Position numbers and translations under genes: made by a program. This document shows, piece after piece, positions 1 to 34,362 of a stretch of 34,362 nucleotides of DNA. The notes beneath the pieces were generated by a model that searched no databases, was not told the DNA's origin, and saw only the letters and a program-made list of their open reading frames with translations. The first letter of the stretch is position 1. Each line of letters opens with the position of its first letter. The DNA is from Candidatus Gastranaerophilales bacterium (GTDB lineage: Bacteria; Cyanobacteriota; Vampirovibrionia; Gastranaerophilales; Gastranaerophilaceae). The stretch lies in NCBI GenBank assembly GCA_944323535.1, contig CALUSW010000013.1:1-34362 (forward strand), read 5' to 3'.

Positions 1-1
1 A

Positions 2-364
2 ACAAAACGCTACGAGATTAAAGCAAACCCCGTCCCGACAACGGAAGAAAAACAAACACGGTTTAATAAAGAATTTTTTAATACTTCTTTAGGCTATATC
101 CGCCGCAAGGTAAATATGTCAACAGGCGAAACAAAGGACTTTTTATCGGACCTTCTGCCCGTAATATCCATTGGAATACAATCAGGACAGACCATACCTG
201 TTATTACGTATTCACTGCCGGATTTCACGCAGGACTTAACGACGGAATATCTTGAAACCTTGCAGACGGTGAAGAACGTAACCTCTGAATTTGTACAGGA
301 ATGCTTCCTGCAGCTGTCAAACGATTTTCTTCCGGCATCGCAGCTGAGTGCGGATTTAGAGTAG
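2..364 (+). CDS. Partial phage-like protein, C-terminal 120 residues
   Basis: The reading frame is open from the left edge and ends with TAG at 362-364; the start lies outside the window. About 120 residues are visible. There is no signal peptide or membrane segment and no motif I can assign. The C-terminal half is acidic and rich in Leu, Thr and Ser, and includes the stretch GIQSGQTIPVITY. I call it phage-like only because the next three genes downstream have phage character (DUF1353, a TM plus coiled-coil lysis-type protein). An internal ATG at 116 exists but the frame continues well upstream of it with coding-like composition, so 116 is unlikely to be the start. GC is visibly higher here than in the housekeeping genes further right, consistent with acquired DNA. 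Function unknown. Confidence 0.55.
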   Translation, partial: TKRYEIKANPVPTTEEKQTRFNKEFFNTSLGYIRRKVNMSTGETKDFLSDLLPVISIGIQSGQTIPVITYSLPDFTQDLTTEYLETLQTVKNVTSEFVQECFLQLSNDFLPASQLSADLE

Positions 365-712
365 GCTGACTGAACGAAGTGAGGGAATGCCGAAGTAATG
401 AGGGCAAAAGTGAACAACAGACTAAAAGCCGAAGTGAGAAACTTGCCCGAATGGAACTAAATCCAGGGCGCGGATTAAAAATTAATAGCCGGCAGCAAAA
501 TTTTTCTTTTCTCCTCCGGTGTTTTCTACTCCGTGAAAACAATGGAGTCGAAAATTCAAAATTTTGTCTGACAGGTAAATCCGCAGTTCAGCTCAACAGG
601 GTAGTTTATTAATGTCACCCTGAACTTGTTTCAGGGTCTTACCGGTGAGAAATGAAATCTTTCAACCGGGCAAATTACCATAATTCCATAATAAGAAAAG
701 GAGTAAAACAAA
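365..712. other. Gene-poor stretch at phage remnant
   Basis: This 348-nt gap holds no convincing gene. Short open frames on both strands lack a Shine-Dalgarno sequence and give Arg/Ser-rich translations. It contains purine-rich, GAAGTGAG-like strings around 375-440 and the palindromic repeat at 614-645 described separately. A good Shine-Dalgarno (AGGAG, about 700-705) for the following gene lies at its right end. Confidence 0.5.
614..645 (+). repeat. REP-like palindromic repeat, copy 1
   Basis: The core is an 8-bp perfect stem, ACCCTGAA (617-624) with TTCAGGGT (630-637), and a 5-nt loop CTTGT. The 32-nt unit recurs in inverted orientation at 13570-13601 with 28 of 32 positions identical. One stem pair changes from C:G (619:635) to T:A in the other copy, a compensatory change that supports a structured element. 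The stem is not followed by a T-run, so it is not a standard terminator. Palindromes built around CTGAACTTGTTTCAG are, to my knowledge, dispersed in many bacterial genomes. Confidence 0.7.
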
Positions 713-937
713 ATGAAAAAACTACTGTTAATAATACTTTTAACCATATCGCTCACGCAGGCGGTATGCTTTGCAGCGGAAGAAACACAAAAAGCCGAGC
801 AGAAAACAGACGATAATATAGCTGCAATATCAGTTCAAAAACAGCCGTTGAACGAAAACTCAAAACAAAAGATAACAAAAAATATAGCTTGCATTATCAT
901 TCAAGTTAACGGAAAAGTAAAAGACAATGAAAAATAA
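713..937 (+). CDS. Small exported protein of phage remnant
   Basis: A 74-residue protein with a clear signal peptide: KK at the N-terminus, a hydrophobic core at residues 4-18 and a likely cleavage after the CFAA segment near residue 22. The mature part is short, polar and Lys/Gln/Glu-rich, with one short hydrophobic patch (ACIIIQVNG). The ATG is preceded by AGGAG at good spacing. Its end overlaps the DUF1353 gene by 11 nt, so the two are probably translated together. Small exported proteins next to lysis-type genes can be spanin-like, but no lipobox cysteine or other spanin feature is clear, so I do not assign a function. Confidence 0.6.
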   Translation: MKKLLLIILLTISLTQAVCFAAEETQKAEQKTDDNIAAISVQKQPLNENSKQKITKNIACIIIQVNGKVKDNEK

Positions 938-1418
938 AGAACAAATAGTTGATATCTCTTTTTCCTCCGTCCCCGATGTGAGGGTAAGAGTTATAAAACC
1001 TTCTGATACAAAAGCTGTTATTGAGAATAAAAAGAAGTATCCCTTTGAACTTCACAGTTCTATTGATATTAAAGTATTAACGACAAAAAGAGAATTTGAA
1101 TTTACAATCTTTAACGGCTACACGTGGAACGGTGCGGATATTCCCCGTCTTTTCTGGCGGTCGATAGGCTCAAGAACCGATAACGAATTTTTAATCGCTT
1201 CAATGCTGCATGATTATTTGCTTGAATTTAAAGTATATATGTTAAATCAGGTACTTGAAAACTCAATATCGGTAAAAGAATACAGGCGCCTAACCTCATT
1301 GATATTCAGACATATTCTAAAAGAACAGGGAACAAATACAATTAAAGCAAACATTATGAGCTGGGCTGTTCAGGTGTTTCAAATGACAATCAACGGGAGA
1401 GCATGGAAAAATGTTTGA
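927..1418 (+). CDS. DUF1353 family phage protein
   Basis: A 163-residue protein whose centre matches the DUF1353 signature: a beta-rich start, then YTWNGADIPRLFW (the family's G-x-S/D-I-P segment) and, about 20 residues later, MLHDYLL (the family's HDxL motif). DUF1353 is common in tailed-phage genomes and its biochemical role is not established. The gene starts 11 nt inside the upstream signal-peptide gene; the Shine-Dalgarno is weak (GGAAAAG), which suggests translational coupling. Length is within the usual 100-170 range. Together with the next gene it marks the late or lysis end of a prophage or phage remnant. Confidence 0.75.
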   Translation: MKNKEQIVDISFSSVPDVRVRVIKPSDTKAVIENKKKYPFELHSSIDIKVLTTKREFEFTIFNGYTWNGADIPRLFWRSIGSRTDNEFLIASMLHDYLLEFKVYMLNQVLENSISVKEYRRLTSLIFRHILKEQGTNTIKANIMSWAVQVFQMTINGRAWKNV

Positions 1419-1441
1419 AGATAAGGGAAATCGGAAGAAAA

Positions 1442-1669
1442 ATGTTGACAAGCTATGAACTTTTATTTTGTGTTTTTGTTCAAATATTGACAGCCGGCAT
1501 ATGTATAGGCGTATACAAAAGTACTGTAGCATTTATGCAGCAGGAAATAGCCGAACTTAAACAGGATATGAGAAAATATAATAACGTACTCGAACGTCTT
1601 ATACACGTTGAAGACAGTGTTCAAAGTGCACATAAAAGAATTGATACAATTGAAGAGATCAGATATTAG
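1442..1669 (+). CDS. Phage one-TM coiled-coil protein (holin/XhlA-like)
   Basis: A 75-residue protein with one membrane segment near the N-terminus (about residues 5-25, LLFCVFVQILTAGICIGVY) followed by a coiled coil to the C-terminus containing KYNNVLERL and a SAHKRID motif. Small phage proteins with an N-terminal TM and a Glu/Lys-rich coiled coil often sit in lysis cassettes or act like XhlA; this is inference from layout. I chose the ATG at 1442 (GGAAG upstream at 1433-1437) because it places the TM at the N-terminus as in similar phage proteins. An in-frame ATG at 1403 (GGGAG three nt upstream) would overlap the DUF1353 gene by 16 nt and add 13 basic residues. It is the last gene before a strong terminator. 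Confidence 0.6.
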   Translation: MLTSYELLFCVFVQILTAGICIGVYKSTVAFMQQEIAELKQDMRKYNNVLERLIHVEDSVQSAHKRIDTIEEIRY

Positions 1670-1680
1670 AAAAATATTTT

Positions 1681-1710
1681 AAAAAGGAGGCTTTAATAAG
1701 CCTCCTTTTT
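1681..1710. terminator. Bidirectional intrinsic terminator
   Basis: A perfect 13-bp stem, 1681-1693 with 1698-1710, and a 4-nt loop TAAT. The arms run A5-GGAGGCTT and AAGCCTCC-T5, so there is a U-tract in both directions. It separates the phage-like genes (plus) from the end of lysC (minus); the lysC stop codon begins at the very end of the stem. Confidence 0.92.
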
Positions 1711-2969
1711 TAGACATCCGGAAGATCGCCTTTTACTATGGCCATTTCATTTGTTTCCAGATTGAATTCTTTGCATAAAGCTTTTATAGCTTCTTTTGAT
1801 TTATCTTTATCAACAAGACAACTGATTTTTATTTCACTGGTAGAAATCATCTTAATGTTAATATCTTTTTCTGCCAGTGCTTTAAACATATCTGCGGCAA
1901 TGCCCGGTCTGTCAACCATTCCTGCCCCGACTATAGATACTTTGGCTATATCTTTATCAATTAAAATTTCACCATCTTTAACAGTATCTTTATCATCCTC
2001 TTTTAAAATTTTTATGGCTGAATCCAAATCATCGGCATCAACGGTAAATGCTATTGAGTTTTTTCCGTTGCTTGCAAGTGACTGGATAATCATATCAACA
2101 CTTATATTGTTTTTTGCTAAAGAACCGAATAGTTTTGCTGCAGTACCTGGAATATCAGGAAGATTTGCCAATAAAATTCTTACCTGAGATGTATCAGCGG
2201 CAACACCTGCAACAGGTTTATATATTTCCATATTTTCTACTCCTATAATTAAAGTGCCAAGGTTATTCAATTTAAAAGAACTGCGAACCCTTAAAGGAAC
2301 GCCGAATTGTTTTGCTGTTTCAACCGAACGAGGATGCAATACGTTTGCACCCACTCTTGCAAGTTCGAGCATTTCTTCATAAGAGATAACATCTGTTTTT
2401 TGAATATTAGGTACAATTCTCGGGTCAGTTGCATAAACTCCTTCAACATCGGTATATATGTCGCATCTGTCAGCTTTAAGTGCCGCGGCTATTGCAACTG
2501 CAGAGGTATCAGAACCGCCTCTTCCTAATGTTGTTATTTCTCCTTCCGGAGTAACTCCCTGAAATCCTGCAACAACTATGATATTTCCTTCTTTTAAATA
2601 TTTTTTAAGTTTTTCTGTTTTTATATCAACAATTCTTGCTTTGGAATGTATATTTTCAGTTATAATTCCAACCTGCTGCCCGTTCATACTTACTGCTTTA
2701 TATCCGTTTGATTGAATAGCCATTGCCAGTAAAGCAATAGATACCTGTTCTCCTGTAGATAAAAGCATATCCATTTCTCTGGAATCTGGATTATTCGTTA
2801 CTTCTTTCGCAAGTTTTATAAGATAATCAGTTGTATGTCCCATTGCAGAAACAACTACTACAACATCATTTCCTTTTTCTTTTTCTCGTATAACGGCTTT
2901 AGCAACATTATGAATTTTTTGGGGATCCGCAACCGATGTTCCGCCGAATTTTTGTACAATTATTCCCAC
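1710..2969 (-). CDS. lysC: Aspartate kinase
   Basis: A 419-residue aspartokinase, which phosphorylates aspartate as the first step toward lysine, threonine, methionine and diaminopimelate. The amino-acid kinase domain spans about residues 1-245 with KFGGTSV at 7-13, an STGE loop, GFQG and GRGGSDT. Two ACT regulatory domains follow (about 262-335 and 343-410), so feedback inhibition by lysine and/or threonine is expected. Length is that of the ordinary class, not the longer four-ACT form seen in many cyanobacteria. The start is GTG (2967-2969), 5 nt after the stop of the TPR gene, with AAAGGA about 9 nt upstream lying inside the TPR gene's last codons. It is the last gene of the minus-strand operon and ends at a bidirectional terminator. 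Confidence 0.95.
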   Translation of the reverse strand: MGIIVQKFGGTSVADPQKIHNVAKAVIREKEKGNDVVVVVSAMGHTTDYLIKLAKEVTNNPDSREMDMLLSTGEQVSIALLAMAIQSNGYKAVSMNGQQVGIITENIHSKARIVDIKTEKLKKYLKEGNIIVVAGFQGVTPEGEITTLGRGGSDTSAVAIAAALKADRCDIYTDVEGVYATDPRIVPNIQKTDVISYEEMLELARVGANVLHPRSVETAKQFGVPLRVRSSFKLNNLGTLIIGVENMEIYKPVAGVAADTSQVRILLANLPDIPGTAAKLFGSLAKNNISVDMIIQSLASNGKNSIAFTVDADDLDSAIKILKEDDKDTVKDGEILIDKDIAKVSIVGAGMVDRPGIAADMFKALAEKDINIKMISTSEIKISCLVDKDKSKEAIKALCKEFNLETNEMAIVKGDLPDV

Positions 2970-2974
2970 TTCTG

Positions 2975-4681
2975 CTATCCTTTATTAATGTTTAGTGTTT
3001 TACTAATATATGCGTTAATTCCTTTTTTGTCAAAATCTTCAACATCAATTTCATTTAATTTATTTAAATAGAAATTAAGCATGTTCTCATTATAGTTTGA
3101 GGGAGCCTGTTCTACAAGTATTTTGTATGCAAGATAAGATAAATATAAAATTAAAGGTGTATTTTTTTCAGTTTCATTAAAAGAGTGAATAATATTTAAA
3201 GCTTCTTGCGGTTTGTTTAAATTAATTAATGCATGTAATTTTATAAGTTTTGCATCTTGATTTTCCGGATATTCCGAAAGAAGCATATCTGTTTTTTCTA
3301 TTGCATCTGAATATAAGCCTGATTTAAATCCGGTAAGTGCATATACAAGCAAAACTTTTTCAGATTTTCGATTTAATTGATAAGCATTTCTTATTTTTCT
3401 CATTGCTTCTTTTGTATTACCGACAGTAAGCAAATTAACAGTATAATTAATCAAAGCTTCCAAATGGTTAGGATAATATTCTACCGTTTTGTCATAGTAA
3501 TACAGACTTTTTTTAAATTTTCCGAGTTTATAATAGCAATTTGCAACATAGAAATATAAATAAGCTTTTTGCGAAGATATTTCTATTGCATTCAAAAATA
3601 TTTGAATTGCTTTCTCATATACTTTTTCTTCATATAATATTATTCCAAGGTCTGCAATGGCCTGAGTATTTTTAGAATCAATGCTTATTGCTCTTTCAAA
3701 TAACTCTTTTGCTTTATCATAATTTTTTTCTTTGTAAAAGCATACACCGAGCCGGTATAGAGCAATTGAGGAGTTATTATTTTTTTCGAGTGCTTTATTT
3801 AGCTTTTCTTTTGCTTCTTCAATTCTAGAAAGTCTGAGGAGTGTAATTCCCCAGGAAAGAAAAAATTCAAAATCATCGATGTTTTTTTCGTTGCCTTTTT
3901 CAAGAATCTTTACAGCTTCGTCTGTTTTATTCATTGAAATGTAATTTTGCGCCAGTAATATGTATATTGAAGGATTTTCCGAATCGTCCTCCAATGCCCT
4001 TCTTGCATATTCCAAAACCGCATTATAATTCTTTTCTTTTTTATAGCAAAGTGCAAGATAATAATTTAAATTTTTATAATCAGGTTTTAGTTTTTCAAGG
4101 TTTTTAAATTCAAAAAATGCTTCTGAAATTTGATTTGTTTCAAATAGCATAACACCGAGTAAAAAAGAAGCATGGGTATTCATAGGGTTTAACTGTTTTG
4201 CTTTTTTGAACATTTCTATTGCTTTATGCTTTTTTTGCTGTTTTGCATAAAAAATTCCGTAATTAAGATATATTTCGGAATCTGAAGGTGTGAGTTTAAG
4301 TGCTTTTTTTAATGAGTCTTCAGCTTCTTCAAACCTGTCAACAGCGATATAAACGCACCCTAAAATAAGATATGCATATGCATTTTGAGAATCTCTTCTT
4401 ATTGCTTCTTTGAGAGTATATTCAGCTTTTTCATAGTTTTTTATTTTTGCATAAATAACACCTAAACTTATGCATGGTTTAGGATTCTGTCCTGACATTA
4501 ACACTGCGGTTTCAAGTTTTTCTATGGCGGTATTAAAATCTTTTATGTTGGCAAAATACATTCCCCAGTTTGTATATGCCAGAGAAGGCATTTCTATATT
4601 ATTTGTAATTTTCAGATATTGTGATGTATATTCATCAAATTGCTGGATTTTTTTTAATATCTGCTTAAAAAATTGAATCAT
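2975..4681 (-). CDS. Tetratricopeptide repeat protein
   Basis: A 568-residue protein made almost entirely of TPR units: about a dozen tandem 34-residue helical pairs with the usual spacing of small residues (A/G at 8, Y/F at 11, A at 20, A at 27, P at 32), for example units ending LNPMNTHA and AISIDSKNTQA. No signal peptide, membrane segment or catalytic domain is apparent, so it is probably a cytoplasmic scaffold. Its ATG overlaps the upstream phosphatase stop as ATGA (4678-4681), and lysC follows after 5 nt, so the three genes form one transcript. Such proteins bind partners; the partner cannot be told from sequence. It could serve envelope glycan assembly, given the KdsC-family neighbour, but that is only context. 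Confidence 0.85.
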   Translation of the reverse strand: MIQFFKQILKKIQQFDEYTSQYLKITNNIEMPSLAYTNWGMYFANIKDFNTAIEKLETAVLMSGQNPKPCISLGVIYAKIKNYEKAEYTLKEAIRRDSQNAYAYLILGCVYIAVDRFEEAEDSLKKALKLTPSDSEIYLNYGIFYAKQQKKHKAIEMFKKAKQLNPMNTHASFLLGVMLFETNQISEAFFEFKNLEKLKPDYKNLNYYLALCYKKEKNYNAVLEYARRALEDDSENPSIYILLAQNYISMNKTDEAVKILEKGNEKNIDDFEFFLSWGITLLRLSRIEEAKEKLNKALEKNNNSSIALYRLGVCFYKEKNYDKAKELFERAISIDSKNTQAIADLGIILYEEKVYEKAIQIFLNAIEISSQKAYLYFYVANCYYKLGKFKKSLYYYDKTVEYYPNHLEALINYTVNLLTVGNTKEAMRKIRNAYQLNRKSEKVLLVYALTGFKSGLYSDAIEKTDMLLSEYPENQDAKLIKLHALINLNKPQEALNIIHSFNETEKNTPLILYLSYLAYKILVEQAPSNYNENMLNFYLNKLNEIDVEDFDKKGINAYISKTLNINKG

Positions 4682-5160
4682 AATACTAAATCCGTAATTT
4701 CGCGAAGAACTCCGCTGCCGCCTGCTGCAGCTGCAATATATATTCCTTTTATTTCTTTTACCGCATTATGGGCGTTTTGTACCGTTACAGGATATTTTAC
4801 ATATTTGAGACAATCAATATCATTAATATCATCTCCCAAATAAATTGTATTTCCCGGTTCTAATTTATATTTATCTAAGAGATGTTTCAGTATTTGAATT
4901 TTGTTTCTTTCATTTTGAAAAGTATCTATAGCGGGAAATTTTTCTTTTAATATATCAATGGCGGCAGATTTTTCACCAGACAAAATTGCAAATTTTATAT
5001 TTTTTTTGAGAATTATTGATATTGCCATTATGTCTTTGTAATCTATTTGTTTTGCTGTTCTTCCGTCGGAAAATACGGTTAGTTTTCCATCAGTGAAAAT
5101 ACCGTCAAAGTCACTTACAATAATTTTGATGTTTTTTTTCGGAAAAATAATCTTTTTCAT
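4678..5160 (-). CDS. KdsC-family HAD phosphatase
   Basis: A HAD-superfamily phosphatase of the small, cap-less KdsC/YrbI type. Visible are motif I DFDGIFTDG (nucleophile Asp and acid Asp), motif II SGE, a motif III lysine region and motif IV GDDINDIDCL, then the family's C-terminal AGGSGVLREITD. KdsC hydrolyses KDO 8-phosphate to KDO for lipopolysaccharide; relatives act on other sugar-acid phosphates or follow NeuA-type cytidylyltransferases, and no kdsA, kdsB or kdsD is in view, so the substrate is not settled. I chose the ATG at 5158-5160 (160 residues, close to family length); an in-frame GTG at 5176-5178 would add six residues, and neither has a clear Shine-Dalgarno. First gene of an operon with an extended -10 promoter just upstream; it overlaps the TPR gene by 4 nt. 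Confidence 0.8.
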   Translation of the reverse strand: MKKIIFPKKNIKIIVSDFDGIFTDGKLTVFSDGRTAKQIDYKDIMAISIILKKNIKFAILSGEKSAAIDILKEKFPAIDTFQNERNKIQILKHLLDKYKLEPGNTIYLGDDINDIDCLKYVKYPVTVQNAHNAVKEIKGIYIAAAAGGSGVLREITDLVL

Positions 5161-5201
5161 TATTAAATTTAAGCCCACAATTAAAATAACAGACCAGTGT
5201 T

Positions 5202-5210
5202 ATTATATCA
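5202..5210 (-). promoter_or_regulatory. Extended -10 promoter of phosphatase-TPR-lysC operon
   Basis: On the minus strand the sequence reads TGATATAAT, a perfect extended -10 (TGn plus TATAAT). No good -35 is found at 16-18 nt spacing. Transcription would start near 5195, leaving a leader of about 35 nt to the chosen ATG. Confidence 0.6.
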
Positions 5211-5450
5211 TAGTCGGTAAAAAATTTGTGATAAAAGAAAACGGTGCAGATTATTTTGTAAGTACGAATTTTAATTGCGGGATTATAATTTTAAGTAAAG
5301 TTACAGAAATATGAAAAAACGACTTGATTTAAAGTTATGCTTATGATTTGATTAAAAAGGATCCGGTAATTATCCTCTTTTAAGTTACGGATTCAACGGC
5401 TGCAAAAGCTATTTAATAGCAAGTGCATATTAAAATGGAGAATAAACCGC

Positions 5451-5798
5451 ATGGTTAAAATAAGATTAAAAAGAATGGGATATAAAAAAAATCCGGTATA
5501 CAGAATAGTTGTTTTAAATTCTACAACCAAAAGAGAAGCAGCTCCTATTCAGCAGCTTGGTTTTTATAATCCCAAAACAAAGGAAATGCAGTTAGATAAA
5601 CAATCTGCATTGGATTGGATAAAAAAAGGTGCTCAGCCTACTCAAACTGTTCAATTTCTTATTAACAACTGCAGTGATGAAGGTAAGTTAAATTATGTTA
5701 AGAAAGAAACAGTTAAATTGTCTAAGAAAGCACAGGCAAAATTAGAAGCAGAGAAGGCTGCTGCAGAATCGGCTAAAACTGAAGAAGTTTCAGCTTAA
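5451..5798 (+). CDS. rpsP: 30S ribosomal protein S16
   Basis: Ribosomal protein S16, which binds 16S rRNA and stabilises the small subunit during assembly. The hallmark N-terminus MVKIRLKRMG, YRIVV, LGFYNP and DWIKKGAQPT are all present in the first 65 residues. At 115 residues it is longer than the usual 80-90: residues about 80-115 form a Lys/Ala/Glu-rich tail, a common variable extension. The start is fixed by GGAG about 11 nt upstream. The gene stands alone: the usual partners (KH protein, rimM, trmD, rplS) do not follow, and an intrinsic terminator lies about 30 nt after the stop. The 5' leader (about 5330-5450) contains a weak hairpin, AGGAT/ATCCT at about 5356-5375, followed by a short T-run. 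Confidence 0.95.
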   Translation: MVKIRLKRMGYKKNPVYRIVVLNSTTKREAAPIQQLGFYNPKTKEMQLDKQSALDWIKKGAQPTQTVQFLINNCSDEGKLNYVKKETVKLSKKAQAKLEAEKAAAESAKTEEVSA

Positions 5799-5830
5799 TA
5801 GTTTTTTACAGGGAAAGAGAACACTTATTT

Positions 5831-5858
5831 ACCGCTTTAACAAAAGCGGTTTTTTTTT
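5831..5858 (+). terminator. Intrinsic terminator of rpsP
   Basis: An 8-bp perfect stem, ACCGCTTT (5831-5838) with AAAGCGGT (5843-5850), a 4-nt loop AACA and eight T residues. It ends the monocistronic rpsP transcript. Confidence 0.93.
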
Positions 5859-5859
5859 A

Positions 5860-5868
5860 TGTTAAAAT
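5860..5868 (+). promoter_or_regulatory. Extended -10 promoter of mntP
   Basis: TGTTAAAAT fits an extended -10 (TGn plus TAAAAT) directly behind the rpsP terminator T-run. No -35 is visible. The predicted leader is only about 16 nt and carries AAAGGA (5880-5885) five nt before the ATG, so there is no room for a manganese riboswitch. Confidence 0.45.
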
Positions 5869-5890
5869 TATCCGGTAATAAAGGATTTAT

Positions 5891-6436
5891 ATGAGTAATA
5901 CGGAAATAATAATACTTGCATTTGCTCTTGCATTGGACGCATTTATTGTGAGTTTTTCATATGGATTGATTATTTATAATTCCAGGCTTAAAAATTCACT
6001 GCTTTTATCAGTTTTTTTTGGTTTTTTTCAATTTTTAATGCCGGTTATCGGCTGGCATTTGACGGGATTTGTTTATTCCGTTTTGGAATTGTATGCTAAA
6101 TGGGTAGTTTTTTGCGTTTTTATTTTTCTCGGAACCAAATTTTTAATAAGTGCTTTTAAAAATCATAATGAAGAAAACAATATAAATTGTATTTCTTTAT
6201 TGTGTTTGTTGTGGCTGGCATTTGTAACAAGTATAGATGCTTTAGGTGCAGGAATTTCAATCAGATTTACAGGTATATCAATAATAAAACCGGCTGTTAT
6301 AATTGGAATAATTACTTTTATATTATCATTCTTTGGTTTTTGGATTGCTAATATATTTAAACGACTGCCGGTAAAATATCTGGAAATAATAGCTGCATTG
6401 TTATTAGTGTATCTGGCATTCAAAGCGGTAATATAA
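5891..6436 (+). CDS. mntP: MntP-family manganese efflux protein
   Basis: A 181-residue integral membrane protein with six hydrophobic segments in two threefold halves, as in MntP (DUF204). The family's two acidic signatures are visible: ALALDAFIVSFSYG near residue 12-25 (usually DAFAVS) and FVTSIDALGAGIS near 111-123 (usually TSIDAL). MntP exports Mn2+ from the cytoplasm and protects against manganese excess. Length is typical. The ATG is set by AAAGGA five nt upstream. It appears monocistronic, between the rpsP terminator and two tRNA genes; no yybP-ykoY riboswitch precedes it, so control may be transcriptional or absent. Exact metal specificity is inferred from the family. Confidence 0.85.
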   Translation: MSNTEIIILAFALALDAFIVSFSYGLIIYNSRLKNSLLLSVFFGFFQFLMPVIGWHLTGFVYSVLELYAKWVVFCVFIFLGTKFLISAFKNHNEENNINCISLLCLLWLAFVTSIDALGAGISIRFTGISIIKPAVIIGIITFILSFFGFWIANIFKRLPVKYLEIIAALLLVYLAFKAVI

Positions 6437-6529
6437 TATATTTGTGTATATAAAAAACTTTTAAATATGTATTGCGAAATAAAAACTTTTCATGTAGTAT
6501 ATATTTTGAAGCGAAAACTTCTTATAATT

Positions 6530-6602
6530 GCGGAAGTAGCTCAGTTGGTAGAGCATCTGCCTTCCAAGCAGAATGTCGCGGGTCCGAGTCCCGTCTTCCG
6601 CT
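6530..6602 (+). tRNA. tRNA-Gly (anticodon TCC)
   Basis: Full cloverleaf: acceptor GCGGAAG pairs with CTTCCGC (6595-6601), discriminator T at 6602, D-arm GCTC/GAGC, anticodon stem TCTGC/GCAGA with loop CTTCCAA giving anticodon TCC, and T-arm GCGGG/CCCGT. CCA is not encoded. tRNA-Cys follows after 17 nt, so the two are probably cotranscribed. Confidence 0.97.
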
Positions 6603-6619
6603 ATTTTTTAGGGTTGTGC

Positions 6620-6691
6620 GGCGGCATGGCCAAGTGGTAAGGCAGAAGCCTGCAAAGCTTTTATCCCCCAGTTCGAATCTGGGTGCCGCCT
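6620..6691 (+). tRNA. tRNA-Cys (anticodon GCA)
   Basis: Acceptor GGCGGCA pairs with TGCCGCC (6684-6690), discriminator T at 6691. D-arm GCC/GGC, anticodon stem GAAGC/GCTTT with loop CTGCAAA giving anticodon GCA, T-arm CCCAG/CTGGG with loop TTCGAAT. CCA is not encoded. Confidence 0.96.
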
Positions 6692-6779
6692 TTTGTTATA
6701 AATTTTAAATTGTAAATTCTTCGACAAGTAAAAATTCATGCATATGATTGACGTAAAATTAGGTAAAACCGCTTAAACT

Positions 6780-6858
6780 TGTTATAATTATTGTATGAAT
6801 GTTAACAAAAAAATTTTTTTGAAATAAATTTGCCCATTTTGGTTAATACGTGTAGAAT
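6780..6858 (+). promoter_or_regulatory. Tandem promoters of pilus/secretion operon
   Basis: Two candidates. The upstream one is an extended -10, TGTTATAAT at 6780-6788, without a clear -35. The downstream one has TTGCCC (6830-6835), a 17-nt spacer and TAGAAT (6853-6858), placing the start near 6865 and leaving a leader of about 30 nt. Either could drive the operon beginning at 6896. Confidence 0.5.
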
Positions 6859-6895
6859 ATAAAAAGAAGCTTATTCGTAATAAAGAGTGAGAGAT

Positions 6896-7897
6896 ATGGT
6901 AGATAATAAAGAACAGTGGGAAGATATAGAATATACTGATGATGCCGGAAGTGATTCTTCTTATGATTCAGAAGATATTGGTCCAGAAAATGAATATCAT
7001 GAAAGTGACTATGAGCAGGAATATGAAGATTATGAAGACGAAGAAGAACCAAAAAAGAAAAAAGGGAATCCTCTTCCTCTGCTGTTGTTGTTTTTAATTT
7101 TGATAGGGGTTATAGCCTTTGTACTGGTAACCAAGTTTGGAATCGGGCGTTCTGGTCAGCAGCAGGATAATACAGTTGCAGCTAGTAGCCCTGCCGTTGA
7201 GCAACAAATGGATAATAATACAGCATCTTCTTCAGATGATTTAGCTAATTCGTTTTTTAATGAAGCCGGCGGCGATACTTCTGATATGATGAGTATTAAT
7301 TTTAATGAAAATGGTGATGCAAATGTAAATGTTTCGACAGGTGAAGGAGATATTGTTGCTACTGTTTCAGAGCCTGCTGCAGATGATGTAAATGCAAGTG
7401 CTGACTTATTTTTGGATGATGTACAGAATGCTGACAAAGGGCAGGAAAATAATGCTATAATGGTTTCTTATAACAAAATTGTAAATGCTAATCCTTTTAA
7501 ACCTCCTGTTGTAAAGGATAATGACATGCCATATGAAGTAATAAATAATACCCCGTTTGAAATAATAGAACCTCCGGTTACTTCCGTTCCGGATGAAAAT
7601 TTGACCAGACTTTTGCAAACGCAGATATCCGGTATATTATATGATGAAGAAAGTCCGTCTGCAATTGTAAATTTAAACGGTCTTGATCAGTTTGTAAAAA
7701 TTGGAGATACTATTTCCGGTTATACAATTCAGGATATAACAAAGGATAAAGTGCAAATCAGCTATAAAAATAACAGCTATGTTGCTGCAGTCGGAGAATT
7801 ATTTACAAAAGGAGCGTTGGAGAAAAAACAAGCTGTTGATAATTTAGAAAATAAATTTGCAGGAAGATATAAAAACAATAATAATTTAGAGGAGTAA
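6896..7897 (+). CDS. GspC/PilP-like inner-membrane protein
   Basis: A 333-residue bitopic protein. Residues 1-55 are extremely acidic (Asp/Glu/Tyr/Ser-rich) and then Lys-rich; one TM segment follows at about 60-84; the rest is periplasmic. Residues about 100-190 are low-complexity Asn/Asp/Ser/Ala. The C-terminal 90 residues (from the FKPPVV segment through the LNGLDQFVKIGDTISGYTI stretch) look like the small beta domain of GspC or PilP that contacts the secretin: a short strand, a conserved G-D turn and a final YVAAVGE strand. Position directly before the secretin supports this. I chose ATG 6896 over an in-frame GTG at 6887 because AAAGAG lies 8 nt upstream of the ATG. First gene of the operon. 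The acidic cytoplasmic tail is unusual for GspC/PilP. Confidence 0.65.
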   Translation: MVDNKEQWEDIEYTDDAGSDSSYDSEDIGPENEYHESDYEQEYEDYEDEEEPKKKKGNPLPLLLLFLILIGVIAFVLVTKFGIGRSGQQQDNTVAASSPAVEQQMDNNTASSSDDLANSFFNEAGGDTSDMMSINFNENGDANVNVSTGEGDIVATVSEPAADDVNASADLFLDDVQNADKGQENNAIMVSYNKIVNANPFKPPVVKDNDMPYEVINNTPFEIIEPPVTSVPDENLTRLLQTQISGILYDEESPSAIVNLNGLDQFVKIGDTISGYTIQDITKDKVQISYKNNSYVAAVGELFTKGALEKKQAVDNLENKFAGRYKNNNNLEE

Positions 7898-7908
7898 GAA
7901 CATATATT

Positions 7909-9693
7909 ATGAAAAGAGGTTTAAAAAACATATCAAAGCTTTTATTAGTTACAGGGTGTGTGTCAGTACTTGCGTGTAATATGGCGAATGCGGCTCCTCT
8001 TGTATATGATTTGGAACAACCTGCGGTAAGGACTGATTATACTGTCCCCAATAAAATAAGACTGGAGGGAGATGTCCACTTTAATGATAACGGACAGAAA
8101 ATAAATTTGAGTTTAAGAAATACTGATGTTCAGCAAGTATTAAGAATGTTTGCTGATAAGGCCGGTTTAAATATAGTTTTTCATTCCTCGGCAACAGGTA
8201 CAGTTACTTTAGATTTAGTTGATGTGAGCCTTGAAGATGCATTTAAAATGGTTATGAAGATGTCGAATCTGACCTATGTTATCAAAGATAAAACCATGCT
8301 TGTTGTATCAACAGGAAGTGCGGAAAATCTTAATTTAACAAAGGATAACATAACTATAATTCCGGTTAAATATGCAGATGCTGCATATATTGCGCAGTTC
8401 TTAAACACTAATATATTCTCTTTAAATGCACCGGGACTTTCTTATGGTCCGATTGTTTCAACAAATGCAGACAAAAATGAGTTATTGGTATTTGGTACGG
8501 ATAATGACGTTCAAATGGCAAAAAAAATAGTGGATAAATTTGATAAAAAACCATTAATGACGACATATAGAGTAAATCATACAACTCCGTTTGAAATGGC
8601 GAAAATGATATGCGAAACTCTTTTTGATCTTCCTGTTAAAGGAAATATTACCGGTTCCGGAGGAGGCACGGGTAAATATGAATCGGTAATGAATGCGAAT
8701 ATTAAAATCGGGTCGGGACTTAATGCTCCTCAGGAAGGTGCCCTTGGTGCAGGAACTGTTGCCTGCCGGCTTACAAGCGGTATAAGAACTTCCAATATAA
8801 ATTCTTATCAAACTAAGCCGACTTTGACAATATATGTCCAGCCGGAACTGGGTACTTTAACTCTTGTAGGCGGTAGTGAACAGCAAATTCAGATGGTAAA
8901 TGATTTTATATTGGAAAATGACAGAAAACAGCCTCAAGCAATATTGGAAATTTCTATTATAGCTTTGACAGAGAAAGGAGTTAGAGATTTTCAGAACTCC
9001 TGGACTTATACCGGTAAACATTTAAACATGGCGTTTAATAATACAGGTTTTAGTACTACAAATCCTATTATGTGGCATGGTCCAAGTTATGGTAATGTTG
9101 CTCATACGTTGTCCCAAACAATCAGTTATTTAATTGAAAACGGAAAGGGCAGAATGCTTGCAAATCCGAAGATTATTATTACGAACGGTAAAAAGTCAGT
9201 TATTGACCTTACTCAGGATTATGTAGAATCGACTACTGTTCAGATACTTTCAAATTATGGTTTCGGTACAGCAGGTACTGCATCCGTTCAAAAAACTTAT
9301 AATATAGGTGAAGATAACGGTATTAAGATTGAGATATTGCCGTTTATCAGCCCAGATGGATATGTATCTTTAAATATTAAGCCCGATTATGCTTCTATAT
9401 ATGATACTATATATGACACATATATGGATGAGCAGTATATTGCTGCAACTTTGCTGCAAAGACATAATTTAGATTTAAAGAACGTAAGAATAAAAGATGA
9501 AGAAACTTTATTATTAGGTGGTATGATTCAACAAACCGAAAATAATTCAACAACAAAAATTCCTATATTAGGTGATATTCCTTTTATTGGTTTCTTCTTC
9601 AGAAATCAGCATAAGGATATTACTAAGGAAGAATTATTGATGATGATTACTCCCAGAATTATTAAAGATACCGAAGATGTAGTTGAGCTTTAG
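7909..9693 (+). CDS. Secretin (GspD/PilQ-type outer-membrane channel)
   Basis: A 594-residue secretin, the multimeric outer-membrane gate of type II secretion and type IV pilus machines. A signal peptide covers about residues 1-29, ending ANA-APLV. An STN/N0 domain follows (about 60-125, from the INLSLRNTDVQQVL segment), then N1-type ring domains with PVKYADAAYIAQFL near 150, and a Gly/Asn-rich stretch near 245-270. The C-terminal channel starts around QAILEISIIALTEKG and contains LANPKIIITNGKKS, LGGMI and GDIPFIGFFFR before TPRIIKD at the end, all secretin hallmarks. No pilotin-binding S-domain is seen. GGAG lies 15 nt before the ATG, rather far. It is 11 nt downstream of the GspC/PilP-like gene and 11 nt upstream of the ATPase. 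Confidence 0.92.
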   Translation: MKRGLKNISKLLLVTGCVSVLACNMANAAPLVYDLEQPAVRTDYTVPNKIRLEGDVHFNDNGQKINLSLRNTDVQQVLRMFADKAGLNIVFHSSATGTVTLDLVDVSLEDAFKMVMKMSNLTYVIKDKTMLVVSTGSAENLNLTKDNITIIPVKYADAAYIAQFLNTNIFSLNAPGLSYGPIVSTNADKNELLVFGTDNDVQMAKKIVDKFDKKPLMTTYRVNHTTPFEMAKMICETLFDLPVKGNITGSGGGTGKYESVMNANIKIGSGLNAPQEGALGAGTVACRLTSGIRTSNINSYQTKPTLTIYVQPELGTLTLVGGSEQQIQMVNDFILENDRKQPQAILEISIIALTEKGVRDFQNSWTYTGKHLNMAFNNTGFSTTNPIMWHGPSYGNVAHTLSQTISYLIENGKGRMLANPKIIITNGKKSVIDLTQDYVESTTVQILSNYGFGTAGTASVQKTYNIGEDNGIKIEILPFISPDGYVSLNIKPDYASIYDTIYDTYMDEQYIAATLLQRHNLDLKNVRIKDEETLLLGGMIQQTENNSTTKIPILGDIPFIGFFFRNQHKDITKEELLMMITPRIIKDTEDVVEL

Positions 9694-9704
9694 GAAATAG
9701 TTAA

Positions 9705-11858
9705 ATGACAAGTTCTGCAATCGAAAAAATAAAACCTATAATAGATTTTTCATTAGTATCAAAATTTGATACTAATGATATGCTTTCGGAATTCTATATA
9801 CCCATTTGTGTGGCAAAGGGTTTTATTTATGTTCTTGCTACTTCATCAGCCAAGCAAAATAATATAACTTCAAAAATTTCAAAAATATTAAGCACCGATA
9901 AAATTAATATAAAAGTGATTTCTGATACTGATTTTTCTTCTTTGTTCAGTTATATAAAAAGTAATTTGCATTTAGATACCGTGGAACAATTTACTGATAA
10001 AAGTAATAATGCATCTGATGAAAATATGATTCAGCTTAAATATGATGATGACATGTGTCTTGAAGATGAGGGTTTATCTGATTTGCAAATGATTTCCGGT
10101 AATGATTCACCTTCAGCGCCGGATGAAAAATACTATTCAAAAAAAATCGGTGAAGTTCTGGTTCAAATGGGTTTTGTTACAAAAGAACAAATATTTAATG
10201 CTCTTGTTGAATCAAAGAAGTCTCAGATTCCTTTAGGAACTGTACTTGTGCAGCAGGGTGTGATAAGTCTTGCTGATTTAAAAAAAGCATTGACAGCTCA
10301 ACAGGGTTATGAAGCAGTTACTCCGGAACAGTTGAAAATTCCGGATTCTGTATTATCAATGCTTCCGGAAGACTTTATTAAATTAAATAAAGTTATTCCG
10401 ATCAGTTATGATGATAAAGTTCTTGTTGTCGGAATGGTAAATCCTAATGATAAAAAAGTTATCAATGATATCATTTTTTTAACAGGTTTAAAACCGAGTA
10501 TTCTGATAATTACACATTATGAATTTTCAATGTGTATGCAGAGTATGTTTAATGAAAACAAAAAAGCAACAAGTAAAATTCTGAAAAAAATTGAAAAACA
10601 ATCTCTTGCTTTTGATAGAGAAGAAACATTATTTGAGCAGGCTCAAAAAGAATTAAAAGATGATTCGAATATTGTTGTAAAATTTGTAAACAAAATTATA
10701 TCAGACGGTATTGATATGAAAGCAAGTGATATTCATATCGAACCCAGACTTGACGGATATGCCGTAAGATACAGAAAAGACGGTATATTAAGAGAGGTAT
10801 TAAGGCTTCCAAATAAAACAGAGTCGGCAATATTAACCCGTTTAAAAGTAATTTCGAAGATGAATATTGCAGAACACAGACGTCCGCAGGATGGTTCATT
10901 TTCTATTACATATAAAGAAAAAGATTATGACTTCAGAATTAATACCCTTCCTGTCGGGGAACAGGAAAAAATGGTAATAAGAATTCTTGCTCCTGCAGTT
11001 TCTATGGCCAGTTCAAAAGATGAGATGGTTCTTGTTGGTGCATCAAAAGAGGAAACAGAACTGATAAAAAAGATGGAAAGTGTACCAAACGGTATTATTT
11101 TGACAACAGGTCCTACCGGTTCAGGTAAAACAACTACATTATATACATTATTAAAAGCTATAAATGATGAAAAAATAAATATAACTACGATTGAGGATCC
11201 TATAGAAATAAGAATTGACGGTATAAATCAATCACAAATTAATACAAAAGCCGGTATTACATTTGCGTCTTGTATGCGTGCTATTTTAAGGCAAGACCCT
11301 GATGTTATACTTGTAGGTGAAATCAGAGATATTGAGACTTTGGAAACAGCGATATCGGCTGCGTTAACCGGTCACCTTGTTTTGTCAACCCTGCATACAA
11401 ATTCGGCTGCATCTACAATTACCAGACTTATAGATATGGGAGCAAAGGATTATCTGGTTTCTTCCACATTAGTCGGTATAATAGCGCAACGTCTTGTAAG
11501 AAATTTATGCCCTCATTGCAGAACACAGTATTATCCCACACGAGAAGAAGCCGAACTTGTTATTGCCGGTGGTGAGAAAGAAATACAGGAGTTTATGAAA
11601 ACCCCCGTATATAAACCGAATGGCTGTGATAAATGTAATTTCGAAGGCTATGCAGGCAGATTGGGTGTATATGAAATTATGCCTATAACAAAAGAAATTA
11701 AGAGATTGATTGCTCAGGGTGCGCATGATATTCAAATAGAAGAAGCTGCTATAGGAGCAGGTATGAAGACTTTGCAGCAGGCATGTTTAAAACATATTGT
11801 TGAAGGAAGAACGACCATATCTGAGTTTGTTCGTGTGCTTGGTCCTGTTAAAGAGTGA
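9705..11858 (+). CDS. pilB: Type IV pilus / type II secretion assembly ATPase
   Basis: A 717-residue hexameric assembly ATPase that powers extension of pilus or pseudopilus. About 135 divergent, acidic N-terminal residues precede a T2SSE_N/MshEN-like domain (about 146-290, with GEVLVQMGFVT and a second GTVLVQQGVIS repeat; MshEN domains can bind c-di-GMP). The ATPase domain carries Walker A GPTGSGKT at 469-476, the Asp box around EDPIE, Walker B with ILVGEIRD at 535-542 and the His-box LSTLHTN. A zinc-binding pair of CxxC motifs (C602/C605 and C641/C644) is intact, as in PilB and GspE. The sequence does not separate PilB from GspE with certainty; the symbol is the more likely of the two. Confidence 0.92.
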   Translation: MTSSAIEKIKPIIDFSLVSKFDTNDMLSEFYIPICVAKGFIYVLATSSAKQNNITSKISKILSTDKINIKVISDTDFSSLFSYIKSNLHLDTVEQFTDKSNNASDENMIQLKYDDDMCLEDEGLSDLQMISGNDSPSAPDEKYYSKKIGEVLVQMGFVTKEQIFNALVESKKSQIPLGTVLVQQGVISLADLKKALTAQQGYEAVTPEQLKIPDSVLSMLPEDFIKLNKVIPISYDDKVLVVGMVNPNDKKVINDIIFLTGLKPSILIITHYEFSMCMQSMFNENKKATSKILKKIEKQSLAFDREETLFEQAQKELKDDSNIVVKFVNKIISDGIDMKASDIHIEPRLDGYAVRYRKDGILREVLRLPNKTESAILTRLKVISKMNIAEHRRPQDGSFSITYKEKDYDFRINTLPVGEQEKMVIRILAPAVSMASSKDEMVLVGASKEETELIKKMESVPNGIILTTGPTGSGKTTTLYTLLKAINDEKINITTIEDPIEIRIDGINQSQINTKAGITFASCMRAILRQDPDVILVGEIRDIETLETAISAALTGHLVLSTLHTNSAASTITRLIDMGAKDYLVSSTLVGIIAQRLVRNLCPHCRTQYYPTREEAELVIAGGEKEIQEFMKTPVYKPNGCDKCNFEGYAGRLGVYEIMPITKEIKRLIAQGAHDIQIEEAAIGAGMKTLQQACLKHIVEGRTTISEFVRVLGPVKE

Positions 11859-11869
11859 GGTAGGCAAGT

Positions 11870-13072
11870 ATGACCAGATACGAATACGAAGCTGAAAAGT
11901 GGAATGGTGAAAAAGTAAAAGGCAGAATAGATGCAAAGTCTCAGGCAGAAGTTAAAGCCAGAGTCCGCAACATGGGCTATAAATTGATTTCTGTTAATGA
12001 ATTTACTTCAAATCAGCTTGGCGGTAAACCGGCAACTTTACAATCTTTAACGTTAAAGGAAAAAATTGATTTTACACAAACATTTTTGACTTTAAATAAA
12101 GCGGGGCTTCCTATTATTGAAAGTTTAATTTTTATTGAAAAGGATGCAGCTTCCAGACAGGTAAGACTTCTGGCGCAAGAAATAAAAAAACAGATTATAG
12201 CCGGTTATACGCTTTCTGATACTATCTCAAAATACCCGAATTTATTCGGACATGTATATATTGGTCTCGCTAAAGCCGGTGAAGATTCAGGTGAAATAGA
12301 TAAAACTTTTGAACGTTTAATAGAACTTTTGAAAAAACAGGGCGATATTAAAGGCAAGGTAATTTCTGCATTAACTTATCCTATATTTGTAATACTACTT
12401 GCGATTGCTGTTGTTCTTGTAATGTTAATGTTTGTATTTCCTGCTTTTAAAGATATGTTTGCCCAGCAGGGGAAGCAGCTTCCTGCTATTACACAATTTT
12501 GTATTAATTCAGGCGAGTTTCTAAAAGATAAATGGATGGTAATTCCATTAGCAATAATAGCAATAGTCGGTTCTTTTATGTATTTATTGCGCTGGGAACC
12601 CTCAAAACGTAAAATTGACGAGTTTTTATTGAAAATTCCTTTGATTTCAGAACTTGTTAAGGCTGCAGCTTTTTCAAACTTTCTTACAGTCCTGCAGATA
12701 GCATATGATGCGGGTATCCCTATTATTGAATGTTTATATTTATCAAGAACTACATTAGATAATTCTGTTATGCAGGACGCAATAAAAGTGTCTATAAAAA
12801 AAATGCAGGCAGGTGCTCATTTATCTGAATCATTAAAGGCTGCTAATATCTTCCCCAAAATGATATTATTTATGGTGTCTACCGGTGAACAATCAGGACG
12901 TTTGGGTGAGTTAATGACCCAATGTGTACAGCACATTGACCAGCAGCTGGATTTGATTATTGATACTCTGGGTAAATTAATAGAACCTATATTGCTGATA
13001 TTTATAGGTGTTGTTGTATGTTTTCTTGCTTTATCTTTATACTTACCATTATTTCAGTCGTACTCTGTATAG
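11870..13072 (+). CDS. pilC: Pilus/secretion inner-membrane platform protein
   Basis: A 400-residue PilC/GspF platform protein that links the assembly ATPase to the growing pilus in the inner membrane. An N-terminal soluble segment (YEYEAEKWNGEKVKGRIDAKS, typical of PilC) leads into two T2SSF domains (about 66-190 and 270-390). Three TM segments are visible near 167-190, 222-240 and 370-392. The repeated signatures LNKAGLPIIESL and AYDAGIPIIECL mark the start of the two halves, and GEDSGEIDK and GEQSGRLGEL close them. It lies 11 nt after the ATPase gene. Length is typical. Confidence 0.93.
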   Translation: MTRYEYEAEKWNGEKVKGRIDAKSQAEVKARVRNMGYKLISVNEFTSNQLGGKPATLQSLTLKEKIDFTQTFLTLNKAGLPIIESLIFIEKDAASRQVRLLAQEIKKQIIAGYTLSDTISKYPNLFGHVYIGLAKAGEDSGEIDKTFERLIELLKKQGDIKGKVISALTYPIFVILLAIAVVLVMLMFVFPAFKDMFAQQGKQLPAITQFCINSGEFLKDKWMVIPLAIIAIVGSFMYLLRWEPSKRKIDEFLLKIPLISELVKAAAFSNFLTVLQIAYDAGIPIIECLYLSRTTLDNSVMQDAIKVSIKKMQAGAHLSESLKAANIFPKMILFMVSTGEQSGRLGELMTQCVQHIDQQLDLIIDTLGKLIEPILLIFIGVVVCFLALSLYLPLFQSYSV

Positions 13073-13090
13073 GAAAGGACATTATTCAAT

Positions 13091-13384
13091 ATGAATGAAG
13101 AAAATAATTTAGATGAAAACAGCAGTTTCATAACGGGAATTTGGTCAGAGAGAGTTCTTGTTATAACTAAAGATTATCAGATTAAAGGTAATGTATTTAT
13201 GCCAAAAACCGGCAGAAAAAACAGAGTTCTTTCCGACATATTGAACGGGGCAAAGCGTTTTGTTGCAATAAAAAATTGTGAAGTTATACATAGAGAGTTT
13301 CCGAACCGTAAGGCAGAAACACATGACTTTTTGCAATTGAATTTAAATTCAATAATATTGTTAAGACCTTTAAATGAAGAATAA
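13091..13384 (+). CDS. Small conserved-type protein of pilus operon
   Basis: A 97-residue soluble protein at the end of the pilus operon, 18 nt after pilC and preceded by a GGAAAGGA sequence at 13072-13079. It is all-beta in appearance: VLVITKDYQIKGNVF, then RKNRVLSDILNGAKRFVAIKNCEV and a final NSIILLRPL strand. The pattern of a strand, an R-x-SD-LN loop and a second strand resembles small uncharacterised domains (DUF6812-like) with an R-L-S-D-x-L-N motif; I offer that name tentatively. No membrane segment or signal. A role in pilus or secretion regulation is suggested by position only. Confidence 0.65.
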   Translation: MNEENNLDENSSFITGIWSERVLVITKDYQIKGNVFMPKTGRKNRVLSDILNGAKRFVAIKNCEVIHREFPNRKAETHDFLQLNLNSIILLRPLNEE

Positions 13385-13429
13385 TACTTGATTTTTTAAT
13401 TTGTTTATGTGAGTATATAGTCATCGGAA

Positions 13430-13503
13430 GGGCTATTAGCTCAGGTGGTTAGAGCGTACGCCTGATAAGCGTAAGGTCCCTGGTTCGAGTCCAGGATGGC
13501 CCA
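13430..13503 (+). tRNA. tRNA-Ile (anticodon GAT)
   Basis: Acceptor GGGCTAT pairs with ATGGCCC (13496-13502) with one T:G pair; discriminator A at 13503. D-arm GCTC/GAGC, anticodon stem TACGC/GCGTA with loop CTGATAA giving anticodon GAT, T-arm CCTGG/CCAGG with loop TTCGAGT. CCA is not encoded. It stands outside any rRNA operon in this window, 45 nt after the pilus operon, with its own terminator. Confidence 0.97.
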
Positions 13504-13510
13504 TATTTAT

Positions 13511-13537
13511 AAAAAGAGCCTAAAAGAGCTCTTTTTT
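13511..13537 (+). terminator. Intrinsic terminator after tRNA-Ile
   Basis: A 9-bp stem AAAAAGAGC (13511-13519) with GCTCTTTTT (13528-13536), an 8-nt loop and a T-run. It starts 8 nt after the tRNA end. Confidence 0.85.
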
Positions 13538-14012
13538 AGTATTTTATAGATTTGTAGTAAATCTTATATCCGATAAGACTATGAAACAAGTTCAGAGTGA
13601 CAACAAATTTATGATTGTCATTCAGAATTTTACCATTTTAAAATTAAAACTTCAAATTGCTCAAATGCTGAACCGGTCTTGAATTTTCTTTACAACTCAG
13701 GCAATCTGCTTCTTTGATTTGCTTTGCGCTCACAGTACTTCGCCTGCGGGGCTTTGCCCCTGTCGGCTTCTTCTGTTCGCTTACCGGACTCGTTTCACTT
13801 CGTCTGTCCGCAAATCCGCTACATTTCGTAAAAACTTTCCGGCTTTTACTACATTTCATCTGTTTCCAGCCTTTTCAGCATTTCGCTTCACTTCAGCTTA
13901 CGTTAAGTCCAAAGTTCAGCATTGATATGTTATATAATTATGTTTTTTATACGCAATGGAAGAATATTTGATTTTATTATATAATTATATATATTTATTC
14001 TAAGGCTTATTT
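13538..14012. other. Gene-poor island with repeats
   Basis: No convincing gene in 475 nt. The left part (13570-13632) holds repeat copy 2 and an inverted partial copy. The middle (about 13640-13920) differs from its surroundings: higher GC and strongly pyrimidine-rich on the plus strand, with many TTCG/CTTC-type short words and a small perfect hairpin GGGGC-TTT-GCCCC at 13748-13760. The right part is very AT-rich, with TATAAT boxes at 13933-13938 and 13980-13985 that may serve the radical SAM gene; neither has a good -35. Confidence 0.55.
13570..13601 (-). repeat. REP-like palindromic repeat, copy 2
   Basis: Inverted copy of 614-645, identical at 28 of 32 positions. Directly beside it, at 13617-13627, is a partial copy in the opposite orientation (GTCATTCAGAA). 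Together TTCAGAGTGACAA (13591-13603) and TTGTCATTCAGAA (13615-13627) form an 11-of-13 inverted repeat around an 11-nt spacer, a head-to-head arrangement like paired REP units. Confidence 0.65.
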
Positions 14013-15035
14013 ATGAAACACCTTATTTGTAAAAATTTAAATACTTCTATTTGTTTTAACTATAAGGAAATAGGAATTACATATTGTACATTGACCAATG
14101 CGACAAACGGTTTGGGCTGGCCGAAAATTTCCGGAGAAGTATTTAACGGCAGAACAATCGATTGGGATAAATTTTTTCAGGAACGTGCAAAAGAAATAGA
14201 TCTGATTAAACAATCGACGCCCAGAAGAGAATGCGCAAATTGCCAGCAGATAGAAGAAGATGAATTTATTGATGATAAAAAAATTCATTATGTACTTCTT
14301 TCTCCGTGGCAGGTTTGTAATTCTGATTGTATATATTGTCTCGGGCATGCGCAGCCTATATCTCCTAAAGCTAAAAATTATAATGAATATTATCAAGAAT
14401 TCATTGAGCCTTATAATATGCTTGAAATTATTAAGGATATGATTAATCATAATGTGCTTGATAAAGATGCGGAAATTGATTTTGCCGGCGGCGAACCGAC
14501 ATTATACCCTAAATTCGATGAGATTTTAAATTTCTTTATAGAAAATGATTTTAAAAATATAATTATACATACGAATAATATACAATATTCTAAAATCATT
14601 GAAAAAGGCATAAAAAATAATGCTGTAAGTCTTATGATATCTATTGATGCAGGAACAAAAAAATGTCATAAAGCGGTTAAAAGAGTAGATTCATTTGATA
14701 AAGTATGGAATAATTTCAAGAAATATTCCAAAGCCAGACCAAAAGAATATAATAGACGCCTTTGTACCAAATATGTTATAGTTCCCGGTGTTAATGACAG
14801 CAAGAAAGAACTTGAGGAATTTATAAAACAATCAAAGAAAAACGGGGCTACACAAGTTGCATTAAATGTTTATAATCAATTATTAAATAATATGAATTAT
14901 GAAGAAAATTTATTGAAACATTTAGTTGATTTATCAAATTTTATGATAGAACAGGCAAAGAAAAACAATATTCCATATACTTTATTCCCAAATATAAGCT
15001 ATGTATATGAAAAACTGAATATTCGTATACCTTAA
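14013..15035 (+). CDS. Radical SAM protein of unknown function
   Basis: A 340-residue radical SAM enzyme. The 4Fe-4S site is CNSDCIYC (C102, C106, C109; CX3CX2C), followed by FAGGEPTLYP (the GGE SAM-binding motif), IIIHTNN and ISIDAGT strands of the TIM barrel. The 100-residue N-terminal extension carries further cysteines (C6, C14, C25, and a CANC pair at C74/C77) that could hold an auxiliary cluster or zinc; this layout is reminiscent of a Cys-rich domain placed before rather than after the core. AAGG lies 7 nt before the ATG. It is an orphan between the tRNA-Ile/repeat island and a bidirectional terminator, so there is no operon partner to suggest a substrate. Acquisition by transfer is plausible from location. 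Confidence 0.8.
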   Translation: MKHLICKNLNTSICFNYKEIGITYCTLTNATNGLGWPKISGEVFNGRTIDWDKFFQERAKEIDLIKQSTPRRECANCQQIEEDEFIDDKKIHYVLLSPWQVCNSDCIYCLGHAQPISPKAKNYNEYYQEFIEPYNMLEIIKDMINHNVLDKDAEIDFAGGEPTLYPKFDEILNFFIENDFKNIIIHTNNIQYSKIIEKGIKNNAVSLMISIDAGTKKCHKAVKRVDSFDKVWNNFKKYSKARPKEYNRRLCTKYVIVPGVNDSKKELEEFIKQSKKNGATQVALNVYNQLLNNMNYEENLLKHLVDLSNFMIEQAKKNNIPYTLFPNISYVYEKLNIRIP

Positions 15036-15047
15036 AGATATTGCAAA

Positions 15048-15082
15048 AAAAAATGAAACAAATAAGCTTTGTTTCATTTTTT
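15048..15082. terminator. Bidirectional intrinsic terminator
   Basis: A perfect 15-bp stem, 15048-15062 with 15068-15082, and a 5-nt loop TAAGC. The outer arms are A6 and T6, so it serves both the radical SAM gene (plus) and the folD operon (minus). Confidence 0.9.
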
Positions 15083-15108
15083 GTTATTTTGAAATATTCG
15101 ATTTTATA

Positions 15109-15312
15109 TTATTCGCTTTCAGCAACAACAGTAACTATTTGATTTCCGTAGCTGTCAACATGCCCGTCTGTTTTTTCAATTATATATCTTAGTCCCTCTT
15201 TACCTTCAACAGCCTTTTGCGCAGCTTCTAAAGCCCTGTCAAAGTTTGTATATTCACCTATTTGTTTCCTTGTGAATTCCGAGTAGTCTTTTTCAGTAAT
15301 AACATGAAACAT
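15109..15312 (-). CDS. Conserved-looking 67-aa protein downstream of folD
   Basis: A small soluble acidic protein of 67 residues, predicted mixed alpha/beta: MFHVITEKDYSEF, a helix DRALEAAQKAVEG, a strand LRYIIEKTDG and a final strand NQIVTVVAE. A strong Shine-Dalgarno (AAGGAG) 8-9 nt before the ATG makes it a real gene. It is the last member of the CooC-like/folD operon, 31 nt after folD, and ends just before the bidirectional terminator. No family is recognised. No cysteine or histidine cluster is present that would suggest metal binding. Confidence 0.7.
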   Translation of the reverse strand: MFHVITEKDYSEFTRKQIGEYTNFDRALEAAQKAVEGKEGLRYIIEKTDGHVDSYGNQIVTVVAESE

Positions 15313-15343
15313 AATTAATATTCTCCTTTTTTATAAATTTTAA

Positions 15344-16192
15344 CTAAATTAAAAATTTTCTTTGAATTTCAAATAACTGATATGTATTCTCCATAAGCAT
15401 GGCAATAGTCATTGGCCCAATTCCTCCCGGAACAGGTGTTATATACGAAGCTTTAGGCGCAGCCGAAATGAAATCTATATCTCCTGTTATTCCGTTTTGT
15501 GTTCTGTTTATACCAACATCAACAATAACAGCACCTTCCCTGATAAATTCAGAGGTTATAAAACCTGCTTTTCCTGCTGCTGAAATAATAATATCCGAAT
15601 TTAATGCCGGCTCTTTCAGATTTTTTGTATAACTGTTTGCCATTGTAACAGTTGCATTTCTTTGCTGCAGCATAAAAGAAACGGGTTTACCTACAATATT
15701 TGACCTTCCTATAACAAGAACATTTTGTCCGGCAAGAGTAATATTATATTCATCAAGCAGTCTTATTATTCCTTTTGGTGTGCAGGGATATACATAAGGT
15801 TCATAACCTAAAGCAAGCCTTCCGAAATTAAAGGATGTAAAACCGTCAACATCTTTTACAGGATCAATAGCTTCCAGAATTTTTTGTGTATTTATTCCTT
15901 TTGGAAGAGGAAGCTGTATAAGAATTGCATTTATGTTTGTGTCTTCATTCAGAATGAAAATGTGCTCCAGAATATTTTCTTCCGTAACATCTTCCGGAAG
16001 CGGGATTACAACGGATTCAAAACCAATGTAGTGTGCTTTTTTTTGCTTATTATTAACATATATACAGCTTGCCGGATTATTACCTGCCAATATTACTGCG
16101 AGCTTAGGCTTTTTTGTAAGTTCTGCGGTTTTATTTTTAAGTTCTTCTATAATTTTATTTGCCGTATTTTTTCCGTCTAATATTATTGTCAT
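15344..16192 (-). CDS. folD: Methylene-THF dehydrogenase/cyclohydrolase
   Basis: A 282-residue bifunctional FolD, converting 5,10-methylene-THF to 5,10-methenyl-THF and on to 10-formyl-THF, the formyl donor for fmt and purine synthesis. Visible are the catalytic Y45-x3-K49 in ASCIYVNNK, QLPLPKGI, the substrate loop DVDGF, PCTPKGI, the NADP-binding VIGRSNIVGKP and the C-terminal PVPGGIGPMTIAML. Length is typical. The ATG overlaps the upstream ATPase stop by 4 nt (16189-16192), so translation is coupled. Pairing with a CooC-like ATPase is unusual outside acetyl-CoA pathway loci. The enzyme completes one-carbon flow with glyA, about 2.7 kb away on the other strand. Confidence 0.96.
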   Translation of the reverse strand: MTIILDGKNTANKIIEELKNKTAELTKKPKLAVILAGNNPASCIYVNNKQKKAHYIGFESVVIPLPEDVTEENILEHIFILNEDTNINAILIQLPLPKGINTQKILEAIDPVKDVDGFTSFNFGRLALGYEPYVYPCTPKGIIRLLDEYNITLAGQNVLVIGRSNIVGKPVSFMLQQRNATVTMANSYTKNLKEPALNSDIIISAAGKAGFITSEFIREGAVIVDVGINRTQNGITGDIDFISAAPKASYITPVPGGIGPMTIAMLMENTYQLFEIQRKFLI

Positions 16193-16947
16193 TGTATTTC
16201 TTCTTGTTGTGGTATGTTTAGTCTGTAATATAGCTGCTCAATTGCATTTTTAACAATAGATGATTCCTTTGAAACTCTGTTTTCTTTTAACAAATCATCT
16301 TTTGGAATTGTTCCGAGGATTGTCAGGTCATATTTATTAAGCAGTTCAAGCAAAGGCTCGATTTCTTGTTTATTAACTTTATTTAAAATAACCCCGAGTT
16401 GTTCGCCGGCTGCATATTTTGCACTGTATTCTTCTATTCTTTTTGCAAGATGAACGGAAGCTTCATTCGGTCTTGCTATTACGAGGGTTACATTTATGGG
16501 AATATCAACCAGCTGATAAAGATATTTCAGGTCAAATTCGCAATCAAATATAACAAAGTCATATCTGCTTATTAATTTAACAAGAGCATCATTAATTTGT
16601 CTTGTTATGGGGCAGCGGCAGTCTTTTGAGCCTATAAGCCACGATACGATTATGTCTGTATTGTCATCAAGTGGAACAAGTATATCTTCTAACGCCCATT
16701 CAATATATTCCTGCTTGGTCATATTTTCAGGTATTCCGGTTTTATATTCATGTTTACCGCTGCGTATTCCGTATATCGTTTGCCGTATATCTTTTCCGAA
16801 ACTGTGACCGAGTTCCCCCGTTAAATCATTATCAAATAATAAAACGGATTTATCAGGATTTTTTTCCCGTATTACATGCCATAAAGCTTTCGTAATTGTT
16901 GTTTTCCCGCTTCCGCTTTTTCCTGTAATCGCAATAGATACTGTCAT
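16189..16947 (-). CDS. CooC-like MinD-family P-loop ATPase
   Basis: A 252-residue SIMIBI-class ATPase. Residues 8-16 form a deviant Walker A, TGKSGSGKT, with the signature lysine K10 and catalytic K15, and DN at 39-40 follows as a switch region. C110-x-C112 (in the SKDCRCP segment) sits where CooC proteins carry their CxC dimer metal site, about 110 residues in, followed by a helix as in CooC. A strand YDFVIFDCE (129-137) is the Walker B equivalent, then VILNKVN (NKxD-like base motif). CooC matures nickel CO dehydrogenase; related ATPases act in other metal or cofactor insertion. I chose the ATG at 16945-16947 because GGAG lies 8 nt upstream; an upstream in-frame TTG at 16989 lacks one. It overlaps folD by 4 nt. 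Confidence 0.75.
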   Translation of the reverse strand: MTVSIAITGKSGSGKTTITKALWHVIREKNPDKSVLLFDNDLTGELGHSFGKDIRQTIYGIRSGKHEYKTGIPENMTKQEYIEWALEDILVPLDDNTDIIVSWLIGSKDCRCPITRQINDALVKLISRYDFVIFDCEFDLKYLYQLVDIPINVTLVIARPNEASVHLAKRIEEYSAKYAAGEQLGVILNKVNKQEIEPLLELLNKYDLTILGTIPKDDLLKENRVSKESSIVKNAIEQLYYRLNIPQQEEIQ

Positions 16948-17009
16948 TAAAATCTCCGATATATCCTGATATTTAGCTGTAATTCCCAATAAATGGAAAT
17001 TCTTCTAAT

Positions 17010-17018
17010 ATTATATCA
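17010..17018 (-). promoter_or_regulatory. Extended -10 promoter of CooC-like/folD operon
   Basis: The minus strand reads TGATATAAT, the same perfect extended -10 as at 5202-5210, again without a recognisable -35. Transcription would begin near 17003, about 55 nt before the chosen ATG. This makes the ATPase the first gene of its own operon, separate from queE. Confidence 0.6.
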
Positions 17019-17054
17019 AAAATTTTACAAATAAGAATTTTATAGATTTGTATC

Positions 17055-17726
17055 TTATTTTATATTTAAAAATTTATGGACTTGAGGTATTAATCGTACA
17101 TTGTTATATTTGCTTATAATATTATAAAATACTTTATATATGGTGTTGCTGCTTAATTTTAGTATTTCTCCATCCATTTTGGGCTGTAATATTATTAAAA
17201 GATTATTAATTTGAGCAATTTCAATTGTTTTGTTTATTTCTTCATCGGTAATATTTTCATCAAAAACCATTTTAAGGAAAATTTCTTTGTTATTTTCAAC
17301 GGCAATTTTTATAAAATTTTTATGCTCATTAAATAAATCAGTCATTTTAGAGCATGAAGGCAATTTTATGTCCATAGAAATAATATCAATATATTGAATT
17401 ATTTGTTTTAGGTTATCGTATAAAGTTCCGTTTGTTTCAAGATATACCGGTTTATTTAGCAAAGGTAAAAATTCTGATAGAAAAGCGGTTTCCATAAGAG
17501 GTTCTCCGCCGGTAAGACTTATTGAGTGTATATTTTTATAATTTTTTACAACTGTATACAGTGTTTCTGCAGTGTATTCTTTTAAATCCGTTTCAAAGTC
17601 AGTATCGCAATAGAAACAATTAAGGTTGCATTTGCCAAAACGGATAAATAACTGGTTAACCCCGATATAAGGACCTTCCCCCTGAACAGATTCAAATATT
17701 TCTTTTATAAATGTTTTACAGTGCAT
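17055..17726 (-). CDS. queE: 7-carboxy-7-deazaguanine synthase
   Basis: A 223-residue QueE, the radical SAM enzyme that converts 6-carboxytetrahydropterin to 7-carboxy-7-deazaguanine on the way to queuosine. The N-terminal EIFESVQGEGPYIG signature is intact, followed by the cluster site CNLNCFYC (C33, C37, C40; CX3CX2C), LTGGEPL, ETNGT, SMDIKLPS and the C-terminal QVHKFLNIK that mirrors the family's QVHKxL ending. Length is typical. It overlaps the DnaJ-like gene by 11 nt and so is probably translated from its mRNA. No other queuosine genes (queC, queD, queF) are in view. Radical SAM enzymes of this group also occur in deazaguanine DNA modification loci, but nothing here suggests that. Confidence 0.93.
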   Translation of the reverse strand: MHCKTFIKEIFESVQGEGPYIGVNQLFIRFGKCNLNCFYCDTDFETDLKEYTAETLYTVVKNYKNIHSISLTGGEPLMETAFLSEFLPLLNKPVYLETNGTLYDNLKQIIQYIDIISMDIKLPSCSKMTDLFNEHKNFIKIAVENNKEIFLKMVFDENITDEEINKTIEIAQINNLLIILQPKMDGEILKLSSNTIYKVFYNIISKYNNVRLIPQVHKFLNIK

Positions 17727-18765
17727 TATTTATATCTTTTCTAATATTATTTGCGGAAAGTTCTTTTAATTTATTATACAGTTCTTTTTCCTTTTCCGTA
17801 ATTGTTTCCGGCAGTTTTATTAAAACTGTAATTATAAGGTCGCCTTTCTTTTGTTTTGATTTATTATCAAGACCAAGTCCCGAGAGTTTTAATTTTTGTC
17901 CTGAAGAGGTCATTGGAGGGATTTTAACGTTAACATTACCTGTTGGCAGCGGAATTTTAATTTCTGCCCCTAATACCGCTTCAAATGGTGTTATGGGAAG
18001 ATTACATAAGATATTAAGTCCTTCCGTTTTAAAATAAGGATTTTTTTCTATATTAATAATAAGATATAAGTCTCCGTCCTTACCGCCGTTTATGCCTTTA
18101 TTTCCCTCTTGTTTAATACGTACTTTAGAACCTTGTGAAACTCCTTTGGGAATTTTTACGTTTATTTTTTTTTGAAGTGATAGAATGCCTTCTCCTTTGC
18201 ATAAAGGACATTTACTGCCGTTGATAAATTTTCTTCCGCTGCAGTTCGGGCATGGCTCCGTATGCAGAATGTTAACTTTTCTGTTTGTTCCGTTTATTGC
18301 TTCAAAACAGGAAATTGTTAAATCCAGCTTTATATCTTCTCCGTTAATTGCGATTTTAGGTTCTTTTTTGGCGGAAGATGCTGTTTTTTTAGAATGAAAT
18401 AATCCTTCCAATGCTTCATTTATTGATTGTGAAAAAGATTCTGATGTATTTGTTCTTTGTTTTGCCTGTCTTATATATTCTTCATATTTATTTTTTTTGT
18501 CAGCGGTTGTTTGTTGATATTCTTTTCTTATTTTTTCTTTGTAAAAGCCGTGAAGTATATCATATTTCTTTCTTTCTTCTTCATTTGAAAGAACTTCATA
18601 AGCTTCTTGTATTTCTTTAAATTTTAAAACATCGGCAGTTTTTCCCGCAACATCGGGATGATATATTCTTACCAGTTTTCTGTAGGCAAGCTTAATATCA
18701 TCAAATGATGCGTCAAAATTTATATTTAATATTTTATACAAATCTTTATTATAATAATTAGCCAA
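17716..18765 (-). CDS. DnaJ-type chaperone with a single zinc site
   Basis: A 349-residue Hsp40. The J domain (about 4-70) carries the HPD motif at 36-38 that stimulates DnaK. A charged linker (75-140) replaces the usual Gly/Phe region. The cysteine-rich segment has only two CxxC pairs (C172/C175 and C186/C189, CPNCSG and CPLCKGEG), one zinc site instead of the two of classical DnaJ. Two substrate-binding beta domains follow, with VKIPKGVSQGSKVRI, GGKDGDLYLII and GLNILCNLPITPFEAVLG. It starts at TTG (18763-18765), supported by AAGGAG six nt upstream. First gene before queE. It lies between type I DnaJ and type II CbpA-like proteins; which Hsp70 it serves is unknown. Confidence 0.88.
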   Translation of the reverse strand: MANYYNKDLYKILNINFDASFDDIKLAYRKLVRIYHPDVAGKTADVLKFKEIQEAYEVLSNEEERKKYDILHGFYKEKIRKEYQQTTADKKNKYEEYIRQAKQRTNTSESFSQSINEALEGLFHSKKTASSAKKEPKIAINGEDIKLDLTISCFEAINGTNRKVNILHTEPCPNCSGRKFINGSKCPLCKGEGILSLQKKINVKIPKGVSQGSKVRIKQEGNKGINGGKDGDLYLIINIEKNPYFKTEGLNILCNLPITPFEAVLGAEIKIPLPTGNVNVKIPPMTSSGQKLKLSGLGLDNKSKQKKGDLIITVLIKLPETITEKEKELYNKLKELSANNIRKDINNAL

Positions 18766-18782
18766 ATCGCGCTCCTTTTATC

Positions 18783-18810
18783 ATTTTACGGAAGATATAA
18801 ATTTTTTCAA
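18783..18810 (-). promoter_or_regulatory. Candidate promoter of dnaJ-like/queE operon
   Basis: On the minus strand, TTGAAA (18805-18810), a 16-nt spacer and TAAAAT (18783-18788). The start would fall near 18776, at the edge of the Shine-Dalgarno (18772-18777), so the leader would be very short. That tight fit lowers confidence. Confidence 0.4.
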
Positions 18811-18837
18811 ATAAAATTTAAAATTAATATACTTTTT

Positions 18838-18866
18838 TTTACAACCAAAACATATTAAAATATAGT
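18838..18866 (+). promoter_or_regulatory. Sigma70-type promoter of glyA operon
   Basis: TTTACA (18838-18843), exactly 17 nt, then TATAGT (18861-18866), each matching consensus at 5 of 6 positions. Transcription would start near 18873 with a leader of about 27 nt carrying AGGGG as Shine-Dalgarno. It is the best -35/-10 promoter in the window and heads the longest operon. Confidence 0.7.
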
Positions 18867-18899
18867 TTGTAAAAATACTATTGGTTAGGGGTAATAATC

Positions 18900-20147
18900 A
18901 TGGAAATAGAAGAAATAAGGAAAACAGACAAAGAAATTGCCGGTTTAATAGAAAAAGAGCTTGAAAGACAGCAGACAACAATAGAATTAATAGCAAGTGA
19001 AAATTTTACATCCAAAGCTGTAATGGCAGCATGCGGCAGTGTTTTAACAAATAAATATGCTGAGGGCAAACCGTATAAGAGATTTTATAACGGCTGTGAA
19101 AATGTGGATAAAATAGAAGAACTTGCCCAGGAACGCGCAAAAGAATTATTTAATGCAGAACATGCTAATGTTCAGCCTCACAGCGGTGCCCAGGCTAATA
19201 TGGCTGTTTTTTTGTATGCCGTAAAACCGGGCGATACTGTAATGGGAATGGATTTATCAAACGGCGGGCACTTAACTCACGGTTCTCCCGTTAATTTTTC
19301 GGGTTTGTATTTTAATATAGTTTCTTACGGAATAAATGATAAAGGTGAAATTGATTATGACAATGTAAGGGAACTTGCATTAAAACATAAACCAAAACTA
19401 ATAATATGCGGTGCCAGCAATTATTCAAAAATAATTGATTTTAAAAAATTCAGAGAAATAGCGGACGGGGTCGGTGCATATTTAATGGCGGATATTGCGC
19501 ATATTGCAGCTCTTGTGGCGACCGGAATTCATCCAAATCCCTTTCCATATGCTGATTTTGTAACAACAACTACTCATAAAACCTTGAGAGGTCCCAGAGG
19601 CGGAATTATAATGTGTAAAAAAGAACATGCTATGGGGATAGATAAAGCAGTTTTCCCGGGTATTCAAGGAGGACCTCTTGAGCATATTATTGCAGCTAAA
19701 GCGATTGCTCTAAAGGAGGCTTTATCTGACGACTTTAAAACATACGCAAAGCAGGTTGTCTTAAACGCAAAAGCACTTGCAAAGTCATTAATGGACGAAG
19801 GTTTGGATATTGTCGGAAACGGAACGGAAAATCATTTAATGACTCTTGATTTGAGGAAATTAAATAAAACAGGTAAAGATATTGCAAATATTTTAGAACA
19901 TGTGGGCATAACTGCAAATAAAAATACGGTTCCGAATGATCCGCAGAGTCCTTTTGTAACAAGCGGTGTAAGGCTTGGCTCACCTGCAGTTACAACAAGA
20001 GGTTTTAAAGAAGAAGATATGAAAGAAGTCGGCAAAATTATAGCAGAAGCCGTTAAAATATCCGATTCTCCGGATGAAAACAAGATAAAAGAACTCAAAG
20101 AACGTTCTTTGGCTCTTTGTAAGAAATACCCGCTGTATAAGGATTAA
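18900..20147 (+). CDS. glyA: Serine hydroxymethyltransferase
   Basis: A 415-residue PLP enzyme that converts serine and THF to glycine and 5,10-methylene-THF, the main entry to one-carbon metabolism. Visible are [35 protein letters not shown], the PLP segment [13 protein letters not shown] with the Schiff-base lysine K227 (H226 before it), and the C-terminal [15 protein letters not shown]. Length and motifs are standard. It opens an operon running through at least truB: the next gene starts 2 nt after its stop. Co-transcription with fmt and infB ties one-carbon supply to translation initiation. Confidence 0.97.
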
Positions 20148-20149
20148 TT

Positions 20150-21199
20150 ATGACTTTTCTTCAATTATCCGAAGCGAATATAATAGGTTCGGTTATAGCT
20201 TTTATAATAGGATTATTTCTGGTTCCTTTAATAATTGTTTTTTCAGAGAAAAAGGGGTTAATGGATAAACCTAACGAAAGAAAAATACATTCCCAGCCTA
20301 TTCCGAGGCTTGGAGGCGTCGCAATATGGTTTTGTTCAATGCTTTCGTTTTTGTCGCTTATAATATTAAGCTATTATCCTTACAGGTCGCTATTATCGGG
20401 GATACTTCTCGGCAGCTCGTTGATGTTTTTACTCGGACTTACGGATGATTTATTTTCTCTCGGCGCAAAATTTAAGTTTGTAATACAAATTACCATAGCT
20501 TCTATTGTATTTTGTCTCGGCGTTAAAATAAGTACTCTTTATATTCCTTTTATGGGAATGGTGGAAATTCACCCTGTTCTTTCTTATTTTGGAACAATAG
20601 CGTGGATTGTCGGAATAAGTAATGCGGTTAACTTTATAGATGGTGTTGACGGACTTGCCGGGTCTGTCATTACAGTTAGTTCCGTTACTCTCGGGCTGAT
20701 TGCAACAGCGCTTATTCCGTCTGATACCGTAAGTTCTTTAATTGCATTTATACTTGCAGGATCCATGCTTGGATTTTTAACTTATAATTTCCATCCGGCA
20801 AAAATATTTATGGGTGACTCAGGAGCATTATTTGCAGGATTTATACTTGCAACTTTATCAATAATGTATCAAATGAAAGCTCCCGGTTGGAACATGTATG
20901 TGCCACTTCTGGTGCTTGCCGTTCCTATTATTGATATAACGTTTTCTTCAATGAGAAGAATATTAAAGGGCAAATCTCCTTTTGTTGCGGATTCGGAACA
21001 TATACATCATAAACTTTTGCATCTGGGATTATCACAAAATAAAGCGGTATTGGTTCTTGTTATCTTTTCAATATTCACAGGCTGGCTTGCAACCTATATT
21101 GCGGCGTCCGATACTACAAAATATTTCATTTATGCTGTTATAATATCTACTGTAATGATTATACTCAACAGACATGCAAAAATCGGTGAAGGAAAATAA
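20150..21199 (+). CDS. WecA/TagO-type undecaprenyl-P sugar-1-P transferase
   Basis: A 349-residue polytopic membrane protein of the MraY/WecA/TagO superfamily, with about ten hydrophobic segments. It transfers a sugar-1-phosphate, usually GlcNAc-1-P, from UDP-sugar to undecaprenyl phosphate at the cytoplasmic face, the first step of many envelope glycans. Family motifs in order: DKPNERKIHSQPIPRLGG near the N-terminus, GLTDDLFSLGAKFKF (the Mg-binding DD pair), NAVNFIDGVDGLAG, FMGDSGALFAGF and the C-terminal HIHHKLLHLG (HHH-like sugar-nucleotide motif of WecA/TagO rather than MraY). It sits 2 nt after glyA and 3 nt before def. The acceptor glycan is not evident. Confidence 0.9.
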   Translation: MTFLQLSEANIIGSVIAFIIGLFLVPLIIVFSEKKGLMDKPNERKIHSQPIPRLGGVAIWFCSMLSFLSLIILSYYPYRSLLSGILLGSSLMFLLGLTDDLFSLGAKFKFVIQITIASIVFCLGVKISTLYIPFMGMVEIHPVLSYFGTIAWIVGISNAVNFIDGVDGLAGSVITVSSVTLGLIATALIPSDTVSSLIAFILAGSMLGFLTYNFHPAKIFMGDSGALFAGFILATLSIMYQMKAPGWNMYVPLLVLAVPIIDITFSSMRRILKGKSPFVADSEHIHHKLLHLGLSQNKAVLVLVIFSIFTGWLATYIAASDTTKYFIYAVIISTVMIILNRHAKIGEGK

Positions 21200-21202
21200 A
21201 TA

Positions 21203-21793
21203 ATGACTGTAAGAAAAATAGTAAAATACGGAACACCTTCTTTAAGGGAAAAGTCAAAAGAAGTACATAAAATTTCAAAGAAAATTCAGCTGCTTGTGGA
21301 GGATTTATATGATACTTTATATGCTCTTAACGGAGTGGGGCTTGCGGCACCTCAAATCGGCGAAAATCTGAGAGTTTTTGTTGTAGATGTCGGAACAGAT
21401 CCTAAAACAATGAATCCTATTACTTTTATAAATCCTAAAATTTTGAAGAAAGAAGGTGCGGTTAATTCTTATGAAGGATGTTTAAGTTTTCCGGAAGCTT
21501 ATACGAATGTAAGAAGATATAAATATGTAAAAGTTAAAGCAACTGACATAAAAGGCAGACCGTTTATAATTGAAGCGGACGGCGGGTCTTTATTGGCAAG
21601 ATGTATACAGCATGAATTTGATCATCTTGACGGAATTTTATTTATAGATCATTGCCGAAACAGATTTGAAGCGGATAAAATTCTTACGGAAAAAGGTTTA
21701 GCGCCCGTTGACGCTAATTATCTTCTTGATGAAAAAGAACTGGAAGAAGAAATACAGCATAATCCGCAGCCGGAGGAAAAGAAAGTTGATTAA
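21203..21793 (+). CDS. def: Peptide deformylase
   Basis: A 196-residue peptide deformylase that removes the N-formyl group from nascent proteins. All three motifs are intact: GVGLAAPQIG, EGCLSFPE with metal ligand C93, and HEFDH with H137, E138 and H141. The C-terminus ends in an acidic Glu-rich tail (DEKELEEEIQ), a minor extension. The stop overlaps the TTG start of fmt by 8 nt; the fmt Shine-Dalgarno GGAGG lies in the last codons of def. The def-fmt pairing is a widespread arrangement that couples formylation and deformylation. Confidence 0.96.
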   Translation: MTVRKIVKYGTPSLREKSKEVHKISKKIQLLVEDLYDTLYALNGVGLAAPQIGENLRVFVVDVGTDPKTMNPITFINPKILKKEGAVNSYEGCLSFPEAYTNVRRYKYVKVKATDIKGRPFIIEADGGSLLARCIQHEFDHLDGILFIDHCRNRFEADKILTEKGLAPVDANYLLDEKELEEEIQHNPQPEEKKVD

Positions 21794-22730
21794 ACTTATC
21801 TATCTTGCTACGCCTGATATCGCAGTTAAAGCTCTTGAGAAATTAAATAAAAAGCCTGATATTGAAATTTTAGCGGTTGTAACCCAGCCTGACAGACCTA
21901 AAGGAAGAGGGAAAAAACTTGCACCTCCTCCCGTTAAAGTATGTGCATCTGAAAATAATATTGAATGTTTTCAGACCGAAAAAATAAGCAAAGATGCGGA
22001 GTTAATTAAAAAATTAAAAGAATTAAATCCTGATTTTTTTGTTACTTTTGCATTCGGTCAAATATTATCACAGGAGGTGCTTGATATACCGAGGATAGCA
22101 ACTGTTAATCTTCATGCTTCACTTCTACCGAAATATAGAGGGGCAAATCCTATTCAAAGATGCATATATAATGGTGATACTGTAACAGGTATAACGACAA
22201 TGCTCACTGTTCTGGAACTTGACGCCGGAGATATCTGTGAAACCGAAGAAATAAAAATATCAGAAAATATGACAGATATTGAACTTAAAGATATTATTGC
22301 AGATAAATCACCTGAGTTAATATATTCAACGCTTAAAGGTTTATATTTAGGCTGTTTAAAACCTAAAAAGCAGTGTAAAGACGGAATTACGATTGCTAAT
22401 AAGTTTAAAAAAGAAGACGGTCTTATAAACTGGGATAATTCAGCATTGAACATTCATAATCAGGTGCGTTCAATGGTTGATTTCCCGTGCGCATATACAT
22501 TTTTTAACGGAAAGATGATTAAGGTAATTGAAACGGAAATCTTAAATACTGAAAATAAAAATTGCAGCTGCGGAGAAATTATAACCGTAACCAAACAGGG
22601 AATAGAAGTTAATACAAAATGCGGCTGCCTTCTAATAAAAAAAGTAAAACCCGAAAGTAAAGGAGTTATGGGTGCTTTTGATTTTGCCAACGGTGCAAAA
22701 ATAAGTAAAAAAATGAAATTCGGAGATTAG
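21786..22730 (+). CDS. fmt: Methionyl-tRNA formyltransferase
   Basis: A 314-residue Fmt, which transfers the formyl group from 10-formyl-THF to initiator Met-tRNA. The catalytic residues are N108 and H110 (VNLHASLLPKYRGANP) and D146 (ELDAGD). A C-terminal OB-type tRNA-binding domain follows (about 205-314). I place the start at TTG 21786-21788, since GGAGG (nine nt upstream) is ideally placed and the protein then begins MIKLIYLATPD like other Fmt proteins; an in-frame ATG at 21708 would add 26 basic, non-homologous residues. It overlaps def by 8 nt, and aroH begins 1 nt after its stop. Confidence 0.95.
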   Translation: MIKLIYLATPDIAVKALEKLNKKPDIEILAVVTQPDRPKGRGKKLAPPPVKVCASENNIECFQTEKISKDAELIKKLKELNPDFFVTFAFGQILSQEVLDIPRIATVNLHASLLPKYRGANPIQRCIYNGDTVTGITTMLTVLELDAGDICETEEIKISENMTDIELKDIIADKSPELIYSTLKGLYLGCLKPKKQCKDGITIANKFKKEDGLINWDNSALNIHNQVRSMVDFPCAYTFFNGKMIKVIETEILNTENKNCSCGEIITVTKQGIEVNTKCGCLLIKKVKPESKGVMGAFDFANGAKISKKMKFGD

Positions 22731-22731
22731 T

Positions 22732-23097
22732 ATGTTTCAAAGAGGAATAAGAGGCGCAATAACAATAGATGAAAATACCGAAGAAGCTTCAATTAAAGCC
22801 GTTATAGAACTTATCTCAAAAATTCGGCAGGTAAATAATTTTAAAATTGAAGATATTTCTCATGTTATTTTTACTTATACGGAGGATATAGACTGTATTT
22901 ATCCCGCAAAAGCCGTACGTGATAATTTCCCCGACTGGAAATATGTTCCGATGATGTGTTTTAATGAAATGAAAATTAAAAATTCATTGAAAAAATGCTT
23001 AAGAATTCTTATTGTTATTAATACAGAGCTTGGACAAAAAGAGATAAAACATGTATATTTAAAAAATGCAGAGAAGCTGAGAGAAGATTTAAAATAA
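22732..23097 (+). CDS. aroH: Chorismate mutase, AroH type
   Basis: A 121-residue monofunctional chorismate mutase of the trimeric Bacillus subtilis AroH class, converting chorismate to prephenate for phenylalanine and tyrosine. Family signatures: RGIRGAITID at 4-13, IDISHVIFTYTEDI-like segment near 40-53, YPAKAVR, and VPMMCFNEM with C76 and E79, then R91; these correspond, with an offset of one, to the known active-site residues C75, E78 and R90 of the B. subtilis enzyme, with R7 also kept. It starts 1 nt after fmt and ends 4 nt before the PurD-like gene. An aromatic-pathway enzyme inside a translation operon is unexpected; there is no leader or attenuator. Confidence 0.93.
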   Translation: MFQRGIRGAITIDENTEEASIKAVIELISKIRQVNNFKIEDISHVIFTYTEDIDCIYPAKAVRDNFPDWKYVPMMCFNEMKIKNSLKKCLRILIVINTELGQKEIKHVYLKNAEKLREDLK

Positions 23098-23101
23098 AAG
23101 T

Positions 23102-24268
23102 ATGAAAATATTGATTGTCGGTTCTGATTTAAATGCTTTTTTACTTGCCAGGTATATAAAACTGCAAAACAACAGTCATGATATATTCTTGACGACGGAT
23201 GAAGCTTGTTATGATGACTCTTATACGCCGTTAAACATAAAAGAAAATGATATATATTCTATTGTTGATTTTGTAAAATATAATCAGATTGAATATACAA
23301 TAGTGAGTTCTTCTATTGCAATAATAAACGGTATAGCAGATGAATTTAAAAAAGAAAATTTTCCTGTTTTTGCACCTTTTGCAGAAGCAGCCAGAATTAC
23401 ATATTTTACAAGTATTGCAAAAAAGATAATGTATAAGCTTAAAATTAATACTCCAAAGTTTGGTATATTTGACAGAGAAAATTTAGCGGCAGATTATATT
23501 CGTAATGCAAAATTTCCTATAGTGATTGAAAATGATTTTACTCTGCTTTCAAGAGAAAGTAATGTATATAATTCATTCAGCAAGGCGAAATTGGGGATAC
23601 AAAAACTTTTTGAAAATAATAATGAAAAAATAGTTATAGAAAATTACATAGATTCTCCTCCGATATATGTTTATTTTATTACAGACGGATATAATGCTCT
23701 GCCTTTAATAAGTCTTGATATGTCAATAAATGATAATTTTACAACAATAACGGCACCTTGTATAAAAATATCGCAAGATTTAATTATTAGTATTCTCCAA
23801 AAAGTAATATACCCTTTATTGGATGACATTTCAAAATTTGCTAATGTTTATATGGGTATTGTGGGGCTTAAAATAAAATTAGTAAAAAATTCTTTTTATG
23901 TTCTGGAATTTTATAACGGTTTTCAGGATTACCATTTACAAGCTTTTTTATCACTTCTTGATGATAATCTTCTTGATATTTTGTACAATACTACAAACGG
24001 CAGTATCGCCGATAGTTATGAATGTATAAACAAGCTGGACGGCTATTCATATACTGTTATTGTAAATAAGAAGGACTTAAACAATAAAGAAATCGAAGAA
24101 GATGATTTATTTATGAGTGAAGATAAAGAAAAACAAATATTTACATCTGTTTCTTCTTCTGTGAACGGTGCAAAAAATAAGTTATTCGGTTTCCTGGAGG
24201 CGGTTTGCTTCGAAAAATTGATACAGGATATAAAACAATCCGAAGAAGAAAAGGAAATAAGAATTTGA
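23102..24268 (+). CDS. Degenerate PurD-like ATP-grasp protein
   Basis: A 388-residue protein with the fold order of phosphoribosylamine-glycine ligase (PurD): an N-terminal Rossmann-like strand MKILIVGSDLNAFLLA, a YTIVSSSIAIINGIADEF segment matching PurD's GPE-PL-x-GI-D-F region, VFAPFAEAARI, then an ATP-grasp domain. Key PurD motifs are lost: the Gly-rich ATP loop (AAGKGV) is replaced by a Ser/Asn-rich segment near residues 141-160, the NTGGMG region is missing, and the metal-site NxRxGDPE becomes EFYNGFQDYH. It is therefore probably not an active GAR synthetase. The C-terminal 60 residues are Lys/Glu-rich. It begins 4 nt after aroH and overlaps ylxR by 4 nt, so it is translated as part of this operon. 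Function unknown. Confidence 0.7.
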   Translation: MKILIVGSDLNAFLLARYIKLQNNSHDIFLTTDEACYDDSYTPLNIKENDIYSIVDFVKYNQIEYTIVSSSIAIINGIADEFKKENFPVFAPFAEAARITYFTSIAKKIMYKLKINTPKFGIFDRENLAADYIRNAKFPIVIENDFTLLSRESNVYNSFSKAKLGIQKLFENNNEKIVIENYIDSPPIYVYFITDGYNALPLISLDMSINDNFTTITAPCIKISQDLIISILQKVIYPLLDDISKFANVYMGIVGLKIKLVKNSFYVLEFYNGFQDYHLQAFLSLLDDNLLDILYNTTNGSIADSYECINKLDGYSYTVIVNKKDLNNKEIEEDDLFMSEDKEKQIFTSVSSSVNGAKNKLFGFLEAVCFEKLIQDIKQSEEEKEIRI

Positions 24269-24531
24269 GCAGAAAAGACAAATTTTTACGGCAGTGCGTA
24301 TCTTGCAGAAAAATGCAGGAAAAAGAAAACTTAATAAGACTGACAAGAGATTTTAAAACAAAAGAAATTAAAATAAATGAAAATAACGAATACTATGGCC
24401 GTTCTGTATACATATGTAAAAATATTGAATGTATTGAAAATGCAATTACAAAAAAGAAAATTGAAAAATCTTTAGAAATACATGTTCCCGAAAATTTAAA
24501 AGACTGCCTCTATACTGTACTTAAAAAGTAA
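24265..24531 (+). CDS. ylxR: YlxR/RnpM-family RNA-binding protein
   Basis: An 88-residue YlxR (DUF448) protein, a small basic protein almost always found just upstream of infB. In Bacillus subtilis the family member (renamed RnpM) binds and modulates RNase P RNA. Motifs: RQCVSCRKMQEKENLIRLTR with C11/C14, GRSVYIC and C51/C56, and the basic AITKKKIEKSL helix. The start is TTG at 24265-24267, overlapping the stop of the preceding gene as TTGA and preceded by AAGGA nine nt upstream. An in-frame ATG at 24205 would add 20 residues without family similarity. It lies 48 nt before infB; a TATAAT box at 24545-24550 in that gap lacks a -35. Confidence 0.88.
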   Translation: MSRKDKFLRQCVSCRKMQEKENLIRLTRDFKTKEIKINENNEYYGRSVYICKNIECIENAITKKKIEKSLEIHVPENLKDCLYTVLKK

Positions 24532-24579
24532 ATTGTGTTACAACTATAATATGGTTGAAAATAATTACGGGAAAATATA

Positions 24580-27213
24580 ATGACAATTGAAAATAAAAGA
24601 GTTTATGAACTTGCTAAAGAATACGGGATGACAAATAAGGATTTTATTGAATATCTTGATAAAAAGCTTGATATAAAAGTTAAGTCGCATTCGAGTAATT
24701 TAATGCCGTCGCAGATAGAAAAAATAAAAAAATCTTTTGATAAAAATAAAGAGACAGAAACAATAAAAAAACCAAAAGCTTTCATCATAAAAAAAGCAAA
24801 GTCTCAAACTAATGAACAAATGCCTGAAACAGAAAATCAGGAAATAAAGGAAAATACTCCTTCCTTGAAGCAAGAATCAATATCTGTTGAAAATAGCAGT
24901 CATGAGCAATCTCAAATTAAAAAAGAACAAGAATATACAAAGGAAGAAAATAAACAGGAAGTTCCTCAGATAAGGTCATTATTAGAATATAACAATAAAA
25001 ACAGCCAGAAAAAACGTCAGGAAATGTTAGCCGGTAAACATAAAAATAATCAAGAAAACGCTAAAATATTTCAGCGAAAAGAGGCTAAACCTGCTCAAAA
25101 AACACAATTAGCAGGACAAAAGGATTTGCAAAAGCCAATAAAAGGTGAGAGAAAATTTTCTGCCGATAAAAACAAGAGTGAAGGACAAAAAAGTGTATCA
25201 GGGCAAATAAATAAAAGACCCTTGCAGCATCATGTAATTTCTCCTGAAATATATGACGGTAAGCCTTCTTCCGGTACTTCTTTTAAAAAGAAAGGCGTAA
25301 AAGAAAAGAAAAAGCAATATAAGGATAAAGAAGAAGAACAAGAATTAATCAGTCTTGAAAAAACTATTTCACAGAAACATAAGAAAAAATCGAAAGATTT
25401 AAGTGAATCAGAAAGCGTAAAACAGGTTATTATAAATAAACCCGTTACTGTGGGTGAGTTGGCTGAAAAAATAAAGAAAACGCCGGCAGAGATAGTTAAA
25501 TATCTTATGATGCAGGGAATTCTGACAACTGTAAACGAAGTTATTTCCGTTGAAACCCAGAAAAAAATATGTGAAAGTTTTGAACTTGAAATTTTAGAAG
25601 AGGATTTAAACGAATATATCGAACAGGAATTAGAAAAAGAAGAGAAAGCAAATGCAATTAAAAATGTAGATGAGTCTCTTCTTGAGCAAAGAGCGCCTGT
25701 TGTAAGTATTATGGGGCATGTTGACCACGGTAAAACAACTTTACTTGATTCAATAAGGGCATCAAAACATAAAATAGTTGCAACGGAAGTCGGCGGAATA
25801 ACCCAGTCAATAGGTGCATATACGGTATATCTAAATGATGATAAAGATAAAAAAATAGTCTTTATTGATACTCCCGGACACGAAGCATTTACGGAAATGA
25901 GAGCAAGAGGTGCAAAAGCTACGGATATAGCAATTCTTGTAGTGGCTGCGGATGACGGTATTATGCCGCAGACTATAGAAGCAATTAACCATGCAAGAGC
26001 TGCCGAAGTACCTATTATAGTTGCAGTGAATAAAATTGATAAACCGAGTGCAGATCCCGATAAAATAATGCAGCAATTAACCGAATACGGACTTGTGCCT
26101 GAAGAATGGGGCGGCGATACCATTTGTGTAAAAGTAAGCGCTTTGCAGGGAAAAGGTATTGACGAATTATTAGAATATATTCTTTTGCTTGCAGAGGTCC
26201 AGAATTTAAGAGCAAATAAATCCGCAATGGCAACAGGCGTAATAATTGAAGCAAAACTTGATAAAGGTAAAGGTCCTGTTGCAACGCTTCTTGTTCAAAA
26301 CGGTACCCTTCACACAGGTGATTGTTTTGTGGTTGGTAATGTATGCGGCAAAGTGAGAGCATTGATTTCGGATTCCGGCGAAAGAATAAAAGAAGCAGGA
26401 CCTTCAACTCCTGTTGAAATTCTCGGTTTAACAGAAGTTCCGCAGGCAGGCGATACATTTGAAGCTGTTGAAAATGAAAAAGTAATGCGAACAATATGGG
26501 AAGAAAGAAAAGAAAAAGAAAGAAATACCAAGCTTGACAGCATGAAACCCGCTCATATAAGAAATGAACATGTAGGCAGCGAGGATGAGGATGTTAAACG
26601 TCTTAATATTATTATAAAAGCAAATACACATGGTGCAGCTGAAGCAGTATCTCAAGGCGTTTCCCAGCTTGAATCAAAAGAAATAATAACAAAAATTGTA
26701 CATGTAGGTGTCGGAGATATTTCAGAAGCTGACGTAATGCTTGCAAGTGCAAGTAATGCCATAATTCTCGGGTTTACTGTAAAAGAAGATGCAAATGCTC
26801 AGGCAGCTGCAGAAAAACTTGGTGTTACGGTTAAAAAATATAACATTATATATCAGGTTCTTGAAGATTTAGAACAGACAATGTTAAATTTGTTAAAACC
26901 TGAAATTAAAGAAATAACTTTAGGAAAAGCAGAAGTAAGACAGGTATTTACAATAGGTAAAACAACAAAAATAGCAGGATGCTATATAACAGAAGGAAAA
27001 GTTGTCAGAAATAAAACCGCTTCCGTATTAAGAAACGGGGTTGAAATTTTCAAAGGTACAATAGACCAGCTTAAGAGATTTAAGGATGACGTAAAAGAAG
27101 TCGCCCAGGGTTTTGAATGCGGTATTTCTTTTGATAAATTTAATGATATAAAAGAAGGCGATATTATACAGGTAACAACAACCGAAGAGATTGAAAGACA
27201 GGTATTAGTTTAG
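24580..27213 (+). CDS. infB: Translation initiation factor IF-2
   Basis: An 877-residue IF-2, the GTPase that brings fMet-tRNA to the 30S subunit and promotes 50S joining. Layout: a first IF2_N helical domain (about 5-50), a long Lys/Glu/Gln-rich linker (about 55-285), a second IF2_N domain (about 287-335, with VTVGELAEKIKKTPAEIVKYLM), and the G domain with GHVDHGKTT (379-387), DTPGHE (430-435) and NKID (484-487). Domains II to IV follow, ending with the formyl-Met-binding C2 domain whose C-terminus is IERQVLV. The highly charged linker is typical of long IF-2 forms. It lies 11 nt before rbfA. Confidence 0.97.
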   Translation: MTIENKRVYELAKEYGMTNKDFIEYLDKKLDIKVKSHSSNLMPSQIEKIKKSFDKNKETETIKKPKAFIIKKAKSQTNEQMPETENQEIKENTPSLKQESISVENSSHEQSQIKKEQEYTKEENKQEVPQIRSLLEYNNKNSQKKRQEMLAGKHKNNQENAKIFQRKEAKPAQKTQLAGQKDLQKPIKGERKFSADKNKSEGQKSVSGQINKRPLQHHVISPEIYDGKPSSGTSFKKKGVKEKKKQYKDKEEEQELISLEKTISQKHKKKSKDLSESESVKQVIINKPVTVGELAEKIKKTPAEIVKYLMMQGILTTVNEVISVETQKKICESFELEILEEDLNEYIEQELEKEEKANAIKNVDESLLEQRAPVVSIMGHVDHGKTTLLDSIRASKHKIVATEVGGITQSIGAYTVYLNDDKDKKIVFIDTPGHEAFTEMRARGAKATDIAILVVAADDGIMPQTIEAINHARAAEVPIIVAVNKIDKPSADPDKIMQQLTEYGLVPEEWGGDTICVKVSALQGKGIDELLEYILLLAEVQNLRANKSAMATGVIIEAKLDKGKGPVATLLVQNGTLHTGDCFVVGNVCGKVRALISDSGERIKEAGPSTPVEILGLTEVPQAGDTFEAVENEKVMRTIWEERKEKERNTKLDSMKPAHIRNEHVGSEDEDVKRLNIIIKANTHGAAEAVSQGVSQLESKEIITKIVHVGVGDISEADVMLASASNAIILGFTVKEDANAQAAAEKLGVTVKKYNIIYQVLEDLEQTMLNLLKPEIKEITLGKAEVRQVFTIGKTTKIAGCYITEGKVVRNKTASVLRNGVEIFKGTIDQLKRFKDDVKEVAQGFECGISFDKFNDIKEGDIIQVTTTEEIERQVLV

Positions 27214-27224
27214 ATAGGTAAGTT

Positions 27225-27575
27225 ATGTCTTTAAGAAATGAACGTGTAAGAAAAACATTAATGAAAGAAATTGCAGATATCATTCAAAAAGAATTGAAGG
27301 ATTCCAGAATTCATGGAATTGTTTCAATCACGGATATTGAAATATCCCACGATAATTCATACGCAAAAGTTTATTATTCTGTTTTTGCTTCTGAAGAGGA
27401 AAAGGAAACAACCATTAAAGCAATTACTGACAATACTTCGAAGATAAGATACGAAGTTGGAAAGCGTGTCCGTTTGAGGTTGACTCCGGAGTTAAGATTT
27501 ATTCCGGATAATTCTCTCGAAAGAGGAGCAAATGTTACGGAAATTATTAACAAAATCTCAAGAGGCGAGATTTAA
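27225..27575 (+). CDS. rbfA: Ribosome-binding factor A
   Basis: A 116-residue RbfA, a KH-type cold-shock factor that binds 30S precursors and helps mature the 5' end of 16S rRNA. Family features: an N-terminal basic helix RNERVRKTLMKEIADIIQKEL, then TDIEISHDNSYAKVYYSVF, and the C-terminal RLTPELRFIPDNSLERG with ELRF that matches the family's PxLxFxxDxS signature. Length is typical. AGGTAAG just upstream of the ATG is a modest ribosome-binding site. It is 11 nt after infB and 5 nt before truB. Confidence 0.95.
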   Translation: MSLRNERVRKTLMKEIADIIQKELKDSRIHGIVSITDIEISHDNSYAKVYYSVFASEEEKETTIKAITDNTSKIRYEVGKRVRLRLTPELRFIPDNSLERGANVTEIINKISRGEI

Positions 27576-27580
27576 CTCTG

Positions 27581-28438
27581 ATGTTCGGTTTTTTAAATAT
27601 AAATAAGCCGTCCGGTATTACTTCTCACGGTATTATTTCAAAACTCAGAAAAATTACCGGAATAAAGCAAATCGGACATGCCGGAACACTTGATCCCCTT
27701 GCAAGCGGCGTTTTGCCTGTTGCTGTGGGAAAGGCATCGAGACTAATTGATTTTATGGAAGAAGATAAACGGTATACGGCGGGACTATTGCTGGGAAAAG
27801 CTTCAAATACTTACGATACGGACGGAGTGGTAAAAGATACCGGATACAGAAAAATTACGTCAGAGGAGATAAGTGAAATTCTGCCGCTGTTTACAGGTAC
27901 CATTAAACAGATACCGCCTGCTTTTTCAGCTGTTCATTATAACGGAAAACGATTGTATGAAATGGCAAGAAAAGGACATATTCCTGATGATATTCCTTCG
28001 CGTGAAGTTATAATATATAACCTTAAAGTTTTGGATTTTGACTATGAACATCAAGCTTTAAAGCTTGATGTTTCATGCTCTAAAGGAACATATATAAGGT
28101 CATTAGTGAATGATATTGGTGAAACGCTGAAATCAGGAGCTGTAATGTTTGAACTTATAAGAACGAAGTCATCCGGTTTAACATTGGAAAATTCTTTTAC
28201 GCTTACGGATGGCTGCCGGAAAGAAGATATTTCAAAAAGAATAATAAATCCTTTAGATGTTTTGAAATTGCCGGTTGTAAATGCAAATGAAGAAGAATAT
28301 AAAAAAATACTAAACGGAAACAAATTTAAGAAAAAGGGTTGTCCAAACGGTAATATTTTAATTGTAAAAGATAATAAAATAATTGCTTTTGGAACAGTGG
28401 AAAATGATATAATACAACCAAAGAGGGTATTGTTATGA
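27581..28438 (+). CDS. truB: tRNA pseudouridine-55 synthase
   Basis: A 285-residue TruB that makes pseudouridine 55 in the T-loop of tRNAs. Visible are the opening FLNINKPSGITSH, the catalytic segment HAGTLDPLASGVLPVAVGKASRL with its aspartate in GTLDP, KRYTAGLLLG, QIPPAFSAVHYNGKRLYEMAR and the C-terminal SKGTYIRSLVNDIG. A short PUA-like tail follows. The ATG lies 5 nt after rbfA, as in many genomes. Its TGA overlaps the start of the next gene as ATGA (28435-28438), so the exported protein downstream is probably translated by coupling. Confidence 0.96.
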   Translation: MFGFLNINKPSGITSHGIISKLRKITGIKQIGHAGTLDPLASGVLPVAVGKASRLIDFMEEDKRYTAGLLLGKASNTYDTDGVVKDTGYRKITSEEISEILPLFTGTIKQIPPAFSAVHYNGKRLYEMARKGHIPDDIPSREVIIYNLKVLDFDYEHQALKLDVSCSKGTYIRSLVNDIGETLKSGAVMFELIRTKSSGLTLENSFTLTDGCRKEDISKRIINPLDVLKLPVVNANEEEYKKILNGNKFKKKGCPNGNILIVKDNKIIAFGTVENDIIQPKRVLL

Positions 28439-29286
28439 AAAAGTTATTTTTAATTTTTTTATTTTTGTTTATCCAGCCTGCCTGTTTTGCTTCAGGCTGT
28501 GAAGTAACATGTCCGTCCGGAAGCCTTAATATAATAGAGAAAGAGAGTTTATTAAATAAAATAACCGGTGTAAGTTTCGCTTCAAAAAAAATAGCTGAAA
28601 TAGCAATACAAAAAGAATTGAAAGATGAATTAAAATCACCGTTTAAAGCAAATTTGGAAATATATAATGTAAAACGTTTAAAAAACGGAGAATTTAAAGC
28701 ACTGACTCTCCAAAGCGAGCAAATAAATTACCGCGCTGCCAGTATTTCGGATTTTTATGCCCAGACGGTATGTCCTTATAATAAAATTATTTATCAAGAC
28801 GGCAGAGTATACTATCCGCATGATTTACCGTTTAAATTCAATGCCGCAATTACAAATCAGGATATTAACAATATTTTAAATTCGTATGAATTCCAAAGAG
28901 AACTTGAAAAAGTCTCATTAAAAATAAACGGTTTTAAAGGATTTGCCGTTAAAACACCAAAAGTTAATATAAATAACGGCAAATTAAATTTTTCTATTCC
29001 TGTTGAAACATTTTTATCTTCTAATCCATTTTATATTAATTTAAATGCAGATATTGAAGTGAAAAATAATAAAATTGTGTTAAAAAATATTATTTTTTCT
29101 TCAAATAATAATATAATAAATGTAGATATATTCGGGGTTCTTGTTAATAAAATCAATCCTGTTGCTTTTCAAATGGAATCTATAAACAGTAAGTATTGCA
29201 GATTGTATATTACGAATTCCCAAATAAGCGGCAATATAATAAATACAAAGGGAATATTTATTATTAACAAAAATTATGGAAGGTAA
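28435..29286 (+). CDS. Exported LmeA-like (DUF2993-type) protein
   Basis: A 283-residue exported protein. A signal peptide covers about residues 1-19 (KKLFLIFLFLFIQPACFA), and the mature part begins SGCEVTCP with two cysteines. The rest is rich in beta strands with the pattern seen in DUF2993/LmeA-like proteins, which are common in cyanobacteria and actinobacteria and adopt a lipid-binding tubular fold: LEIYNVKRLKNGEFKALTL, NQDINNILNSYEFQREL, LKINGFKGFAVKTPKV, INLNADIEVKNNKIVLKNI. This assignment is from the repeated strand pattern, not a clear motif. It overlaps truB by 4 nt and ends 1 nt before the GerMN gene. A role in lipid or envelope maintenance is an inference. Confidence 0.6.
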   Translation: MKKLFLIFLFLFIQPACFASGCEVTCPSGSLNIIEKESLLNKITGVSFASKKIAEIAIQKELKDELKSPFKANLEIYNVKRLKNGEFKALTLQSEQINYRAASISDFYAQTVCPYNKIIYQDGRVYYPHDLPFKFNAAITNQDINNILNSYEFQRELEKVSLKINGFKGFAVKTPKVNINNGKLNFSIPVETFLSSNPFYINLNADIEVKNNKIVLKNIIFSSNNNIINVDIFGVLVNKINPVAFQMESINSKYCRLYITNSQISGNIINTKGIFIINKNYGR

Positions 29287-29287
29287 A

Positions 29288-29923
29288 ATGAGTAATTTTT
29301 CAAAGATAGTAATTATAATACTTCTTGTAATGTCTTTCTTTTTTATAAGAGAGAAATACGGCAATAATATAAGTAATTTTTTATCTTCAATTGAAGGTTT
29401 GCCAAAAATAGAAATCCCCTTTTTAAAAAATGACAAAAAGAAGGAAGAAGTAGTAAAAAAACCGACAGTTGCTCCTTCAGGAAAAGAAAATACGGCAGAA
29501 AAAAAACAGGTCTATATATATTTTCTGGCGCTTGACTCCAGTGATAATGTAGTATATAAGAAAGTACAAAGGGAGCTTCCTTTAAATGAAAATAAACTTG
29601 AATATTCAATAAAAGAACTTATAAAAGGTCCCGGAATAGTTGAAAAATCAATGGGAGCGTACAGCGAAGTTCCGCAGAATACAAAACTGTTAAAAATAAA
29701 GCAAAACGGCGACAAAATTGTAATAGATTTAAGTTCTGATTTTCAATACGGCGGCGGTACCGACAGTATATATTCAAGAATGATGCAGCTTATTAAAACT
29801 TCAATAACAAATACTGAAAATAAAAAAATATATTTATATCTTGACGGAAAACAGGTAAATGTAATCGGCGGTGAAGGTATTATGATTACCCAGCCTCTTA
29901 CCGAACAATCATTAGAAATATAA
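29288..29923 (+). CDS. GerMN-domain membrane-anchored protein
   Basis: A 211-residue protein with an N-terminal membrane anchor (about residues 5-20, KIVIIILLVMSFFFI) and a Lys/Pro-rich spacer. A GerMN domain lies in about residues 70-205: VYIYFLALDSSDNVVYKK, SIKELIKGP, PQNTKLLKIKQNGDKIVIDLSS, then FQYGGGTDSIYSRMMQLIKT. GerMN domains occur in sporulation/germination proteins and in cell-wall and envelope lipoproteins of non-sporulating bacteria, including cyanobacterial relatives. I prefer the ATG at 29288, with GGAAGG five nt upstream and 1 nt after the previous stop, to an in-frame ATG at 29276 inside that gene. No lipobox is present. Last gene of the glyA operon as far as I can see; no terminator is obvious after it. 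Confidence 0.8.
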   Translation: MSNFSKIVIIILLVMSFFFIREKYGNNISNFLSSIEGLPKIEIPFLKNDKKKEEVVKKPTVAPSGKENTAEKKQVYIYFLALDSSDNVVYKKVQRELPLNENKLEYSIKELIKGPGIVEKSMGAYSEVPQNTKLLKIKQNGDKIVIDLSSDFQYGGGTDSIYSRMMQLIKTSITNTENKKIYLYLDGKQVNVIGGEGIMITQPLTEQSLEI

Positions 29924-29963
29924 AAATTTTAACAGGAAAATATGTTAGTCTGTTTTTTGCTGG

Positions 29964-30014
29964 AAGTGCAAAAATAAAATAGAAGCACTTGCTCTATTTA
30001 TTATTTAAATAGAG
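29964..30014 (+). promoter_or_regulatory. Two tandem stem-loops before LuxR-type gene
   Basis: A first pair AAGTGC (29964-29969) with GCACTT (29985-29990) encloses an A-rich 15-nt loop. Directly after it comes a perfect 9-bp stem CTCTATTTA (29992-30000) with TAAATAGAG (30006-30014) and a 5-nt loop. Neither is followed by a T-run on the plus strand, so they are not simple terminators. They sit about 20 nt upstream of the ATG at 30034, where they could affect mRNA stability, translation or protein binding. Confidence 0.5.
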
Positions 30015-30033
30015 AAAAAACGGAAAATATAAA

Positions 30034-30396
30034 ATGGTTTCAAAAATAGACAAGGATAATAAATCTGTTTCAATTATTCTTAATAAAAATCAAATGATAA
30101 AAGCTGAAAACGGAAATTATTATCTTATTATAAAAATAAGTAAAGAAATGTTTTACTCACTTCTGGAAGAAAGTAAAACCAGGAAACATTCTGATATAAA
30201 TCTGCTTACGGATAGAGAAATAGAAGTTTTGAAACTTGTTGCAAAGGGTAAAAAGAATGCAAAAATAGCACAAGAGCTTTCCATAAGTACGCATACCGTA
30301 AAAGCACATATTGCTAATATATTGGCAAAATTATCTGCTGAGGATAGAACTCAGGCTGTTATTACAGGAATTCTGGCTAAAATTATAGATATCTGA
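30034..30396 (+). CDS. LuxR-type HTH transcription regulator
   Basis: A 120-residue protein with a C-terminal LuxR/GerE helix-turn-helix (about 57-118): LLTDREIEVLKLVAKGKKNAKIA, SISTHTVKAHIANILAKL, then RTQAVITG. This is the classic DNA-binding tetrahelical domain of NarL/LuxR regulators. The 55-residue N-terminus is short and beta-rich (SVSIILNKNQMIKAENGNYYLIIKIS) and is not a receiver or an autoinducer-binding domain, so this is a stand-alone regulator of unknown signal. A GGA lies 11 nt before the ATG. Two stem-loops precede it, and a promoter for the Clp N-domain gene begins right after its stop. Confidence 0.88.
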   Translation: MVSKIDKDNKSVSIILNKNQMIKAENGNYYLIIKISKEMFYSLLEESKTRKHSDINLLTDREIEVLKLVAKGKKNAKIAQELSISTHTVKAHIANILAKLSAEDRTQAVITGILAKIIDI

Positions 30397-30424
30397 TTAC
30401 AAAAATAAGCTTATGTGGTAAAAT
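30397..30424 (+). promoter_or_regulatory. Promoter of Clp N-domain gene
   Basis: TTACAA (30397-30402), a 16-nt spacer and TAAAAT (30419-30424), with an extended-minus-10 TGG directly before the -10. It starts 1 nt after the LuxR-type gene's stop. Predicted start near 30431, leader about 23 nt with AAGGA before the TTG start. Confidence 0.55.
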
Positions 30425-30453
30425 CTTTATATATTGTTTTAAGGATTTTAATT

Positions 30454-31824
30454 TTGTTTGAAAAATTTACGGAAAAAGCAATTGATATAGTTAAAACAGC
30501 GCAAATATATGCTATAGAATTCAACCATGAAAAAATATATCCGGAGCATTTACTGCTTGCTCTTTTGAATGATACAAACAGTTTGGTTGTCAAGACTTTT
30601 TCTATATATAAGATTGAAATAAATGATTTAAAACGGGAAATAGAAAAACTTTTAAATAAACGTGCCGTTATAAAACCGGTAGAATTTGTTGCTTTTAGTA
30701 ATTCTTCAAAAGATATATTTGTAAGAACCCTTGAAATATCTAAAATACTTGGAAATACGTACGTGAAACCCGAACATCTTTTCCTCGCAATATGGGACTA
30801 TCCTAAGCTTGAACTTACAAAAGTTTTGAAAGATAAAGGTGTTGATGTAGATAAAATGAAGGCAATGTTTTACAACGTATTATCTTCAAATAAACCAAAA
30901 AAAGTTAAGCATCCCGAGGTAATAGAAAAAAGAAGAAGAAACGATAAAAGTGACAGTATAATTACATTGATAGAAAGTTCTGACAGTGCAAAAATTTTTG
31001 ACAGGGCAATAGCAAAATTATCAACTTCAAATTATGAAATTCTTGGTACAGAGCAAATAATGCAATCAATACTCGAAGATGAAAACTCCCAGATTGTAAA
31101 ACTTTTGGAAGAATTCGGTGTTACAGCTGAAACTTTTGCCGCCAAATTAAAGGAAGTATCTTCGCGTCAGGCTGAATTCGGTGATAAGCAGATTATATTT
31201 ACTCCTAATGCTTTGAAAACACTAATAAATGCATTAGATATTGTAAAAGAAGAAGGGAATGCTTCAATTCTTCCCGAACATATAATTCTGGGGCTGTTAA
31301 AGTCTAAAAAAGGAATAGCATATAATATTTTGAAGGAATTAAAAGTTAATGACTATTTGCTTGAGGAGAGAATATTACAGCCGATAGAAAAACAAAAAAA
31401 TGAAACCCTGTATATAATGAGACTTGCAAAACAAGAGGCCAGAAGAATAGGTAATTACGTTGTAGGCAGCGAGCTTATATTGCTGGGAATTGTTCTTGAA
31501 GCTAACAGTATAGCGGCAAGTGTTTTGCGGGATTTGGGTGTAATAATAAAAGATGCAAGAGAAACAGTTGAAGAACTTATCGGCATTTGTGATGATTATC
31601 CCCAGCAGGAAATAACCTTTAGTCAAAGAGCAAAATTAATACTTGAAGATGCATGGAATATAGCGAAAGCACAAAATAAAACAAGAACGACGGCGGATGA
31701 TTTATTGATTGCTATTTGTAATCAGCCGGACTCTTTAGCAATGAAGGCATTAAGTATATTAGGGGTAGATGCTCTTGAAATCAGACAGGGGATTAAAAAC
31801 AAAATTGAACACGGCGGAATTTGA
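30454..31824 (+). CDS. Triple Clp N-domain protein without AAA+ module
   Basis: A 456-residue protein built from about six Clp repeats (half-domains of 65-75 residues), which is three tandem Clp_N domains. Repeats begin near residues 1 (MFEKFTEKAIDIVKTAQ), 85, 175, 245, 325 and 390; each has the helix pattern ending in a PEHLLLAL-like segment (IYPEHLLLALL, VKPEHLFLAIW, ILPEHIILGLL, TTADDLLIAI). Clp_N domains bind substrates and adaptors for ClpA/ClpC unfoldases, but no Walker A or other ATPase part is present, so this would act as a binding module or adaptor. The start is TTG at 30454: AAGGA lies 8 nt upstream and the product then begins MFEKFTEKA, as ClpC proteins do (MFERFT-like). The GTG at 30415 lacks a ribosome-binding site. 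It overlaps the U32 gene by 20 nt. Confidence 0.82.
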   Translation: MFEKFTEKAIDIVKTAQIYAIEFNHEKIYPEHLLLALLNDTNSLVVKTFSIYKIEINDLKREIEKLLNKRAVIKPVEFVAFSNSSKDIFVRTLEISKILGNTYVKPEHLFLAIWDYPKLELTKVLKDKGVDVDKMKAMFYNVLSSNKPKKVKHPEVIEKRRRNDKSDSIITLIESSDSAKIFDRAIAKLSTSNYEILGTEQIMQSILEDENSQIVKLLEEFGVTAETFAAKLKEVSSRQAEFGDKQIIFTPNALKTLINALDIVKEEGNASILPEHIILGLLKSKKGIAYNILKELKVNDYLLEERILQPIEKQKNETLYIMRLAKQEARRIGNYVVGSELILLGIVLEANSIAASVLRDLGVIIKDARETVEELIGICDDYPQQEITFSQRAKLILEDAWNIAKAQNKTRTTADDLLIAICNQPDSLAMKALSILGVDALEIRQGIKNKIEHGGI

Positions 31825-33631
31825 ACTGTTAGTTCCGGCTAATAATAAAAATACTGCATTTCAGGCAATAAAGGCAGGTGCTGATGCTGTATATATAGGC
31901 TATAAAAAATACGGCGCCAGAATTCAGGCCGGAAATTCTATGGAAGATTTAATATGGGTTGTTGAATTTGCACATTTGTATGGAGTAAAGGTATATATAA
32001 CTCTTAATACTATATTGAATAATGATGAAATAAATCAAGCCGAAAAAATTATACAAAAATTATATGAAATAAAAGCTGACGGTATTATTATTCAGGATAT
32101 GGGTATATTAGAATGCGATTTGCCGCCTATACCTCTTATAGCAAGTACACAATGTCATAATAACAGTATTGAAAAAATTCGTTTTCTTGAAAAAACCGGA
32201 TTTAAAAGAGTAATTCTTCCAAGAGAAATAAGTTTAAATGAAATAAAAGAAATTCGTAAAAATACAAACATAGAACTTGAATGTTTTATACACGGCGCCT
32301 TATGTATGTCATACAGCGGGCAGTGTTATTTAAGTTATATGAACGGAGGGAGAAGTGCTAACAGGGGAGAATGTGCCCAGCCTTGCAGAAAAAAATATTC
32401 GCTTAAAGATTCAAATGGGAAATATATTGCAAAAAATAAATATCTGTTAAGTCTGAAAGATCTTAATTTGTCTGATTATCTTGAAGATTTAATTTTATCC
32501 GGCATTACTTCTTTTAAAATAGAAGGCAGATTAAAAAATCAAAATTACGTAATTAACACAACCGCATATTACAGGCAGGCAATTGATAAAATACTTAATA
32601 ATTATGGTTTAAAGCGTTCATCAGAAGGCTTTTCGGAATATGATTTTGAACCGGATTTATATAAAACATTTAACAGGGGATATACAAAATATTATATAGA
32701 CGGTGAAAAAAATGACATTGCAACAATTAATTATAACTCTTCTATCGGGGAATATATAGGGATTGTGCAGGAAGTTAGAAAAAATTATTTTTCGCTTAAA
32801 ACAAATATTTTAAACAACGGGGACGGAATTTGTTTCTTTAATGAAGATAAAGAGCTCTTAGGCACCAATATTAATAAAACAGAAAATAATCTTGTTTTTC
32901 CGTCTTCAATAAAAGGAATTAAACCGGGAATAAAGATATATAGAAATTATAACAGGTTGTTTGATAAAAAACTTGAAAATACAAATATTACAAGAAAAAT
33001 TCCTGTCAATTTAAGAGTAAGGGAAATTGATTGCGGATATATATTTTTTTTGGAAGATAAAAAAAATAATTGTGCCTGCTATATGACGGATAAAAATTAT
33101 GAACCGGCTATGGATAAAGAAAAAGCCGTAAAAACTTTGGTAATTCAATTGTCAAAATCCGGAAATACGGAATTTAAAGTAATAAAAACTGATATTAAGA
33201 TAAAAAATATACCTTTTATAAAAGTTTCACAAATAAATAATATAAGAAGAATTTTAACGGAAAGATTAAGACAAATACGAAGAAAGAACTATGATTATCA
33301 AAAACGTACAAATAATATACAAATAACGGAATATCCTGTTTTAAAATTGGACTATCATGCCAATATATTTAATGAAAAAGCCGGGTTATTTTATAAAAAA
33401 CGAGGTTGTATTGTAGAAGAAAAGGCACTTGAAACTCAAAATAAAATAGAAAATAAAGAATTAATGATTTCAAAATATTGTTTAAAAAAACAATTTAATC
33501 TTTGCCCTAAACAAACACCTATAAAAAAATATACCGAGCCTTTTATATTAATAGATGAATTCAACAAGGAGCATTATCTTGTTGAATTCGATTGTAAGGA
33601 TTGTGTTATGAAAATAAGAGCAAGAAATTAA
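31805..33631 (+). CDS. U32-family protein (RlhA/TrhP-like)
   Basis: A 608-residue U32 protein. Members include RlhA, which hydroxylates C2501 of 23S rRNA, TrhP, which acts on tRNA, and older annotations as collagenases. The N-terminal barrel has ELLVPANN, GADAVYIG and the QDMG and STQCHN segments. The Cys-rich signature is intact: CFIHGALCMSYSGQCYLSY, then GGRSANRGECAQPCR, giving the conserved cysteine set that may bind an Fe-S cluster, and FKIEGR follows. The C-terminal 300 residues resemble the extra domains of the longer RlhA class. The start is uncertain: TTG 31805 (AGGGGA 12 nt upstream) gives a family-like N-terminus, while ATG 31769 (AGGGG just upstream) adds 12 residues. The stop overlaps that of the minus-strand gene, sharing TTAA at 33628-33631. 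Confidence 0.85.
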   Translation: MNTAEFELLVPANNKNTAFQAIKAGADAVYIGYKKYGARIQAGNSMEDLIWVVEFAHLYGVKVYITLNTILNNDEINQAEKIIQKLYEIKADGIIIQDMGILECDLPPIPLIASTQCHNNSIEKIRFLEKTGFKRVILPREISLNEIKEIRKNTNIELECFIHGALCMSYSGQCYLSYMNGGRSANRGECAQPCRKKYSLKDSNGKYIAKNKYLLSLKDLNLSDYLEDLILSGITSFKIEGRLKNQNYVINTTAYYRQAIDKILNNYGLKRSSEGFSEYDFEPDLYKTFNRGYTKYYIDGEKNDIATINYNSSIGEYIGIVQEVRKNYFSLKTNILNNGDGICFFNEDKELLGTNINKTENNLVFPSSIKGIKPGIKIYRNYNRLFDKKLENTNITRKIPVNLRVREIDCGYIFFLEDKKNNCACYMTDKNYEPAMDKEKAVKTLVIQLSKSGNTEFKVIKTDIKIKNIPFIKVSQINNIRRILTERLRQIRRKNYDYQKRTNNIQITEYPVLKLDYHANIFNEKAGLFYKKRGCIVEEKALETQNKIENKELMISKYCLKKQFNLCPKQTPIKKYTEPFILIDEFNKEHYLVEFDCKDCVMKIRARN

Positions 33632-34212
33632 GATCTTTTTAATGAAGCATAAGCGGGTTGTGCTGCAATTAAGTTTGCTATTGATGTATTTTGATTTCCG
33701 TCTTTAGTATATAATTTTGATAAGTAGTTTAATCTTTTAACCAGTTTAGAATCACTTATTTTTAAAGAGGGATTAACCTGAGTGAAAGAAAGCCATGTTT
33801 GAACTTCTGTAGTCCAGGCTCTTACTTCTTCTTCATAAGTTTTTGTATTTTCGTGGTGAACACTTTCGTGAGCTATTAAGCAGGCAACTGCTTCAACCGG
33901 TGCAGTTTTATAATCTGAGCTGATTAATATAACCAATCTGCCGTCAGCCGTTTTTGCAGTAACTGCTTCGCAGGTTCCATAACCGAGAACTGCCAAATTT
34001 CTGAACATTAGTTTAATAGGCTGGTTTGTTGAATTTTGTCCTTTTATAACATTGATAACTTTTGTATTATTCATTGCTTCCAGTTTATTTAATGCAGCTG
34101 TTAATACGGGCTGCTTTGTATTTGCACTGAAATCAGATGCTAAAGCAAAATTAGAAACGCTCATTAAAATTAATGCGCTAAAAAGCACAACTACCTTACT
34201 CATAAATTTCAT
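33628..34212 (-). CDS. Exported protein with HExxH motif
   Basis: A 194-residue exported protein with a signal peptide at about residues 1-26 (MSKVVVLFSALILMSVS core, cleavage near ALA-SD). The mature domain contains H115-E116-S-V-H119-H120-E121 in the LIAHESVHHE segment, a zincin-type HExxH motif, followed 8-10 residues later by E127-E129, a possible third ligand. The preceding segment RLVILISSDYKTAPVEAVACL fits a metalloprotease beta-strand edge. It resembles small secreted proteins whose active-site helix reads AHE-x-x-H; the family is not one I can name. The start ATG has AAGGA nine nt upstream; a second ATG at codon 4 is possible. Zinc binding is inferred, not shown. It stands alone with a rich upstream region. 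Confidence 0.7.
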   Translation of the reverse strand: MKFMSKVVVLFSALILMSVSNFALASDFSANTKQPVLTAALNKLEAMNNTKVINVIKGQNSTNQPIKLMFRNLAVLGYGTCEAVTAKTADGRLVILISSDYKTAPVEAVACLIAHESVHHENTKTYEEEVRAWTTEVQTWLSFTQVNPSLKISDSKLVKRLNYLSKLYTKDGNQNTSIANLIAAQPAYASLKRS

Positions 34213-34240
34213 AACAGGGAATCCTTCTTGAGAATAACTA

Positions 34241-34343
34241 TCTTTTACATTTTCTTAAGGTTCATATTAACCTTACAAATATCCATATCGGCAATTGAAA
34301 AAATTACTTTAGTTTTTAATTGTTCTTTTGTTACATTTCTTAA
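34241..34343 (-). promoter_or_regulatory. Repeat-rich upstream region of HExxH gene
   Basis: Near-identical direct repeats lie about 83 nt apart: TCTTTTACATTTTCTTAA (34241-34258) and TCTTTTGTTACATTTCTTAA (34324-34343) on the plus strand. Beside the first is a perfect 7-6-7 inverted repeat, TAAGGTT (34256-34262) and AACCTTA (34269-34275). Such dyads and spaced repeats look like regulator-binding sites. No clear -10/-35 pair could be set. Confidence 0.5.
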
Positions 34344-34362
34344 AAATTAATTCTGGGAAGAA

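Follow-up and report, generated by a model that had tools for sequence, protein, structure and literature searches.

A CooC-type ATPase gene that directly precedes folD was found to be near-universal in Gastranaerophilales, an order of gut bacteria related to cyanobacteria. Its product is most likely a CxC metallochaperone powered by ATP and linked to folate/corrinoid one-carbon metabolism. CooC-type ATPases are known helpers of CO dehydrogenase (CODH) and acetyl-CoA synthase (ACS). In this order, the ATPase has kept all the cysteines of its metal site where ACS is absent and CODH almost so, and its client can therefore be sought. No description of this ATPase gene, or of a methyl branch free of ACS in the order, was found in the literature searched. 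The window, that is, the whole analysed stretch of 34,362 nucleotides (contig CALUSW010000013.1), originates from a Candidatus Gastranaerophilales MAG, and the genomes compared were mostly MAGs as well.

The features of the locus are listed in the table below. The start of the ATPase gene was placed at the ATG rather than at the TTG at 16989, in agreement with the starts of its homologues. K10, K15, and D39 were invariant in 108 of 108 distinct homologues, and the three cysteines C110, C112, and C136 in 113 of 113. Chance was thus excluded as the origin of the motifs, and the description of the protein as a MinD/CooC-type ATPase carrying K10, K15, and C110/C112, which a sequence-only reading had given, was exact in residue numbers and coordinates. 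A cysteine at the position of C136 also occurs in some MinD proteins. The same reading had taken the GSGKT loop as a possible sign of a new branch; this was ruled out, as 13 of 108 family members carry GKGGSGKTT in place of the GKSGSGKTT of most members, and the loop is not diagnostic. The Pfam family of the protein was CbiA, and its monomer was modeled with a pLDDT of 79 and a pTM of 0.84. An Rfam search of the window returned only tRNAs, none of them at the ATPase/folD locus.

Table. Features of the ATPase/folD locus in window coordinates.
Feature	Position	Strand	Description or basis
folD	15344..16192	-	282 aa, canonical catalytic residues
4-nt overlap (ATGA) between the ATPase stop and the folD start	16189..16192	-	Sequence
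CooC-type ATPase	16189..16947	-	252 aa, ATG at 16947
Walker B region with the third invariant Cys (D135-C136-E137)	16537..16545	-	Conservation
CxC, C110-R-C112	16612..16620	-	Aligned to CooC1 C112/C114
Deviant Walker A GKSGSGKTT, residues 9-17	16897..16923	-	Signature K10, P-loop K15
Extended -10-like TGATATAAT upstream of ATPase	17010..17018	-	Putative promoter element

The kinship of the ATPase was examined against CooC, MinD, and their relatives. MinD was the best match in a single-sequence search of the PDB, and CooC1 of Carboxydothermus hydrogenoformans (3KJE-3KJI) was the best in a search with the family profile (1e-12; MinD, 5.6e-9). CooC1 shares the fold and was aligned over the whole length (3kje), with the CxC of the ATPase falling exactly on C112/C114, which are Zn or Ni ligands at the dimer interface of CooC1 (PMC6006190). 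The family profile scored 111 bits with a CooC paralogue on the corrinoid iron-sulfur protein (CFeSP) side of an acetogen cluster, a value that represents one locus (Acetoanaerobium), 55 bits with CODH-side CooC, 50 bits with CooC1 (about half the score of the paralogue), and 33 bits with MinD. MinD (1HYQ, 1ION) and ParA share the fold and the deviant Walker A; however, the MinD compared has no CxC, and the conserved gene context of the ATPase is folate rather than division or partition. In a 23-row tree, the ATPase family grouped with CooC/AcsF over MinD/ParA at 70/76 support, and the alternative grouping with MinD was not rejected (p-AU of 0.33). The predicted monomer matched the folds of MinD and CooC about equally (Z of 19.3 and 18.1, respectively). 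The CooC-like identity assigned in the sequence-only reading was therefore favored over MinD by the CxC alignment and the profile, while the tree leaned toward it only at the above support.

By profile score, the nearest outside relative found for the ATPase is the CooC paralogue that lies beside CFeSP in acetogens. It was detected by tblastn as an unannotated locus in Acetoanaerobium, in the order cooS-cooC-fhs-fchA-metV-metF-lpdA-[relative]-acsD-acsC-acsE-acsB-gcvH, which was read from translated sequences with AcsB confirmed by Pfam. A Terrisporobacter cluster has been listed with the same genes and a cooC between lpdA and acsD (PMC10564238). As the naming of cooC and acsF differs between papers, we designated the paralogue by its gene position. 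The paralogue carries the CxC at the same place as the ATPase and has in common with it MTK-x-x-Y before the CxC, the lack of a two-residue insert there, and D-x-E after Walker B; it also adjoins AcsE and FolD-type genes. The two proteins are 26% identical, and the loop of the paralogue is GKGGTGKT, in contrast to the GKSGSGKT of most ATPase members. Their settings also differ, in that the ATPase is tied to folD in an order without ACS and mostly without CODH.

The folD gene lay directly downstream of the ATPase gene, on the same strand, at 108 of the 111 distinct loci of the order, the exceptions being L126, L228, and L042. The spacing in relatives ranged from -23 to +59 nt, rarely more, and the 4-nt overlap that had been reported for the window, which was seen in the sequence, is one of several arrangements. 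The genes farther out varied between genera while the adjacency persisted. Both genes were missing from G039 and G256 (both 99% complete), and in other members of the class, beyond the order, folD occurs without the ATPase. The conserved pairing envisaged in the sequence-only reading was thus borne out and, as the CxC was conserved too, that reading withstood the comparison with relatives in both respects. FolD showed no metal site and no Cys or His specific to the order, and its catalytic residues are canonical. Metal delivery to it is accordingly unlikely, and it was ruled out as the metalloenzyme client. It may be a partner of the ATPase or merely an enzyme whose expression is matched to that of the client.

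The close linkage with folD allows another explanation, in which the ATPase is an ATP switch of the MinD kind, regulating or scaffolding FolD or another folate enzyme by binding it, and the CxC is a structural zinc site of the dimer with no part in delivery. FolD is its near-constant neighbor, Zn is bound at this site by CooC1 too, which dimerizes with it (PMC6006190), and MinD and CooC score nearly alike against the predicted fold; yet the profile similarity is higher to CooC-type proteins than to MinD, three loci have no adjacent folD, and the surface of FolD has a signature specific to the order of a few residues at most. We consider this explanation unlikely, although it survives better than the other alternatives.

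The sequence-only reading had also provided the ATPase with its own extended -10 promoter. The motif is present; however, TGATATAAT was counted 10 times in the window, where 3.7 occurrences would be expected, and a -35/-10 scan of the window listed no site at 17018-17010, so that an own promoter is plausible at most. In many relatives, the ATPase gene overlaps or abuts the upstream gene, and such a promoter is therefore not general.

The wider operon of the order, which the sequence-only reading had missed along with the co-occurrence of CFeSP and the fact that the CFeSP-side paralogue is more closely related than CODH-type CooC, has the arrangement [MesB-like core methionine synthase]-[ATPase]-folD-[AcsE-like]. 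A gene for a protein of approximately 360 aa with GSLPH, HCCG, and SCGAG motifs lies directly upstream of the ATPase in the other families and, within the window's family, in many further genera. In the other families, folD is usually followed by an AcsE-like gene (PRK07535, 7e-65). The predicted structure of the upstream protein (pLDDT of 85, pTM of 0.88) matched the catalytic half of MetE (Z of 23.9, 285 residues, 3.1 A) and the core synthase 3rpd (Z of 23.7), and uroporphyrinogen decarboxylase was clearly lower (19.4). Its profile returned only repeat-protein artefacts among PDB sequences. The putative zinc residues (H222, C224, D243, and C320 in L093) are spaced nearly as the zinc ligands of MesB (214, 216, 235, and 311; Price et al., PMC7857596). 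As the published threshold for MesB is at least 173 bits to DET0516 (PMC7857596), the label MesB-like used here denotes the core MetE fold with the His/Cys/Asp/Cys residues rather than that score.

CFeSP, AcsE-like, and MesB-like genes were found in the same 19 of 22 genomes of the order outside the window's genus, and MetF was found in 16 of these 19. Together with FolD, they probably represent the methyl branch of the Wood-Ljungdahl pathway without ACS, making methionine, as judged from gene content, from which the direction of the pathway is also deduced. CFeSP subunits were reported in all MesB-bearing proteomes, and MesB was treated as a Wood-Ljungdahl enzyme (Price et al., PMC7857596); likewise, the MesB-like protein always occurred with CFeSP in the genomes tested. 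In comparison with MesB and CFeSP of Dehalococcoides and Wood-Ljungdahl organisms (PMC7857596, PMC7005905), the fold of the MetE catalytic half is shared and the H-C-D-C spacing is near-identical, but the MesB-like gene is embedded with the ATPase and folD, unlike known MesB. D. mccartyi encodes AcsB but neither AcsE nor MetF, whereas Gastranaerophilales show the reverse, with no ACS but with AcsE and usually MetF. Full-length MetH was present in sister lineages, and the AcsE profile detected none in Gastranaerophilales. The AcsD-AcsC genes for the CFeSP subunits (L199-L203) were observed away from the ATPase operon in these ACS-free relatives of cyanobacteria. The locus points to an ACS-free Wood-Ljungdahl methyl branch in cyanobacterial relatives that probably feeds a MesB-like synthase; the route resembles an acetogen pathway that has been pared down and turned to methionine synthesis.

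Of the 57 genomes of the order, 54 carry a true homologue of the ATPase, a count that leaves out a MinD-looking match in G038 (24% identical), as do 34 of the 35 genomes of the window's genus. In a phylum-wide sample, almost all genomes of the window's family had the ATPase, none was found in a sister family of the same class, and cyanobacteria gave weak, partial matches at best. An assembly gap probably accounts for the absence from G256, as AcsE is still present there while the adjacent trio is missing; G039 seems to have truly lost the ATPase, FolD, MesB, AcsE, and CFeSP. A phage or plasmid origin was rejected, as the phage search gave no match and the single good match in a plasmid collection was a 2.6 Mb Acetoanaerobium replicon with the whole acs cluster, which is probably a chromosome.

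The window's genus has lost the MesB-like and AcsE-like genes and retained the ATPase and folD. CFeSP was found in none of its 35 genomes, and MesB-like and AcsE-like genes in none of the 15 tested, and the window's own genome lacks CFeSP and AcsE. Genome-wide searches of G047, G066, G094, G209, G213, and G266 likewise revealed the ATPase and folD and neither of the other two genes. On a tree of the ATPase and FolD, adjacency to MesB changes at least 11 times, seven of which are forced by supported branches and a few of which are relocations rather than losses. The ATPase in the genus is under strong purifying selection, with a median dN of 0.084 against a near-saturated pS of 0.71 (folD, dN of 0.267), and the low dN disfavors the hypothesis that it is a relic. 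In two genera, g34 and g38, the genes that come after the pair are alr, for alanine racemase, and gcvT or gcvH, the latter representing another folate-dependent system.

These data bear on the possibility that the ATPase serves only the methyl transfer by CFeSP, AcsE, and MesB, either by loading metal into MesB or CFeSP or by activating the corrinoid reductively, and is a relic where these are lost. The ancestral operon, the co-occurrence with the three proteins, and the position of the nearest outside relative beside acsD, acsC, and acsE agree with such a role. It is rendered improbable, slightly more so than a switch acting on FolD, by the retention of the ATPase without the pathway in several independent lineages, with all its cysteines and under strong purifying selection. 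The ATPase is thus not merely an accessory of that pathway, and it has a role for which none of the three proteins is needed.

CODH and other metalloenzymes were sought as clients, as the sequence-only reading had suggested one elsewhere in the organism. Neither CooS nor ACS was detected in the window's genome, which rules out a CODH there and sets the genome apart from the setting of CooC1. CooS was found in two of 57 genomes of the order (G035 and G041) and ACS in none of 58, using a search model that detects a bacterial AcsB as a positive control. The two CooS proteins are of the monofunctional type, beside ferredoxin-like and oxidoreductase-like proteins. Their genes (L163:10857-12758 and L164:9488-11389) belong to one family and have an Rrf2-like regulator nearby and no adjacent cooC; a canonical CooC query in both genomes gave the present ATPase as the best match, with the others weak and no separate CooC. 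NiFe-hydrogenase was rejected as a client, as it gave no match above the cut-off in the window's genome or the order. Hybrid cluster protein was also rejected, since HCP-like proteins occur in a minority of the genus genomes, in contrast to the ATPase. The window's genome encodes one normal copy (L001) and a degenerate paralogue (L002:1291-2889 in G000:C48). The latter, a Prismane-family protein of 532 aa (Pfam, 5e-25), lacks the N-terminal cluster cysteines of hybrid cluster protein. The folate-linked context, which had been proposed as the alternative to CODH, was supported.

A canonical CooC role, namely nickel insertion into the CODH of the same cell, is highly improbable despite the match of the CxC and deviant Walker A to CooC1: 55 of 57 genomes of the order have no CooS, the CFeSP-side paralogue is closer than CODH-side CooC, and the role is refuted for the window's genome unless a CODH sits, for each of the relatives, in the few percent that its assembly lacks, although the ATPase may act in this way in G035 and G041, where it is the only CooC-like match that is not weak.

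In our preferred explanation, the ATPase would form a homodimer, in which two CxC motifs are predicted to contribute four cysteines to one metal site at the interface. Binding of ATP, for which K15 lies in the P-loop and K10 would reach over to the other protomer, would close the dimer, and hydrolysis would open it and pass a metal or a conformational push to the client protein. The ancestral unit would have comprised MesB-like, ATPase, FolD, and AcsE-like genes, with CFeSP and usually MetF in trans, and would have converted CH2-THF to CH3-THF, then to methyl-CFeSP, and finally to methionine. In the window's genus, this pathway would be gone and the ATPase-FolD pair left, so that the ATPase would have at least one further client. 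Taken as a whole, that a CooC/MinD-class homodimer serves folate/corrinoid one-carbon metabolism and not CODH appears to us about evenly balanced. We counted against it the three loci without adjacent folD, the lack of a metal site in FolD, the tree in which MinD was not rejected, and the nearly equal fold scores. That this CooC-class ATPase acts on a conserved client other than CODH and ACS, within folate one-carbon metabolism, is proposed more tentatively. If such a folate client exists, the CFeSP-side CooC of acetogens may share the role, and the folate metabolism of these bacteria would contain an unrecognized metal- or ATP-dependent step.

Some minor observations were made around the locus. 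A 67-aa ORF (15109-15312, minus strand) directly after folD belongs to no Pfam family and had no homologue among the relatives' loci examined. Near folD, on the opposite strand (18900-22730, plus strand), glyA and a wecA-like gene are followed by ORFs resembling def and fmt, placing producers and users of folate one-carbon units side by side. In relatives (L049:3516-3938 and L034, L035, L038, L039, L042-L044, and L048), a gene for an XRE-type regulator lies divergent from the MesB-ATPase operon. Its product ends in a zinc-ribbon-like C-terminal CPxC...CSKCP tail and is possibly metal- or methionine-sensing.
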